From: Oscillatoriales cyanobacterium CG2_30_40_61
Lineage (GTDB): Bacteria; Cyanobacteriota; Cyanobacteriia; Cyanobacteriales; Microcoleaceae
Length of the DNA: 64,000 nt
Assembly (NCBI GenBank): GCA_001873365.1
Contig: MNYZ01000058.1
Location: 50,109-114,108, forward strand
Reading direction: 5' to 3'
Shown here: piece after piece, positions 1-64,000 of the stretch
How the letters are laid out: every line of letters starts with the position of its first letter
Numbering within the stretch: position 1 is the first letter of the stretch
Made by a program: the position numbers and the translations under genes
Notes under the pieces: model-generated
The model's database searches: none
What the model saw: the letters and a program-made list of their open reading frames with translations, nothing else
What the model was told of the DNA's origin: nothing

Positions 1-1
1 A

Positions 2-55
2 CTGTACGGACATAATAATTCACTGTACGGACATAATATTATTATGTCCGTACAG
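2..55. repeat. 16-bp palindrome with an extra direct half-site
   Basis: The 16-base unit CTGTACGGACATAATA occurs at 2-17 and again at 23-38, so the copies are 21 bases apart. Its exact reverse complement lies at 40-55, leaving a single T between the arms. The result is a direct repeat followed by a near-perfect palindrome just upstream of the GH31 gene. It could be an operator, a recombinase core site or the end of a mobile element lying left of the window. The sequence alone does not decide between these. Confidence 0.75.
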
Positions 56-101
56 GAAAGGAAAGATTTCTAAACTTATATTCCATCTTTCAATTAAAAT
101 T

Positions 102-2465
102 ATGACCCAATATTTTGGACAGTTACACGCCCTAGACCCCAATTGGTCAAAAATTGAAGCGGTGCAAAGTGTAGAAAGATGCGATCGCGATTTTCTCTTT
201 AATTGCGGAAATATTTATGTTAAAATTAGTATATTAGCTGATAATTTAATTAGAATTCGTTATGCTCCCTCCGGTAATTTTCTTCCCCGTCGCTCTTGGG
301 CGATTAATTTAGATGATAGTCAATGGCAACCTACTATATTTCAAACTCACCAAACCGAACAAACTACAGAAATTATTACCGAAAAAATCAGAATATCTGT
401 TCAACATCACCCTTGCCTAATTCAATGTTATGATCTGGAAAATCAACCCTTTGCCACCGATACGGAATTAGGGTTTAGATGGCAACCAGGGTTAACAGCA
501 GTTGAGAAAAAAATAGAACCGGAAGAACATTTTTATGGCTTTGGAGAACGCACCGGATTTTTAGATAAAATCGGATCAATTAACACCAATTGGACGGAGA
601 ATTGTCGCAAGTATGATGCTTTAACCGATGCCATGTATCAAGCCATTCCTGTCTTTATTGCCCTACGACCGGAATTAAGTTATGGCATTTTTTTAAATAG
701 TACCCACTGGAGTCGCTTCGATATTGGGGTGAAAAAACCAGGGATTTTGCAGATGGAAACCCAGGCTCCAGAATTAGATTATTATATTATTTATGGCCCT
801 AAACCGGAGCAAATTCTTAATACCTATACCCAACTAACTGGACGAATGCCTTTGCCTCCCCGTTGGGCTTTAGGCTATCATCAATGTCGCTGGAGTTATG
901 AGTCAGAAACCGTTGTTCAAGAACTCATAAAACAATTTAGAACTCGCAAACTTCCCTGTGATGTGATTCATTTAGATATTGATTATATGCAGGGATATAG
1001 GGTTTTTACTTGGAGTGAAAAACGGTTTCCAAATCCAGGGAATTTGATTCAAAATCTATCGAAAAATGGCTTTAAAACCGTAACAATTATTGACCCAGGA
1101 GTTAAATATGAACCCGAAGCAAATTATACTATTTTTGATCAAGGATTAGCACATAATTATTTTATTAGAAAACCCAACGGAGAACTATTTCATGGTTATG
1201 TTTGGCCGGATAAAGCTGTGTTTCCTGATTTTTTAAATCCCCAGGTGCAACAATGGTGGGGAGAATGCCATCAAACCCTAACGGATATGGGGGTAGCGGG
1301 TATTTGGAATGATATGAATGAACCCGCTATTGATGACCGTCCTTTAGGGGATAAAGGAAATAAAATTACCTTTCCTTTAGAGAGTTTACAGGGGCAAAAA
1401 GAAGAACAAACAACCCACGCCGAAGCCCATAATTTATATGGGTTAATGATGGCAAAATCCAGTGCCCAAGGGTTAGCAAAATTGCGACCAAAACAGCGAT
1501 CTTTTGTCTTAACTCGGTCAGGATATGCCGGAATCCAACGCTGGTCATCGGTGTGGATGGGGGATAATCATTCGATTTGGGAACATTTAGAAATGTCTCT
1601 CCCAATGTTATGTAATATGGGGTTATCGGGAGTAGCATTTGTTGGTTCTGATATTGGAGGTTTTGGGGGCAATGCGACACCGGAATTATTCGCCCGGTGG
1701 ATGCAATTAGGACTATTATATCCGTTGATGCGAGGTCATTCGGCTTTGTCAACTTCCCAACATGAACCCTGGGCATTTGGAGAACGGGTTGAACGCATTT
1801 GTCGGGAGTATTTAGAATTACGCTATCGTCTTTTACCCTATCTTTATACCTTATTTTGGGAAGCGACACAAACGGGTGCACCCATTCTTCGCCCCCTATT
1901 TTATCACTATCCAAATGATAGCAAAACCTATACTTTATCGGATCAGGTTTTATTGGGTTCGGCGATTTTAGCTGCTCCTATTTGTCGTCCGGGCATTGAA
2001 TCTCGGGCGGTGTATTTACCCGCAGGAATTTGGTATGATTGGTGGACAGGAAAACCCTATGCTGGATTACAATATATTTTAGCCGATGCTCCTTTAGAAC
2101 GGATGCCATTGTATGTAAAAGCAGGGTCAATTATTCCCTTACAACCTGTAATGCAATATGTGGATGAAAAACCGATTGATTGTTTAACTTTTAAGGTGTT
2201 TCCAGGGACAGGAGAGGGAATTTTATATGAAGATGATGGTAATTCTTTTGAATATATTCAAGGAGTTTGTTCAATAATTAAATCTAAAGTATATCCTGAA
2301 AATCAGGAGTTAATTATTGAAATTGAACCCCGTCAAGGACGATGGACTCCCCCGGAAAGGGAGATTATTATTGATGTGGTGGGAGTGGGAGAACAGCGTT
2401 TTCACGATGATGGTCGGGGGAAAATATTCAGGTTTGGTTATGAAAATTACGTTGTTGGGTTTTAG
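102..2465 (+). CDS. Glycoside hydrolase family 31 alpha-glucosidase
   Basis: Predicted cytoplasmic alpha-glucosidase of 787 residues that removes terminal glucose from alpha-linked oligosaccharides or glycogen fragments. The order is GH31 N-terminal beta domain (about 1-240), (beta/alpha)8 catalytic domain (about 245-600) and C-terminal beta domains. The family nucleophile motif WNDMNEP gives Asp404, and the acid/base motif WMGDN gives Asp488. GSDIGGF follows, as usual in the family. There is no signal peptide, so it acts inside the cell. Length is normal for GH31. It stands alone: the next gene is convergent, and upstream lies only a palindromic repeat. Exact substrate (maltose-type versus other alpha-glucosides) cannot be read from the sequence. 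Confidence 0.93.
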   Translation: MTQYFGQLHALDPNWSKIEAVQSVERCDRDFLFNCGNIYVKISILADNLIRIRYAPSGNFLPRRSWAINLDDSQWQPTIFQTHQTEQTTEIITEKIRISVQHHPCLIQCYDLENQPFATDTELGFRWQPGLTAVEKKIEPEEHFYGFGERTGFLDKIGSINTNWTENCRKYDALTDAMYQAIPVFIALRPELSYGIFLNSTHWSRFDIGVKKPGILQMETQAPELDYYIIYGPKPEQILNTYTQLTGRMPLPPRWALGYHQCRWSYESETVVQELIKQFRTRKLPCDVIHLDIDYMQGYRVFTWSEKRFPNPGNLIQNLSKNGFKTVTIIDPGVKYEPEANYTIFDQGLAHNYFIRKPNGELFHGYVWPDKAVFPDFLNPQVQQWWGECHQTLTDMGVAGIWNDMNEPAIDDRPLGDKGNKITFPLESLQGQKEEQTTHAEAHNLYGLMMAKSSAQGLAKLRPKQRSFVLTRSGYAGIQRWSSVWMGDNHSIWEHLEMSLPMLCNMGLSGVAFVGSDIGGFGGNATPELFARWMQLGLLYPLMRGHSALSTSQHEPWAFGERVERICREYLELRYRLLPYLYTLFWEATQTGAPILRPLFYHYPNDSKTYTLSDQVLLGSAILAAPICRPGIESRAVYLPAGIWYDWWTGKPYAGLQYILADAPLERMPLYVKAGSIIPLQPVMQYVDEKPIDCLTFKVFPGTGEGILYEDDGNSFEYIQGVCSIIKSKVYPENQELIIEIEPRQGRWTPPEREIIIDVVGVGEQRFHDDGRGKIFRFGYENYVVGF

Positions 2466-2505
2466 TTCTTGTAAAGATTGCGCTGAAGCGCAACAACGAA
2501 ATAAA

Positions 2506-3324
2506 TTAAGGGTTTAGCGGGGTTCCACAGCGTTTACAGAAGTGGGCATCTTGGTCATGGACTGACCACCCACAACCGGAACAAATCGTTTCTATTTGAT
2601 TAGTAGTTTTGAGTAATTGTTTAATTAAATCTCCTAATTGCCAAGGAATTAAAGCAATTCCAGTTAATATCATTAAAATGGTTAAAAATCTGCCTTTATC
2701 TGAAATGGGAGTGACATCCCCAAACCCTACGGTAGTCATGGTGACAACGGAAAAATAAACTGCGTCTAAAAAGGTTTTAAAAACCTCTGGGTTAACGGGA
2801 TGTTCGACTTGATAAATTAAGCCAGAAAAGATAAAAATAATGGTTAATAGGGTGAAAATAATTCGAGCTAAAATGACTCCATCTTCGCTTTTAATCCTGA
2901 AAATTGATATTTTAACATCAATAAATCTAATTAATCGGAGGATTCTAAACCAACGAAAGATTCTTAAATAACTGATATTTAAAAATCTTAAATAACCCTG
3001 TAAAATAATAAATAAATCAATAATAGATAAAGGATTGAATATAAATTCTTTTTTATTATCAGCCGCCCAAAATCTAATTACATACTCAATTGTAAAACAA
3101 ATTAAAATCACAAAATCCAGCAATTCTAACCGAGAATGAACTAAATCAGAAATCGGATAGGTTTGGGCGATAAAACTGGTTAAGGAGATTAAAATTAATC
3201 CGGTTAAGGTTAAATTAACGGTTTTCCCGATGGGAGTATTAATATCTTCTAAATAAAAGGCTACTTTCTGGCGTTGATTTTCCCAAAAACCGAATTGAGA
3301 TGTGGATGAAATTGGATCTCCCAT
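2506..3324 (-). CDS. Voltage-gated-type potassium channel with C-terminal zinc ribbon
   Basis: Six-transmembrane K+ channel subunit of 272 residues from the ATG at 3324. A TTG 14 codons upstream is also open but has no ribosome binding site. The S4-like helix carries regularly spaced arginines (LRIFRWFRILRLIRFI). The pore has the K+ selectivity filter TTVGFGD between the last two membrane helices. After the pore helix a short tail ends in a CxxC...CxxC knuckle (CSGCG, CKRCG), which looks like a zinc ribbon in the cytoplasm. It is the last gene of a leftward trio with the glycosyltransferase and the anchored unknown protein. K+ selectivity follows from the filter; voltage gating is inferred from S4. 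Confidence 0.88.
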   Translation of the reverse strand: MGDPISSTSQFGFWENQRQKVAFYLEDINTPIGKTVNLTLTGLILISLTSFIAQTYPISDLVHSRLELLDFVILICFTIEYVIRFWAADNKKEFIFNPLSIIDLFIILQGYLRFLNISYLRIFRWFRILRLIRFIDVKISIFRIKSEDGVILARIIFTLLTIIFIFSGLIYQVEHPVNPEVFKTFLDAVYFSVVTMTTVGFGDVTPISDKGRFLTILMILTGIALIPWQLGDLIKQLLKTTNQIETICSGCGWSVHDQDAHFCKRCGTPLNP

Positions 3325-3378
3325 AAATTTAGATAGGTTATAAAATAAGTTGAAAGTTATGATCAAAGGAGATAGAAT

Positions 3379-5037
3379 TTATTCTATAGATTTTAATAAT
3401 AACTCTAGGATTTCTTGGCGGTCTTTTTGCTCTGTTTTGGGTTGTTCATCTAACCAGGTAATCGCTCGATTTCTACCATTTTCCGCCGCAATTATTAAAG
3501 TTCCCCAGGTTTTTAATTCCAATTGTTCAGGATTTTCTAATAAAGCGGCGTTCAAACGATTTTTAATTCTTCCTCCATTTGATCTTAACAAATTGCCAAT
3601 TTCCTGTTGATTTCCTGGGCTATTTTTTAACACCTCTAGCGCCTCATTCCAGCGTCCATCAATCAAACTAGCTAATACCTGTTGACTGGGACTTGCCCAA
3701 GCTGCGATCGCTTGAGCCTTAGTAATTTTAGCATGAAATTCAATTAAATCTAACTGGGCTTGAACCGCCATTGACCATTTCAAATTCGCACTATTTCCAG
3801 AGACTATATTTTTTTTCAAGGGTTTAATTAAATCCAATGCTGGTGACCATAACCCACTGCGGGCTAATCTTAACGCCTGTCGATAATTATAATCATCTAA
3901 AAAGGTTTCATTTAAAGAAATTGCAGTTAATTGAATCGGGTTAGGAATAAATTGTAAAGGTTGGACTTGATAAATACTAAACTGAGGCTCTAAACCAATG
4001 GTTTGTTCAATTAATAATTCTGGATCTTTACCTCCGGTTACTTCTTGCCATATCGGTTGTTGTCCGGCAGCACTTTTCCATTCTAACATCATGCTCAAAT
4101 AGTTATGACTCGGATTGTAATGCAGAATCTGTCCATAGGGAACGGTTTTATCTGCGATTACCCGCTCACTATTGAGATTAAACCAAACACCCTGTTGAGG
4201 AACTTTACCTTTAAATTGTGTTAGTCGAGTTAGGGGTAATGGCTTATTAGAACCCTGTTGATTAGATTCGGTTCCAATTAATGATGCAATCACAAAAGAT
4301 TCGGCTGGCCCCTTAGTTTCTAACTGCTGGATTAACCGATAATATTGAGTGCTACCCTGGCGCTGATAGGGGGTTTTAACAGCTTCATAAACCCGCACCT
4401 GAACAATTTCCTCACAAACTCCTTCACAGGGATGGGAAACACTAGATTCACGGCTTTTTAAAATAGGAATTAATAAATCATTCGACTGTTGAATTCCAGC
4501 ATCAGAATTGACAAATAAAGAGTTAAATGGGACTGCGGATTTTTGCTCATTTCCGGTTTTGGCAATGGAATCAACCATCGGTAAAGTTAGGGATTTTCCC
4601 ACCCTTAATCCTTCAGTTTTGAGGGCTTGATTAATTTCCTCTAAGGTAACAATTGAGTCTCGGCGTTGTAGGGGAATTTGTGTCCAACTGGGTAAAAATT
4701 GATTTAACCAAACTCCGATATCAGGATTCACAATTAGTTGATAACTAAACCAAGCACAGCCCCCAATTAAAGTAGTTCCTCCGAATAGTAAAGTAAAAGC
4801 AACTCCGTCGGCGATCCACTTTTTCCAGAATTGGCTAATGGGCTGGGAAGGTTTGGGTTTGGAGGGTTGGGGGGCGGTTTTTTTACCCGCAGGTAAAGCA
4901 GCCCTTTGGGAACGTCGATTTGGACGCTGCTGTTGCCCTGATTTGGCGGGGGTTTTCGCCGTTTTGGGCTGAGGTTTTTGGGATTGACTCTTTTTGCTGG
5001 GGGAGGGTTGATGACCTGTCTCTAACGGATTCATCAT
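3379..5037 (-). CDS. Single-pass membrane protein of unknown function
   Basis: 552 residues; I do not recognise a named domain. Residues 1-70 are a low-complexity Lys/Gln/Pro/Ser tail, probably disordered and cytoplasmic. One hydrophobic stretch follows near residues 75-105 (ADGVAFTLLFGGTTLIGGC). The remaining 440 residues would then lie outside the membrane. The last 170 residues are helical and Ala/Leu-rich, and read like degenerate TPR-type helical pairs. It starts 24 bases after the glycosyltransferase stop and ends just before the channel gene, so the three are probably co-transcribed. Two methionines open the frame; I kept the first. It looks like a conserved cyanobacterial hypothetical, but no function can be assigned. 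Confidence 0.8.
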   Translation of the reverse strand: MMNPLETGHQPSPSKKSQSQKPQPKTAKTPAKSGQQQRPNRRSQRAALPAGKKTAPQPSKPKPSQPISQFWKKWIADGVAFTLLFGGTTLIGGCAWFSYQLIVNPDIGVWLNQFLPSWTQIPLQRRDSIVTLEEINQALKTEGLRVGKSLTLPMVDSIAKTGNEQKSAVPFNSLFVNSDAGIQQSNDLLIPILKSRESSVSHPCEGVCEEIVQVRVYEAVKTPYQRQGSTQYYRLIQQLETKGPAESFVIASLIGTESNQQGSNKPLPLTRLTQFKGKVPQQGVWFNLNSERVIADKTVPYGQILHYNPSHNYLSMMLEWKSAAGQQPIWQEVTGGKDPELLIEQTIGLEPQFSIYQVQPLQFIPNPIQLTAISLNETFLDDYNYRQALRLARSGLWSPALDLIKPLKKNIVSGNSANLKWSMAVQAQLDLIEFHAKITKAQAIAAWASPSQQVLASLIDGRWNEALEVLKNSPGNQQEIGNLLRSNGGRIKNRLNAALLENPEQLELKTWGTLIIAAENGRNRAITWLDEQPKTEQKDRQEILELLLKSIE

Positions 5038-5061
5038 GGGGATTGATAGGATGGAAGGATG

Positions 5062-6276
5062 CTAACGGCGCAGTAAAACCTGTTCATAAAGTTCACCCGC
5101 TCGTTCCCAAGTATATTCAGTTTCTATTAATAATCTCCCATTTTGCGACAATTGTTCCCTCAGATGGGGATGTTCAAACAGTCGGCTAATGGCTTCTACA
5201 TATTCTGTGACGGTGTTAGCCCGCAAAGCACGATGGGGGTCATGGGGCCCATCCACGGCCAATCCTTCTAAACCGCGATCGCTGGCTACCACTGGAACCC
5301 CGGCGGCCATGGCTTCCAGGGTTTTATTTTTAATCCCGTAGCCACTGCGCAGGGGGGTGACACAGACCGTCCCCTGATGTAAATAATCGACGACCTTGGG
5401 GACTCCCCCGGTGACGATCACACCCGGATGCTTGGCTAATTGTAGAACCTCGGGAACGGGTCGGGCTCCGATAATCGTAAAAGTGGTATCGGGATAGGAA
5501 TTTTGCAGGGTGGGTAAGACCTCCAGGGTAAAAAATCTGGCGGCGTCGATATTATGGGAGGCGTCCATCGCACCGACAAATACTAAGTTATGATTATTGG
5601 GGTCATGCGATCGCATCGGAAATAATTCTAAATCCACCCCATTAGCAACCACATGAATTTCTCCCTGGGGTTGAAATTGACGGAATTGTTTTTCATCATC
5701 TGTAGTGGTGACAACTAAATCATGGAATTTAGCCGCATAGCGTTTTTCATAACGTTCTAGGATTAATTGTAAATAAATCCGATCCCGTTGGGGATGGGGA
5801 GAAGCCCCCATTTCTAAATGATTACGAGTCCAACCCACAACGGAACTATGAATATTAACAACGGTATGAACCCGGTTTAAATAGGACGGTCGAATATAAA
5901 TTTCATTAACACTATGTTCGCAGGTAATTACATCTACTTTTCCTTGTTCAACCGCTTGATCGATCCAAGTTTGCATTTCCTGGGAATATCGATAAAGCAC
6001 ATTGGGAGGGGTACTTTTGACCAGGGAATTAATAAACCTACCAACCTTAGCCCCCGCCCAGGTCGGAGGTTCGGGAGGGAGGGGAAACACCACCAGTTCA
6101 CTTACCCATTGACGCAATTCTGACACATCCTGATCACTAACCCCCGAATGTCGTTGGGTGATTAGGGTGACATGATGGCGAGAATGAAGATATTTAAGCA
6201 AGTTAAACGTTCTAATCTCCGTTCCTCCTCGACTGGGTGGATAGGGAAACGTAGAGGAGATGATTAAAATATTCAT
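5062..6276 (-). CDS. GT-B (family 4-like) glycosyltransferase
   Basis: 404-residue retaining-type glycosyltransferase, from the ATG at 6276; a TTG four codons further upstream is less likely. The N-terminal half has the GT-B start ILIISSTFPYPPSRGGTEIR, typical of enzymes that take a sugar acceptor at a glycine-rich loop. The C-terminal half has the nucleotide-sugar domain with LVFVGAM, TIIGARP and the donor-binding segment GYGIKNKTLEAMAAGVPVV. No membrane helix is visible, so it is cytoplasmic or peripheral. It is likely to act in polysaccharide or glycolipid synthesis. Donor and acceptor are unknown. It is the first gene of the leftward trio. Confidence 0.87.
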   Translation of the reverse strand: MNILIISSTFPYPPSRGGTEIRTFNLLKYLHSRHHVTLITQRHSGVSDQDVSELRQWVSELVVFPLPPEPPTWAGAKVGRFINSLVKSTPPNVLYRYSQEMQTWIDQAVEQGKVDVITCEHSVNEIYIRPSYLNRVHTVVNIHSSVVGWTRNHLEMGASPHPQRDRIYLQLILERYEKRYAAKFHDLVVTTTDDEKQFRQFQPQGEIHVVANGVDLELFPMRSHDPNNHNLVFVGAMDASHNIDAARFFTLEVLPTLQNSYPDTTFTIIGARPVPEVLQLAKHPGVIVTGGVPKVVDYLHQGTVCVTPLRSGYGIKNKTLEAMAAGVPVVASDRGLEGLAVDGPHDPHRALRANTVTEYVEAISRLFEHPHLREQLSQNGRLLIETEYTWERAGELYEQVLLRR

Positions 6277-6500
6277 ACGGTGATTCAATCAGAATTTAAA
6301 AATAGATGACCCCATTGCTTCAAAAGTAGGACTTGGACTATTGCCGATAAATTTTTTTTCCCAATGTTGTATTATTATACAACTCTTAAACTTAATCTTA
6401 TCTATTTTTTGAAACTTAATTAATCAAACTGTTAGAGAATTTGATTCTTGTGACAATTTTAGAACTAGCACAAGGTTTCCGTCAAAGCGGAGTGTTCATC

Positions 6501-6560
6501 TGTTATAGTAGGAATTATAACACCCCCAATCCACCGATCTCGCTTCAGATCGGTGTTTTT
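6501..6560 (+). ncRNA. Possible short RNA with intrinsic terminator
   Basis: An extended -10 element TGTTATAGT lies at 6501-6509. About 25 bases later a 9-bp GC-rich hairpin follows (CACCGATCT 6532-6540, AGATCGGTG 6547-6555) with a run of five T. This would give a transcript of about 45 bases. The -35 region is poor. No protein gene upstream on this strand needs the terminator, so either a short RNA or a bidirectional terminator for some other transcript is possible. Low certainty. Confidence 0.3.
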
Positions 6561-6586
6561 GTAGATGTTGTTATGGGTTGATTAAC

Positions 6587-6697
6587 AGGACTTACCCACC
6601 GTCGCCCGATCAACCGGGTTTTTTAGAGAATATGTGGGTCACAAGCAAGTATTTTCCTAAAAAAAACCCGGTTTCTTTGGTTGGGTGCGTAAGTCCT
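6587..6697. mobile_element. MITE-like element, copy A
   Basis: 111-bp non-coding element bounded by the inverted ends AGGACTTAC... and ...GTGCGTAAGTCCT. ATTAAC flanks it on both sides, which could be a target duplication. An internal AACCCGGTTTCT segment recurs in copy B at 45742-45843. It carries no open frame and would depend on a transposase supplied elsewhere. Confidence 0.7.
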
Positions 6698-6762
6698 AAT
6701 TAACTGATTGAAACGATTAGATGTTGGTGTTCTGGTTTAACGGCTTGCTTTAAGATGGAGAT

Positions 6763-9700
6763 ATGAATACAGATTTTACCGATTCCTTACCGCAGTGGCT
6801 AAGGTTTATCCAACGTCATCGCGCCAGTCTGATTGCTGTGATTCCCATATCTAGTTTAATCATTGGTCTAGCGATCGCAGCCACATTTCAATACCAAGCA
6901 CAAGAAGCTAGAGACAGAGTTTACCATACCTATCTCGTCAAAAATCAAGCTCAAGAATTGCTAACGCAAGTTTTGACCACAGAAGTTGTGGTCAAAGATT
7001 ATGGGTTAACGGGTGAAAAAAAATATTTAGACAGTCACGAAAAAGCCACTAAAAATCTACTCATTTCCTTAGATGAAATGAGATATTTAGCGAAAAATAA
7101 TCCGAATAAAATTCAAAAACTCAAAAATCTGGAAACTTCTATTAATAAATCTAATGCCCTGTTTAAAGTATACTTAAATACAATAAAATCTCCCCAGCAG
7201 TCAGCAAATTCACCAAATCTTTTACTGGAGATTGGGGAACAAATGCAGATGACTCGCCAAGAGATTCAGCAATTAATTCAGGAAGAAGAAATCATCATTG
7301 AACAACGCAGAAAAAATCAAAAAGATCAAGTTCAATTAACATGGATATCCATGTTTGCTGTAACCGGATTAGGAATTTTAGGATCGATTTTGGCAAGATA
7401 TTTAATGCAAAAATTAGATCAAAAGTTAGCCTTGCAAATAGCCCAAACCCATGCCCAAGAAAGGCTATTTAGAGATACCTTTGAACAAGCTGCCGTGGGT
7501 ATAGGTCATATTTCCCTATCCCAAAAATGGCTAAAAGTCAATCAAAAATTATGTGATATTTTAGGTTATTCCAGGGAAAAACTATTAAGATATAGGTTAT
7601 CGGATCTCACCCATCCCGAAGATATTAATAAAGATTTATTGTTATTTAAAAACCTGATTAATCAAGAAATTTCCAGTTATTCAATTGAAAAACGCTATAT
7701 TCATAAAAATGGCTCAATTGTGTGGATTAACTTAACAGTTTCCTTGGGGTCATGGTTAGATAAATCCCCCTATTATCAAAGGGAAGAAAAACGCTATGGG
7801 ATTGCGGTGATTGAAGATATTACCGATCGCAAACAATTAGAGTTAGAACGCGATCGCTTTTTTGAATTATCCGTTGATATGCTGATTATTGTTGATCGAA
7901 ATTTACGATTTAAACGGGTGAGTCCCTCCGTAGAAAAAATTCTAGGTTTTCTTCCTGAACAACTACACAAAACCTCCTTTACCTCCCTAGTTCATCCCGA
8001 TCATTTAAGTTCCGTTGAACAATCTATTAGTGAAGAAAATACTCAAGAAGCTCTGATCTTTTCCTTTGAAACCCGACTTCGTTGTCAAGATAATTCCTAT
8101 AAATGGATTGCTTGGAATTGTGTTAGAATTGCCCAGACGGGATTAATGTATGGAACCGGTCGAAATATTACAGAACGAAAACAAGTAGAAGATGCGATCG
8201 AAAGAGAAAGTCAACAACTCAGACAAATTATTACCCATGCTCCCGTGGCTATGGCTATGTTTAATCGAGAAATGGGCTATATTGCTTACAGTGATAAATG
8301 GTTATCCGATTTTGGTTTAGTCCGATTAAAACAACAATCTGCTTCCCCGGAGCAATCTGATTTAAAAGTCTTTCCTCAAATGCCCTACACTTGGAAAAAA
8401 GCCTTTAAAAAGGGATTAAAAGGAAAGATTATTTCCAATTCTGAAGATGTATTTTATGATGCGAATGGCAAAAAAAGTATTATTCGCTGGGCGATTCATC
8501 CTTGGTATGAACCCAATCAACAAATTGGGGGTGTGGTAATTGCAGCAGATAAAATTGATGAATTAGTAGAAGCTCGGGAAGCCGCCTTAGAGAATGCCCG
8601 GATTAAGTCTCAATTTCTGGCAAATATGAGTCATGAAATCCGCACTCCGATGAATGGAGTTTTAGGGATGGCAGGATTATTATTAAGAACTGAACTAACT
8701 CCTAAACAACATAATTTTGTTAACGGAATTCGCATGAGTGCGGAACATTTATTGGCAATTATTAATGATATTCTTGATTTTTCTAAATTAGAAGCGATCG
8801 AAGTCAAACTAGAAACAGTAGATTTTGATTTAGAAAATTGTTTAGAAACTGTTGTTGATTGGGTAGCAACTCAGGCGGAAGAAAAAAGATTAGAACTCGC
8901 TATTATTGTTGATAGTAATGTACCCCTTCAGTTACGCGGAGATCCGGGTCGTTTACGCCAAATTCTATTAAACTTATTAGGAAATGGGATTAAATTTACC
9001 CCCGCCGGAGAAATTGTCGTCCGGGTGAATCAACTTTCTCATACCTCCCATACAACCCGATTACGGTTTGAAATTTCCGATACTGGTATTGGTATTGCTG
9101 CGGAGGAAAAAGATAAACTTTTCCAATGTTTTTCCCAATTGGATGCTTCCACCACCCGTCAATATGGAGGCACAGGATTAGGGTTAGTTATTTCTAAACA
9201 ATTAGTTGATTTAATGGGCGGTGAGATTGGGGTTGAAAGTCAGGTCGGTAAAGGATCAATATTTTGGTTTACCGCTCAATTTTTAATCGGAGAAACCAAA
9301 CCCAATCGAGTCGTCCCCCCTAGTTTAATCAATTTAAAATTATTAGTTGCCGAGCGCAGTAGTGCCATTCGTCAATCAATTCGTTTTTTAACTCAATCCT
9401 GGGGAATAGAGTTAGATGAAGCCATGGATACAGAATCAGCATTAACTTTATTGCGCCAAGCAGCAACCCAAGGAAAACCCTATCATATTGCAATTTTTGA
9501 TCAAAAATTATTACCTGTTTATTCAGACAATATTACTGATATCATCCACAAAGATCACAATTTATCCTCAACAAAATTAGTCTTAATGACCCGGAACAAT
9601 TACCGAGATGAAGCCGAAACCTTATTAGATAAAGGGATAGCTAGTTATTTAATTAAACCTATTAGGGCTGCTCGTTTATTTGATGCGATCTTAACAACCA

Positions 9701-10572
9701 TGGAGATCCAGATTTCATCGAATATCCAACAACAATCTCAAGCCAGAATTGCCCAAAATCACAAATTATTAACCCCATCTAAACCTCAGTTAAGGATTCT
9801 TTTAGCTGAAGATCATCCGATTAATCAACAAGTGATTTTAAATCAACTTAGTCTCTTAGGATATGAAGCCGATCTAGCGAATAATGGTCTGGAAGCCCTA
9901 GAGATTTTGCATCAAAAACAATATGATATTGTGTTTATGGATTGTCAAATGCCCAAATTAGATGGTTATGCCACTACTCAAAAAATCAGACAACAACAGA
10001 CTGATCACCATACTATTATTATCGCCCTTACCGCCCATGCCCTACCCACCGATCGAGAAAAATGTTTAGCTGCTGGAATGGATGATTATTTGAGTAAACC
10101 CGTCCAAGAGCAGGAATTAGCAGCCACTTTAAGCAAATGGACTGATATTATTCATCCAGAAAATCATAATTCTGAAATTTCTCTCCCTTCCTTATTCACC
10201 CCGGCTGCGATGGCAACATTCTCCTCTAACAATCATCCCTTAAATATAGAACGACTGCAAAGAATTTCGGGAGGAAAAAAAGAATTTCAACAAAAGCTAT
10301 TAAAGGTTTATGTGGACCGAAGCGAACAGGATTTTATTGAAATTAAAGCAGCGATCGCTAGTGAAAACTTTACAGTCCTACAACAATATGCCCATCGGCT
10401 CAAGGGTTCTAGTGCTAATGTGGGGGCAACGATGATTTCTCAACTCGCCTATCAACTAGAAGATGCCGTAGAACAGCAGAATATTACCCTCTGTTCTGAA
10501 TTAGTTCAGAACATTGAACACAACTTAGAAATCCTGAAAGTTCATATTGAACAGTATTTTGATCAGATCTAA
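6763..10572 (+). CDS. CHASE3-PAS hybrid histidine kinase with two REC and an HPt domain
   Basis: 1269-residue membrane sensor with a complete internal phosphorelay. Membrane helices lie near 22-44 and 193-215 and enclose a CHASE3-type helical sensor. Three PAS domains follow (about 234-357, 363-480, 485-600), two of which end in the typical DITDRK/NITERK segment. HisKA has SHEIRTPMNG with His624. The ATPase shows DTGIGI and GGTGLGL. REC1 (about 855-975) keeps Asp913 but lacks the usual paired acidic residues at its start. REC2 has the AEDHPIN pocket and FMDCQMP with Asp1060. HPt has AHRLKGSSAN with His1211. This is BarA/ArcB-like architecture. The signal and output partner are unknown. The stop lies just before the coiled-coil gene. 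Confidence 0.93.
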   Translation: MNTDFTDSLPQWLRFIQRHRASLIAVIPISSLIIGLAIAATFQYQAQEARDRVYHTYLVKNQAQELLTQVLTTEVVVKDYGLTGEKKYLDSHEKATKNLLISLDEMRYLAKNNPNKIQKLKNLETSINKSNALFKVYLNTIKSPQQSANSPNLLLEIGEQMQMTRQEIQQLIQEEEIIIEQRRKNQKDQVQLTWISMFAVTGLGILGSILARYLMQKLDQKLALQIAQTHAQERLFRDTFEQAAVGIGHISLSQKWLKVNQKLCDILGYSREKLLRYRLSDLTHPEDINKDLLLFKNLINQEISSYSIEKRYIHKNGSIVWINLTVSLGSWLDKSPYYQREEKRYGIAVIEDITDRKQLELERDRFFELSVDMLIIVDRNLRFKRVSPSVEKILGFLPEQLHKTSFTSLVHPDHLSSVEQSISEENTQEALIFSFETRLRCQDNSYKWIAWNCVRIAQTGLMYGTGRNITERKQVEDAIERESQQLRQIITHAPVAMAMFNREMGYIAYSDKWLSDFGLVRLKQQSASPEQSDLKVFPQMPYTWKKAFKKGLKGKIISNSEDVFYDANGKKSIIRWAIHPWYEPNQQIGGVVIAADKIDELVEAREAALENARIKSQFLANMSHEIRTPMNGVLGMAGLLLRTELTPKQHNFVNGIRMSAEHLLAIINDILDFSKLEAIEVKLETVDFDLENCLETVVDWVATQAEEKRLELAIIVDSNVPLQLRGDPGRLRQILLNLLGNGIKFTPAGEIVVRVNQLSHTSHTTRLRFEISDTGIGIAAEEKDKLFQCFSQLDASTTRQYGGTGLGLVISKQLVDLMGGEIGVESQVGKGSIFWFTAQFLIGETKPNRVVPPSLINLKLLVAERSSAIRQSIRFLTQSWGIELDEAMDTESALTLLRQAATQGKPYHIAIFDQKLLPVYSDNITDIIHKDHNLSSTKLVLMTRNNYRDEAETLLDKGIASYLIKPIRAARLFDAILTTMEIQISSNIQQQSQARIAQNHKLLTPSKPQLRILLAEDHPINQQVILNQLSLLGYEADLANNGLEALEILHQKQYDIVFMDCQMPKLDGYATTQKIRQQQTDHHTIIIALTAHALPTDREKCLAAGMDDYLSKPVQEQELAATLSKWTDIIHPENHNSEISLPSLFTPAAMATFSSNNHPLNIERLQRISGGKKEFQQKLLKVYVDRSEQDFIEIKAAIASENFTVLQQYAHRLKGSSANVGATMISQLAYQLEDAVEQQNITLCSELVQNIEHNLEILKVHIEQYFDQI

Positions 10573-10642
10573 CAGATTTTACCAATATTTAGATAAAATC
10601 TTAGAATTAATAATTGCCCGATTGTTTATTTTTCCCAGTTCT

Positions 10643-11215
10643 ATGACCCAGGATGTTCGGCAGTGGCTCGATGAAATTAAGCGCTTGAAACAACAGTTGG
10701 CACAAACCCAACGGGATCTTAACGCGGCGGTCGAAAGTTCCGACCAATGGCGACAACGCTACAATACCGAAGCCCAGCAACGACGCCAAGAAGCCGGACG
10801 CTATTTGGAACAGGTGGGAGAACTGCGAGGAGAGTTGGAACGATGGCAACGTCTATCTCCCTTGCCCAATGAATTACAGGTGCGGGTCGCCGTTCGCCAA
10901 GAGATTGACCCATTAAAAACCTTGGATGAAGTTAAGGCAAAATTAATTGAGGTAATGTTAGAACGCGATCGCTCCCGGGAACAAATTCATCAACTGGTTG
11001 AAGCCCTCGAAGCCGAAAAAGCTGCCCATTTAGAAACTCGCAATAGTTTAACCATGGCTTTAGGCGATACGGTGGATTTACTCACTAAAGCCCAAAATCA
11101 ATCTATCTCTGGAACTTCCATTTTCACCACCCTCAACCCAGAGTATTCCTCCACTATTCCCCAACTTCCCGAATCCCAACCCCTACCCCAACTGCCATCA
11201 ATTGAAGACATTTGA
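10643..11215 (+). CDS. Coiled-coil protein of unknown function
   Basis: 190 residues from the ATG at 10643. The frame is open further upstream into the end of the kinase gene, but there it has no cyanobacterial-looking start. Residues about 5-60 and 95-160 are strongly charged heptad-like helices (LDEIKRLKQQLAQTQRDL), so two coiled coils are likely. The C-terminus is Pro/Gln/Ser-rich. No signal peptide or membrane helix is seen. It starts 70 bases after the hybrid kinase stop on the same strand and may be transcribed with it. No functional domain is recognised. Confidence 0.78.
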   Translation: MTQDVRQWLDEIKRLKQQLAQTQRDLNAAVESSDQWRQRYNTEAQQRRQEAGRYLEQVGELRGELERWQRLSPLPNELQVRVAVRQEIDPLKTLDEVKAKLIEVMLERDRSREQIHQLVEALEAEKAAHLETRNSLTMALGDTVDLLTKAQNQSISGTSIFTTLNPEYSSTIPQLPESQPLPQLPSIEDI

Positions 11216-11217
11216 AA

Positions 11218-11333
11218 CAGTCACGAGTTATCAGTGAACAGTTATCAGTTAATAGTTAGCGAATGACACAAATTAAAATCCGCGAAATCCGTGAAATCCC
11301 CTTAAATCCGTGATCCCTATTACCCATTACACC
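11218..11333. repeat. Dispersed short-repeat cluster before ribD
   Basis: Contains TTATCAGT-type short repeats and a copy of the ATCCGTGAAATCC family seen also near 20034, 33020 and 52463. The family consists of partly complementary units that can fold into weak hairpins. No promoter stands out. Confidence 0.55.
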
Positions 11334-12422
11334 ATGACCTTAAATTTTGATCAACAAATGATGCAGCAATGCTTAAAATTAGCCCGTCAAGCATTAGGAA
11401 AAACCGCACCTAATCCCTTAGTCGGCTGTGTGATTGTTCAAAATGGAAACATTATTGCAGAAGGATTTCATCCGGGGGCGGGTCAACCCCATGCCGAAGT
11501 TTTTGCCCTAAGAAATGCCGGAGAACAAGCCCAGGGAGCAACGGTTTATGTTAATTTAGAACCCTGTAATCATTTAGGTCGGACTCCCCCCTGTACAGAA
11601 GCCTTAATTGCAGCAAAAGTAGCTAAAGTTATAGTTGGTATGGTTGACCCTAACCCTTTAGTTTCAGGTATAGGAATTCAACGCTTAAAAGACGCAGGAA
11701 TTGAGGTAATTGTAGGCATAGAAACGGCCGATTGTCAACAGTTAAATGAAGCATTTATTCATCAAATTATACATCATCAACCCCTAGGAATTTGGAAATA
11801 TGCCATGACCTTAGATGGAAAAATTGCCACCACAACCGGTCATAGTTATTGGGTTACCGGAACAGAAGCCCGACAAAAAGTTCATCAATTACGAGTCGCC
11901 TGTGATGCGGTAATTGTGGGCGGAAATACCGTCCGAAAAGATAATCCCCAACTAACCACCCATGGCGCCGGGGAACCCAACCCCCTGCGAGTGGTGATGA
12001 GCCGCACCTTAGATTTACCCAAACAAGCCCATTTATGGGACACTCAAGAGGCAAAAACTTTAGTTATAACAGAGGAGGGTATAAATCCAGATTTCCAACA
12101 TTTTCTACAGAATAAGGAGGTAGAGGTGGCGGAATTGTCCCCCTTGACACCTGCCCAAGTCATGACTTATTTGTATGAACGTCAATTTTTATCAGTGTTG
12201 TGGGAATGTGGGGGAACCCTCGCCGCCAATGCACTCAAAGATGGCAGCATTCATAAAGTTTTAGCCTTTATTGCTCCTAAAATTATTGGGGGAAAAACGG
12301 CACCTTCTCCCGTAGGAGATTTGGGTTTTACTCAAATGACAGAGGCACTTTTATTAGAAAGAATGACTTGGGGTTCTGTGGGTTGTGATTTTTGGATAGA
12401 AGGTTATTTATCTCCCACTTAA
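11334..12422 (+). CDS. ribD: Bifunctional riboflavin biosynthesis deaminase/reductase RibD
   Basis: Cytoplasmic enzyme of 362 residues catalysing deamination and then side-chain reduction of the pyrimidine intermediate in riboflavin synthesis. The N-terminal deaminase carries the zinc motif HAE (in PHAEVFAL) and PCNHLGRTPPC. The C-terminal reductase begins at WKYAMTLDGKIATTTGHSYW and has the NADPH-binding VIVGGNTVRKDNPQLT. I chose the ATG at 11334 because the protein then begins at the usual point; a GTG at 11310 lies inside repeat sequence. The next gene starts two bases after its stop, so they form an operon. A separate reductase-only paralogue is encoded at 55516-56220. Confidence 0.95.
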   Translation: MTLNFDQQMMQQCLKLARQALGKTAPNPLVGCVIVQNGNIIAEGFHPGAGQPHAEVFALRNAGEQAQGATVYVNLEPCNHLGRTPPCTEALIAAKVAKVIVGMVDPNPLVSGIGIQRLKDAGIEVIVGIETADCQQLNEAFIHQIIHHQPLGIWKYAMTLDGKIATTTGHSYWVTGTEARQKVHQLRVACDAVIVGGNTVRKDNPQLTTHGAGEPNPLRVVMSRTLDLPKQAHLWDTQEAKTLVITEEGINPDFQHFLQNKEVEVAELSPLTPAQVMTYLYERQFLSVLWECGGTLAANALKDGSIHKVLAFIAPKIIGGKTAPSPVGDLGFTQMTEALLLERMTWGSVGCDFWIEGYLSPT

Positions 12423-12424
12423 CT

Positions 12425-13033
12425 ATGAGTGAAATTGCTGTATTAAGTCTGATGGTCAGTAGTCTAGGAATTGATGCGGTTTTAATCGCTAACTGGCTCT
12501 GTTCCATCCAAATTAATGTAGAATTAGAACAGGAGGAAGAAGAAACATTGACTCGCTACGACTCAGAAGATATCAAAAAAATGCGTGCAAAATCCGTACA
12601 ATCTAACGGCTATTATAATCCTGAATCTCTTGAACCCTTAGTCAAGGAATGGGAGTATAAAATTGTCCGCGCCAGTCAAGATGTATTTCGCAATCCCACG
12701 ATTTTTAAACGGTTATGTCAGGAAGAAGCTGAAATGGGTTGGATTTTAGTTGAAAAATTAGATGACCGACGGGTTAGATTTAAACGTTTAAGAGGATTAG
12801 AAACTCCAGAAAACCCCTATCAAATTAAGCAAGATCCCTATCGTTCTACCTATGGAAAATCTAATAATTTAGGGTCTGGGTTAACGGTTTTGGCTTTTAT
12901 TACTGCGATTATTTTACCCGCTTATTTGGGATTTTCATTAGTTGCCATGAGCTTTAATAAATCCGATCAAAATTCTCCCACAATCATGCAATCTCCCGAA
13001 CCCGAACTGGCTCCATCTTCTCGTCAAAACTGA
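12425..13033 (+). CDS. Small membrane protein with DUF4177-like core
   Basis: 202 residues, unknown function. The ATG at 12425 lies two bases after the ribD stop, which argues for translational coupling. A hydrophobic segment opens the protein (about 5-25). An acidic stretch follows, then a compact domain with WEYKIVRASQDVF and GWILVEKLDDRRVRFKR. That pattern resembles the short alpha/beta DUF4177 family, in which a 'whole-protein drift' domain precedes a membrane helix. A second membrane helix lies near 157-180, followed by a Pro/Ser tail. The riboflavin link is only positional. Confidence 0.75.
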   Translation: MSEIAVLSLMVSSLGIDAVLIANWLCSIQINVELEQEEEETLTRYDSEDIKKMRAKSVQSNGYYNPESLEPLVKEWEYKIVRASQDVFRNPTIFKRLCQEEAEMGWILVEKLDDRRVRFKRLRGLETPENPYQIKQDPYRSTYGKSNNLGSGLTVLAFITAIILPAYLGFSLVAMSFNKSDQNSPTIMQSPEPELAPSSRQN

Positions 13034-13376
13034 ACTAACACTAAGCTGTTGTGTATTTAAACCCTATATTCTAGGAGGATATCCAAGTCCCCCTTGGGAA
13101 GGGGGATTTAGGGGGATCTAATCTTGGCTATAATCACAGATTTTCGGCTTAAGTTGACGCCCATGGGTATCCCCTAGGGCTGTTTCATTCTTTGTAGGGG
13201 CCATCCCCCCGTGGTGACCCCATCCCCCGTGGTGGCCCCCATCCCGGAAACGCCGGCAAATCGGGGAAGGGGAGGGTAGGCACACCGGGCACTACCCCGA
13301 CAAAACCCTGGTTTCCCTGAGAATGAAACAGCCCTGGGGTATCCCCTGACTATTATTAATAGCTATTATAAAAATA
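13034..13376. other. Intergenic region made of dispersed repeats
   Basis: No gene seen. It holds a 35-base hairpin repeat of the AAGTCCCCCTTGGGAAGGGG family at 13085-13119 and a C/G-rich direct repeat around 13198-13250 (CCCCGTGGTG units). The segment before the next kinase gene is AT-rich, so a promoter is likely there, but none is clear. Confidence 0.6.
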
Positions 13377-16127
13377 ATGTTACTTCCACCCCGGAATCAA
13401 TTACTAGCGAAAACCATTGGGAAACTTCCCTTAAGAACCGTTTTAATCTTACCATTTGTGGTACAAATTACCGCTACAGTGGGATTAGTTGGTTATTTTT
13501 CCTTTAAAAATGGACAGAAAGACATTGAAAATTTAGCCCAACAATTAATCAATCAAGTCAGCAATCGGGTTCAGGAAAATTTACAGTTTTTCTTAGAAAC
13601 TCCCGAACAGATTAACCAAACTAATTCTAATCAAATTAAATTAGGTTTTTTAAACACAAATAATTTATATCCTTGGGAAAAATATCTTTGGCGTCAGGTT
13701 CAACTCTATCCCGATATTACCTTTATTGGCATTGCGACCAACCAAAATAAACAACGAACAGGACAAAAACTTCTGAATGGGGATCTTCAAGTTAATCTTG
13801 TAGGGGATGAGGTGGGCAATAATTTCTATGCTTTTAAACTCGATGCTCAGGGAAATCGAAATCAAGGTAAATTAATTCAAAAAGACTATAATTTACGTCA
13901 GCATCCCATTTATTTAAAAGTCCTTAGAGAACGCCAATCTGTCTGGAGTGACGTATTTGTTTCTATTTTAGAACCGAGCTTATTCATTAGTGCCTTAGAA
14001 CCCATCTATAATCAGAACAAACAAATTGAAGGGATTTTAATGGCGACCTTGCGCCTTGACCAAATTATTGCTTTTCTCAAAAGCCTAAATATCGGAAAAA
14101 CCGGACAGGTTTTTATTATTGATCCTCAAGGTCATTTGTTAGCCAGTTCTACCGGAGAGCAACCGTTTAGAAAAGTTGGAGATCAAAACCAACTGTTTTT
14201 AGCAACAGCCAGCCAAAATCAAGTAACTAAAGCAGCAACACAACATTTATTAACAAAATATAAAAATATCAATCATATTTCTATACCCACAAAATTTGAT
14301 TTTTATATTAATCAAGAAAAACAGTTTCTCAATGTTATTCCTTTTACCAATAACAAAAAATTAGGATGGTTGATTGTTTTAGTTGTTCCTGAAAATGATT
14401 TTTTAGATCAAATTAAAGCCAATAACCGCACCACTTTATTATTATGTTTGTTAACTTTAATAATGGCAATTATCATTGGTATTTTAACCGCGAGATGGGT
14501 GACATCACCAATTATTCGACTGAATCAGTCCTCAAAAAATATTGCCGCCGGACAATGGGATCAACCCTTGGAAACCAATCGCCAAGATGAATTAGGAGAA
14601 CTAACTCGCTCTTTTAATAATATGATTAAGCAATTGCAAACCACTTTAACTCAAATGCAAGAACTGAATCAATCCTTACAAATTAGTGAACAACGGTATG
14701 CAAGTTTAGCCAAAGCTGCACCCGTGGGAATTTTCCGTACAGATATTAAAGGAAATTGTATTTATGGCAATGACCAAAGCTTTGAAATGTCTGGTCTGAC
14801 TCCAGAGGAAGCGACGGGGATGGGTTGGACAAAAACAATTCATCCCGAAGATCGAGATCCTACCCTTTCGAGTTGGTTAGCATTTGTCCAAGAAGGGGTT
14901 CCTTTTCAGTGCGAATATCGTTTTATTAGACCGGATGGAAGTAGTATTTGGGTCTATGGAAAAGCCCTGGCTGAACGCGATAATCAAGGAGAAATTACCG
15001 GATATGTTGGCACAATTACTGATATTACCACTAGAAAAGAAGCTGAACAAATTTTAGCTGAATATAACCAAACTTTAGAACGTCAAGTCAAAGAAAGAAC
15101 CCAGGAATTATCCCAGACTTTGCAACAATTACAAGCGGCTCAAAGTCAACTGATTCAATCCGAAAAAATGGCGGCGTTAGGACAATTAGTAGCAGGAATT
15201 GCCCATGAAATCAATACGCCATTAGGGGCGATTCAAGCCTCTATTAATAATAATAGTCAAGCTCTGATTGAATCTTTAGTTGAATTACCTAAACTCTCTC
15301 AAAAACTCAATCCAGACCTACAAATTTTGTTTTTTGGTTTATTAGAGCGATCGCGAAATAATTCTCAACAAGTTTCTACTCGAGAGCAGCGCGAATACAA
15401 ACGTCAATTAACCCAAACCCTAAAAGATAATCAGATCGAATCCCATCGAAAAGTGGCGGATATCTTAGTGGATATTGGGGTTTATGATCATCCCGAACCA
15501 TTTTTACCCATTCTGCAACATCCTGAACAAGAATGGTTATTAAATTTAACTTATAATCTCGCCCGACTTCAACGCAATAATCAAACTATGATTACCGCTA
15601 TTGAACGAGCTTCTAAAGTAGTTTTTGCCCTAAAAAATTATGCCCGTCATGATAATAGTGGTAAAAAACAATCCGTATTAATTACAGAAGGCATTGATAC
15701 GGTTTTAGAACTTTATAATAATCAGCTTAAACGGGGAATAGAAGTAAATCGAGTCTATCAAATTAACCATCCCCTTGAGTGTTATCCCGATGAATTAATG
15801 CAGGTTTGGACAAATTTAATTCATAATAGTATTCAAGCCATGAATGGTAAGGGAACCCTCAAAATTTTAGTTGAGGAAAAAGAAACCGAGTTTATAATTA
15901 AAATTACAGACTCTGGCTGTGGAATTTCCTCTGAAATTCAAGAGCGAATTTTTGAACCCTTTTTTACGACTAAACCCCTAGGAGAAGGGAGCGGTTTAGG
16001 ATTAGATATTGTTAAAAAAATTATTAGTAAACATCAAGGAGAGATCGCCGTTGAAAGTCAGCCCGGAACCACAACTTTTACCCTGTGTTTACCTCGCTTT
16101 GAAGTCAATAATGGCTTAATTCTATAA
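13377..16127 (+). CDS. Cache/HAMP/PAS sensor histidine kinase
   Basis: 916-residue membrane sensor kinase. Membrane helices near 20-42 and 355-375 flank a large extracytoplasmic double-Cache-type sensor. HAMP follows (TSPIIRLNQSSKNIAAGQWD), then one PAS domain (about 440-560) and a coiled coil. The H-box is AALGQLVAGIAHEINTPLGA with His610. The ATPase has DSGCGISSEI and GSGLGLDIVKKI. The second dimerization helix (IERASKVVFALKNYARHD) lies about 140 residues after His610, far more than the usual 50-60, so an insert of roughly 90 residues sits inside the dimerization domain. There is no receiver domain; the REC protein 81 bases downstream is the natural partner. Confidence 0.92.
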   Translation: MLLPPRNQLLAKTIGKLPLRTVLILPFVVQITATVGLVGYFSFKNGQKDIENLAQQLINQVSNRVQENLQFFLETPEQINQTNSNQIKLGFLNTNNLYPWEKYLWRQVQLYPDITFIGIATNQNKQRTGQKLLNGDLQVNLVGDEVGNNFYAFKLDAQGNRNQGKLIQKDYNLRQHPIYLKVLRERQSVWSDVFVSILEPSLFISALEPIYNQNKQIEGILMATLRLDQIIAFLKSLNIGKTGQVFIIDPQGHLLASSTGEQPFRKVGDQNQLFLATASQNQVTKAATQHLLTKYKNINHISIPTKFDFYINQEKQFLNVIPFTNNKKLGWLIVLVVPENDFLDQIKANNRTTLLLCLLTLIMAIIIGILTARWVTSPIIRLNQSSKNIAAGQWDQPLETNRQDELGELTRSFNNMIKQLQTTLTQMQELNQSLQISEQRYASLAKAAPVGIFRTDIKGNCIYGNDQSFEMSGLTPEEATGMGWTKTIHPEDRDPTLSSWLAFVQEGVPFQCEYRFIRPDGSSIWVYGKALAERDNQGEITGYVGTITDITTRKEAEQILAEYNQTLERQVKERTQELSQTLQQLQAAQSQLIQSEKMAALGQLVAGIAHEINTPLGAIQASINNNSQALIESLVELPKLSQKLNPDLQILFFGLLERSRNNSQQVSTREQREYKRQLTQTLKDNQIESHRKVADILVDIGVYDHPEPFLPILQHPEQEWLLNLTYNLARLQRNNQTMITAIERASKVVFALKNYARHDNSGKKQSVLITEGIDTVLELYNNQLKRGIEVNRVYQINHPLECYPDELMQVWTNLIHNSIQAMNGKGTLKILVEEKETEFIIKITDSGCGISSEIQERIFEPFFTTKPLGEGSGLGLDIVKKIISKHQGEIAVESQPGTTTFTLCLPRFEVNNGLIL

Positions 16128-16208
16128 TTTATGTTAGAATCAACCCATGCCGATACCCGTTTGGGAATTAATAACAGAATTTTTAATTAAAATTAAGGAT
16201 ATCAAAAA

Positions 16209-16598
16209 ATGGTAGAAAAAGCAATTATTTGTGTGGATGATGAAAGGTTTATTTTAGAAAGTATCCTAGAACAACTCAAACGTAAATTTGGTAATGAGTA
16301 TATCTATGAAGGAGCAGAAAGTGCCCCGGAAGCCTTAGATATTATAGAAGATTTACAACAAGAAGAAATTGAAGTATTAATTATTGTTTCTGATTGGTTA
16401 ATGCCAGAAATGCGAGGAGATGAATTTTTAATTGAAGTTCATCGTCGTTTTCCTAAAATTATCAAAGTGATGTTAACTGGACAAGCGGATGAGGAAGCCA
16501 TCAAACGAGCCGAAAAACACGCTAATTTATATCGCTGTATTTATAAACCTTGGACAGAAGAAGAATTAGCCCAAACCATTGCATCAGCATTAGGATAA
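16209..16598 (+). CDS. Stand-alone response regulator receiver protein
   Basis: 129-residue single REC domain. The acidic pair is in ICVDDER, the phosphorylation site is Asp62 in [10 protein letters not shown], the Thr is in VMLTGQAD and the Lys in YKPW. There is no output domain, so it probably shuttles phosphoryl groups or acts by protein contact. An AAGGAT ribosome binding site precedes the ATG. The sequence is close to the N-terminal REC of the next protein (shared DEPV/DERF, MLTGQAD and KPW features), which suggests local duplication. It lies between two kinases on the same strand and probably belongs to their phosphorelay. Confidence 0.93.
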
Positions 16599-16657
16599 GT
16601 CGAGTTATTGCCCATTCCTCATTCATAATTCGTAATTTTCACTTCTCACTCCTTTTT

Positions 16658-18595
16658 ATGAATAAACAATTAGCAATTTTATGTGTAGATGATGAACCCG
16701 TTATTTTAGAAAGTCTCAAAGAACAACTCAAACGGCATTTACCTCAAAATTATGAATTAGAATCAGCAGAAAGTGGCGAAGAAGCCTTAGAAGTAATTGC
16801 CGAATTATACCAGGAAGGATTGGAAGTCGCATTAGTTATTTCCGATCAAATTATGTCAGGCTTACAGGGGGATGAGTTATTAATTGAATTGCATCAAAAT
16901 TATCCCCAAATGTTAAAAATAATGTTAACCGGACAGGCGGATGTTCAATCCGTGGGTAATGTGGTTAATCAAGCGAGTTTGTATCGTTATATTAGTAAAC
17001 CTTGGGATGAAACTGACCTAATTTTAACAGTTCAAGAAGCATTAAGACGCTATACTCAAGAACAACAACTTTTAGAACAAAATCAAAAATTACAAGAATT
17101 AAATATAGAATTACAACAATTAAATACTTCCCTAGAACAAAAAGTTACCGAACGAACCGCAGAATTAGAACAAGCAAAACAGGCTGCTGAAGTCGCAAAC
17201 CAGGCTAAAAGTACCTTTTTAGCTAATATGAGTCATGAATTGCGATCGCCCCTGAATGCGATTTTAGGCTTTGCTCAATTAATGAATCGAAGTACAACCC
17301 TTTCTCCAGAACATCAAGAACAGGTCGAGATCATTTTACAAAGTGGAGAACATTTATTAAATTTAATTAACCAACTATTAGATCTAGCTAAAATTGAAGC
17401 GGGCAAAATAACCTTAAATGAGACTAACTTTAATTTGTATAATTTGCTTCAAGATGTAGAGGATATGTTTTCACTGAAAGCCGAAAATCAGAACTTATTT
17501 TTAAAATTTACCTGTGCCGAAACCGTCCCTGAATATATCTGTACCGATCAAATTAAACTGCGTCAGATTTTAATTAATTTACTCAATAATGCGCTCAAAT
17601 TCACTTCCAAAGGTGGCATAGATTTAACGGTTGTTTCTGAGCTAATTGCATCTTCACAAATTCGACTTATTTTTGCTGTTAAAGATACGGGAGTTGGAAT
17701 TGAACCAGAAGAAATAAATCAGCTTTTTCAAGCATTTACCCAGACAAAAACGGGAAAAGAAATCCAGGAAGGCACCGGATTAGGTCTATCAATTACTCAA
17801 AAATTTGTGCAACTGATGGGGGGGGAAATTCAAGTTAATTCTCAAGTTGGTATGGGTACAACCTTTACCTTTGATATTCAAGCTCACTCTATTGAAAATA
17901 TAGATTTATCCCCGGAAATTTACCCTCAGCAAGTCATCGGTTTAGTTCCCCATCAACCCGCCTATAAAATATTAATTGTTGATGATAAAATTTCCAACCG
18001 TAAATTATTAATTCAACTGCTTCAACCCTTGGGATTTCAATTAAAAGAAGCCACCAATGGCAAGGAAGCTGTAGAAATTTTTCAAGGGTGGAAACCGGAT
18101 ATAATTTTTATGGATATGATTATGCCGATTATGAGTGGTTCGGAAGCCACAAAACAGATTAAAAGTAGTTATAAGGGTAATAATACTGTAATTATTGCAG
18201 TTACGGCGACTGTTTTAGAAGACCACAAAGCCCAGATATTTGCTATGGGTTGTGATGATTTGATCATAAAACCCTTTCGGGAATTTCATATTTTTGAGAT
18301 GATGAAAAAATATCTAGGTCTTGAGTACATTTATGCAGATGAACCTGCCCCAAACCTGTTCAAACCCCCCAATTCTATTCTCACCCATGAGAGTTTTAAC
18401 CAAATGCCCTCCGTTTGGGTTGAGCAACTGTATCAAGCGAGTATTGATTTAGATTATGATTGGGTTTTAGATTTAATTCAAGAAATTCCCTCGGAACAGG
18501 CGGGTCTATCTCAGATATTAACGGATTTCGTTTCTAATTATAGACTTGAGCAGATTTTTCATCTTATTCAAAAAATAAAAACTAATGAATATTAG
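16658..18595 (+). CDS. REC-HisKA-ATPase-REC hybrid histidine kinase
   Basis: Soluble hybrid kinase of 645 residues, taking the ATG at 16658 where CVDDEP immediately follows. The earlier in-frame start lies inside the preceding REC gene. REC1 has Asp63 (VISDQIMSG). A coiled coil (about 130-180) leads to [14 protein letters not shown] with His193. The ATPase has [11 protein letters not shown] and [11 protein letters not shown]2 has IVDDKISN and FMDMIMP with Asp486. A C-terminal helical tail of about 80 residues is of a kind often found at the end of cyanobacterial hybrid kinases. No membrane helix. The stop overlaps the start of the next gene by 11 bases, so translation is coupled. Confidence 0.92.
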
Positions 18596-20024
18596 AGACA
18601 AAAAACAATATTCCGGTGGAATTTTAATTATAGATGATCAACTTGAAAATTTAAGAGTTTTATCAGAAATTCTTAAACACCAAGGCTATAGAATTCGTCA
18701 AGCGATTAATGGAACATCAGGATTAAGAGCTATACAATCTTCACCACCGGATTTAATTTTATTAGATATTAAAATGCCGGATATGGACGGGTATGAAGTG
18801 TGTCAAAAACTCAAAAGTGATCCTCAGACCGAGGAAATTCCGATTATTTTTATTAGTGGTTTAAATGAAGTCTGGGATAAAGTCAGAGCCTTTGAAGTGG
18901 GAGGGGTTGATTATATTAGTAAACCCTTTCAAGTCGAAGAAGTCATGGCTCGGATTGAAACTCAGTTTACTATTCAAAAACAAAAACAACAGTTACAAGC
19001 CGAAATTAAATATCGTCAAGCCCAGGAACATCGCTTAAAAGTCGAAATTCAACAACGTTTAGTTAAAGAACAAGAATTACAAGCACAAATTATCCGACGC
19101 AAAGAAACCGAGGAAATTTTATATCAATCTCGCTCCTTAATTCAAAGTGTTTTAAATACTTCCATGGATGGAATTGCCGCCTTTCAGTCGGTGCGAGACA
19201 CCAAAAGTGGAGAAATTATGGATTTTCGATGTTTAGTAATTAATCCAATCATTGGCCAACTTTTGAGCCGAGATCGATATAATTTACAGGGTAAAATTAT
19301 TTTTAAAAAAATCTTAAAAAAAATAGATATTAACCTATTTAAAAAATTTGTTAATTTAGTAGAAACTGGAATTCCTCTGATTGAAGATATTTTTTATCGG
19401 GGCAAAAATAATCAAGGTTGGTATCATTTTATTGCCGTAAAACTTGGGGATGGATTTTCTATTGCAATTCGAGATATTACCGAACGAAAACAGATGGAAA
19501 TAGACCTATCTCGTTTAGCTAAATTAGATGGGTTAACCCAAATTGCTAACCGTTATTTTTTTGAGCAGTTTTTAAATCAAGAATGGCTGATAAATCAACA
19601 GGAAAAACAACCGATTTCCTTGATTTTATCTGATGTAGATTATTTCAAAGCCTATAACGATACCTATGGTCATTTAGAAGGCGATGATTGTTTAAAAAAA
19701 GTTGCTAAAGCTATTGACCAAGTAATTCAGTCCCCCGGAAATCTACTCGCCCGTTATGGGGGAGAAGAATTTGTGGTGATTCTGACCCGAAGCCGTCTAG
19801 TCGAAGCCTTAAAAATAGCCACAAAAATTCAGACCGCCATTCGGGAGTTAAATATTCCCCACTCCCAGTCTAAAGTGAGTGAATTTGTTACCCTTAGTTT
19901 AGGAATATCAAGTTTAATACCAACCGAAAAAAACTCCTCACAATTATTAATTAAATTGGCAGATGATGCCTTATATGAAGCCAAACAACAAGGAAGAAAT
20001 AGGATTGTGACTCAATCGAATTAG
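18585..20024 (+). CDS. REC-PAS-GGDEF diguanylate cyclase
   Basis: 479 residues. REC domain (about 10-125: [21 protein letters not shown]) followed by a Gln/Glu-rich coiled coil (about 135-180), a PAS-like segment ending in [11 protein letters not shown], and a GGDEF domain. The active loop is RYGGEEF, and the metal-binding region [20 protein letters not shown] is intact, so it should make cyclic di-GMP. The usual RxxD product-inhibition site five residues before the loop is absent (the segment reads [14 protein letters not shown]). The ATG lies inside the end of the hybrid kinase gene, so this is the expected output of that relay. Confidence 0.93.
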
Positions 20025-20033
20025 GTAATAGGG

Positions 20034-20093
20034 ATCACAGATTTAAAGGGATTTCACGGATTTTCATCTGTGTAATTCTCTTAAATCTGTGAT
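20034..20093. terminator. Imperfect inverted repeat after the diguanylate cyclase gene
   Basis: ATCACAGATTTAAAGGGATT is followed by its reverse complement with three differences, ending at 20093. It can form a 20-bp stem and belongs to the same dispersed family as copies near 11280, 33020 and 52470. It could serve as a terminator, though it has no T-run. Confidence 0.45.
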
Positions 20094-20195
20094 GGGTAAT
20101 ATAATAGGTAATATACTTAACTTGATAGAGAACTGCTATAAGTGCTACATAAATTGCTATAGAATAAATAATATCAGTCCTATTAGGAGCTTCCC

Positions 20196-21965
20196 TTGTC
20201 TCAACTAAATCATCCTTTAAAACGGTTTCTGGTTTATGCTCATCCCTATCAAAAAACTATTGGGTTAGCAACGATTTATTCGGTTTTAAATAAAGTCTTT
20301 GATTTAGCCCCTCCGGTATTAATTGGATGGGCTGTTGATGTGGTGATTAATCCCCAGGTTTCCTTCCTCTCCCAGTGGGGAATTCAAGGGGCGTTTAATC
20401 AATTGTTAATGTTATCGTTTTTGAGCTTAATTATCTGGAGTTTAGAATCGGTTTTTGAATATGCTTATAAAGTATTGTGGCGAAATTTAGCCCAAACCTT
20501 GCAACATAATCTCAGATTAGATGCTTACGGACATTTACAAAACTTAGAATTAGCCTATTTTGAAGAACGCAGTAGTGGCGGTTTAATGTCAATTTTAAAT
20601 GATGATATTAACCAGTTAGAACGGTTTTTAGATATGGGGGCGAATGAAATTATCCAAGTAATTACCACGGTAATTGTAATTGGAGCAGCCTTCTTTATTT
20701 TAGCACCAACCGTGGCTTGGTGGGCAATGTTACCGATGCCTTTTATTGTTTGGGGTTCGGTTTGGTTCCAGAAATTACTCGCCCCCCGTTATGCCGATGT
20801 GCGGGAAAAAGTTGGGTTACTGAATGGACAACTGGCGAATAATTTGGGAGGTATTACCACTATTAAAAGTTTTACGGCTGAAAAGTATGAAATCCAAAGA
20901 ATTACCGAACATAGTGAAGCCTATCGCCAAAGTAATCGCCGAGCAATTACCCTGTCCTCTGCCTATGTTCCGGTGATTAGAAGTTTGATTTTATTTGGAT
21001 TTATTGCCACTTTATTATTAGGCGGTTTACAAGTAACTTCTGGGGCTTTAGCTGTGGGAACCTATAGCGTTTTAGTGTTTATTACCCAACGGTTATTATG
21101 GCCGTTAACGCGACTGGGAGACACCTTTGATCAATATCAACGGGCGATGGCTTCTATTAACCGGGTGATGAATTTATTGGATACTCCGATAGAAATTCAT
21201 CCTGGGGATATTGCCCTTCCGGTGTCTTTGGTTAGAGGAGAAATAGAATTGAAAAATATCTATTTTTCCTATCAAAATCGCAACCAGATTATTGAAAATC
21301 TCTCCCTAAAAATTCCCGCCGGAAAAACTATTGCCATTGTTGGTGCTACGGGGTCGGGAAAAAGTACCTTGGTGAAGTTATTATTGCGGTTATATGAAAT
21401 TAATGCCGGGGTAATTACCCTGGATGGGATTGAATTAAACCGTTTGAAATTAGAGGATTTACGCCAAGCTATTGGGTTAGTCAGTCAGGATGTTTTTCTG
21501 TTTCATGGCACCGTTGCTGAGAATATTGCCTATGGCAGTTTTAATGCGTCCTTAACTGATATTATTGCCGCGGCAAAAATCGCCGAAGCCGATGAATTTA
21601 TTCAGGATTTACCCGATAGATATGAGACCATTGTAGGAGAACGGGGTCAGAAATTATCCGGCGGACAACGACAAAGAATTGCTATAGCCCGGGCGGTCTT
21701 AAAAAATCCGCCTATTTTAATCCTAGATGAAGCCACATCGGCCGTGGATAATGAAACCGAAGCCGCCATTCAAAGATCCTTAGAAAAGATTACCAAAAAT
21801 CGGACAACAATTGCGATCGCTCACCGCCTTTCAACGGTTAGAAATGCTGATTGTATTTATGTGATGGAACAGGGTAAATTAGTGGAATCAGGAACCCATG
21901 AAAACCTCTTAGAAGCACCGGGTATTTATGCAGGTTTATGGCGAGTGCAGTCGGGCTTAAATTAG
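20196..21965 (+). CDS. ABC transporter, fused membrane and ATPase domains (exporter type)
   Basis: 589-residue half-transporter expected to work as a homodimer in the inner membrane. Residues 1-310 form a six-helix exporter membrane domain. The ATPase shows Walker A GATGSGKST, signature LSGGQRQRIAIARA, Walker B ILILDEATS and the switch histidine AIAHRLSTV. It matches the MsbA/lipid-or-drug exporter class; substrate unknown. The start is TTG at 20196, supported by AGGAG six bases upstream (20184-20188 region) and by the usual N-terminal length. There is a gap of about 100 bases to secA, so the two are probably separate units. Confidence 0.92.
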   Translation: MSQLNHPLKRFLVYAHPYQKTIGLATIYSVLNKVFDLAPPVLIGWAVDVVINPQVSFLSQWGIQGAFNQLLMLSFLSLIIWSLESVFEYAYKVLWRNLAQTLQHNLRLDAYGHLQNLELAYFEERSSGGLMSILNDDINQLERFLDMGANEIIQVITTVIVIGAAFFILAPTVAWWAMLPMPFIVWGSVWFQKLLAPRYADVREKVGLLNGQLANNLGGITTIKSFTAEKYEIQRITEHSEAYRQSNRRAITLSSAYVPVIRSLILFGFIATLLLGGLQVTSGALAVGTYSVLVFITQRLLWPLTRLGDTFDQYQRAMASINRVMNLLDTPIEIHPGDIALPVSLVRGEIELKNIYFSYQNRNQIIENLSLKIPAGKTIAIVGATGSGKSTLVKLLLRLYEINAGVITLDGIELNRLKLEDLRQAIGLVSQDVFLFHGTVAENIAYGSFNASLTDIIAAAKIAEADEFIQDLPDRYETIVGERGQKLSGGQRQRIAIARAVLKNPPILILDEATSAVDNETEAAIQRSLEKITKNRTTIAIAHRLSTVRNADCIYVMEQGKLVESGTHENLLEAPGIYAGLWRVQSGLN

Positions 21966-22066
21966 GGCCATCGGTGTCGGGTGAACCAGATGCAGCCAGG
22001 AAATGCTAGAATCAACAATGATTTATTCAAAACTATAAATTTTCGTAACCATATCCTGCTCTTGCC

Positions 22067-24850
22067 ATGTTAAAATCTCTCTTAGGTGATCCGAATGCGC
22101 GTAAACTTAAAAAATATCAGCCTGTTGTCACGGATATCAACATTTTAGAGGAAGAAATTCAAAGCCTCTCGGATGCAGAACTTCGGGCTAAGACAGGAGA
22201 ATTTAAAGAAAAATTATCCAAAGCCAAAAACCGAGACGAGGAAAACCAGATTCTCGATGAAATTCTCCCAGAAGCGTTTGCCGTTGTCCGGGAAGCCGGA
22301 AAGCGGGTGTTAGGGATGCGACACTTCGACGTCCAACTCCTGGGCGGTATTATCCTCCACACGGGGCAAATTGCCGAGATGAAAACCGGGGAAGGAAAAA
22401 CCCTGGTTTCCACCCTTCCAGCCTACCTCAACGCCTTGGCCGGAAAAGGGGTTCACGTCATCACCGTCAACGATTATCTGGCTCGACGGGATGCGGAATG
22501 GATGGGACAAATCCACCGCTTCCTGGGGCTAAGTGTGGGGCTGATTCAGCAGGAAATGAGTCCCGACCAACGCAAGAAAAACTATAACTGTGATATTACC
22601 TACGGTACTAACAGTGAAATGGGGTTTGACTACCTGCGGGACAACATGGCGACTTCTATGGATGAAGTGGTGCAGAGGGTGTTTAACTATTGCATTATTG
22701 ATGAAGTAGACTCGGTTTTAATCGATGAAGCTCGGACGCCTTTAATTATTTCCGGTCAGGTCGAACGTCCGAGTCAAAAATATATGCGGGCGGCCGAAGT
22801 TGCCCAAATGATGGAAAAGGAAGAACATTATGAAGTTGATGAAAAAGGCCGTAATGTTTTAATGACCGATGAAGGGTTTGCCCGGGCGGAAGAATTATTT
22901 GGGGTTCAAGATTTATATGATCCTAATGATCCTTGGGCGCACTTTGTTTTTAATGCCTTAAAAGCCAAAGAATTATTTATTAAAGACGTCAACTATATTA
23001 TCGGTAATGGGGAAGTGATTATCGTTGATGAATTTACCGGACGGGTGATGCCCGGACGCCGTTGGAGTGATGGTTTACACCAAGCTATTGAAGCTAAAGA
23101 ACGGGTCGATATTCAACCGGAAACCCAAACCTTAGCCACCATTACCTATCAGAATTTCTTCCTATTATATCCCAAATTATCGGGGATGACCGGAACCGCA
23201 AAAACCGAAGAATCTGAATTTGAACGCATCTATAATCTGCAAGTTACTATTATTCCTACCAACCGGATTACCGGACGGGAAGATTTACCCGATGTGGTCT
23301 ATAAAACCGAAGAAGGAAAATGGACTTCTATTGCTGAAGAATGTGCGGATTTACATAAAGAAGGGCGTCCGGTTTTAGTCGGAACAACTAGCGTCGAAAA
23401 ATCGGAAATTCTCTCGAATTTATTACAACAACGCCAAATTCCCCATAATTTATTAAATGCTAAACCTGAAAATGTAGAACGAGAATCGGAAATTATTTCC
23501 CAAGCCGGACGTAAAGGGGCCGTGACTATTTCAACTAACATGGCCGGACGGGGAACGGATATTATTTTGGGGGGAAATGCGGAGTTTATGGGACGGCTAA
23601 AAATGCGCGAGTATTTGATGCCAAAAATTGTTAAACCCGATGATGAAAAAGAATTAGCCTTTGTCGGGGGAGCAGGGAGTCGTCGCCCCGCCGCCCAGGG
23701 ATTTGATCTGAATAAAAAAGCTAAAACTTGGAAAGTAACTACCCAATTATTCCCGACGGAATTATCTAAACCCACGGAACAAAAACTCAAAGATGCGGTG
23801 GATTTTGCCGTGGGAGTCCATGGAGAACGCAGTTTAGCGGAGTTACAGGCGGAGGATTTATTGGCGGTGGCTTCGGAAAAAGCACCGACCACTGACCCGG
23901 TAATTCAGAAATTGCGCGAGGTCTATAACTTAATTGTTCATGAGTACGAAAACTTCACCAAAATCGAACATAATCAAGTGGTGGAATTGGGGGGACTTCA
24001 TGTAATTGGGACGGAGCGCCATGAGTCCCGCCGGATTGATAATCAATTGCGGGGACGGGCTGGACGCCAGGGTGATCCGGGTTCCACGCGGTTTTTCCTG
24101 AGTTTACAGGATAATTTATTACGGATTTTTGGGGGCGATCGCGTAGCCGGATTAATGGATGCTTTTCACGTTGAGGAAGATATGCCCATTGAGTCTAAAT
24201 TGTTAACGCGATCGCTCGAAAATGCCCAACGAAAAGTTGAAACCTACTATTACGATATCCGTAAACAGGTATTTGAATATGACGAGGTAATGAACAACCA
24301 ACGGCGGGCAATTTATGCCGAACGGCGACGGGTTTTAGAAGGGCAAGATTTGAAGGAACAAGTGATTAAATACGGCGAACAAACTATGGATGATATTGTG
24401 GAAGCCTATATTAATCCTGACTTACCTTCGGAAGAATGGGATTTAGAAAGTCTTGTTACTAAAGCTAAGGAATTTGTTTATCTTTTAGCGGATTTAACCG
24501 CCGAACAATTGGTGGATTTATCCGTAGATGAAATTAAAACTTTCCTGCATGAGCAATTACGCAATGCCTATGATCTCAAGGAAAACCAAGTTAATCAAAT
24601 TCGAGCTGGGTTGATGCGCGAAGCCGAGCGCTTCTTCATTCTCCAGCAAATTGATACCTTATGGCGCGAACATTTACAACAAATGGACGCGCTGCGGGAG
24701 TCCGTCGGTTTACGCAGTTATGGACAAAAAGATCCCTTAATTGAATATAAGAGCGAGGGATATGAATTGTTCTTGGATATGATGACCGATATTCGGCGAA
24801 ATGTGATCTATTCCATGTTCCAATTCCAACCTCAACCGGCTGTTGTCTAA
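22067..24850 (+). CDS. secA: Preprotein translocase ATPase SecA
   Basis: 927-residue motor ATPase that drives unfolded preproteins through the SecYEG channel into the thylakoid lumen or periplasm. Motifs: nucleotide site [11 protein letters not shown], the [19 protein letters not shown] segment, preprotein cross-linking domain, second ATPase lobe with [13 protein letters not shown] and [11 protein letters not shown], and the C-terminal helical scaffold with [19 protein letters not shown]. The C-terminal zinc-binding motif common in proteobacterial SecA is absent; the protein ends in QFQPQPAVV, as usual in cyanobacteria. No clear ribosome binding site precedes the ATG. A promoter-terminator pair for a small RNA follows. 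Confidence 0.97.
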
Positions 24851-24902
24851 GGTGTTTACCCATTCTTGATCCCGGCTGTAGATTTTGTTTTTGAGTTTTT
24901 TC

Positions 24903-24930
24903 TTGACATCCCCAAATAATCGTGTATATT
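24903..24930 (+). promoter_or_regulatory. Sigma-70-type promoter downstream of secA
   Basis: TTGACA at 24903-24908 and TATATT at 24925-24930 with a 16-base spacer: a consensus -35 and near-consensus -10. It lies 53 bases after the secA stop and would start transcription near 24937. Confidence 0.6.
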
Positions 24931-24936
24931 TGAGGG

Positions 24937-25010
24937 GTGTGAGGAGTGAAGTCTGAAAAGAAAAAGCATCTGGGGTCGAAACTCGGCCAGACTCCCAGAT
25001 GCTTTTTCTA
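24937..25010 (+). ncRNA. Candidate small RNA after secA with anti-Yfr1-like 5' end
   Basis: About 70-base transcript predicted from the promoter at 24903-24930 to a terminator hairpin. The terminator arms GAAAAAGCATCTGGG (24960-24974) and CCCAGATGCTTTTTC (24994-25008) are perfect over 15 bp and end in a T-run. The unpaired 5' part carries GTGTGAGGAGTG, the exact complement of the core ACUCCUCACAC that I recall as the conserved single-stranded motif of the cyanobacterial RNA Yfr1. AGTCTG (24949-24954) could pair with CAGACT (24988-24993) as an alternative fold. No credible reading frame is present. Whether it binds Yfr1, or instead marks a Yfr1-like gene on the other strand, is open; the minus strand lacks a terminator. 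Confidence 0.5.
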
Positions 25011-25074
25011 TTAATAATTCAGCCCAAAATTCTTAAAATTCGAGGGTTTTTAGCAAGCTAGAAGTCTAACAGAA

Positions 25075-25265
25075 TTAATGACTGGCTTGGGGTTCAGAAA
25101 TATATTCAAAATCGGGTTCGGAATTCCAATGGCCGCGACTATCTTTACCGTTATTAAGGAAAATTTACCCAACGAAAAATCCCCAGCTTTTAGTTGACTG
25201 GGGAAAGCGCGAATTGAGAACGTGCGATAGTTTCTACAATCTAACCCCACAGGATTTGTGGACAC
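25075..25265 (-). pseudogene. Small frameshifted gene, unknown function
   Basis: A GTG at 25265 is preceded by AAAGG with a five-base gap, a good ribosome binding site. The first frame reads as a plausible protein (STNPVGLDCRNYRTF, then AFPSQLKAGDFSLGKF). Near 25160 the plausible coding shifts frame and continues as NNGKDSRGHWNSEPDF, EYISEPQASH and a TAA at 25075-25077. Together the two parts make about 63 residues. The second part starts just after a stop in its own frame, so a one-base indel, or less likely a programmed shift, is needed to join them. No family is recognised. Tentative. Confidence 0.35.
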
Positions 25266-25315
25266 ATCTACCTTTAGATAGATATGGCAGCTAAGTCAAT
25301 AATTTAGCCAATTAA

Positions 25316-25783
25316 TCAGGATTTTTGTATCTGCCGTTGAAAATCTCCGGCTTTATCTTTAACTTCTCCAGCACCCTTAGAAGCCTGACGTTTAATATCC
25401 GTTGAGGTTTTTTCCGCCGCCTTCTCGACTTGATTTAGGGCTTTTTTGGTGTTATCTTCAGCCTTCTGAATGTTCTGTTGGGTTCCTTCCACCAAATCCC
25501 CTGCCATTTCACTGGCTGAGTTACTCACTTTTTCTGATACATCTTTCACCCGTTTCACAATATCTTGGTCACTGTTGTTATAGGCATACATCTGGTCTTT
25601 TTGCTTAGATTTAACAGGGTTAGGAAGTTCACTGGTTAATCCTTTATCTGGACTGGGACTGCTCGCTCCCATGGGAGGATTATTACTACAAGCGGTACTG
25701 ATAAACATTAATAATCCGGCAAAAAAAACACCTAAAATATTTTTGAAGGATACAGACCGCAGAGCTTGAATTAATTTTTTCAT
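25316..25783 (-). CDS. Putative lipoprotein with LEA/apolipoprotein-like helical repeats
   Basis: 155 residues from the ATG at 25783; the longer frame adds 18 residues before the signal peptide. The N-terminus has basic residues, a hydrophobic core and a cysteine after ISTA (FISTACSNN), a plausible lipoprotein cleavage site. The mature part is amphipathic and rich in Lys, Glu, Ala and Gln with a loose 11-residue pattern (ASEMAGDLVEG, QNIQKAEDNTKKALNQ). This resembles LEA-type or apolipoprotein-type helices linked to stress or membrane surface binding. Function unknown. Flanking genes are unrelated, so it is probably a single-gene unit. Confidence 0.78.
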   Translation of the reverse strand: MKKLIQALRSVSFKNILGVFFAGLLMFISTACSNNPPMGASSPSPDKGLTSELPNPVKSKQKDQMYAYNNSDQDIVKRVKDVSEKVSNSASEMAGDLVEGTQQNIQKAEDNTKKALNQVEKAAEKTSTDIKRQASKGAGEVKDKAGDFQRQIQKS

Positions 25784-26034
25784 TTTGATGATTCCTAAAC
25801 TTTGATTAAATCTGTTTGATTTTCTTTGATCACTCACCTACCTTAAAATAAATCAATGGTTTCAACCTCTAGCTCAAGGAATATATTTGATAATATATTC
25901 CTATTTTCTTCTATTCATTTCGGTTAAAAGGGGATCAGACTATCATCTCAACAACTAACCGACTAGCTTGCTGGTGGTAAACTAATGGGAGACAATTTTT
26001 GCCTGATAATCTGGGATGTTTAATCGAGTTATTC

Positions 26035-26898
26035 CTAACGGAAAATCAACACCGGAATATGGCTAGTACGGAGAATTTGGGTAGTGGTGCTACCGATAAC
26101 TAGGTGACGAATTCGGCTATGTCCATAGGCTCCGATCATCAGCAGATCGATGTTGTTTTCTTGTTTATACTTAGCGATCGCCACTTCTGGATTCCCGTCT
26201 ATCAGACGACAAACCGGCTGAAAACCCGCCGATATTGCTTGCTGTTTAGCTTGATCAATTCTAGCCCTTGCCGTTTGATCTTCGGTACTTTTAGCCACAG
26301 TAATAATATGCAATTCTAAGCCATTAAATACCTGTGAATCCCTGAGAAATTCCAATATTTTTTGACAGCTTGCACTCCCATCATAAGCCAGTAATAATCG
26401 TTCAATTGGCTGATATTGGCGAGAGGTAATCAGGCAAGGTTTATGACTAGCCCGGACAATTCGTTCCAGATTTGCGCCTAAATGTCCCGAGGCAAATTCC
26501 GCCGTTTCCCCTCGTTTACCCAAAATAATTAAATCGGTTTCAGCTTCAAATTCATGCAAACAATCCACTAAAAATCCGGTTTCATGAATTAACTTAACCG
26601 CCTTAACTCCATAACTAGAAAGCACCTGATTCGCATTTTCTAAAATCAGTTTAGCCTGTTGATGGTTTAGTTTAGCTTTTTCCCTTTCTAATTCCACTAA
26701 TTGATTCAGGAGTGCCTCAGAAGCATCTATCCCAATACTCCCACTCAGATTTTTAGTTTTCGCCGCCGTTTTATCCCTGGTATCCGTAACATACAAAACA
26801 TCTATTATGGCTTCTAATTTTGTGGAAAACCAGGCTGCATATTGATAGCTACTTTGGGAAAAAATAGAGCCATCTGTACATAATAAAATGCGTTTCAT
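26035..26898 (-). CDS. Tandem universal stress protein
   Basis: 287 residues with two UspA domains: about 1-140 (MKRILLCTDGSIFSQ) and 145-287 (RLLLAYDGSASCQ). The second domain carries the ATP-binding signature GAYGHSRIRHLVIGST, that is GxxG then G-S. The first has GKRG...GHLGAN, in which the final Ser/Thr is replaced by Ala, so ATP binding there may be lost. It lies 71 bases after the SulP transporter gene on the same strand. SulP-Usp pairs recur in cyanobacteria, so it may be linked to bicarbonate uptake or its stress control. Cytoplasmic. Confidence 0.9.
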   Translation of the reverse strand: MKRILLCTDGSIFSQSSYQYAAWFSTKLEAIIDVLYVTDTRDKTAAKTKNLSGSIGIDASEALLNQLVELEREKAKLNHQQAKLILENANQVLSSYGVKAVKLIHETGFLVDCLHEFEAETDLIILGKRGETAEFASGHLGANLERIVRASHKPCLITSRQYQPIERLLLAYDGSASCQKILEFLRDSQVFNGLELHIITVAKSTEDQTARARIDQAKQQAISAGFQPVCRLIDGNPEVAIAKYKQENNIDLLMIGAYGHSRIRHLVIGSTTTQILRTSHIPVLIFR

Positions 26899-26969
26899 GT
26901 TGGTTTATCTCCGTTTTATTTTAATCATCGACAATGGAGCTAATACTGATAACTGAGCACTAATAACTA

Positions 26970-28451
26970 TTAATGACCCGGCATTTTTTCTAGGGCGTCC
27001 GGTTGATTGTGCATCCCTAATTTGTCGATTAAAGTAGCACTGGCTTCATTAAGTCCCACCAATTCCACATCAGCCCCAGCCCGACGAAATTTAATCACAA
27101 CTTGATCGATTACAGCTACCGCCGATTGATCCCAAATATGGGCATAACTAAAGTCCAGGGTAACTTTTTCTAGTTCTTCATTAAAGTCAAAATTGGTTAA
27201 AAAATCATCAACAGAAACAAAGAATATTTGACCTGCAATTTTATAGGTGCGGTGCATTCCGTCATCACTCAGGAGTTGATCAACAAATACAACTTTGGCA
27301 ATTTTGCGGGAGAAAAATACCGTACTCAAAGCAATACCCGCCACCACACCAATTGCCAAATTATGACTAAAAACTGTAATTATTACCGTTGTAATCATGG
27401 CTGCGGTTTCACTGCGGGGAATCTTTTTGATATGTCTTAAAGATGACCAATTAAACGTCCCAATGGAAACCATAATCATCACCGCAACTAGAGCCGCCAT
27501 GGGAATTTGTCGTACCCAATTCCCCAAAACTAGGATAAAGAAAAGCAGCAAAACCCCGGCACTAAATGTTGATAAACGTCCCCGTCCCCCGGATTGAATA
27601 TTAATCACCGATTGTCCAATCATGGCGCACCCTGCCATGCCGCCAAAGAAACTGGTAATAATATTAGCAATCCCTTGTCCTTTGGCTTCTTGATTTTTGT
27701 CGCTGGGTGTATTGGTTAATTCATCCAATAAAGAAGCGGTGAGTAAGGATTCTAATAGTCCCACAATTGCCAAAGTTATCGCGTAGGGAAAGATAATATT
27801 CAGTGTTTCTAAATTTAGGGGAATTTGGGGAATTGCAAAGGGAGGGAAAGTTGTTGGCAAATCTCCCATATCCCCGACGGTGGGAACTTTAATTCCAGTA
27901 ATAATAGAAATTGCGGTGATTGTAATAATTGCTATCAACGGCGATGGGATTACTTTCGTGAATCGTGGGAGCAAATAAATAATTGCCAAAGCGCCCGCCG
28001 TCATCCCATAAACGGCAAAAGGAACATTAGTTAATTGGGGGAGTTGGGCTAAAAAAATTAAGATTGCTAGGGCATTAACAAAGCCCACCATCACCGCACG
28101 AGGCACATATTTTAACTGTCGTCCCAACTTCAACCAGCCAAAAATAATTTGAATAATTCCTGTTAAAATCCCAGCAGCAAATAGATACGGTAAGCCATGA
28201 TCTTTGACTAAATGAACCATCAGTAGTGCCATGGCTCCAGTAGCCGCAGAAATTAACCCCGGTCGTCCACCAAAGATGGCGGTGATCACGGCAATTGTAA
28301 ATGAACTATATAATCCAACTTTGGGGTCAACTCCGGCAATAATTGAAAAAGCGATCGCTTCTGGAATGAGGGCGAGCGCCACTACAGACCCAGCTAAAAG
28401 ATCGGCTGGAACATTTGAGAACCACTCTCGTTCTAAGGCTTTGATATTCAA
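26970..28451 (-). CDS. SulP-family anion transporter, probable BicA-like bicarbonate carrier
   Basis: 493-residue inner-membrane carrier. About 12-14 hydrophobic segments cover residues 12-395, with the SulP landmarks [20 protein letters not shown] and [21 protein letters not shown] cytoplasmic STAS domain closes the protein (about 400-490). In cyanobacteria this family includes the Na+-dependent bicarbonate transporter BicA and sulfate carriers; the neighbouring Usp gene favours the BicA type, but substrate is inferred. The start is TTG at 28451, supported by GGAGG four bases upstream. A 'cat' is absent at that place, so no ATG option exists nearby. Confidence 0.87.
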
Positions 28452-28974
28452 CTTTCCTCCAAAAAACTATTAAAATGTGAGAAATTCCACCGAAATCTTC
28501 TTGGCGATCAGATCAGTTGAGGGTATGATCGGTAATCTGAATTTTCTCTAATCAGCAGGAGAATTAACCCTGTTTCCTAGTAGTGCAGCCCTTGGGGAGA
28601 TCTTCCACCTTTCAGGGTGGAGAGGTTGGCTTAACGCTATACTGGAAAATACAGTTAGACATCAACATAACTAATATTTGAAGGTTTCTAATCTGTCTCA
28701 ATTCTGTATTAAATTAAGACCGCCAAACTATAGCATTAAACCCAATCGGGTGGCAATCCCCTGTTCGCCCCCTAATAATCAATCCCCATCCATCCGTTGA
28801 TGGCAACCAAAAACAAAATCTTCTGATAGCATGATTGTATAATGGGTCAAGGGTAGGTGTGTACCTACAGCAGAAGAAACCCGAAAAACTAATGGCACGG
28901 ATACCCATCCATAACATTAGGAATTGTAGAGTAATCTGTATGTTTAACATTTAAAACTGAAATTCGCTATTAGC
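28452..28974. other. Intergenic region, no gene seen
   Basis: A 523-base divergent gap between the SulP and PRC-barrel genes. It holds one short hairpin (TTCCACC...GGTGGAG, about 28604-28622) and nothing else that I can interpret. A minus-strand frame at 28714-28950 has unusual composition (many Arg, Trp, Cys) and no ribosome binding site, so I do not call it. Confidence 0.6.
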
Positions 28975-29976
28975 ATGACATCTGAACATATCTGCCAACG
29001 CTCCGAAATTCTCGGCACTCAAGTAATTACCCGTGACAGAGGGAAACGACTGGGGATCGTCAGCCAACTCTGGGTAGACGTCGATCAGCGTGAAATTGTC
29101 GCGATCGGAATTCGTAATAATATTCTAGCGATCGCTGGAATGCCAAAATTTATGTACCTGAGTAGTGTCCGCGAAATCGGGGACGTAATTTTGGTGGATG
29201 ATGATACCGTCCTCGAAGAAGACGTGGATGTAGAAAACTACAGTACCCTGATCAATAGTGAAGTGATCACCGAAACCGGGGAACCCCTGGGACGGGTGCG
29301 GGGCTTCAAATTCGATACCCGCGATGGTAAAATACAATCCTTGATTATCGCCTCCATTGGTCTGCCTCAAATTCCTGAACAAGTGATCAGCACCTACGAA
29401 TTATCGATTGAGGAAATTGTCAGTAGTGGCCCGAATCGATTAATTGTTTTTGAAGGTTCAGAAGATAGACTCCAACAGTTGTCCGTAGGTCTGTTAGAAC
29501 GCCTAGGTTTAGGAGAAGCTCCTTGGGAAAAAGAAGATGAGGGAATGTATTATCCCCCAACGGTGAAACCCGCTAACCAGCTAGGAACCGGACTTCCCCA
29601 AACCGCTCCCCAACGGAGCAGTCGCGCCCCATCGGTGGTTCAGGAAGAATCCTGGGACGAAAATGACGCCTGGGAAGAACATCCCGCCCCAGTCGAGCCG
29701 CTGCGCCAACCCCAACCGATTTACAATGACTATGAGGAAGAAGATAACTGGGGCGATGTCGAACGGGATGAAGATGACCGCTATCGAGAACGGGAATTAG
29801 TTCCGATTGAACCGACCCCCCGTAAAGAACAAAAATTCTATGCCAAAGAGTTAGACTATGAATATGAAGATGAGGTAGATTCCCAAGCTTGGGATGAGAG
29901 CGAACATCCCCAACCCTATCAACCTCCCCGGATTAATATTCCAGAAAAGACCAAAATCCCCGAATACGAGGAATAG
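28975..29976 (+). CDS. PRC-barrel domain protein with acidic tail
   Basis: 333 residues. Two PRC-barrel-type beta domains (about 5-80 and 85-170; SEILGTQVITRDRGKRLGIV and SEVITETGEPLGRVRGFKFD) are followed by a long, disordered, Asp/Glu/Pro-rich tail with repeated EEDNWGDVERDEDD-like acidic patches. PRC barrels are found in photosystem-associated and RNA-binding factors such as RimM. The acidic tail suggests protein or thylakoid-complex contacts, but the role is unknown. A hairpin at 30007-30031 follows the stop. Single-gene unit with amt 190 bases downstream. Confidence 0.85.
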   Translation: MTSEHICQRSEILGTQVITRDRGKRLGIVSQLWVDVDQREIVAIGIRNNILAIAGMPKFMYLSSVREIGDVILVDDDTVLEEDVDVENYSTLINSEVITETGEPLGRVRGFKFDTRDGKIQSLIIASIGLPQIPEQVISTYELSIEEIVSSGPNRLIVFEGSEDRLQQLSVGLLERLGLGEAPWEKEDEGMYYPPTVKPANQLGTGLPQTAPQRSSRAPSVVQEESWDENDAWEEHPAPVEPLRQPQPIYNDYEEEDNWGDVERDEDDRYRERELVPIEPTPRKEQKFYAKELDYEYEDEVDSQAWDESEHPQPYQPPRINIPEKTKIPEYEE

Positions 29977-30006
29977 GAACCAAACTCCACAACCCAATAA
30001 CCATAA

Positions 30007-30031
30007 AACCCCCGGCTGAACACTGGGGGTT
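30007..30031 (+). terminator. Terminator hairpin after the PRC-barrel gene
   Basis: AACCCCC at 30007-30013 pairs with GGGGGTT at 30025-30031, followed by TAGTTCT. A short GC-rich stem, reasonable as a terminator between the PRC-barrel and ammonium transporter genes. Confidence 0.6.
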
Positions 30032-30069
30032 AGTTCTGCTGAATAGGTGAACTCCTCGATTTGTAGATC

Positions 30070-30083
30070 GTGTTTAAGAATAC
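30070..30083 (+). promoter_or_regulatory. Possible NtcA-binding site upstream of amt
   Basis: GTG-TTTAAGAA-TAC matches the NtcA consensus GTA-N8-TAC with one change. It lies 81 bases before the amt start. NtcA control of ammonium transporter genes is well known in cyanobacteria. A good -10 at the expected distance is not obvious. Confidence 0.4.
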
Positions 30084-30163
30084 AGAACCACAGCAATAAC
30101 CAATGGCAAAAATACTACTTTAACCAGGAAAGACTTTTGGCTTATAGGGAAAAAATAGTAGCG

Positions 30164-31570
30164 ATGCTAAAAAAACTAGGAATTATTGGATTAGTTGCAT
30201 TAGCTCTGTTGGCTGGCCCCCTGACGGGAACAGCTTGGGCGCAAGCGACAGTAGAAGATCCGATTAAGGACGGAGACACCGCCTTTATGTTGATTTCGGC
30301 TGCCTTAGTCCTGTTTATGACACCCGGTTTAGCCTTCTTTTACGGGGGCTTAGTGCGCTCTAGGAACATCCTGAATACCATGATGATGAGTTTCATCTTA
30401 ATGGGCATTGTCGGCGTTACCTGGGTATTCTGGGGATATAGTCTCGCCTTTGATGTCTCAACTCCCGTCTCAGAAGGCTTTGGCAAAGGTATTGAACAGT
30501 TCATTGGTGGATTTGATTGGGTATTTTTAAATCAAGTCACAGCCGAGGCCCCTGATCCCATTGGCTATGCCGGAACCATTCCTCACCAGTTGTTTATGGT
30601 GTATCAAATGATGTTTGCCATCATCACCCCAGCCTTAATTTCCGGGGCGATTGTGGAACGGATCACCTTCAAGGCATATTTTTGGTTTGTCTTACTCTGG
30701 TCTACATTTATTTACTCTCCCTTAGCCCATTGGGTTTGGGGTCGGGGTTGGTTACAAGCCATTGGTGCCTTAGACTTTGCCGGGGGAACCGTTGTTCATA
30801 TTAGTTCCGGGGTGTCGGCGGTAGTTATCGTTTGGATAATTGGCTCGCGGAAAAATTTTATGGCGGTTCCCCATGCTCCCCATAATGTTCCTTTTGTCCT
30901 ATTAGGGATTGGAATGTTATGGTTTGGCTGGTTTGGCTTTAATGCTGGCAGTGCCTTGAGTGCAGGCCCTTTAGCTACCGTTGCTTTTGTCTCTACCATG
31001 GTCTCAACATCAGCAGGGGGATTGACCTGGGCAATTGTGGAATGGTATTTACGCGGTAAACCAACGGCCGTTGGGATTGCTAGTGGTTTCCTCGCCGGGT
31101 TAGTTGGAATCACTCCCGCAGCCGGATTTGTTACCCCGGTTGGTGCTATTTTAATCGGTTCGATCACAGCCGTTTGCTGTTTCTATGCTGTTAGTTGGCG
31201 GGTGAAATTAGAATTTGATGACTCGTTAGATACCTATTCCGTTCATGGTGTCGGTGGAACCGTTGGGGCTATTTTAACTGGAATTTTTGCGACAAAAAGT
31301 GTCAATCCTGCCGGGTTTGATGGACTTTTGTATGGAAATCCCGGACAATTACTTCCTCAAATTGTTGGGGTAGTTGCTACCTACATTTTTGCTGGAGCTG
31401 GAACTTTTGTCATTATCAAAATTCTCGGTTCTTTGATGGAACTGCGAGTTAAACCGATGGTCGAAGAACAAGGTTTGGATATTGACCAACATGGAGAAGA
31501 AGCTTATGGCAAAGACTTTGCTTCAGGTTTAAGTTTTGTAACTGGAAGCTTTGCTGGAAAAGAAAGTTAA
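30164..31570 (+). CDS. amt: Ammonium transporter (Amt family)
   Basis: 468-residue Amt/Mep/Rh channel from the ATG at 30164. The open frame runs 39 codons further up, but those residues are not protein-like. A cleavable signal peptide (LVALALLAGPLTGTAWA) precedes the usual eleven membrane helices, so the N-terminus is outside. Family motifs include DTAFMLISAALVLFMTPGLAF, FYGGLVRSRN, the twin-histidine region (AHWVWGRGWL; DTYSVHGVGGTVGAI) and a cytoplasmic C-terminal tail for GlnK-type contact. It takes up ammonium under nitrogen limitation. No glnK gene lies next to it. The putative NtcA site upstream fits nitrogen control. Confidence 0.94.
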   Translation: MLKKLGIIGLVALALLAGPLTGTAWAQATVEDPIKDGDTAFMLISAALVLFMTPGLAFFYGGLVRSRNILNTMMMSFILMGIVGVTWVFWGYSLAFDVSTPVSEGFGKGIEQFIGGFDWVFLNQVTAEAPDPIGYAGTIPHQLFMVYQMMFAIITPALISGAIVERITFKAYFWFVLLWSTFIYSPLAHWVWGRGWLQAIGALDFAGGTVVHISSGVSAVVIVWIIGSRKNFMAVPHAPHNVPFVLLGIGMLWFGWFGFNAGSALSAGPLATVAFVSTMVSTSAGGLTWAIVEWYLRGKPTAVGIASGFLAGLVGITPAAGFVTPVGAILIGSITAVCCFYAVSWRVKLEFDDSLDTYSVHGVGGTVGAILTGIFATKSVNPAGFDGLLYGNPGQLLPQIVGVVATYIFAGAGTFVIIKILGSLMELRVKPMVEEQGLDIDQHGEEAYGKDFASGLSFVTGSFAGKES

Positions 31571-31582
31571 TTTTAGGGATTT

Positions 31583-31611
31583 AGGGGTTTCATTCGGAAA
31601 ATGGAACCCCT
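31583..31611 (+). terminator. Hairpin after amt
   Basis: AGGGGTTTCATT (31583-31594) pairs with AATGGAACCCCT (31600-31611) with one G:U pair, giving a 12-bp stem 13 bases after the amt stop. A T-rich stretch follows a few bases later. Likely terminator. Confidence 0.55.
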
Positions 31612-31642
31612 ATAAATCTAATTTTTAGAAACAAATTATCCG

Positions 31643-31776
31643 GCGGTTGAAACCGCAGCTACACAAACAAAACCCGCCGACGCGGGTTAAAGATTCTGGA
31701 AGCGGATTTTTCCTACCCACATACCCCCTTTGTCCGCGCCGGCGGACATCGTTTGTGTAGCCGCGATTTCAATCGC
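31643..31776. repeat. Inverted-repeat element with nested hairpins
   Basis: 26-base arms at 31643-31668 and 31751-31776 are reverse complements with three differences. Inside lie two further palindromes (AACCCGCCGACGCGGGTT and GTCCGCGCCGGCGGAC). It is non-coding and resembles the small dispersed MITE/REP-type elements of filamentous cyanobacteria. It borders the decayed genes to its right. Confidence 0.65.
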
Positions 31777-31784
31777 TGAAATCG

Positions 31785-32156
31785 CTATTCGCTAACCATT
31801 TTAACATATTTTTTTAATATCGCTTGAATGGTGAAAACGGTTTCATTTTCATAGCTGAATTTTTCGATCATTCCCCTTCTTACTAAAGATTGAATTGCTT
31901 TAAATAATTCGCCTTGTGACCCTTGACATTTTGCCATTAATTGGGTAATTGAAACGGGTTTACTTTCGTTACTGAGTTGCGCGATCGCGTGTTTCTCACA
32001 CTCCGATAACCGCTGATAATGCTGCTGTAATATCGGTGTCAATTCATCGTTTAACAATACTGCTTGATAACTCAAATATTGAGATACTCTACCGCTAAAT
32101 AAGTTATTAATAGTTTGAGCGACTAATTTTAACCATTGGGGATTTCCTTTGGAACT
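31785..32156 (-). pseudogene. Relic of an NB-ARC-type regulatory ATPase gene
   Basis: 123 open codons bounded upstream by a stop at 32157-32159. The reading begins SSKGNPQWLKLVAQTINNLF and continues with QHYQRLSECEKHAIAQLS and SLVRRGMIEKFSYENE. I recognise the GNPLALK-helix and winged-helix region that follows the NB-ARC ATPase in cyanobacterial WD40/TPR regulators. The P-loop, ATPase core and repeat domain are all missing, and the annotated-style start (a TTG at 32075) is only the first start codon inside the remnant. It is a decayed fragment, next to a broken antitoxin gene and an inverted-repeat element. Confidence 0.6.
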
Positions 32157-32210
32157 TTAAAGTACATTCCCCAATGTTCTGGCCAGGAATGATTTTTATA
32201 AAGAACTTTA

Positions 32211-32417
32211 TCATGTTCTCGACTGTGAGAATGTATCTGGATTATCTTCTAATGGTAAAGCCGCGATCTCTGCGAGAATATCGGCAGGACTTTTAGGCTG
32301 AGAATGAGACGTTTTCGGAATAACAATTATTTCAACGCTGGTTCCCTCGGGAAGTTCGATTGGCTGCATTAGCCGCAACACTCCCTTTTCATAAATGGCT
32401 GCAATTGTCATGGTCAT
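32211..32417 (-). pseudogene. Frameshifted DUF104 (AF2212-like) antitoxin gene
   Basis: 68 residues to the first stop; ATG at 32417 with AGAGGA eight bases upstream. The sequence MTMTIAAIYEKGVLRLMQPI, followed by LPEGTSVEIIVI, is the short DUF104 family often encoded beside PIN toxins. The usual C-terminus of relatives (S/G-R-E/D-H-D-x-V/I-L-Y) is present, but in another frame: SREHDKVLYKNHS read from 32230 on. Removing one base near 32219-32222 would restore it. So the present protein ends in an altered FSQSRT tail. It may still be partly functional. No toxin gene remains beside it. Confidence 0.6.
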
Positions 32418-32491
32418 TTGATTATCCTCTCTTAAACTTTAACAACATAACATTTAGCAAGGATGATTCGCGATCGCTATTTTTAAAACCT

Positions 32492-33010
32492 TTAATTCAT
32501 CACTTGAGAGTTAGCAATTTTCCAAATTCCATCCCAATATTCTAAATTATAACGCACTAATTTTGTATTAAAGCTACTTTCGATAATTTTTCCATTTTTA
32601 TATAGGGTCGTATCTTCCGTAACTTTAACTTCTATGGTAGCTTTATTTCCCGAGGCGGCAAATCTTTCTATGGATTCAACTTTCTGGACTCCATATTGAT
32701 AATAACTATTATTTTCCCGTAAAAAATCAATCCCTTTTAAGCTATCGGCATATAATACACCCGTAGTTAAATTTCCGAGCAGTGCCCGGTCAAAGGGAGG
32801 GGCAAAAATTCTGGATTTTGTATTCAACCATTCTGTGATTAAATCCGCAGCTTTTCCAATGGTTATTGTTTCGGTGTTTTGAGTTATTTGATTTACAATT
32901 AGCCGATCTTGTAAATCCCAGGATTGATTTTTGATTGGGGTTTTGGCTGCAACTATTTGACTAATACCAAAGGAGAAAATCAGAGTTAATGTTAATAGAG
33001 GTTTTTTCAT
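32492..33010 (-). CDS. Exported IMS-domain (ARC6-like, DUF4101) protein
   Basis: 172 residues with a signal peptide (KPLLTLTLIFSFGISQIVAA). The rest matches the IMS domain of cyanobacterial and plastid division protein ARC6/Ftn2 and of related secreted proteins: a conserved ITEWLNTKSRIFAPPFD, then LLGNLTTGVLYADS, GIDFLRENNSYYQYG and the beta-rich part with KLVRYNLEYWDGIWKIAN. It is a stand-alone domain, not a whole ARC6. It probably lies in the periplasm or lumen as a binding domain. A dispersed repeat of the ATCACGGATTT family lies just upstream. Function unknown. Confidence 0.83.
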   Translation of the reverse strand: MKKPLLTLTLIFSFGISQIVAAKTPIKNQSWDLQDRLIVNQITQNTETITIGKAADLITEWLNTKSRIFAPPFDRALLGNLTTGVLYADSLKGIDFLRENNSYYQYGVQKVESIERFAASGNKATIEVKVTEDTTLYKNGKIIESSFNTKLVRYNLEYWDGIWKIANSQVMN

Positions 33011-33019
33011 AATAGGTAA

Positions 33020-33064
33020 ATAGGGATCACGGATTTAAGAGGATTTCACGGATTTCACGGATTT
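33020..33064. repeat. Dispersed GGATTTCACGGATTT repeat
   Basis: Copy of the ATCCGTGAAATCC family (here on the opposite strand) between the IMS-domain gene and the glycerate kinase gene. Short direct repeats GGATTTCAC occur twice in a row. Confidence 0.55.
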
Positions 33065-33121
33065 TAATTTGGCCCCCAATCAAAGAGAAATTTAGGTGTT
33101 TTTGGGGATTAATAATTTTGG

Positions 33122-34186
33122 TCATTCTTTTGTACAATTCATTTGGGCTTGCCAGGGATTTCCTTTATAAATATTACCTATAGAATGATCGGGATTAATG
33201 TCTGTAATTAAATCCACAAAATCAGGGTTTTCAATCAAGGATTTTATAAATAATTCGGGATGTAATGCTTTCCAAAAATAATCAACAAATTGACTAATTT
33301 CTACATCGGTCATCCCCGATTTTCCGGTATTAATCCTATCCTGTTCGGCTTGGATGCGCCACTGTTTTGATAGGCGATAATCTACAGGATTTAAAATTAG
33401 TAACCGATCTAATTTTTCCCACAAGGGAAGATAATAATTTAACTGTTCGTTCATATCCCGAGCAAATTGTTGATCCCAAGGAGTGATAATCGGAACTGGG
33501 GGAAAATCAAAAAGTTGAGGGTCAATGGGTTGACAACCTACAAACCAACCTTCAAATAAAATAATATCAATTCCGGTCACGAATTTAGGGGAAATGCGAT
33601 CGCCCGCCCCCCGCCATAGGGACTTATCAAACTGGGGAATGGCAATGCTTTGACCGGGTAGGGGTTGACGCAATTGATCTAAAACCTGGATGCCCAATTC
33701 CAGATCATGGGTTCCGGGTGGCCCTCGCCAAATTAAACGCGGATCAACCTTTTGTAACTGTTGACGTTCGGAATAAGTTTTATACAGATCATCTAAGGAT
33801 AAGCTAAGTGTGTCATAGTGAAAAAGAGACAAAATATAAGTTAAGACTTGCCCTAGGGTTGTTTTTCCCGTGCCTTGCCCTCCTAATATTCCTTGAACCA
33901 GAGGACGACCCAAGCGTTGACGATGTTCAGCCAGTTGGGTTGCTAAAGGTAGCCAAAATTTCCATAGGGTTTCTAACTGTTCAAATAACAGAGGAAACTC
34001 AATCTTTTTCTGTTGAAGTTGACAGAATAGATGGCATCGGGCTGCTATGTTCACCCTCACATTTTCCGGTGTGATTCCAAAGGCGGTTGAACGTTGATGA
34101 TCGGACAGTTCCCATTGTTCTAAAACTTCTAAATCCGTGGGATGGGGTTTTTGTCCATTCCTCCAAGCTTTGAGAATTTCAATCAT
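33122..34186 (-). CDS. Plant-type D-glycerate 3-kinase
   Basis: 354-residue P-loop kinase converting D-glycerate to 3-phosphoglycerate, the last step of photorespiratory 2-phosphoglycolate salvage. The nucleotide site is LVQGILGGQGTGKTTL (about 108-123). The family signature continues with SLSLDDLYKTYSERQQL, DPRLIWRGPPGTHDLELG and QFDKSLWRGAGDR. Near the C-terminus, DQQFARDMNEQLNYYLPLWE and the RIQAEQD segment are as in plant GLYK. It is unrelated to bacterial GlxK or GarK. Soluble. Its stop is 111 bases from the IMS gene and its start is 32 bases from the Ycf20 gene stop, so it may share a transcript with ycf20. Confidence 0.92.
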   Translation of the reverse strand: MIEILKAWRNGQKPHPTDLEVLEQWELSDHQRSTAFGITPENVRVNIAARCHLFCQLQQKKIEFPLLFEQLETLWKFWLPLATQLAEHRQRLGRPLVQGILGGQGTGKTTLGQVLTYILSLFHYDTLSLSLDDLYKTYSERQQLQKVDPRLIWRGPPGTHDLELGIQVLDQLRQPLPGQSIAIPQFDKSLWRGAGDRISPKFVTGIDIILFEGWFVGCQPIDPQLFDFPPVPIITPWDQQFARDMNEQLNYYLPLWEKLDRLLILNPVDYRLSKQWRIQAEQDRINTGKSGMTDVEISQFVDYFWKALHPELFIKSLIENPDFVDLITDINPDHSIGNIYKGNPWQAQMNCTKE

Positions 34187-34218
34187 AGATGATTCTAATT
34201 CTATTCAATGAATTTTAA

Positions 34219-34551
34219 TTATGAACCTAAGATTGCGGCCAATAAAAATAACCCATAACTCAAACCAATTTTGAGTGCATTTAGGTTTTCCACCCAAAAA
34301 GATTTTCGCAAACGGGGGGAACTACTGTATGCTAACCAGTTTATTCCTTCGACCACGATAGATACGACTAAAGCCACCGTCACATCCAAGCGCGCCTTTT
34401 GTCCAGTTACCGAGGCAATACCCATGGCTAGGAATATCCCAAACAGTAGACTAATGATTAGTAGCGAAATCCGTCGCCAAGGATTCATTAACAATCGGCC
34501 CACCTGGGCATTAATTACATTGACAAGTCGATTCAGACGGGTATTTTGCAT
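34219..34551 (-). CDS. Ycf20-like membrane protein (DUF565)
   Basis: 110 residues, about three membrane helices. LMNPWRRISLLIISLLFG and the NWLAYSSSPRLRKSFW segment are typical of Ycf20, a family kept in red-algal and other plastid genomes and in cyanobacteria, with a reported link in green algae to non-photochemical quenching. The biochemical role is not known. It is divergent from the 181-residue gene by 54 bases and probably co-transcribed with glycerate kinase. Confidence 0.88.
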   Translation of the reverse strand: MQNTRLNRLVNVINAQVGRLLMNPWRRISLLIISLLFGIFLAMGIASVTGQKARLDVTVALVVSIVVEGINWLAYSSSPRLRKSFWVENLNALKIGLSYGLFLLAAILGS

Positions 34552-34605
34552 AGCACGGATTGTGAATTTTAGTGGGATTAATGATCTAATTTAAAGCAAA
34601 AGATT

Positions 34606-35151
34606 ATGAAAGATAAACTTTATCCAGCCTTTCTAATTACTGGAATGATTTTATTAACTCTAATTAGTTTAAGGCAATTTTTATTTCGTTATTGTCTGCA
34701 AACGCAGCGAAAACCCGCCGAACAGATAGTTTTATCTGTGCCTCGCCCCTTATCCACGACTTTTCCTAAAACCTCCGTTGCGCCACCACCCCCCCTGAAT
34801 ATTAGCCTTCCCCCATCTTCGGTTCCTACACCTACAAACTATCACCGGGGGTCATTTCGGGTGAGTAACCTGACTGAACATCCCGTGCGTGTGGCTTTAC
34901 TGAGTCGTTCAGCCCCGAATATTACTGAACCTGTTCACTGGGATTTTGCCCCCGCCGAGGGCAGTAGGGAGGGTTTGATTTTATCCCTTCCCCGAGAGGA
35001 TTTAATCCTCAAATCCGGTGATATCTTGGTGGTTTTTGCTCCTGATGGTTCTCGCTACTACTGGGGGCCTTATATCGTGGGAGAAACTTCCCTTCCCGCT
35101 TGGAATCCTCAAGACCAGGAATGGGAATTGGTGATTAAACCGACCCCATGA
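34606..35151 (+). CDS. Signal-anchored protein of unknown function
   Basis: 181 residues. An N-terminal hydrophobic helix (about 6-25) is followed by a Pro/Ser/Thr-rich linker (about 40-78). After it comes a compact beta-rich domain with FRVSNLTEHPVRVALLSR, HWDFAPAEGSREGLILSLP, GDILVVFAPDGSRYYWGPYI and a terminal WELVIKPTP. I know of conserved cyanobacterial hypothetical proteins of this shape but not of a function. It may face the periplasm. The gene is separate from the GT39 gene by 160 bases. Confidence 0.75.
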   Translation: MKDKLYPAFLITGMILLTLISLRQFLFRYCLQTQRKPAEQIVLSVPRPLSTTFPKTSVAPPPPLNISLPPSSVPTPTNYHRGSFRVSNLTEHPVRVALLSRSAPNITEPVHWDFAPAEGSREGLILSLPREDLILKSGDILVVFAPDGSRYYWGPYIVGETSLPAWNPQDQEWELVIKPTP

Positions 35152-35313
35152 ACAAATTAATTTGATCTAGCCACCAATCTTTCTGTTGATGTGAGTATTT
35201 TTGCTCCTGTGTACGATAATAACTAATTGATATATTGACTTAGGTGTTAGTTAGATAACACATTAACAGTAAACTGTCAATATCTTAATCGTTAATATCT
35301 GCGTTCTTAGCCC

Positions 35314-37167
35314 ATGAAATCAAGTTCAAATCGAAAGATTCCCACCCTTTTTTCACCTCTGATCAAAACTCCTCTATTCCCTTGGCTAGTTTGTATTGTG
35401 GGGTTGGGTTTAATCGGTTTTCTGGCTTTTTTTTGGAACTTAGGAACTCCGGGTTTACTCGATGAAACCGAACCTCTATTTGCGGAAGCTTCCCGTCAAA
35501 TGTTGGTGACAGGGGATTGGATTACCCCCTATTTTAATACAGAAACTCGCTTCGATAAGCCCCCATTAATTTATTGGTTAATGGCAATTTCCTATCAGAT
35601 AGTTGGGGTGAATGAATGGGGAGTCCGTTTTCCTTCCGCATTAGCAGGTTTTCTGCTCGTTTGTTCAGGATTTTATACTTTAAGTTATTACGCCCAACAG
35701 ACCCAATTTTATCCTAAAAAAGAAGATCAAAAACCAGGTTTTATTACTCCATTAGCTCAACCCAGTTTTAGAAAGATTGTTTTACATCCTTTACCTTGGA
35801 TGGGGGCTATATTAATCGCATTTAATCCGGGAATTCTGGCCTGGGCAAGAATTGGGGTTTCGGATATGTTATTAACCGGGTGTTTGGGTTCGGCCTTATT
35901 AGCTTTTTTTCTAGGATATGCCAAGTCAGAATTGCCAGAAGGGCAAGATTTAACTCCCGGTTTGAATTCTTCTAAGATTTGGTATTTAGCTTTTTATATT
36001 TTAACTGCTTTAGCTGTTTTGACCAAAGGCCCAGTTGGGATTGTTTTACCGATTTTAATTATTGGTTCATTTTTAATTTATTTGGGAGAAGGGCGGCAAG
36101 TATTAAAAGAAATGGGTTTATTTAAGGGAAGTTTAATTTTTTTGGTGATTACAATTCCTTGGTATGTTTTAGTAATTTTGGTTAATGGTCAAAACTATAT
36201 TAACTCTTTTTTTGGTTATCATAATTTTCAACGATTTACCAGCGTTGTCAATCACCATTCTGCTCCTTGGTATTTCTATTTTATTGTGGTTTTAGTCGGA
36301 TTTGCTCCATTTTCTGTGTATTTGCCCCTGGCGATCGCTTCGACAAAATTTTGGAAACGTTGCTATTGGCAACATCAAACTCGGATTCAAAAACTGCAAT
36401 TATTTGCCGTTTTTTGGTTTAGTGGGGTTTTTCTATTTTTTACCCTAGCGGTTACTAAACTTCCCAGTTATATTTTGCCACTGATTCCTGCCTCGGTTTT
36501 ATTAGTATCTTTATCTTGGCATAATATTATCCCTAAAAATAGCTTTAAAAAGAATAGATTTAATTCCATAAATATTACTATTCTGATTAATATTCTATTT
36601 GTTTTTCTGGCAGCTATTGGAAGTTATTTTAGTAAAAATTTTATCGGATATGATGCGGATATGCCGGATTTTAGAGGAGATTTACAAGCCTCTGGAATTC
36701 CAAATATATCAGCTTTAATTTGGGCGATCGCCACATTAGGAATAACCCTAAGTTGGTGGAAAGGTAAAATTTCATCCATTTTTATAGTTAATATTTTGGG
36801 GTTTATTAGTTTTTTTATTTTGGCAGTAACTCCTACCTATCATTTACTTGATCAACATCGACAGCAACCCCTACGACACCTAGCCCAAACCGTCGTCCAA
36901 CAGCGAAAATTAGGGGAAGAATTAATTATGATTGGTTTCAAAAAACCCAGTTTAGTTTTTTATACTCAAAATCGAGTTGAATACCGTCTCGACCCCCAGG
37001 ATGCGATCGCCTATATTCAAACTCCATTGGTGCAAAAATCTCCTGCTCAAACCCTTTTAATTTTGGCCCATCCCCAAGAATTAATTGATCTAGGATTAAA
37101 ACCTGATCAATATCAAATTATCGATCAAGCGGGTGCTTATCAACTGATTCGTGTTCATAAAACCTAA
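35314..37167 (+). CDS. GT39-family membrane glycosyltransferase (ArnT/PMT-like)
   Basis: 617 residues with an estimated 11-13 membrane helices. The first external loop carries DETEPLFAEASRQML and NTETRFDKPPLIYWLMA, the acidic and Lys-Pro-Pro motifs of the GT39/ArnT type that transfer a sugar from a polyprenyl-phosphate donor to lipid or protein acceptors. Between residues 130 and 155 sits an unusual polar insert (YPKKEDQKPGFITPLAQPSF). A periplasmic C-terminal domain ends the protein (about 510-617). Donor and acceptor unknown. The next gene starts 70 bases downstream on the same strand. Confidence 0.9.
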   Translation: MKSSSNRKIPTLFSPLIKTPLFPWLVCIVGLGLIGFLAFFWNLGTPGLLDETEPLFAEASRQMLVTGDWITPYFNTETRFDKPPLIYWLMAISYQIVGVNEWGVRFPSALAGFLLVCSGFYTLSYYAQQTQFYPKKEDQKPGFITPLAQPSFRKIVLHPLPWMGAILIAFNPGILAWARIGVSDMLLTGCLGSALLAFFLGYAKSELPEGQDLTPGLNSSKIWYLAFYILTALAVLTKGPVGIVLPILIIGSFLIYLGEGRQVLKEMGLFKGSLIFLVITIPWYVLVILVNGQNYINSFFGYHNFQRFTSVVNHHSAPWYFYFIVVLVGFAPFSVYLPLAIASTKFWKRCYWQHQTRIQKLQLFAVFWFSGVFLFFTLAVTKLPSYILPLIPASVLLVSLSWHNIIPKNSFKKNRFNSINITILINILFVFLAAIGSYFSKNFIGYDADMPDFRGDLQASGIPNISALIWAIATLGITLSWWKGKISSIFIVNILGFISFFILAVTPTYHLLDQHRQQPLRHLAQTVVQQRKLGEELIMIGFKKPSLVFYTQNRVEYRLDPQDAIAYIQTPLVQKSPAQTLLILAHPQELIDLGLKPDQYQIIDQAGAYQLIRVHKT

Positions 37168-37236
37168 TCTAGCAATTCGATACCTAATTGTCCTAAACTA
37201 AACTATGGAAATCTAATCGGCTTTTGAACAAAAAAT

Positions 37237-37713
37237 ATGAGTTTAGTTGAACTTTTAGAACCCATTGCTAATCTATTTCGGGGTTTAGGTATTCCTGAAC
37301 CTATCACCCATTGGGGACATCCGGTGATGATGGGAACCGTTATTTTTACGATGGGGAGTTATGTAGGTTGGACGGGATGGCGCGGACGTCTGGCGGCAGA
37401 TAAAGAAGTCGCCTTAAAAAATCGTGCTGACCACCGAAAACTTGCCCCTTTAATGTTTTTGTTTTTGGCTTTAGGTTACACGGGAGGTTTATTATCTTTA
37501 GTCATACAAAAACAACCTATTTTAGAAAGTCCCCACTTCTGGACAGGAACAATATTATTAGGATTGTTATTAACTAATAGTCTGATTGCTTTTACCGGAT
37601 TTAACAAAGATAACTCAGGTTTTAGGGCGACCCATGCTTATATTGGAACCGTTATCTTAGGATTAATGTTAGTCCATACCGTTTTAGGTTTAAAGTTAGG
37701 ATTGTCTATCTAA
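37237..37713 (+). CDS. DUF4079 membrane protein
   Basis: 158 residues, four predicted membrane helices. Histidines lie in helix-boundary motifs THWGHPVMMG, SPHFWTG, RATHAYIG and LVHTVLGL, a spacing reminiscent of haem-b-binding helices of cytochrome b561-type proteins. DUF4079 is conserved in cyanobacteria and plants with no settled function. Haem binding is inferred from the histidine pattern only. Confidence 0.85.
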   Translation: MSLVELLEPIANLFRGLGIPEPITHWGHPVMMGTVIFTMGSYVGWTGWRGRLAADKEVALKNRADHRKLAPLMFLFLALGYTGGLLSLVIQKQPILESPHFWTGTILLGLLLTNSLIAFTGFNKDNSGFRATHAYIGTVILGLMLVHTVLGLKLGLSI

Positions 37714-37787
37714 TATTGTTGAATGTTGGTGCTGGCGCTGATCCCTTACACACCCTAAAACAATTATACCCCTAACCTGGACTATCA

Positions 37788-37821
37788 AAGTCCCCCTTGG
37801 GAAGGGGGATTTAGGGGGATC
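37788..37821. repeat. Dispersed AAGTCCCCCTTGGG hairpin repeat
   Basis: Copy of the 35-base family also at 13085-13119, 46727-46760 and, twice in tandem, 55376-55445. CCCCCTTGGGAAGGGGG forms a short hairpin. It lies between the DUF4079 and comEC genes. Confidence 0.8.
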
Positions 37822-37861
37822 AAATCCAGGATACTCCTATTGATCCGTATCTTATTAAATC

Positions 37862-40312
37862 ATGAATCAGACGGTGATTTTAATTCTGGCTTTTGCTTAT
37901 CTCTTAGGTTTGCTTATAGGTATAATTCCTGGGGGAAATTATGCAATATTAGGCTTAGGAATTTTATTGGCAATAGCCACCGCCCTCAAACAATTTTATC
38001 AACAGAAACAATCCCGCCAAGCTCGAATTAAACAATTTATTCAGCAAAAACAAACCCGCAAAGATGCCCTAACTGATCCGATTGAATTTGCAGATAAAAT
38101 CCCTAAAATTTCCCGTCCTAAGTTTCCCTTTTGGGTGTGGTTATTAGCTGGAATTATTGCTTTTTTAGCCAGTGTTTATTTACAAATCAGAACGCCTCAA
38201 CCAGCGACCAATGATATTAGTCAGTTAATTATTAATAGTGGAAATAGCCAAGATTTATTAATTACGGTTCGGGGAGAAGTTAGTAGTATTCCTCGGTTAA
38301 CTCGTTCGGGACGGGGACAATTTTGGTTACAGGTAAATCAAGTTAATGAAATTACTAATAATAATACAACTATTGCCGTTAGTAAAGATGTCAGTGGTTT
38401 GGTTTATGTGACTGTTCCCATATTAAAAGCCACGGGATTATATCCGGGGGAAAGTATCGCCATTACCGGAAGTTTATACAAACCTCAACCTCCTTCTAAC
38501 CCGGGTGGATTCGATTTTCAAAACTATCTGGCTCAACAAGGATCATTTACCGGACTTCGAGGACGTTATATTAGTCATGATCATAGTCAACCGCCTCCTT
38601 GGGGACTATGGAAAATTCGCCAACGGATTACTCGATCTCAAGCTGAATTATTAGGAGTTCCCAAAGGTTCCCTATTAAGCGCGATGGTTTTAGGACGTTT
38701 AGCCGTTGATTTACCCTACGATATTAGAGATATTTTTGTTCAAGTTGGACTGGCTCATATTCTAGCGGCTTCAGGATTTCAAGTATCGTTTTTATTAGGA
38801 ATTATTTTAGCCATTACTCAAAAGTTTTCCCCAAGGGTGAGATTTGGTTTGGGATTATTAACCTTACTAATTTATTTGGGATTAACAGGGATTTCTCCAT
38901 CGGTATTACGGGCAACATTAATGGGTTTAGCGGTATTAGTTGCCCTGTTAACCCAACGTCAAACTAAACCTTTAAACGTATTATTGATCGTCGCTATTTT
39001 ATTATTAATTGCTAATCCAACTTGGATTTTTGATATTGGATTTCAACTGAGTTTTTTAGCCACTTTAGGATTAATGGTTACGGTTCCTCCCTTAATGCAG
39101 AAGTTAGATTGGATGCCCCCTTTCTTCGCGTCCTTAATTGCAGTTCCTTTATCAGCATTAATCTGGACATTGCCTTTGCAATTATATGTTTTTAAAGTAT
39201 TATCTCCCTATAGTATTCTGGTTAATATTATCGCATCTCCCCTGATTTCTATTATCACGCTAGGAGGGATATCGAGTGCATTATCTGCCTTATTAATACC
39301 CAGTTTAGGAAGTGCGATCGCCCAATTTCTTTATTATCCAATTTCAGGTTTAATAGAAATAGCAAAATATTTTAGTCAACTCCCAGGAAATTCGATTGCT
39401 GTGGGTAGTATTTCCCTGATTCAATTAATAACGCTCTATAGTTTAATCCTAGTAATTTGGGTTTATTTTAGCTGGATAAACCCGGCATCAAACCCCAAAT
39501 TTTCCCGATCAAAAACCCGATTTATTCCTGTTCTTTTTGCCGTCACCTTAGCCCTATTTATTGTAATTATCCCCAGTTGGTATACTAAAACCCTACGGTT
39601 TCAAGCCACCCTTCTGAGTACCCCTCAAGAACCGATTTTAGTGATTGAAGAAAAAGGACAAGTCACCTTAATAAATAGTGGGAGTCAGAACACCGCTAAA
39701 TTTGCGGTTTTACCCTTTTTAAATGCTCAGGGGATTAATGGGATTAACAACGCCGTGGCGACCCATTCTCAACTAGGTTTAAGTATTGGTTGGCCATTAA
39801 TTTTAGAAAATATTCCCATTCAAACTTTTTATGATAATCCTACTCCGAAAAAAAATTATCAAGCCACTAATGAAATTATTTTAAAAGCCCTAGCCCAACA
39901 AAAAGGAAATTATGTTTCCCTAACTGTGGATCAACCGATTATGTTAGGTTCTGTAGAATTGAAGTTATTAAGTGCCCAACCTCCAGTTATTCAATTTAAA
40001 ATTGGTCAAAATCTTTGGACATTACTGGGAGAAACTTCTCTCTCCCAACAACAACAGTTGATTCAAAAACTCAAGTCAACTCAGGTATTATGGTGGTCGG
40101 GAGAATCTCTAACCCCGGAACTTTTATCGGTATTAACGCCTAAAATTGCGATCGCTTCTTCCAATTCTATTGATCCGAAAACCGTAGAAACCCTTGCTAA
40201 ACAAAAAACTCAAATCTTCTGGACGGGTCGAGACGGGGCTTTGAGATGGACGCCGACCCAGGGTTTTGAAACAACTTTAGATTTTGATCAAACAGATGGT
40301 TCACTTCTTTGA
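37862..40312 (+). CDS. comEC: ComEC/Rec2 DNA-uptake channel protein, degenerate lactamase domain
   Basis: 816-residue inner-membrane protein. Layout: an N-terminal DUF4131 part with two membrane helices and an OB-like external domain (about 110-235), then the Competence domain (about 270-560) with LAHILAASGFQVSFLLG and the conserved RATLMGLAVLVALLTQR segment, then a metallo-beta-lactamase-like C-terminal domain (about 580-816). In that last domain the metal motif HxHxDH is missing: the matching place reads ATHSQLGLSIG (His635). So it may pass single-stranded DNA but not degrade the other strand itself. Natural transformation in this organism is inferred only from the family. Confidence 0.9.
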   Translation: MNQTVILILAFAYLLGLLIGIIPGGNYAILGLGILLAIATALKQFYQQKQSRQARIKQFIQQKQTRKDALTDPIEFADKIPKISRPKFPFWVWLLAGIIAFLASVYLQIRTPQPATNDISQLIINSGNSQDLLITVRGEVSSIPRLTRSGRGQFWLQVNQVNEITNNNTTIAVSKDVSGLVYVTVPILKATGLYPGESIAITGSLYKPQPPSNPGGFDFQNYLAQQGSFTGLRGRYISHDHSQPPPWGLWKIRQRITRSQAELLGVPKGSLLSAMVLGRLAVDLPYDIRDIFVQVGLAHILAASGFQVSFLLGIILAITQKFSPRVRFGLGLLTLLIYLGLTGISPSVLRATLMGLAVLVALLTQRQTKPLNVLLIVAILLLIANPTWIFDIGFQLSFLATLGLMVTVPPLMQKLDWMPPFFASLIAVPLSALIWTLPLQLYVFKVLSPYSILVNIIASPLISIITLGGISSALSALLIPSLGSAIAQFLYYPISGLIEIAKYFSQLPGNSIAVGSISLIQLITLYSLILVIWVYFSWINPASNPKFSRSKTRFIPVLFAVTLALFIVIIPSWYTKTLRFQATLLSTPQEPILVIEEKGQVTLINSGSQNTAKFAVLPFLNAQGINGINNAVATHSQLGLSIGWPLILENIPIQTFYDNPTPKKNYQATNEIILKALAQQKGNYVSLTVDQPIMLGSVELKLLSAQPPVIQFKIGQNLWTLLGETSLSQQQQLIQKLKSTQVLWWSGESLTPELLSVLTPKIAIASSNSIDPKTVETLAKQKTQIFWTGRDGALRWTPTQGFETTLDFDQTDGSLL

Positions 40313-40360
40313 TATAATTGCAGAAATGGTTTAGAATCAGATCTAGATCATTTCTAACCT

Positions 40361-40450
40361 GGAGAGGTGGCAGAGTTGGTCGAATGCGACACACTCGAAA
40401 TGTGTTAGGGGCTTTACGGTTCCTCGAGGGTTCGAATCCCTCCCTCTCCG
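40361..40450 (+). tRNA. tRNA-Ser(CGA)
   Basis: 90-base serine tRNA with the long variable arm. Acceptor GGAGAGG pairs with CCTCTCC at the 3' end, with G as discriminator. The anticodon stem is ACACA/TGTGT, loop CTCGAAA with anticodon CGA (reads UCG). The T arm is GAGGGTTCGAATCCCTC. CCA is not encoded. A T5 run follows directly, a possible terminator. Confidence 0.95.
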
Positions 40451-40506
40451 TTTTTCGGGCCCCCTATCGTTACAATATTTGAATCACTGATAGAGGGGTT
40501 GTGTCC

Positions 40507-41289
40507 ATGTCCTTAACGCCGTTGAGCGAAGCCATACAAACAAATGCACTCGATAATATTCGTTTAATTGCAACGGATATCGATGGAACTTTAACCCAAA
40601 ACGGAAAATTTACCCCTGATTTATTGCAAGCTTTATTTGCATTAAAACAGGCTAAAATTCCAGTAATTTTAATTACGGGACGGTCGGCGGGATGGGTACA
40701 AGCCTTAAAACATTATCTTCCGGTGACAGGTGCGATCGCGGAAAATGGGGGTTTATATTATCCCTTGGAGTCTGACCAGCCGCAATTTTTAATATCTTTA
40801 AATTCTATCTCCCAACATCGGCAAAATTTAGCCCAAGCGTTTCAAATTCTCCAAGTTCAATATCCCCATCTCCAGGCTTCGGTTGATAATCCTTTTCGGT
40901 TTACGGATTGGACATTTGATATTCAAAATATTAGTTTATCAGAAATTCAACAATTAACTGAACTTTGTGCAGAATTGGGTTGGGGATTTACCTATAGTAC
41001 CGTTCAAGGTCATATTAAACCGAAAAACCAAGATAAAGCCACGGGATTATTAAAAGTAATTCAGCAATATTGGTCAGACTTAACCCCGGAACAAATTCTT
41101 ACCATTGGCGATAGTCCCAATGATCAAACCCTATTTAATTCTGAGTTATTTCCTCAGTCTATTGGAGTTGCTAATATCTTAGAATATAGGGAGCAATTAA
41201 CCCATCACCCCCGTTATATTACCGCAGGTTTAGAAGTCGAAGGATTTTGTCAAATTGTTAATATTTTTTATCCTTTCTTAGTGCCTTAG
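40507..41289 (+). CDS. HAD-superfamily (Cof-type) phosphatase
   Basis: 260 residues. Motif I is ATDIDGTLTQNGKF, motif II VILITGRSAG, the catalytic Lys is in HIKPKNQDKATGL, and motif III/IV is TIGDSPNDQTLF. The cap domain (about 80-185) is of the C2 type found in Cof-like and sucrose-phosphatase-like enzymes. So it should dephosphorylate a small sugar-phosphate or nucleotide in the cytosol. I chose the ATG at 40507, ten bases after GAGGGG; GTG at 40501 is also possible. It follows the tRNA by about 55 bases. Confidence 0.87.
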   Translation: MSLTPLSEAIQTNALDNIRLIATDIDGTLTQNGKFTPDLLQALFALKQAKIPVILITGRSAGWVQALKHYLPVTGAIAENGGLYYPLESDQPQFLISLNSISQHRQNLAQAFQILQVQYPHLQASVDNPFRFTDWTFDIQNISLSEIQQLTELCAELGWGFTYSTVQGHIKPKNQDKATGLLKVIQQYWSDLTPEQILTIGDSPNDQTLFNSELFPQSIGVANILEYREQLTHHPRYITAGLEVEGFCQIVNIFYPFLVP

Positions 41290-41379
41290 TGCCTTTGTGT
41301 TTCCTTCAAAAATCTACAACTAATTATTTTATGATCAGTTGTGTTATTATCGGCTCAACAATATATTCCCCCACCTGCG

Positions 41380-43026
41380 ATGAGTTATTGTATGACCGTA
41401 GGATGTTCTCATCCAGAAAATCTCAACTCAGCCGAATATTGTCAAGGTTGTGGTCAATTATTATTACTCCAAAACCGTTATCTCGCCATAAAACCTTTAA
41501 GTAGAGGAGGTTTTGGTCGAACATTTTTGGCAATTGATCAACAAATTCCTTCCCATCCCTATTGTGTAATTAAACAATTTTTTGTTCAGTATGAAAACCC
41601 CCAAGATTATCAAACGGCTGCTAAATTATTTCGTCAAGAAGCAGTACGTTTAGATCAATTAGGAAAACATCCCCAAATTCCTCAACTATTAGCACATTTT
41701 GAACAAAATCAACAATTGTTTATTATTCAAGAATATATCGAGGGAAAAACCCTATTTGATGAGGTGAAACAAGATGGATTATTTACAGAAAAAAAAATTT
41801 GGCACGTTTTAAAACAAATTCTCCCTATTTTACAATTTATTCATGAACAGAATATTATTCATCGAGATATTAAACCTGCTAATTTGATGCAGCGTTGTTC
41901 TCTGGCTTCCTGTCCTGAAAACTATTTAGATCCCGTTGTAGATTTAACCCAAATTCCTCCTACTATTCAAATGGGAGATCAAGAACAGGCTCAAATAAGT
42001 GCTAAACTTAAATCAAAGATTTCTCCTATTTTATCCGCAGAAAATTCCCACCTTAAAACAGGCACGGATTTTAATAAAAATGATATTGTTTTAATAGATT
42101 TTGGGATTTCCAAACTGTTAACAGAAACCGCCTTACTCCACATTGGAACTATTATCGGAACACCGGAATTTATGGCTCCTGAACAAATCAGAGGAAGAGT
42201 TTATCCCGCCAGTGATTTGTATAGCTTAGGGCTAACTTGTTTATATTTAATTATGGGAATTTCCCCCGGAAAACTATATGATGATCATAATGAAAAATGG
42301 AATTGGCGGAGTTATTTACCCCCGGAACAAATTATTAGCGATCGCTTAGAAACCGTTTTAAATAAATTAATAGCGGTCGCCATTAATCAACGTTATAAAT
42401 CCGCCGAAGAAGCATTAAAAGCAATTGAATCTTCTGAAACGCCTGTAAATATAGCAGTTAAACCTATTATTCCGATTAAAAAAACATCTACAAAAATTAT
42501 CCAGGCTCCTGCTAAAACCCCTAATTTATTAGATAGAATTAAACAAAACTTAGGCTATCAGCCCTTAAATGATCCTTTAAAATCCGCCGTGGGAGTCGAT
42601 TATACTAAACTCCAAACCCTCTTATCTCAAAAACATTGGAAACAAGCGGATCAAGAAACTTGGAGTGTACTCTGTCAAGCCCTAAAAAAATCTAAAAAAA
42701 CCTATTTATACGCCCAGGATTTAGCAAATTTACCCTGTGAAGATCTACAAACCATTAATCATCTTTGGGTAAAATATAGTAATGGCAGATTTGGATTTAG
42801 TATTCAAAATAAAATTTATCAAACAGTGGAAGGAGACTATGGAAAATTTTGTCAGCAGGTGGGATGGTTAACCTATAATCCCCATAATCCTGATTATGGT
42901 ATCGAATATAAAACATCCGCTCCCATCGGACATCTACCCACCCGCAATTGGATAGTTAGCACCGGAAAATGGTGGAAAAACCTAGAAATTTTAGCCGAAA
43001 AATTAGAAAGTTGTAAAATCAATTAA
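41380..43026 (+). CDS. Ser/Thr protein kinase with GUN4 domain and large kinase insert
   Basis: 548 residues. A short N-terminal zinc ribbon (CSHPENLNSAEYCQGCG) precedes a PknB-type kinase domain: glycine loop LSRGGFGRTFLAID, Lys in CVIKQF, IIHRDIKPAN with Asp163, LIDFGIS with Asp240, and GTPEFMAPEQ. Between Asp163 and Asp240 lie 77 residues, where about 18 are usual, so some 60 residues are inserted (CSLASCPENYLDPVVDLT and on). The C-terminal GUN4 domain (about 407-530: LLSQKHWKQADQETW, GRFGFSIQ) binds porphyrins in GUN4 proper. Kinase-GUN4 fusions occur in cyanobacteria; the ligand here is unknown. The ATG at 41380 is chosen because the ribbon starts there. Confidence 0.92.
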   Translation: MSYCMTVGCSHPENLNSAEYCQGCGQLLLLQNRYLAIKPLSRGGFGRTFLAIDQQIPSHPYCVIKQFFVQYENPQDYQTAAKLFRQEAVRLDQLGKHPQIPQLLAHFEQNQQLFIIQEYIEGKTLFDEVKQDGLFTEKKIWHVLKQILPILQFIHEQNIIHRDIKPANLMQRCSLASCPENYLDPVVDLTQIPPTIQMGDQEQAQISAKLKSKISPILSAENSHLKTGTDFNKNDIVLIDFGISKLLTETALLHIGTIIGTPEFMAPEQIRGRVYPASDLYSLGLTCLYLIMGISPGKLYDDHNEKWNWRSYLPPEQIISDRLETVLNKLIAVAINQRYKSAEEALKAIESSETPVNIAVKPIIPIKKTSTKIIQAPAKTPNLLDRIKQNLGYQPLNDPLKSAVGVDYTKLQTLLSQKHWKQADQETWSVLCQALKKSKKTYLYAQDLANLPCEDLQTINHLWVKYSNGRFGFSIQNKIYQTVEGDYGKFCQQVGWLTYNPHNPDYGIEYKTSAPIGHLPTRNWIVSTGKWWKNLEILAEKLESCKIN

Positions 43027-43156
43027 AAATAAATAAACACCCAGTTTCTCCAACAATACCTTCTGTTTGATCATTCTTCTTCGTGTCTTCGTGCCTTTGT
43101 GGTGACAAAAAAATGACGACGGTATTCTCAAAAAAACCAGGTTTTTATGGTATAAT

Positions 43157-43684
43157 CTACTTGGCAGAAATCGGTTGTACAAACTGCCGATTAGCTCGCA
43201 CAAAACAATGGGAAGGAGCGGCGGTTTGATCGGTTTTTTCCACATAAATCCAAGGTTGTTGTTTCGTATCGTAAACCACACCAAACCCCGCCGGGCCCAA
43301 ATTAATTTGAAAGTCCTGTCCTGCTGACAATTTTCCAACCACGGGCCAATTTTCAATATTTAATTCGGTTTTATTACTAGGATTTTCTAATTGTGAATAA
43401 TTGGTATTTCCTAACATCCGACAATCAATTCCTTGAGGATTGGATTGGGCTGCTTCCCAGGAAAAATGGGGCGATCGCTGATAATCTCCATTTGCCCGAG
43501 GTTGGGGAATAGACCCCTCCTCTGTCTGCGTTTGGGTTGAACTTAATCCCCCATTATCGAGGGGGACTTGGGAAGGTGGATTCAGGGAATTTTGACAAGC
43601 GATCGCCCGGACGCCCATCCCCGTTAACACCAAGCCCAAACCCAAGGATAAAATCACCGATCTTAAATCATTTTTAGCGGTCAT
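43157..43684 (-). CDS. Secreted or anchored protein of unknown function
   Basis: 175 residues with a hydrophobic N-terminal segment ([22 protein letters not shown]), which could be a signal peptide or anchor. Ser/Pro/Gln-rich linker follows, then a domain with [34 protein letters not shown] and [12 protein letters not shown]. Cysteines at about 106 and 159 could form a disulfide outside the cell. The ATG at 43684 overlaps the miaB stop (ATGA), so translation is coupled to miaB. No functional match known to me. Confidence 0.75.
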
Positions 43685-45039
43685 ACAGGTATACACAACT
43701 CAACAGGTTCCCCAGTTAAACTAAAGGGTCTTACCTGGGTTATTTTCACTTTCACCTGTTGACCTTTCAATTCCGCTAAATTTCCTGAGAAAAAGGTTAA
43801 CCGATTTCCCCTTGTCCGTCCCATAACTTGAGAAGGATCTTTGGAATTTGTACCCTCGACTAACACTTCTTCAATTCTGCCCAAATAGCGCTGGGAACGT
43901 TCCGCCGCCTTCACAGAAACTAAGCGATTTAATTGTTGTAAACGATCGGCTTTTACCTCCTCACTCAATTGATTTTCCCACAACGCCGCCGGAGTCCCAG
44001 GACGGGGAGAATAGGCGGCGGTATTTAATAAATCAAAGCCAATATCATCGACTAATTTCATCGTATTTTCAAACTGTTCTTCGGTTTCCCCTGGAAATCC
44101 CACAATCGCATCCGCACTAATAGAAGCATCGGGTATATATTCCCGAATAGTATGAATAATTTGGCGATATTTTTCTTGAGTATAACCTCGCGCCATTGCC
44201 TTTAAAAGCTGATTATCTCCCGACTGAAACGGAATATGAAAATGTTCACAAATTTTCGGTAATTCCGCACAAGCTCGAATCAATCTTTCTGTAAAATAAC
44301 GGGGGTGACTGGTGGCAAATCTAATCCGTTCGATGCCAGGAACATCATGAATAAAATATAATAAATCCGTGAAATTATATAAATGCCGACCCCCAGGAGT
44401 CGAACCGGGCAAATCACGGCCGTAGGCATCAATATTTTGCCCTAATAAGGTGATTTCCTTATATCCCAAACGGCTTAATTCTTCGATTTCTTCCCGAATG
44501 GCTTCTGGGCGGCGCGATTGTTCAATCCCGCGTACATTGGGAACCACACAATAAGTACAACGTTCATTACAACCATAAATCACATTAACCCAGGCTGTTA
44601 CTTCACTATCTCGACGGGGTTTAGTAATATCTTCGATGATTTCTATGGGTTCTGTGGCAACAATTTGATTGCCTTGAAATACCTGTTCTAATAGGTCTTG
44701 TAAACGGTTGGCGTGTTGTGGCCCCATGACCAAATCTACTTCAGGAACCCGACGCAGTAAGGTTTCTCCTTCCTGTTGGGCAACACATCCGGCGACAATA
44801 ATGGTTAAATTTGGTTCTTCCTGTTTGCGTTTTGCCTGTCTTCCTAAATAGGAATAAACTTTTTGTTCGGCATTATCTCGAATCGTACAAGTATTATAAA
44901 GAATTACATTAGCATCATTGGGATCTTCGGTAAAATCAAAGCCCATTTCTTCTAAAACGCCAGCCATGCGTTCCGAGTCGGCTTTGTTCATCTGACAGCC
45001 GAAAGTTGTAATATGATAACGTTGGGAATTTGTAGTCAT
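43681..45039 (-). CDS. miaB: tRNA methylthiotransferase MiaB
   Basis: 452-residue radical-SAM enzyme that adds a methylthio group to i6A37 of tRNAs. The N-terminal UPF0004 domain has [31 protein letters not shown] and the [10 protein letters not shown] segment, giving three cysteines for the auxiliary cluster. The radical SAM motif [15 protein letters not shown] has the CxxxCxxC triad. A TRAM domain closes the protein (about 380-450, [20 protein letters not shown]). Cytoplasmic; all key residues intact. It overlaps the next gene by four bases. Confidence 0.96.
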
Positions 45040-45146
45040 CGAATTTTAGAAGTCTCCTATCTCTTGAGAAAGGTTAAATTTAGCCTTTCTACAGAGTTTA
45101 TTATAATTCATTTTGTCTAGTTTTGTGAAATTTACAGTTTAAAATA

Positions 45147-45314
45147 ATGAAACCCAAACATATTGTCTACACTGTAGCTGCCATTTCAATTATTGGGTCT
45201 TTCCTGTTAACGACTCAAAATCCAGCTTTAGAATTATCATTTTTAGTCGGATTTTTATTAGCGATTTTAACTAAAGGAATCAGAAAACGGCGTTCTGTGT
45301 CTAAAGATATTTAA
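45147..45314 (+). CDS. 55-residue two-helix membrane protein
   Basis: Short gene from the ATG at 45147 to TAA at 45312-45314. The product starts MKPKHIVYTVAAISIIGSFL and has two hydrophobic segments (about 7-22 and 28-43) separated by TTQNPALE. It ends in the basic tail KGIRKRRSVSKDI. It is divergent from miaB, which begins 107 bases away. It has normal codon use and a sensible positive-inside topology, so I think it is real. Function unknown. Confidence 0.6.
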   Translation: MKPKHIVYTVAAISIIGSFLLTTQNPALELSFLVGFLLAILTKGIRKRRSVSKDI

Positions 45315-45423
45315 AAATTATTCTCGAAACTGGGAATGATGCTGAATTTGGAAAATTTATCACAAATTCAATATTATCCCTTATACTAAAATTATACCAT
45401 CAATCATTTTAGGTATAACTCTA

Positions 45424-45669
45424 ATGAGTGTTCTGATTCCAGATGAGATCCTCCGAGCTACAAAGATGACTGAGGATGAATTGAAGTTAGAAATTGCTAT
45501 TTTGCTATATCAGCAAGAAAAAATTAGTAGTGGTAAAGCTCGGACTTGGACTAAGCTAACTGTGATTGAGTTTCAACATGAACTTGCTAAAAGAGGTTTG
45601 TGTATCAACTATGACGTCAAGGATTTTGAAACAGATATAAAAACATTGCAATCAATGGGGTTATTGTGA
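45424..45669 (+). CDS. UPF0175 antitoxin-like protein
   Basis: 81 residues, all of the UPF0175 family: VLIPDEILRATKMTEDELKL, then ELAILLYQ-type helix, GKARTWTKLTVIEFQHELAKR and INYDVKDFETDIKTL. The family acts as antitoxin to a downstream DUF3368/PIN ribonuclease in many cyanobacteria. The toxin gene starts four bases before this stop but is broken by a mobile element, so the antitoxin is now an orphan. AGG lies ten bases before the ATG. Cytoplasmic. Confidence 0.85.
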   Translation: MSVLIPDEILRATKMTEDELKLEIAILLYQQEKISSGKARTWTKLTVIEFQHELAKRGLCINYDVKDFETDIKTLQSMGLL

Positions 45670-45870
45670 TTGTTGTTAGCGATACTTCACCTATTACCAA
45701 TTTAGCCGCAATTGGGAAATTAGAACTGCTGGAAAAACCTTAGGACTTACGCACCAAACCGGGTTTGGTGAACGAGAAATTTAGATTTCATCCGCAAAAT
45801 TAGGGTCAGAAACCCGGTTTCTTTTGTCTTGTGCGTAAGTCCTGAACTTTATACTCGTGTATTCATTTGA
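45666..45870 (+). pseudogene. DUF3368 PIN-type toxin gene, split by a MITE
   Basis: GTG at 45666 overlaps the antitoxin stop. The first 25 codons read VIVVSDTSPITNLAAIGKLE then LLEKP, the start of DUF3368 with the first PIN-domain aspartate. The TAG at 45741-45743 is the first base(s) of the inserted element. Beyond the element, from about 45847, the frame continues LYTRVFI, just what relatives have after LLEK. The sequence then meets TGA at 45868-45870. No more of the PIN domain is found. So the insertion interrupted the gene and the rest was later lost or replaced. Confidence 0.8.
45742..45843. mobile_element. MITE-like element, copy B, inside the toxin gene
   Basis: 102-bp element bounded by AGGACTTACGCAC and its reverse complement GTGCGTAAGTCCT. 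The interior AAACCCGGTTTCT matches copy A at 6587-6697. Removing the element together with one copy of AAC (AAC on both sides, counting a few bases as ends) joins GAAAAAC to TTTATAC and restores the toxin frame. No open frame. Confidence 0.78.
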
Positions 45871-45920
45871 GCAACCTACTCACAAAAGACTTGTTTTATT
45901 TCCCTATCCTCTGGATAAGG

Positions 45921-46664
45921 TTAAACCTCTCCCCTATCAAAACCTAACGCTTCAGCAATTTGTTCATTTGTTAACCCCATTTCTCGTAACCGAGGAATAG
46001 CATTCCGTCGAGATTGTTCAGCCCGTTCAGCCCGTTCTTTTCCCGTGGGAATAATCACCCCTTTATCATCACACCACCGCAACCAAAGATCCTGTTTTTC
46101 TTCATATATTCCTGACCATGTAGTTAATCCCAAACTAATTTGTTCTAACCAAAATATTGATTGATTTTCAATTTCTGTTGTTTCTAATAATTGATAGTTT
46201 CCCTCCCGTAGAACATAAACTCGTAATAAAATATCGCCCAATTGTTGTAACGGGTCAAACACAACATAATATGTCACCCGCATCCGGGCATAATTAATTA
46301 ACTTACTCCCGAGTTCATTTCCTTCTTGATTAGAAACAATTTCAATCACCACATCGGGCGGTTTCCCAAACTCCCAAATAAAATAAGTCCGATTTCGTTT
46401 TTCTCGAAAATCCGGCGGGACTTCCACATCTAAAGATAAAAATACATCGGGGACAATCGGAGGATGACGGAGTGCATAGAAAATACCCACATTTGCATCA
46501 GCTAAAAACGTTGAATTTTCCCCTATTCTTTGCCAGGAAGTATATAAACATTCAACTAATAAACGCTGCAATTTAGCTGATAGAAAATTATCCACAGGAG
46601 TATCATCCTCAGTGATAACTTCAGTTAAATCAATAGTCGGAGGTTGAATCGGTGTCACAGACAT
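45921..46664 (-). CDS. Uma2-family (DUF820) putative nuclease-fold protein
   Basis: 247 residues. The Uma2/DUF820 fold with the PD-(D/E)xK core: ADANVGIFYALRHPPIVPDV, DVEVPP and WEFGKPPDVVIEIVSNQEGN, with the conserved Asp-Val-x-Glu-Ile. These proteins are very common in cyanobacteria, often in large paralogous families; their role is not settled. A C-terminal extension (about 205-247) is charged and ends GLTNEQIAEALGF, which resembles a helix-turn-helix. A small hairpin repeat lies upstream at 46727-46760. Confidence 0.85.
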   Translation of the reverse strand: MSVTPIQPPTIDLTEVITEDDTPVDNFLSAKLQRLLVECLYTSWQRIGENSTFLADANVGIFYALRHPPIVPDVFLSLDVEVPPDFREKRNRTYFIWEFGKPPDVVIEIVSNQEGNELGSKLINYARMRVTYYVVFDPLQQLGDILLRVYVLREGNYQLLETTEIENQSIFWLEQISLGLTTWSGIYEEKQDLWLRWCDDKGVIIPTGKERAERAEQSRRNAIPRLREMGLTNEQIAEALGFDRGEV

Positions 46665-46726
46665 AATAATTCATGCTATCTGTTTAGGGACTATTATAGC
46701 AAATTATTTGAGAAACTTGAATTCCG

Positions 46727-46760
46727 GTTCCCCCCTTTCCAAGGGGGGTTAGGGGGGATC
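46727..46760. repeat. Dispersed hairpin repeat, diverged copy
   Basis: GTTCCCCCCTTTCCAAGGGGGG followed by TTAGGGGGGATC: a diverged member of the family at 13085, 37788 and 55376, between the Uma2 and S9 peptidase genes. Confidence 0.65.
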
Positions 46761-46845
46761 AAACATTTAGCTAATAATACGTTTAACGTAATTATTAACA
46801 TTAATATCTATTGATAAACGCAGCTAATCCTATGTTTAATGGTGG

Positions 46846-48759
46846 TTATTTTGCAGGTTCAAAACCAAAGACTTTAGCATAAAAACCAAATTCACCATCA
46901 ATAGCACGTTTAATATTTTCCGCTTTCCTGAAGCCATGTTGCTCTCCTTCAAACAGAACATAATCCACCGTAACACCCTTAGTTTTTAACGCTTCTACCA
47001 TCATTTCTGCTTGGTTAGGAGGCACAATTTTATCCTCTGACCCTTGAAAAAATATCACCGGACAGGATAATTTATCAACATGATGAATCGGAGAACGCTG
47101 TTGATAAATTGCTTCTTCTTCGGGATAAACCCCAATTAAACCATCCAAATAACGGGATTCAAATTTATGGGTATCCGTTGCTAAAGCTGTTAAATCACTA
47201 ACTCCATAATAACTCGCCCCCGCTTTAAATACATCCTTAAAGGTTAAAGCACATAAAGTGGTATAACCGCCCGCACTTCCCCCCGCAATTGCCATGCGAT
47301 TTCCGTCTACTAAACCCTTTTCTGCCAGGTATTTTGCCCCGTTACAACAATCATCCACATCCACAATTCCCCAACTTTTATTTAACCGTTGACGGTACTC
47401 CCGTCCATAACCCGTACTTCCCCCATAATTGACATCTAAAACCGCAAATCCTCGACTCGTCCAATATTGAATTTTTAAGCTCAAACTACTAGATGTGGCT
47501 GATGTTGGCCCCCCATGACTTTTAACAACTAAAGGCGGTTTTTCTCCCTCTGCAACTTGATAATCTTTGTTTTGAGGAGGATAGAAAAATCCATAGGCGG
47601 TTTTCCCATTTTCGGTCGGGAATTGTATTGGTTGAGGAACAGATAAATAGCCTTTATCCAGTACAATTTGACTGGAACGCCGTAATACTTCTAGTTCTCC
47701 TGTTTCTAAATTTAGCTTGACAATAGCACTACTTTCCGTGGGAGAACTACCAATAAATAAGACTTGATTTCCAGAAACGGTTAAGCCATCAATTGCAGTA
47801 TAAGGAGTATCAATATCCTGTAATTTTTGAGTTTGAGTATCTAAACTAGCTAGATACCAATTCCCGTTTTTACTGTAGGTACAAATAATCTTTTCTGCGG
47901 AACTAAACCCATAGGTTGACATGGAAAATACCCACAGGGGTAAACCAAATTCCGCCGCCATGGGATATAGGGGTTCTATCTTTCCAGTATAGCGATATAA
48001 GTTCCACCAATTGGAGCGATCGCTAATAAAATATAACACCCCATCCGGTGACCATTGGGGTTGAAAAATTGATTCTTCTAAACCCCCCGCAATTAATTGT
48101 TTTTCTCCTAATAACCCCTCGGAATTAACCTCAGCTACCCATAATTCCGTCCCATCCCAAGGCATATTTGGATGATTCCATGAAATCCAAGATAATTTGT
48201 TACCATCAGGGCTTAAACGGGGAAAGGCATAAAAATCATTACCCTCGACTAAAACCCGAATATCCTCACTGTTATTAAGATTAATACTAACAATTGTATT
48301 AACAGGTTCTCCCCCTTGGGTATGATCTTCTCGAATACAAATTAACCGTTGATTTTGAGGATCAATTATCCCATCCGCATAACGATATTCTGCTTCTGGG
48401 GTAATAGGTTTTGGAGTAATTTTATAGGGGGAATTTTCACCTTGAATATTCTGTTGATACAGACGTTGATCAACAAAATTAGAAAAATAAACCGTTCCTT
48501 GATTAACAATATAGGAACCCCCGCCATATTCATGAACCCGAGTTCTAACATTAAAAGATTGGGGCGTAACATCATTTAATTGATGATCAGCAGTCAGACG
48601 AACAATCACACTGCGTCCGGCTTCCGATGGCCGTCCTTCTGTCCAATAAATATTATCCCCATCCCAGGTTAAACCACCCAGTCCTACGGTTCCTTCTACC
48701 ATTAAATCGGCGGTAATGGGAGATTTCCAAGTTCCGTATTTTGCGGTTTTTTTGCTCAT
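46846..48759 (-). CDS. S9 family serine peptidase (prolyl-oligopeptidase type)
   Basis: 637 residues. The first 370 residues form a beta-propeller with repeated YxADGxxxPxxQRLICI-like blades (EYRYADGIIDPQNQRLICI; PRLSPDGNKLSWISW). The C-terminal alpha/beta-hydrolase has the nucleophile in GGSAGGYTTL, the acid in FQGSEDKIVPP and the histidine in EGEQHGF. There is no signal peptide, so it degrades short peptides in the cytoplasm, probably acyl- or prolyl-type. Complete and of normal length. Separate from the ABC gene by about 50 bases on the same strand. Confidence 0.93.
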   Translation of the reverse strand: MSKKTAKYGTWKSPITADLMVEGTVGLGGLTWDGDNIYWTEGRPSEAGRSVIVRLTADHQLNDVTPQSFNVRTRVHEYGGGSYIVNQGTVYFSNFVDQRLYQQNIQGENSPYKITPKPITPEAEYRYADGIIDPQNQRLICIREDHTQGGEPVNTIVSINLNNSEDIRVLVEGNDFYAFPRLSPDGNKLSWISWNHPNMPWDGTELWVAEVNSEGLLGEKQLIAGGLEESIFQPQWSPDGVLYFISDRSNWWNLYRYTGKIEPLYPMAAEFGLPLWVFSMSTYGFSSAEKIICTYSKNGNWYLASLDTQTQKLQDIDTPYTAIDGLTVSGNQVLFIGSSPTESSAIVKLNLETGELEVLRRSSQIVLDKGYLSVPQPIQFPTENGKTAYGFFYPPQNKDYQVAEGEKPPLVVKSHGGPTSATSSSLSLKIQYWTSRGFAVLDVNYGGSTGYGREYRQRLNKSWGIVDVDDCCNGAKYLAEKGLVDGNRMAIAGGSAGGYTTLCALTFKDVFKAGASYYGVSDLTALATDTHKFESRYLDGLIGVYPEEEAIYQQRSPIHHVDKLSCPVIFFQGSEDKIVPPNQAEMMVEALKTKGVTVDYVLFEGEQHGFRKAENIKRAIDGEFGFYAKVFGFEPAK

Positions 48760-48811
48760 ATTTTGATCATTTGATTTTTGACAATATCCTAAATTTTAAC
48801 ACTTTTTTATA

Positions 48812-49687
48812 TTATTTAGCCACTTGAATCGGCCCATCAATACTGCCACTAAAAAACTGTTTGACGATCGCGCTATCGGTTGTAAATGCTTCCTGAATTG
48901 ATCCTTGCCATTGAACTAAACCTTGATACAAAAAAATAATCCGATCGGCCGTGCGTCGAATGGTACTATCTTGGTGCGTCACAATACTATAGGTACTACA
49001 ACCTTTTCCACTATGTTGTAAATCCCTAATTAAATCTTCAATAACTGTTGATGCAATCGGATCTAAACCGGCGGTGGGTTCGTCATATAAAATCACCTCG
49101 GGAGTCTCCCTAGGATTTTCGGGATTGGGCATAATTGCCCGAGCAAAACTTACCCGTTTTCGCATTCCTCCCGATAATTCGGCGGGATAGCGATCGCCTA
49201 TATTCGGCAACCCCACCATCTCCAATTTTTCATTCACTAATTCTTTAATTTTTTTAGAGGGTAATTTTGTATGTTGATAGAGTAAAAAACCGATATTTTC
49301 TGTCACCGTTAAAGAATCAAATAAAGCCGCCTGTTGAAAGACCATGGCAATACCAATCGGATCGGTAATATCATCAACCCATCCTTGCCGTTTTTTTCCT
49401 AATACATAAACTTCCCCTTGATCGGGGGGTAAAAGTCCGGCAATAATTCGCAAAATAGTTGATTTTCCGGTTCCTGAAGGGCCAATAATTCCTAACGCTT
49501 CCCCCCGATAAATAGTTAAATCAACCCGATCTAAAATTAGTTGGGAACCAAAGGATTTACTCACTCCTTTTAATTCAATTAAAGGTTCTAAAGATTCCGA
49601 GGGCTTTGATAAAACTAACTTATCCTTTGAATCTACGGGCACAACTTTAATCCCCTGAGTTTTTCCCTTTTGACTATCTTTGATCAT
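48812..49687 (-). CDS. ABC transporter ATPase, MlaF/Mce type
   Basis: 291 residues: Walker A GPSGTGKST, signature LSGGMRKRVSFARAI, Walker B VILYDEPTAGLDP and the H-loop VTHQD. The LSGGM signature and the DSLTVTENIGFLLYQHTK segment are those of Mla/Mce-associated lipid-transport ATPases (MlaF, plant TGD3). So it probably powers lipid movement between membranes. Its permease and Mce partner genes are not beside it. About 40 extra residues precede the core (KGKTQGIKVVPVD). Cytoplasmic side of the membrane. Confidence 0.9.
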   Translation of the reverse strand: MIKDSQKGKTQGIKVVPVDSKDKLVLSKPSESLEPLIELKGVSKSFGSQLILDRVDLTIYRGEALGIIGPSGTGKSTILRIIAGLLPPDQGEVYVLGKKRQGWVDDITDPIGIAMVFQQAALFDSLTVTENIGFLLYQHTKLPSKKIKELVNEKLEMVGLPNIGDRYPAELSGGMRKRVSFARAIMPNPENPRETPEVILYDEPTAGLDPIASTVIEDLIRDLQHSGKGCSTYSIVTHQDSTIRRTADRIIFLYQGLVQWQGSIQEAFTTDSAIVKQFFSGSIDGPIQVAK

Positions 49688-49887
49688 CTCCCTAAACCCT
49701 TGCTCGTTGTACCTGTGACCCCGTGCGGTTGTTAAGCAAACGATTTAATCGTTATCATCACGTTGATCTACTTAGTTAGAAAAAATTAAACCGTTAATTA
49801 ACTCCAGTCCATTATTTTACGATCAGCACGGCCTCCTATAGTCTAAATTGTCTGTGAAAGCCGCCATATCCAAGTAAAACACTATTT

Positions 49888-51264
49888 ATGTCCACTGGTT
49901 CGTTCAAACACACCCTACGCAGAATTATGAAACTCAAACTCCATCTCGGTTTATCCAAACATCATTCTCCCCGGATGATTAACCAATGGTTTAAATGGTT
50001 ATCCCCTGGACTGTTTATCAAACGCTGGATGGCCGTTAGTGCTGCGGGGGTTTTAGTCGCTAGTTTGGGGTTAGCCATCTGGACGGGAATGACCCCAATT
50101 TATAACATCCTACAACTGCTGAAAAATTTCTTAGGATGGATTGCCACGGTGATTCCCAATTATATCTCAGGGCCATTGATGATCGCCTTGGGGGTTGTGC
50201 TAATTCTTTGGAGTCAAACTCGCAGTCTCAATTCCATTAGTGAAGCCTTTCATCCGGCTGGGGATGAACAATTAGTAGATCGCCTGTTGAGTCATCGCCG
50301 TTTATTACGGGGGCCGAAAGTCGTTGTAATTGGGGGTGGAACCGGATTATCTACCTTATTACGAGGATTGAAAGAATATAGTGCTAATATTACCGCAATT
50401 GTTACCGTTGCCGATGATGGCGGATCTTCGGGTCGGTTAAGGCGAGAAATGGGAGTTTTACCCCCTGGAGATATTAGAAATTGTATCGTCGCCTTAGCCG
50501 ATGAAGAACGATTATTAACGGAATTATTTCAATATCGATTTACCGCCGGAGATGGATTAACCGGACATAGTTTCGGGAATTTATTCTTAACTGCAATGTG
50601 TGAAATTGAAGGGGATTTAGAACAAGCGATCGCCGCGAGTTCTAAGGTATTAGCGATTAGAGGTCAAGTTCTCCCCGCCACTTTAACGGATGTGAATTTA
50701 TGGGCAAAATTAGCTGATGGTCGCCGAATTCATGGGGAATCTAGTATTACCGAAGCCAAGGGAAAAATTGTCACCATTGGTTGTATTCCTCCCCATCCTC
50801 CCGCCCTACCAAAAGCCATACAAGCGATTTTAGAGGCAGATTTTATTATTATTGGGCCGGGAAGTTTATATACCAGTGTAATTCCTAATTTATTGGTTCC
50901 AGAAATAGCCGCCGCCATTGCTTCTCAAAATGTTCCCCGAATTTATGTTTGTAATATTATGACCCAACCGGGGGAAACGGATGGTTATAGCGTTTCTGAT
51001 CATATTAAAGCTATTGATAAAGCCTGTGGTTATCAATTATTTGATGCCGTATTAGTTCAAGGGACAGTTCCCCCGGCTAATGCCCTAATTCGATATGCGA
51101 AAGAAAACTCTCACCCGGTTATTTTAGATCGAGACATAGTTAAACAATTAGGTCGAAGAATTGTGATTAGTAATATTATGGATGTTGATCCAAATACCGG
51201 ATATTTACGCCATGATCCCTATCGGTTAGCGCCAGTATTATTAAGATGGTTTGGCAAAAACTAA
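49888..51264 (+). CDS. YvcK-like gluconeogenesis-factor family protein (CofD fold)
   Basis: 458 residues. Two N-terminal membrane helices (about 46-75 and 87-112) anchor a large cytoplasmic domain of the 2-phospho-L-lactate transferase/CofD fold. The family motifs [51 protein letters not shown] and [11 protein letters not shown] are present. YvcK proteins bind UDP-sugars and affect cell wall synthesis and carbon flux. The membrane extension is the usual one in cyanobacteria. The stop codon lies inside the first of a string of hairpins (51261-51322). Confidence 0.9.
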
Positions 51265-51322
51265 CCCGTAGGTTAGAGAGTCCTAAAGGACTCACTACAA
51301 CGTAGTAAGCCCTTTAGGGCTT
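51261..51322. repeat. String of four adjacent short hairpins
   Basis: Four perfect palindromes follow one another between the YvcK gene and tsaE: CTAACC/GGTTAG (51261-51276), GAGTCCT/AGGACTC (51278-51293), ACTAC/GTAGT (51294-51306) and AAGCCC/GGGCTT (51307-51322). The second and fourth units are also partly complementary to each other, so a single larger stem is an alternative. The last hairpin is followed by AATCTTTT and may terminate transcription. It resembles a dispersed cyanobacterial repeat. Confidence 0.7.
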
Positions 51323-51351
51323 AATCTTTTCTAAAATATTAATCTGAAATT

Positions 51352-51792
51352 ATGACTCAATTCCATTTACCCAACGCTCAAGCAACCCGTGAATTAGGGA
51401 AACAATTCGGGCGATCGCTTCCCCCCAATAGTGTGCTATTATTAGAAGGAAATTTAGGGGCGGGAAAAACAACTTTTGTTCAAGGATTAGCTGAAGGTTT
51501 AGATCTCTATGAATCTATTGAAAGCCCAACATTTACTTTAATAAATGAATATCTAAATGGCAGGATTCCGCTCTATCATTTGGACTTATATCGATTAGAA
51601 ACCTCGGAAATTGAAGACTTGAATTTAGAGCAATATTGGGAGGGTATCGAAGTAAAACCCGGAATTGTTGCCATTGAATGGGCTGATCGTTTACCCTATA
51701 AACCGGAAACCTATCTACAAATTGAATTCACTTATACAGAAAAAGGTGATCGAATTGCGACTTTATGGGATGGGAAGGAGCCGGATTTATGA
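51352..51792 (+). CDS. tsaE: tRNA threonylcarbamoyladenosine ATPase TsaE
   Basis: 146-residue P-loop protein needed with TsaB and TsaD for the t6A37 modification of tRNAs that read ANN codons. Motifs: LLLEGNLGAGKTTFVQGLA (Walker A), ESPTFTLINEY (switch) and YHLDLYRLE, with the conserved IVAIEWADRLP near the end. Length fits the family. No ribosome binding site is evident. Followed by an exported DUF2141 gene; no other t6A gene is nearby. Confidence 0.95.
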   Translation: MTQFHLPNAQATRELGKQFGRSLPPNSVLLLEGNLGAGKTTFVQGLAEGLDLYESIESPTFTLINEYLNGRIPLYHLDLYRLETSEIEDLNLEQYWEGIEVKPGIVAIEWADRLPYKPETYLQIEFTYTEKGDRIATLWDGKEPDL

Positions 51793-51901
51793 GATAAAAT
51801 TTAAGGGCTAAATGGGTTAAGAATCAGGAGCGATCGCCAAACAACTTTACAAAGTTATCGAATTGTTGGATAATTTAAATATCCTGATCCTCCTCTTCTC
51901 C

Positions 51902-52375
51902 ATGATGATTTCCTCCTTCAAACCCCGATCATTTTTAACTGCTTTTCTATGTTTGAGTATGGTTATAGCGGCGGTTAATGCTCAAGCTCAAACCAAAAGT
52001 AAAATCACCCTAACCATTGACGGATTAAAAAATAAAAATGGACAAATTTGTGCGAGTTTATTTGCTAGTAATAAAGGCTTTCCCAGTAATGGAGATGATG
52101 CCATAAAAAGCGGTTGTGTGAGTATTACAGAAACCCCTGTAGTCATGACCTTTGATAATTTACAACCAGGGAGTTATGCCATTGCCGTTCTTCATGATGC
52201 GAATAGTGATAATATAGCTAACCGTAATGGCTTAGGAATTCCCACCGAAGGATTTGGTTTTTCTAAAAATCCCGCTATTCTCACTGGGCCCCCAAAATTC
52301 AATGATACAGCAGTTGTTATTGCCGGGGAAAATACTAAAATTAATATTAAATTACAGTATTTATTAGGGGGTTAG
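51902..52375 (+). CDS. Exported DUF2141 protein
   Basis: 157 residues from the ATG at 51902; another ATG follows at 51905, and a TTG at 51863 would give an unusual leader. The signal peptide SFLTAFLCLSMVIAAVNAQA ends before QTKSK. The mature part is the DUF2141 beta-sandwich with LTIDGLKNKNGQICASLFAS, GSYAIAVLHDANSDN and GIPTEGFGFSKNP. The family is secreted in many cyanobacteria; function unknown. Not clearly in an operon. Confidence 0.85.
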   Translation: MMISSFKPRSFLTAFLCLSMVIAAVNAQAQTKSKITLTIDGLKNKNGQICASLFASNKGFPSNGDDAIKSGCVSITETPVVMTFDNLQPGSYAIAVLHDANSDNIANRNGLGIPTEGFGFSKNPAILTGPPKFNDTAVVIAGENTKINIKLQYLLGG

Positions 52376-52406
52376 AAATAGATTAAGTAATGGGTAATAG
52401 GCTTTT

Positions 52407-52505
52407 TCAGTTATCAGTTATCAGTCATCAGTTATCAGTTAAGACAAAATTGGGGGACAAATTAAAATCTGTGAAATCCGTGAAATCCGCTTAAATCCGT
52501 GATCC
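52407..52505. repeat. Short tandem TTATCAG repeats and a GTGAAATCC repeat
   Basis: TTATCAG/TCATCAG units follow one another at 52407-52441. Then the ATCCGTGAAATCC family copy lies at about 52463-52505, followed by a short hairpin (GAAACAGAGTTTCT...). Repetitive filler between the DUF2141 gene and the convergent pdhA gene. Confidence 0.6.
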
Positions 52506-52586
52506 GTAATGGGTAATAAGGAAAGAAACAGAGTTTCTAGTTTTAGTTCAGAAACCCTGTTTCTTAATTGCTGGGTTTAAAGTTTA

Positions 52587-53618
52587 TTAATCATCGGCAT
52601 AAATATAACGGTATAAATCTTTCGGATCAGGTTCGGGGCTAGTTTGAGCAAATTCTACCGCATCATCAATAATAGCTTGAACTTGCTGATCAATAGCTTT
52701 CAATTCCTCCGGGGTTGCCAAATTGTGTTCGGTTAAATGGGCGGCAAATTTTTTAATCGGATCCCGCGCCAACCAGAAGTCTTTCTCATCTTTATCGCGT
52801 AATTCATCAGGATCAGCCAAAGAATGTCCCCGGAAACGATAGGTTAAAGCTTCAACTAAGGTTGGGCCTTCACCCGCCCGGGCGCGAGCAACGGCCTTTT
52901 TCGCCACTTCCCTAACCGCCAAAACATCCATCCCATCAACTTCATAACCAGGCATTCCAAAAGCGGAGCCTTTTTTGTAGATTTCCGGGTCAGAGGTTGC
53001 CCGTTCATGGGCCATGCCGATCGCCCATTTATTATTTTCGACCACATAAATAATTGGCAGATTCCATAATGCCGCCATATTCAAACATTCATAGAATTGG
53101 CCGTTATTACAAGCGCCATCTCCGAAGAAACACATCGTCACCTGATCCGCATTCGGATCATTCATCGCTTCCCGACGGTATTTGGTTTGAAAAGCCGCAC
53201 CTGTAGCCACTGGAATGCCTTCAGCAACAAAGGCAAACCCCCCTAATAAATTATGGGGAGAGGAGAATAGGTGCATCGAGCCGCCCCGACCCTGGGAACA
53301 ACCCGTAGCCTTACCAAATAATTCCGCCATGACTTCCCGGGGCGGAACCCCCGCACTCAAAGCATGAACGTGATCCCGATAGGTACTACAAACATAATCC
53401 TCATCCCGGCGACCCGCCCGGATCATCCCCGTAGCCACGGCTTCTTGACCGTTGTACAGGTGGACAAAACCGAACATTTTGCCCCGATAATACATCTCGG
53501 CACATTTATCTTCAAATAGCCGCCCCAGCACCATATCCTCATACAGCATTAACCCTTGATCACGGGTTACAGCATTTGCATCCGCCTTAAACGTCGGTAA
53601 CGTGCGTTCCTGTACCAT
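52587..53618 (-). CDS. pdhA: Pyruvate dehydrogenase E1 component, alpha subunit
   Basis: 343 residues from the ATG at 53618 (a TTG three codons upstream is less likely; GGAA precedes the ATG). The thiamine-diphosphate site [17 protein letters not shown] and the [13 protein letters not shown] segment define the alpha subunit. [19 protein letters not shown] holds the phosphorylation-loop-like region. RGGSMHLFS and the [14 protein letters not shown] part are as usual. It works with the beta subunit, E2 and E3 to make acetyl-CoA. The beta subunit is not in this window; dispersed pdh genes are normal in cyanobacteria. Confidence 0.96.
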
Positions 53619-53936
53619 TTTTTCCAATTACCTGTACCAATTTGAGATTCTATTTTACAGGTTGGGGGCGGGTTTATTGAGATTTCTGTTAATTAATCAA
53701 CTTTCTCATATTATCAAATCCCCTGATCGTAGGGGCAGGTTCGAGACCATCTCCGCCACTCCACCCCAATCTTGATCAACCCGCCCCGAAGGCGATCGCC
53801 AAAACCAAATAAACCCAGTTTCTAATGAATTTGAGAGAGAGGGGGGGTTTATTAGAATTTCTGCTAATTAACAAATGTTGACCCGAACCCGCCCCTACGG
53901 TTGGGGTAATATTAAGATAATTAGGGGGATTTAGAA
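53619..53936. other. Intergenic region of old repeats between pdhA and the acyltransferase-like gene
   Basis: No gene seen. GTAGGGGCAGGTTCG (about 53730-53744) has a near-exact reverse complement CGAACCCGCCCCTAC (about 53884-53898). A second pair is direct: GGGTTTATTGAGATTTCTG near 53672 and GGGTTTATTAGAATTTCTG near 53847. So a unit seems to have been duplicated and inverted in part. Confidence 0.55.
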
Positions 53937-55121
53937 TCAATCGGATTTGTCATTACTAAAAGGCAAATCCTGATTAACAGAATCAATTTCCTGTTGTTCC
54001 ATATCGTTAATTCGTCCGATATAAGATTGTAAAATTTTAGCCAAACGTTGATCATAGAATCTATGTAAACTATAATTTGCTGTGGCGGGAAAACCTCGAC
54101 GTTTTTTATGACGTCCTCCCGCACCCGGATCAAACAGAGAAATTTTGTTTTCAATTGCCCATTCAATTGGAGAATAATAACAAGCATCAAAATGTAAACA
54201 ATCAATATCTTGAACACTTCCCCAATAACGACCATATAAACGATCACCTTTAGTTAAACAAAACGACATTCCCATGGGTTGATGTTGAGTGCTATCATCA
54301 AAAGCCGCGACAAATAAGACCCGATGCTGATAATTATGATGCAATTGTTCAAAAAATCTGCGGGTTAAATATTTACTTCCCCACCAACCAAACTTATCAC
54401 AGGTACTAGCATAAAACTGATACATTTCCGAAAAAAAGGCTTTAGGAATTTGCTCTCCTGTGTAGGTTTGTAAGTTTAATCCTGCTTTGGTAACTGCTTT
54501 ACGTTCCCGTTTAATATTTCGCCTCTGATTAGCATTAAAACCTTTTAAATAATCATCAAAAGTTTCATATTCTTGATTTTTCCAAATGTAACTATGGTGT
54601 AACCAAGAAGCAAACCCAAACTTTTCTAACATCGGTTTCCACTCGGGATCAACATAGAGAAAATTACAACCTGAAATTTTATTTTCAATACAAAATTGAT
54701 CAATAGAATGCACCATTAACCCCGTAATTTCTTCCTCATCTTCTCCGGGTGCAATCATAAATCTATAGCCTTCTGCTGGAGTAAAAGGCGACATTCCTAA
54801 TAGTTTGGGATAATATTCAATACCTAATTGATTGGCCACATCTGCCCATTGATTATCAAACACAAATTCCCCGCGACTATGCCCTTTTACATATAAAGGC
54901 GCAATTCCCAGCAACTGTTGATCCCGCCATACGGTTAAATGATGGGGTAACCAACCCGTGCGTCCAGTAGCACTTCCCGATGATTCAATATTATGCAACC
55001 AATCCCATTCAAAAAAGGGCGTAATCAAGGGTTGAGCAAGGGCATCCCAGGCCGTTTGAGGGACTTCGGCAACCGTATTAATCCAACGGGTAGAATAGGA
55101 GGAGGTCAAGGGTTTTATCAT
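53937..55121 (-). CDS. GNAT-fold DUF482 (FemX-like) protein
   Basis: 394 residues. It belongs to the DUF482 group annotated 'peptidogalycan biosynthesis protein', related to FemX-type N-acyltransferases. Motifs: FEWDWLHNIESSGSATG, KGHSRGEFVFDNQWA, then KGFNANQRRNIKRERKAV and PGAGGRHKKRRGFPA near the end. Two GNAT-like halves are likely. No signal peptide or membrane helix. Substrate is not known; the peptidoglycan link is a database tradition for the family, not shown here. Confidence 0.85.
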   Translation of the reverse strand: MIKPLTSSYSTRWINTVAEVPQTAWDALAQPLITPFFEWDWLHNIESSGSATGRTGWLPHHLTVWRDQQLLGIAPLYVKGHSRGEFVFDNQWADVANQLGIEYYPKLLGMSPFTPAEGYRFMIAPGEDEEEITGLMVHSIDQFCIENKISGCNFLYVDPEWKPMLEKFGFASWLHHSYIWKNQEYETFDDYLKGFNANQRRNIKRERKAVTKAGLNLQTYTGEQIPKAFFSEMYQFYASTCDKFGWWGSKYLTRRFFEQLHHNYQHRVLFVAAFDDSTQHQPMGMSFCLTKGDRLYGRYWGSVQDIDCLHFDACYYSPIEWAIENKISLFDPGAGGRHKKRRGFPATANYSLHRFYDQRLAKILQSYIGRINDMEQQEIDSVNQDLPFSNDKSD

Positions 55122-55515
55122 GGGATTTCAAAAATGATCAGGGATGCTTCTTCATTATTTAGGGTAATCGAATTTACACAAAAATGGGGAAGGAAATAAT
55201 TATCCGTGTTAAGTTAAGCTCTTAAAGTAGACTAGGAAACTTAAAATTTATTGACTTTCTTTTTAGGAAGATCTCCCTACCCGCTTAGTCAGGGGAGAAT
55301 ATAACTTCAAAGTCCCCGTTTTTAAGAGAGGAAGATCACGCCTAACCCCCGTTAGTAAGGGTGGAATAAACTTCAAAGTCCCCCTTGGGAAGGGGGATTT
55401 AGGGGGATCTAAGTCCTCCTTGGGAAGGGGGATTTAGGGGGATCTAATCTCTGGGGTCAAGCAGAGGTTTGAGAATTAATTTAACAGTAATTATAACACA
55501 GTTATCCCTGATAGT
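55122..55515. other. Intergenic region with tandem hairpin repeats
   Basis: No gene. Between two leftward genes lie two tandem copies of the AAGTCC-type repeat (55376-55445) and, before them, two diverged pieces around 55263-55340 (GGAAGATC, CTTCAAAGTCCCC). The rest is AT-rich. Confidence 0.6.
55376..55445. repeat. Two tandem copies of the 35-base hairpin repeat
   Basis: Copies at 55376-55410 and 55411-55445 differ by few bases (CCCCCTTGGG versus CCTCCTTGGG). Same family as 13085, 37788 and 46727. A third, partial unit CTTCAAAGTCCCC lies upstream near 55306. Confidence 0.85.
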
Positions 55516-56220
55516 TTACGGGTTAATTGTTAATATTTGATAATGTAAAAATACTTCTTGTCCAATGGTTTTCACCTCCAATAATTGCAAGCGAGGAGCG
55601 ACGGCGGATAAAAAACCATCTCCATCGGCGGGGGTAGGAGAATTTTTACCGCTTAAAATTAAAGGACAAATTGTTAACCAGAATTGATCAATTAGGTTTT
55701 GTTTTAACAGAGAAGCCACCAGTTGACCTCCTCCTAATATTCCTAATTTATTTAAGCCTAATTTTTGTAATTTTTCAAAAGCCATACTCCAGTTAATTTG
55801 ATTAAAATTATTATCAGCAATAATTATATTTTCAAACCCTGGGGTATTATTCCATAATTGTTTACCCTGATTTGTTGTCAGTAACCAATGGGGAACAGAT
55901 TGTTTAAAAAAACGTAAATTCGGATTAATATTTCCCGAAGCAGACACCACAATTTGTATGGGTTGAGGTGGTTTTCCCTGCTGTTTTCGCTGTTGTAATA
56001 ATTGAGGAGAGGTGATTTTTATGGTAGTTTGATAGGCGTTTAATGTTCCCGCACCGAATAAAACCCCATCCATTTGTGCTACTTGTTGCTCTAAATGTAG
56101 TTTATCTTGTTCTGAACCAAAACGGGCGGGCGATCGCATTTGATCAGAAATTTTACCATCCGCACTCATCGCTAAAATTACCGTTGTCTGAGGTCGATTA
56201 ACCACCTGTTGAGGATTCAT
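55516..56220 (-). CDS. Stand-alone RibD C-terminal-type reductase
   Basis: 234 residues from the ATG at 56220. The RibD_C/dihydrofolate-reductase-like fold is clear: VILAMSADGKISDQMRSPA, MDGVLFGAGTLNAYQTT, LGILGGGQLVASLL. The deaminase half is missing. Such enzymes reduce the ribosyl side chain of pyrimidine intermediates or related pteridines. It is separate from the full ribD at 11334-12422, so it may serve another pathway. A HIP1-like GCGATCGC lies in the gene. The start lies 137 bases before the TPR gene's stop on the same strand. Confidence 0.87.
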   Translation of the reverse strand: MNPQQVVNRPQTTVILAMSADGKISDQMRSPARFGSEQDKLHLEQQVAQMDGVLFGAGTLNAYQTTIKITSPQLLQQRKQQGKPPQPIQIVVSASGNINPNLRFFKQSVPHWLLTTNQGKQLWNNTPGFENIIIADNNFNQINWSMAFEKLQKLGLNKLGILGGGQLVASLLKQNLIDQFWLTICPLILSGKNSPTPADGDGFLSAVAPRLQLLEVKTIGQEVFLHYQILTINP

Positions 56221-56356
56221 AAATTTAATTCGCAACCAGCATCAATGATACACCCACAGTAAGCACCGCTTAAGTGTTTACAACTTCTTGATATTCTTTG
56301 TGTCTTAGTGTCTTTGTGGTTAAATTAAGTTTTAAAATCCTTAACAGTTTAGCTGA

Positions 56357-58321
56357 TTAACTAACCAGATGAATTTTGGCACTTCTCAACTCTTTTTGAA
56401 TAGAAATCGCTTTTCCTAAAGAGGAAATTGCTTCGGGATATTGTTTTAACTTCGACAATAAAGAACCTCGATAACGCCAGGTTTCGGCATCATCGGACTG
56501 ACAGGAAAGAGCCGCATCATAGGATGCTAAAGCTTCAGGATATTGCTCTAATTTTTCTAAACAGACCCCTTTAGATCGCCAGGATTCTGATGAATCTGGT
56601 TTTAAATTAATCGCTTGTTCATAAACAGCGATCGCTTCTGAATATTGTTGTAGTTTAACTAAAATTTCTCCACATTCAAAACAAGTTTCGTAACTATCGG
56701 GTTTAATTGTTATGGCTTTTTTGTAGGACTCTAATGCTTCAGCATTTTGGTTTAGTTTTCCTAAAATATTACCTTGAATTTTGAATAATTCAAAGTTATT
56801 AGGATTTAAAGTTAATGCTTTTTCTAATGATTCTAATGCTTCTTGATAACGTTGTAAAGCCGATAAAGCATTGGCTTGATTTAACCATAATTCTGATTTA
56901 TTAGGATTCAGTTTAATTGCTTGCTCATAGGATGCGATCGCTTCTTCATAACGTTCTAATTTTGCTAAAACATTGCCTCGATTATGCAGGGTTTCATATT
57001 TATCAGGAGCAATTTCTAAGGCTTTATTGTATGATTCTAAGGCTTCATCAAACCGTTTAAATTTTCTTAATAAAGCTCCACGATTATGCCATGATTCATA
57101 ATCATTTGGTTTAATTTTAATCGCTTGGTCATAGGATTCAATTGCTTCTGCATACCGTTGTAACCGCACTAAAATATTGCCTCGGTTGTACCAATTTTCA
57201 TATTTTTTTGGTTGTAAATTCACACATTTATCATAGTCTGATAACGCTTCGTGATACCGTTGTAATTTAACTAGAACTCCAGCTTTTTTATACCATGCTT
57301 GCTCTAAATTAGCATTAGCTTGAATGGCTTTTTCTAAATAATTTAAAGCCTGATTTAACTGACCTTCTATTATAAAAGATTCTGCTTTTTTTAAATAATC
57401 ATCACCAATCATTAACTCAGAAAATTGTTCGGATTCGGCAGTTATAAATACATCAGAAATAACTAATTTTTCAGGTTCAGAAGATTTTGATAAACCATTC
57501 AAATAAATCCGTTTTTGATCGGGTAATATCGGGATATTCTTTGCGGTTTCTAAGGTTTTTTCTTGTAAGTCTTTTAAAGTTTGGTCTTTAATATCTTGAA
57601 CCTCAGAAATCATAGCTTGTAACCGGAATACAAATTGGGATTTAAGGGTTTCTACCTGTTCAATAGAAGACTTAGAAAAATTAGCTTCTCGGGTTAAAAA
57701 ATCAAGGGATTCCTGGGCTGTTCCTATTTGTACTTCTAATTCTTTAATTAACTGTTGATAACGCTGTTTGGAGGCTTTTAGTTGTGCTTCTAAATTATCA
57801 ATTTGATTTAATTGTTTTTGAGCTTGAGTAACAATCTCTTTAACGATTAAGCGACGCACTAACCAAAAGAATAAAATTGTCACACTGGGAATTAAGGTGG
57901 CGACAATTAATAAAGTATTCAGTAAGGTAATTGTTTGACTAAATTCATAATTTAACGCAGAATCGGGGCTAATTTGCGCGACAGAAATAGGAGTTGTGAT
58001 TGCACTTTGGGCTTTCCCCTGACCCATTTTAACTAATTTTGCTAACCAAGTTTGCTCCAGAACATTAGTCATCGATAATGATGCCAGTTCTTTTGAGGAA
58101 GATTCTGTTATACTAAATGATGGACTGCCAATCATTTCTGGCATACTAGCGGCTAAATTAGGAGCTAATGCAATAATTTCGACTGCATCAGCCGCGTGAC
58201 CCGCTTCGGAAGCATTGGGGAGAGGACTTATATTTTGTTCGGGGGTGGAACTGGCTTGAACACAGGAGTCTTGAGCAACAAGGGCTGCTAAGGTTAAAAG
58301 GGTAACTGTCGATAACCGCAT
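56357..58321 (-). CDS. Membrane-anchored TPR protein
   Basis: 654 residues. A signal peptide (LSTVTLLTLAALVAQDSCVQA) and a membrane helix (about 129-152, LLIVATLIPSVTILFFWLV) frame a Ser/Ala-rich segment. A long coiled coil follows (about 155-250). Residues about 305-650 hold around ten 34-residue TPRs with the pattern ..W...G..L..L.RY.EA..SYD.A.......  (for example YENWYNRGNILVRLQRYAEA). So the TPRs are on the cytoplasmic side if the signal is cleaved and the helix is inward. It is a scaffold; partner unknown. Only the extracytoplasmic part is unusual in its length. Confidence 0.88.
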   Translation of the reverse strand: MRLSTVTLLTLAALVAQDSCVQASSTPEQNISPLPNASEAGHAADAVEIIALAPNLAASMPEMIGSPSFSITESSSKELASLSMTNVLEQTWLAKLVKMGQGKAQSAITTPISVAQISPDSALNYEFSQTITLLNTLLIVATLIPSVTILFFWLVRRLIVKEIVTQAQKQLNQIDNLEAQLKASKQRYQQLIKELEVQIGTAQESLDFLTREANFSKSSIEQVETLKSQFVFRLQAMISEVQDIKDQTLKDLQEKTLETAKNIPILPDQKRIYLNGLSKSSEPEKLVISDVFITAESEQFSELMIGDDYLKKAESFIIEGQLNQALNYLEKAIQANANLEQAWYKKAGVLVKLQRYHEALSDYDKCVNLQPKKYENWYNRGNILVRLQRYAEAIESYDQAIKIKPNDYESWHNRGALLRKFKRFDEALESYNKALEIAPDKYETLHNRGNVLAKLERYEEAIASYEQAIKLNPNKSELWLNQANALSALQRYQEALESLEKALTLNPNNFELFKIQGNILGKLNQNAEALESYKKAITIKPDSYETCFECGEILVKLQQYSEAIAVYEQAINLKPDSSESWRSKGVCLEKLEQYPEALASYDAALSCQSDDAETWRYRGSLLSKLKQYPEAISSLGKAISIQKELRSAKIHLVS

Positions 58322-58391
58322 AAGTGTTAATTCGTTTATGGGGAGTGCTGTTCTATCTTACGAATTAACCCCGCTTGATCAGGATTTTACA

Positions 58392-58563
58392 GCAGAAACC
58401 CGGTTTCTAAACTAGATCTATTGATTTTATTAATAGACTAATGCAGAAACCCGGTTTCTAAACTAGATCTATTGATTTTATTAATAGACTAATGCAGAAA
58501 CCCGGTTTCTAAACTAGATCTATTGATTTTAGTAATAGACTAATGCAGAAACCCGGTTTCTAA
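58392..58563. repeat. 51-bp tandem repeat, 3.4 copies
   Basis: Units start at 58392, 58443, 58494 and 58545 (last one partial), almost identical; one base differs in the third copy. Each begins GCAGAAACCCGGTTTCT, in which AGAAACC/GGTTTCT form a 7-bp palindrome, and contains TCTATT/AATAGA as a second hairpin. Non-coding; it lies between the TPR gene and the tandem PTPS gene. The head sequence also occurs inside the MITE copies. Confidence 0.93.
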
Positions 58564-58578
58564 TTTTGTTTCTAATTT

Positions 58579-59451
58579 TCAAACCTGAGCCAAAACAGGC
58601 TGTTGAATTTGAGAAAGGGTAGACTCAGATTCCGTATTTGTACAATACACTTCACAGGAATTATTCGGGCTTTCAATCAGTTTGATTTTATGCAATTGTG
58701 CCCCTAAATCTTGAATCGGTTTTTGCAACAAATCTCGGATATGAACCGCAATATTTTCCGCCGTTGGTACAACTTTAGAAAAATAGGGAATATCTTTATT
58801 TAAAAACGTATGATCAAAGGGTTCGACAACATAATCATCAATAACTCTTTGTAACCCTTCTAAGTCTACAATCATCCCCGTCCGAGGATCAACTTCCCCT
58901 TTAACTGTTACTTCTAAATGGTAATTATGACCATGACCGTTAGGACGGGCACATTTGCCATAAATTTCACAATTATCCTCAAAACTGAGGTCGGGATGGG
59001 CCAGCCGATGGGCGGCGCTAAAATGGGTACTAATAGTTAGATAGGCTTCCATGTCGTTTCCTTGATAATCGGCCCAGAGTTCGGGATGTTCAAATAGTTG
59101 AATATTGGTGAGGGGAAGATGGGGGGCCAACCGACGCCAAATTGCCTGGGCCAGAGCTTCCGTAGTCGGTAGGGTTTGCTGAAATTCTGGCCAAACATCA
59201 TTCAGGTAGGAAAAGTCTAAATGGTCGGTGACTTCCCGTTTCAGGGTGTGTTTGACATCGGACAGGTTCAACACCATGCCATATTCATCGAGTTCTCCGA
59301 CCATGGACACATACAAAACATAGTTATGTCCATGTCCAGGGGCGCGAGATGTGGGGCCAAACCGCTTCAGGTTCTCGGTGGCGCTCAATTCGGGCAACCA
59401 ATACCGATGACTGGCGGAAAATTGCGCCCGACGGGTGATCACGCATTCCAT
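58579..59451 (-). CDS. Tandem PTPS / 6-carboxytetrahydropterin synthase-like protein
   Basis: 290 residues, two PTPS-fold domains in one chain (about 1-132 and 135-275). In the second domain the zinc histidines (His149, His173, His175) and the catalytic cysteine (Cys167 in IYGKCARPNGHGHNY) are present. In the first, zinc-type histidines (His15, His40, His42) remain, but the segment FGPTSRAPGHGHNY lacks the cysteine. So one half is likely active and the other structural or altered. Family role: conversion of dihydroneopterin triphosphate to a 6-substituted tetrahydropterin (queuosine or pterin routes). The precise product is uncertain. Cytoplasmic. Confidence 0.9.
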   Translation of the reverse strand: MECVITRRAQFSASHRYWLPELSATENLKRFGPTSRAPGHGHNYVLYVSMVGELDEYGMVLNLSDVKHTLKREVTDHLDFSYLNDVWPEFQQTLPTTEALAQAIWRRLAPHLPLTNIQLFEHPELWADYQGNDMEAYLTISTHFSAAHRLAHPDLSFEDNCEIYGKCARPNGHGHNYHLEVTVKGEVDPRTGMIVDLEGLQRVIDDYVVEPFDHTFLNKDIPYFSKVVPTAENIAVHIRDLLQKPIQDLGAQLHKIKLIESPNNSCEVYCTNTESESTLSQIQQPVLAQV

Positions 59452-59577
59452 AAAATCTGAGCCAGATGGATGTTGTTAAGTTATATAAACTTATTTTAAT
59501 CTTTTTTGATGATAATTTCAACTTTGATTCCCTATTCCCATAATTTAATAGATAATCCCCAGACCTGACCTCTTCTG

Positions 59578-60258
59578 TTATAAAATTTTCTTCATTTCTT
59601 CTTGAGCTTCTCGACGGGAACCCGATGCCATTCTAAACATTTCTTGGCCCGTATGTAGAGACGAATAGTCATAATTTAAGGTAAAGGTTTCTAATTCATT
59701 CAGTCCATCTTCTAAATGATTCAGGGTATAATAAATATGGGCTGCAACCCCAGCAACTGGGGAGGGATTTCGTCGAGAACGAAAAAGGTTTTGAGCTTGA
59801 CTCAAAAAGTTTTTACAGAGTTCAATATAGGCTTGAAACTCCTCCATTAACTGATCATCAAAGGGATCGGCTGATAATTTATTGATTTCCGATTTTAGGG
59901 GTTTTAAAATTTGATTAATATAACGATTGATGGGTTTATAAACTTTATTAATCCAGATTGTTAATTCTGCATCGGCTTCCGTTGCTTGTTTTTTAACCTT
60001 GGAAACAAAGGGTTTTACGGAGTCGAAATCGGGATTTTTGCCTAAACCGATTTCTCGATCATAGGACTGACGTTTTTGCGGATCACTTAATACTTCATAA
60101 GCTGCATTAATCTGAATAATTAGGTTATGATCGGCCGCTTGATTTTGGCTATCAGGATGAAAAACTTTTGCTAATCGACGATAGGCTTGTTTGATTTCTG
60201 CGGCCGTCGCTGCGGGGTTAACTTCTAAGGTACTGTAGTAATTTTTGAGCGTAGTCAT
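59578..60258 (-). CDS. J-domain protein
   Basis: 226 residues. J domain at 1-70 with YSTLEVNPAATAAEIKQAYR and the Hsp70-contact tripeptide in KVFHPDSQNQ; the EVLSDPQKRQSYDRE end is typical. The remaining 150 residues are helical and charged with no zinc-finger or Gly/Phe region, so it is a class III (DnaJ-like) co-chaperone with its own client. No membrane helix. Stands alone, convergent with neither neighbour. The gene is complete. Confidence 0.9.
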   Translation of the reverse strand: MTTLKNYYSTLEVNPAATAAEIKQAYRRLAKVFHPDSQNQAADHNLIIQINAAYEVLSDPQKRQSYDREIGLGKNPDFDSVKPFVSKVKKQATEADAELTIWINKVYKPINRYINQILKPLKSEINKLSADPFDDQLMEEFQAYIELCKNFLSQAQNLFRSRRNPSPVAGVAAHIYYTLNHLEDGLNELETFTLNYDYSSLHTGQEMFRMASGSRREAQEEMKKIL

Positions 60259-60405
60259 ACCGATTGATCTAAGATTAATTAGGGATTCCTATAACATGGT
60301 TTTCAGACCTTATTGATTGTAGCGCGATCTCGATTGATCATGGCTAGTATTTTTTTCGGGGCTTTGGATTATCATTAATAGTATGAATTATAGTTCAGGG
60401 TTAAT

Positions 60406-61215
60406 ATGAAATTAGGTCAAGTATCAAGATTCAATATTCTACAGTATTTGGGTATCGGATTGGCTGTCTTCCTAACTTTAACTGGATGTCAAACTCTGTT
60501 TAAACCGCCAACAGCATCGCAGATTCATCTGAAACTAGGAAACCCCAGTCAAGCCACCACCGATCCTCAAAATTCTACTAATTTTTTAATCGAAAAACCG
60601 GAATTTGTCCTCTCTTATAATAGCACAACCGGAACAGCAAATTGGGTAAGTTGGCAACTGAATCCATCGTGGTTAGGAATAGTAAAACGTCAAAATAATT
60701 TTAGACCGGATGAGACTTTACCCGCAGGTTGGTATCAAGTTCAACCCAATGATTATCGCGGTACAGGTTATGATCGAGGTCATTTAGTCCCCTCGGGCGA
60801 TCGCACCAAGAACCTTGACCAGAATAGCACAACTTTTTTAATGACAAATATTATTCCCCAAGCCCCAAAATTAAATCGAGGTATTTGGAGTGATTTAGAA
60901 CAATACTGTCGAGATTTGCTTAAACAAGGCAAAGAATTATATATAATTACTGGTGTTGAAGGTAAATTTAAAACCATTGCCAAAGGTAAGGTAACTGTTC
61001 CAGCATGGAATTGGAAAGTTATCGTTATTTTAGATAAACCAAATCAAAAGATTACGGAAAATACCGGAATTATTGCGGTGAGAATGCCTAACTCTAATTC
61101 CTTCAAAAAGCATTGGCGAGATTATCAAGTTTCCGTCGATGAAATTGAAAAAAATACAGGATTAGATTTTTTAACTAATATTCCTAAAACCGTTCAAGAC
61201 AAACTAGAGCGTTAA
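60406..61215 (+). CDS. Exported DNA/RNA non-specific endonuclease (NucA type)
   Basis: 269 residues. A lipoprotein-type signal (LGIGLAVFLTLTGCQTLF) ends in Cys, so it is probably anchored outside. The beta-beta-alpha-metal nuclease has DRGHLVPSGDRT with the catalytic His and MTNIIPQAPKLNRGIW with the metal-binding Asn. It resembles NucA of Anabaena, a sugar-nonspecific nuclease. It would digest DNA/RNA outside the cell, for nutrient salvage or DNA uptake competition. The inhibitor gene nuiA is not next to it. Key residues intact. Confidence 0.9.
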   Translation: MKLGQVSRFNILQYLGIGLAVFLTLTGCQTLFKPPTASQIHLKLGNPSQATTDPQNSTNFLIEKPEFVLSYNSTTGTANWVSWQLNPSWLGIVKRQNNFRPDETLPAGWYQVQPNDYRGTGYDRGHLVPSGDRTKNLDQNSTTFLMTNIIPQAPKLNRGIWSDLEQYCRDLLKQGKELYIITGVEGKFKTIAKGKVTVPAWNWKVIVILDKPNQKITENTGIIAVRMPNSNSFKKHWRDYQVSVDEIEKNTGLDFLTNIPKTVQDKLER

Positions 61216-61390
61216 GATCATTAATAATATATGACAGACGCGCCATGGCTCATCTCTACTTTGAAGCCAGATCATCCCGAATCCTAGGATAATATAGCGA
61301 AATTGAGGAACAGCCAGGGTAAAAACAACTTCTAAATTAGTAGTCACTATCCTGATCGTTATACTTTCCCACTCTTAGAGAACATCTACA

Positions 61391-62122
61391 ATGTCTTTAA
61401 CTCAATCTTCTTCAATTAATCCCTGGAGTCTGATTACCGCGTTATCCTTAAGTTTAGGATTAGTGAGTATTCCCTTAATTGCTCCAGTTTTTGCCCAGGA
61501 ACAACGGATCAGAACTCTTACGGTAAGTGGCCAAGGAGTTGTAACTATTCCAACTACCCAAACCCAAGTACAGTTAGGGGTGGAAGTTTTGGGGAAAACT
61601 GCCGAGGAAGTTCAAACAGAAGCCGCCAAACGGACAGCCTCGGTGATAGAATTACTGCGATCGCGCAATGTTGAGAAACTCGAAACCACCGGAATTCGCC
61701 TCAACCCCACCTACAGTTATGCTAACGATCAACAACGATTAACCGGATATTCCGCCACCAATACCGTCAGTTTTAGATTAAACACCGAAAAAGTCGGAAG
61801 TCTGCTTGATGATGCCGTCAAAGCCGGAGCAACCCGCATTGATGGGATTAGTTTCATTGCCTCTGACCCCGAAATTAACGCCGCCCAACAACAGGCTTTA
61901 AAACTTGCCACCCAAGAAGCCGAAAGTCAAGCCAACGCCGTATTAAGTGCCCTGAATTTAACCAGTCGAGAAATTATCGGAATTCAAGTTAATAATGCCA
62001 GCGCCCCTGTTCCCATGCCCGTCATGTATAGAGCCGATGCCGTAGCAGCAGCCCCAGCTACCCCCGTTGTAGGCGGAGAACAGCAGGTCAGAGCCTCCGT
62101 CACCTTGCAAATTAGTTACTAG
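61391..62122 (+). CDS. Exported SIMPL-domain protein
   Basis: 243 residues. Signal peptide (SLITALSLSLGLVSIPLIAPVFA) ending before QEQRIRTLTV. The rest is a SIMPL (DUF541) domain: TVSGQGVVTIPTTQTQVQLG, KLETTGIRLNPTYSYANDQQ, GYSATNTVSFRLN, then GATRIDGISFIASDPE. The family is named for a mouse signalling protein; bacterial versions (oxidative stress protein YggE, BP26) are periplasmic and of loose function. The gene is whole and has a Gly/Val-rich end. Followed by a short repeat tract. Confidence 0.88.
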   Translation: MSLTQSSSINPWSLITALSLSLGLVSIPLIAPVFAQEQRIRTLTVSGQGVVTIPTTQTQVQLGVEVLGKTAEEVQTEAAKRTASVIELLRSRNVEKLETTGIRLNPTYSYANDQQRLTGYSATNTVSFRLNTEKVGSLLDDAVKAGATRIDGISFIASDPEINAAQQQALKLATQEAESQANAVLSALNLTSREIIGIQVNNASAPVPMPVMYRADAVAAAPATPVVGGEQQVRASVTLQISY

Positions 62123-62151
62123 GTAGGAGGTTCAATTCCCCTCTGTCCCCC

Positions 62152-62183
62152 ATTCGTAATTCGTAATTCGTAATTCGTAATTC
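62152..62183. repeat. ATTCGTA heptamer repeat
   Basis: Four and a half copies of the 7-base unit ATTCGTA in a row, directly before the promoter region of carA. A short tandem repeat of the kind common in filamentous cyanobacteria; it may vary in length between strains. Confidence 0.8.
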
Positions 62184-62276
62184 TCTAAAGTCATGTAATG
62201 ACAACACGGGACAAGATCCATGCCTTAGTCTGGAATAATATTGAGGTGATTCCAGATTCAAGGTAGATCAAATACA

Positions 62277-63428
62277 ATGTCCCTGACCTCTGCACAACCC
62301 GCTTTACTTGTTCTTGCTGATGGAACCGCCTACACGGGCTGGTCATTCGGCGCTCCGGGCACCGTAATTGGAGAAGTTGTCTTTAATACGGGTATGACCG
62401 GATATCAAGAAGTATTGACCGATCCCAGTTATTGCGGACAAATTGTCACCTTTACCTATCCTGAGTTGGGTAATACTGGCGTTAACTCCGAAGATGAAGA
62501 ATCCGTTCATCCCCATGTCCGAGGGGCGATTGCCCGTAATATTTGTCACCGTCCCAGTAATTGGCGTTCTACTCAGTCCCTACCCGACTATTTAAAACAG
62601 CACCATATCCCCGGTATTTATGGGATTGATACCCGCGCCCTGACTCGCAAAATTCGTACCGTGGGAGCGATGAATGGGGCAATTTCCACGGAAATTTTAG
62701 ATCCAGGGGAACTGCAAAATTTAGTTCAACAGGCTCCGAGTATGGCCGGGTTGAACCTGGTTAAAGAAGTCACCACCCAGCAACCCTATGAATGGTTGGA
62801 AGCTACAGACACCGCTTGGGAGTTTAGTGATTCTGCTACCGGAGATCAAAAAACCCGTTATACTGTCGTTGCCCTAGACTTTGGGGTAAAACGCAATATT
62901 CTGCGACGGTTAGCTAGTTATGGCTGTCGGGTGATTGTGGTTCCCGCTAATACATCCCCAGAGGATATTCTCAAATACAATCCCGATGGCATTTTCCTCT
63001 CTAATGGCCCTGGTGATCCGGCGGCTGTTACCGAAGGCATCGCCACCACGAAAGAATTAGTCAAGGCGGAAAAACCCGTATTTGGGATTTGTATGGGCCA
63101 TCAAATTTTGGGCCTATCCCTAGGGGCTGAAACCTTTAAGCTCAAATTTGGTCATCGGGGCTTAAATCAACCCGCAGGTCTGGCACAGCAACAAGTCGAA
63201 ATTACCAGTCAAAATCATGGGTTTGCGATTGATCCCGATACCTTGGCCTCAGATATCCAAATTACCCATCTGAATCTGAATGATCGCACCGTTGCGGGCT
63301 TGAAACACAAAACTTTACCTTTGTTTTCAGTTCAATATCACCCCGAAGCCAGTCCCGGCCCCCATGATGCTGACTATTTGTTTGAACGTTTTGTTCAGGC
63401 GATGCAGCAACAGCAAGAACAAAATTAA
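62277..63428 (+). CDS. carA: Carbamoyl-phosphate synthase small (glutaminase) chain
   Basis: 383 residues. The N-terminal CPSase_sm_chain domain has [20 protein letters not shown] and [20 protein letters not shown]. The class I glutaminase has the nucleophile in [11 protein letters not shown], and [13 protein letters not shown] gives the His-Glu of the triad. It hydrolyses glutamine and passes ammonia to CarB for arginine and pyrimidine synthesis. The carB gene is not next to it, as usual in cyanobacteria. The stop lies 93 bases before the STAS gene start. Confidence 0.97.
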
Positions 63429-63438
63429 AAGTCTCTCT

Positions 63439-63517
63439 CCCTCCTAACTCAGTAGACAATTCCTTGAAAAGCCCTTATACTAGATCGGCGATGTCAAGCT
63501 TTATGTAGTTAGGAGGG
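63439..63517 (+). promoter_or_regulatory. Internal promoter flanked by an 11-bp inverted repeat that covers the STAS Shine-Dalgarno
   Basis: TAGACA at 63453-63458 and TATACT at 63476-63481, spacer 17, make a credible promoter for the STAS gene. CCCTCCTAACT (63439-63449) is the exact complement of AGTTAGGAGGG (63507-63517), which holds the ribosome binding site. The left arm lies upstream of this promoter, so only read-through RNA from carA would hide the binding site. Confidence 0.5.
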
Positions 63518-63521
63518 TATC

Positions 63522-63890
63522 ATTCCTGAGCAACTGAATTTAACCGTGAGCCTGCGGGGTACACGGGATGTCCAAAACAATTATCAGATCTTCCGCCTGA
63601 CTGGATTGATGGATGCTTTCTCAGAAGGCACTTTTAGGAAGGTGGTGAGTAATTATATAGAAGAAGGCCCCAAGCACATTATATTGGATCTCTCTCAGAT
63701 AGATTTTGTAGACAGTTCGGGATTAGGGGCGCTCGTGCAGCTTGTGAAAAAAGCTCAACAGGGCGACGGAACTTTGCAGATTGTTTCCAATCCTCGTGTA
63801 ACTCAAACTGTTAAATTGGTTCGCTTGGAAACGTTTCTCTCTTTACAGCCATCTGTAGAAGATGCGATAAAAAACATCAAAAATACCTAG
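63522..63890 (+). CDS. STAS-domain anti-anti-sigma-like protein
   Basis: 122 residues from an ATT at 63522, or 114 from a GTG at 63546. AGGAGG lies at 63511-63516, five bases before ATT, but about 29 bases before the GTG, which is too far. The protein is a single STAS domain: NYQIFRLTGLMDAFSEGTF, then HIILDLSQIDFVDSSGLGAL with the serine that anti-sigma kinases phosphorylate. It probably takes part in partner switching; no kinase or phosphatase gene is next to it in this window. Cytoplasmic. Confidence 0.88.
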   Translation: MPEQLNLTVSLRGTRDVQNNYQIFRLTGLMDAFSEGTFRKVVSNYIEEGPKHIILDLSQIDFVDSSGLGALVQLVKKAQQGDGTLQIVSNPRVTQTVKLVRLETFLSLQPSVEDAIKNIKNT

Positions 63891-64000
63891 GTGTGAACGT
63901 CAATTGGGTACTGCCAACCCCGCTCAGGTGAGGATACTCAGTCAATGGGATCAGGCTGGAATAATCTTTACTACGACTTTTTAACGACTAACGAGTTAAT
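63891..64000. other. Right window edge, no gene called
   Basis: A plus-strand frame is open for about 35 codons (ending TTTTTAA near 63983) with readable LGTANPAQVRILSQWDQAG, but it lacks a clear start and is too short to judge. It could be an upstream leader of a gene beyond the window. Confidence 0.4.

Follow-up and report, generated by a model that had tools for sequence, protein, structure and literature searches.

A Yfr2 (Cyano-1) small RNA gene downstream of secA in an Oscillatoriales cyanobacterium carries a 15-nucleotide complement to the Yfr1 of the same genome

The window, a 64,000-nt stretch of contig MNYZ01000058.1 from Oscillatoriales cyanobacterium CG2_30_40_61, carries secA on the plus strand (22067..24850; a 927-aa open reading frame that matches NCBIfam TIGR00963 with 1252.4 bits against a cut-off of 800). 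This gene is the upstream neighbour of a small RNA gene and no part of it. On the same strand, the Rfam model RF01701 (Cyano-1, the Yfr2 family) matches positions 24933-25010 over its full length (model positions 1-69) with 51.1 bits against a curated cut-off of 41. A scan of the whole window with Rfam returns two matches above cut-off, this one and a tRNA. In a permissive scan of 24840-25100, Cyano-1 is again the top match among 17 rows; the remaining rows, such as microRNA and leader families, fall far under their cut-offs and were taken as chance. The element after secA thus adds another member to Yfr2; it is a genuine gene, well conserved and of a known kind, from a family that an earlier sequence-only reading of this DNA did not name.

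A putative promoter precedes the RNA, with a -35 hexamer TTGACA (24903..24908, +) and a -10 hexamer TATATT (24925..24930, +) separated by a 16-nt spacer, as the sequence-only reading had proposed; the hexamers match the consensus at 11 of 12 positions. Judged from the position of the -10 hexamer and the end of the hairpin, the yfr2 sRNA would span 24936..25010 (+). The sequence after the -10 hexamer reads GGGGTGTGAGGAGTGAAG... and holds the 5' motif GGTGTGAGGAGTGAA (24936..24950, +), a perfect complement of UUCACUCCUCACACC in the Yfr1 of the same genome. The motif core GTGTGAGGAGT (24937-24947) is present in a single copy in the window, and 0/100 shuffles contained one. The 5' part, previously described as some 23 unpaired bases, is indeed mostly unpaired in the predicted fold, apart from a weak 3-bp hairpin that uses motif bases 24943-24945. 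The main hairpin follows at 24959..25009 (+). It is not the perfect 15-bp stem first reported; it has 16 outer pairs, a bulged T at 24993, 3 inner pairs and the 12-nt loop CGAAACTCGGCC (24978..24989, +), and folding of 24933-25010 gives z = -3.2. This hairpin is likely also the terminator. The T-run seen earlier exists, but it sits inside the 3' arm of the stem (25003-25007) rather than in a tail behind it. A simple terminator scan reported no terminator at the element; that scan is limited to loops of 3-8 nt and so is blind to this hairpin, whose loop has 12.

The Yfr2 family is reportedly the subject of a paper by Gierga et al. in 2009. The Cyano-1 motif is the hallmark of Yfr2 RNAs (PMC8400943). 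As described, these RNAs begin with a conserved 5' end that is short and unpaired; then come a linker, conserved in neither sequence nor length, and a long stem that bears a loop of 12 nt and, at position -4, a bulge (PMC2662882). All of these features are present here, with the loop at 24978-24989, three inner pairs and the bulged T at 24993. The element thus shares with the family the 5' motif GTGTGAGGAG, the variable linker, the long hairpin, the 12-nt loop and the bulge four bases from the loop, as well as a promoter-like sequence and the presence of more than one copy in the genome. A family member would also be expected to have its own transcription start and to form an abundant RNA of 65-80 nt, the sizes known from Synechocystis (PMC5386190); what the sequence offers here is the conserved promoter-like stretch. 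Yfr2a of Synechocystis is likewise free-standing on the same strand as its upstream neighbour, starting 93-94 nt past the trxA stop, compared with about 86 nt past secA here (PMC2662882); the neighbouring gene differs, being trxA there and secA here. Two further points set this copy apart from the family: its place after secA, which the passages of family literature consulted do not mention, and an unbroken 15-bp complement to its own Yfr1, matched or exceeded in 4/89 copies.

Relatives carry the gene widely. Yfr2 was found in 56 of 59 related genomes, including 53/53 of good quality, and exceeded the Rfam cut-off in 38/59. The search gave no match in three genomes of 55-85% completeness (G010, G012 and G016), while Yfr1 was found in 59/59. 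It yielded 89 Yfr2 matches, all located in fetched DNA. The comparison of secA-downstream regions that the sequence-only reading suggested was made with 14 sequences: 13 secA-linked copies, the window's included, and one from G013 that is not secA-linked. Firstly, the flanks and spacers vary: the positions invariant in all 14 number 1/52 in the gap between secA and the promoter, 3/16 in the promoter spacer, 2/11 in the linker and 1/41 after the hairpin. Secondly, the functional parts hardly vary: the -35 hexamer is invariant at 6/6 positions in all 14 sequences, the -10 hexamer at 6/6 in the 10 sequences of the genus and at 5/6 in all 14, the 5' motif at 11/11 (24937-24947) and the loop region at 18/19, rising to 19/19 within the genus. 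Finally, the stem covaries. Its cells are paired in 98.5% of cases, four pairs have changed on both sides, and no slid version of the stem equals this; the covariation score was reached by 0/500 shuffles, the count of pairs changed on both sides by 36/500 and the count of further pair types by 149/500. A conserved promoter, motif and loop around a covarying stem, set in variable flanks, argue for a small RNA gene with its own promoter and against either a bare terminator or a coding sequence.

The bare terminator would reduce the element to the end of the secA transcript, with no function as an RNA. Its position about 86 nt past secA suits that role; the simple scan (loops of 3-8 nt) gave no other terminator nearby, and read-through from secA into the element is likely. 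A terminator would not account for a -35 hexamer invariant in 14/14 sequences, a -10 hexamer invariant at 5/6 positions, and a fully invariant motif and nearly invariant loop beside a secA-promoter gap with 1/52. In addition, 76/89 Yfr2 copies have no SecA match upstream, two of these 76 having less than 300 nt of upstream DNA. We rejected the pure terminator on the conservation of promoter, motif and loop, and regard it as very improbable. A 22-aa small protein starting from a GTG at 24946 is more improbable still. Its frame (24946-25014) is open in 10/10 genus genomes, so the earlier statement that the element holds no reading frame is right in substance and wrong to the letter. The frame crosses the hairpin, whose conservation is structural, and outside the genus its start is lost (GTA for GTG in G018 and G023) or the frame reads differently (G011), which is why it is not taken as coding.

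The location after secA is a local feature of close relatives. Of the 89 Yfr2 copies, 13 closely follow a SecA coding sequence: those in 10/10 genus genomes and in G011, G018 and G023 from other genera of the family. Among 80 other secA loci, some without full downstream coverage (the shortest has 76 nt of DNA past secA) and possibly lacking the closest kin of the window's genome, 1/80 has a plus-strand copy of the motif in the first 500 nt past secA. That locus (L169) belongs to an Oscillatoriales metagenome-assembled genome with 95% SecA identity and is probably from a genome already counted (G006:C148); another locus (L210) has the motif on the minus strand only. An Rfam scan of 14 of the 80 loci was concordant, with Cyano-1 in 1/14. 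Linkage this local is consistent with the report that the loci of yfr2 genes are not conserved (PMC6778093). In the open-licence literature searched, whose coverage was partial, we found no secA-linked yfr2, no two classes of Yfr2 and no two-site Yfr10-like RNA; among the papers listed, one mentions both Yfr2 and secA, and secA serves there as a reference gene.

The partner of the element lies in the same genome (119 contigs, 99% complete), where a covariance model search finds one Yfr1 with 60.1 bits. It sits at L003:1501-1565 between what we take to be thioredoxin-like and enolase-like ORFs, named from their translations. The trxA side fits the usual place of Yfr1 described in the literature, guaB-trxA (PMC6778093), and the other side does not. 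The exact complement of the Yfr1 motif that had been noticed before is there, and it extends to an uninterrupted 15-bp run (24936-24950) against this Yfr1. For 24936-24958 the predicted duplex with Yfr1 has -31.3 kcal/mol, a value as strong in 0/2000 mononucleotide shuffles, and the predicted dimer gain of the two RNAs is -28.8 kcal/mol. Unbroken complements of at least 15 nt occur in 4/89 Yfr2 copies and are shorter in 85/89, while the motif GTGTGAGGAG is exact in 82/89 and 7/89 depart from the 10-mer. Of 60 fetched Yfr1 matches, 59 carry the Yfr1 core TCACTCCTCACACCA, so that all 59 genomes searched have it; the one match without it, among the 60 rows, is a weak second match in G042 (30.5 bits) that was not taken as Yfr1. 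Since the core is invariant in these genomes, covariation between Yfr1 and Yfr2 is uninformative as a test of pairing; other targets could be what keeps the Yfr2 motif constant.

On the opposite strand the element carries the 11-mer ACTCCTCACAC, which raised the alternative of a Yfr1-like gene on the minus strand. Scored with RF01116, the minus strand at 24915-24953, which bears ACUCCUCACAC, reaches 12.5 bits (E 4.7) against a cut-off of 38; a true Yfr1 lies elsewhere in the genome, and the conserved promoter and T-run are on the plus strand. We rejected this candidate on the model score and give it practically no chance. The element is not a member of the Yfr1 family (RF01116) but a partner with its exact complement. 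For the same reason the earlier idea that it might share the targets of Yfr1 is unlikely: it bears the complement of the Yfr1 motif rather than the motif. Across the 4.8-Mb genome, ACTCCTCACAC occurs three times and its reversed control 0 times. The count proves little because base composition leads us to estimate about one chance match per genome; the weight rests on conservation and on the fact that all three places look like small RNA genes, namely the minus strand of the element, Yfr1 and a site on another contig (C85:14074).

Published work gives this complementarity a likely meaning. Yfr1 and Yfr2 are widely distributed; the motif of Yfr1 is fully conserved, and genomes carry between one and nine copies of Yfr2 (PMC4734099, PMC5386190). 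For Prochlorococcus RNAs, Lambrecht et al. 2019 report enrichment of Yfr1 and Yfr10 in a Yfr2 affinity pull-down; in E. coli, a GFP reporter under repression by Yfr1 recovered when Yfr2 was co-expressed, and RNase E no longer cleaved Yfr2 to which Yfr1 or Yfr10 was bound (PMC6778093). In Nostoc, Brenes-Alvarez et al. 2020 report binding of Yfr2 and Yfr1 by EMSA, with sequestration marked as hypothetical in that paper (PMC6974561). The suggestion of the sequence-only reading that a plus-strand small RNA might sponge Yfr1 finds support here: the element fits Yfr2, whose pairing with Yfr1 is published for these two genera, and the idea is close to the published model.

We therefore think it probable that the element is a free-standing Yfr2 (Cyano-1) sRNA gene of about 74 nt, with its own promoter, whose product sequesters Yfr1 and relieves the targets of Yfr1. 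Transcription would start about 86 nt past the secA stop from a sigma-70-type promoter of the gene's own and would end at the conserved hairpin. The 5' end of the RNA would mimic the target site of Yfr1 (GAGGAG with its flanks) and pair over 15 nt with the invariant Yfr1 core. Such pairing would occupy Yfr1, and probably a Yfr10-like RNA too, so that the mRNAs under their repression would be relieved; the 12-nt loop, also conserved, is presumably there for other contacts. Transcription, binding and sequestration in this organism, as well as the role of the loop, are inferred. The direction of control between the two RNAs could also run the other way, since the pull-down of Lambrecht et al. 2019 recovered many other Yfr2 targets and the activity of Yfr2 can reportedly be neutralised through pairing with Yfr1/10 (PMC6778093). 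The main job of Yfr2 might then be the regulation of mRNAs and antisense RNAs that it contacts itself, by way of the 5' motif and the loop, with Yfr1 as the sponge that switches it off. The loop, as conserved as the 5' motif (19/19 positions in the genus), agrees with that arrangement, and the reporter assay, in which Yfr2 cancelled repression by Yfr1, speaks against it (PMC6778093). We hold it to be a reasonable possibility, somewhat short of an even chance. The element adds a further cyanobacterial genus to a published circuit of small RNAs (Yfr2 with Yfr1/Yfr10), one in which the gene keeps a fixed position and the complement runs to 15 bp. The general picture is unchanged, but together with the second Yfr2 class described below the finding would allow a simple experiment on which of the Yfr2 copies controls Yfr1.

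The genome carries a second Yfr2 (G000:C23:4895-4963, L002:1501-1569), which reads GUGUGAGGAGCGAACCAG ... GAGACGAAACACGG and scores 34.8 bits, below the cut-off of 41. Sorted by the sequence before the loop, the 89 copies fall into class A (n=42, the window's copy included) and class B (n=47, GAGACGAAAC), to which the second copy belongs. Class B is present in at least 46 of the 56 Yfr2-bearing genomes, as a single copy in 45 of these, counts that are lower bounds because the stricter filters of the 59-genome search lose some weak matches. All 13 secA-linked copies are class A. Below the Rfam cut-off lie 38/47 class B copies and 1/42 class A copies, so annotation at that cut-off would miss most of class B. 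One genome of the order has four class A copies in a cluster of about 1 kb (L011, G052:C29:118871-119890), and close Yfr2 pairs occur in G045 and G050.

The two classes differ directly after the common motif, where class B has C in 44/47 copies and CGAA in 43/47, and class A has T in 29/42 (exact pattern). The conserved C of class B is a mismatch against Yfr1: it faces an A, which is why the unbroken complement of class B stops at 10 pairs (41/47 copies). In this genome the predicted dimer gain with Yfr1 is -20.2 kcal/mol for class B against -28.8 for class A, and across the 10 genus genomes the predicted duplexes range from -25.1 to -24.9 kcal/mol for class B and from -35.3 to -27.9 for class A. 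Over all copies the mean duplex energies are nearly equal (-25.7 for class A, -25.4 for class B), so the gap in strength is specific to this genus and does not hold for the classes generally.

Class B and the possible wiring of a Yfr10-like RNA are the unusual residue of this case. Behind the third ACTCCTCACAC place, C85:14074, come a hairpin-like repeat and a T-run, and the candidate RNA there (G000:C85:14074-14153) looks like a Yfr10-type small RNA. RNAs of this kind carry the Yfr1 motif, so it would be a partner of the element and a different RNA from it. A DNA search found the candidate in 10/40 genomes, which are all 10 genus genomes (L148-L157). Its site 1, ACTCCTCACAC, is exact in 7/10 of these, and the 22-mer AAATCACGTTTCGTTCCTCACC that follows is identical in 10/10; this 22-mer contains a site 2, TTCGTTCCTCAC, that can pair with GUGAGGAGCGAA of class B with one G-U. 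These features suggest, as a lead and not a result, that in this genus a Yfr2-Yfr1-Yfr10 circuit may be wired with matched sites, in which ACUCCUCACAC would fit class A, the invariant UUCGUUCCUCAC would fit class B (GUGAGGAGCGAA), and Yfr1 would prefer class A. If this were true, one Yfr10-like RNA would titrate both Yfr2 paralogues while Yfr1 favoured class A. We consider such matched wiring unlikely. The exact two-site pattern occurs in 11/243 genomes of the order, comprising 6/6 genus genomes in the draw and five elsewhere, and its reversed control in 3/243; in the 95 bases viewed at each site, the five matches outside the genus showed no sRNA-like hairpin with a T-run. As isolated sites, class B pairs with site 2 at -21.2 kcal/mol (4/1000 shuffles as strong) and with site 1 at -18.7 (0/1000), and class A with site 2 at -17.9 (51/1000) and with site 1 at -23.3 (0/1000); the piece used for site 2 was longer (24 vs 16 nt), a bias in its favour. 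When the whole RNAs are cofolded, site 1 is the pairing partner of both Yfr2 classes, a result that speaks against site 2.
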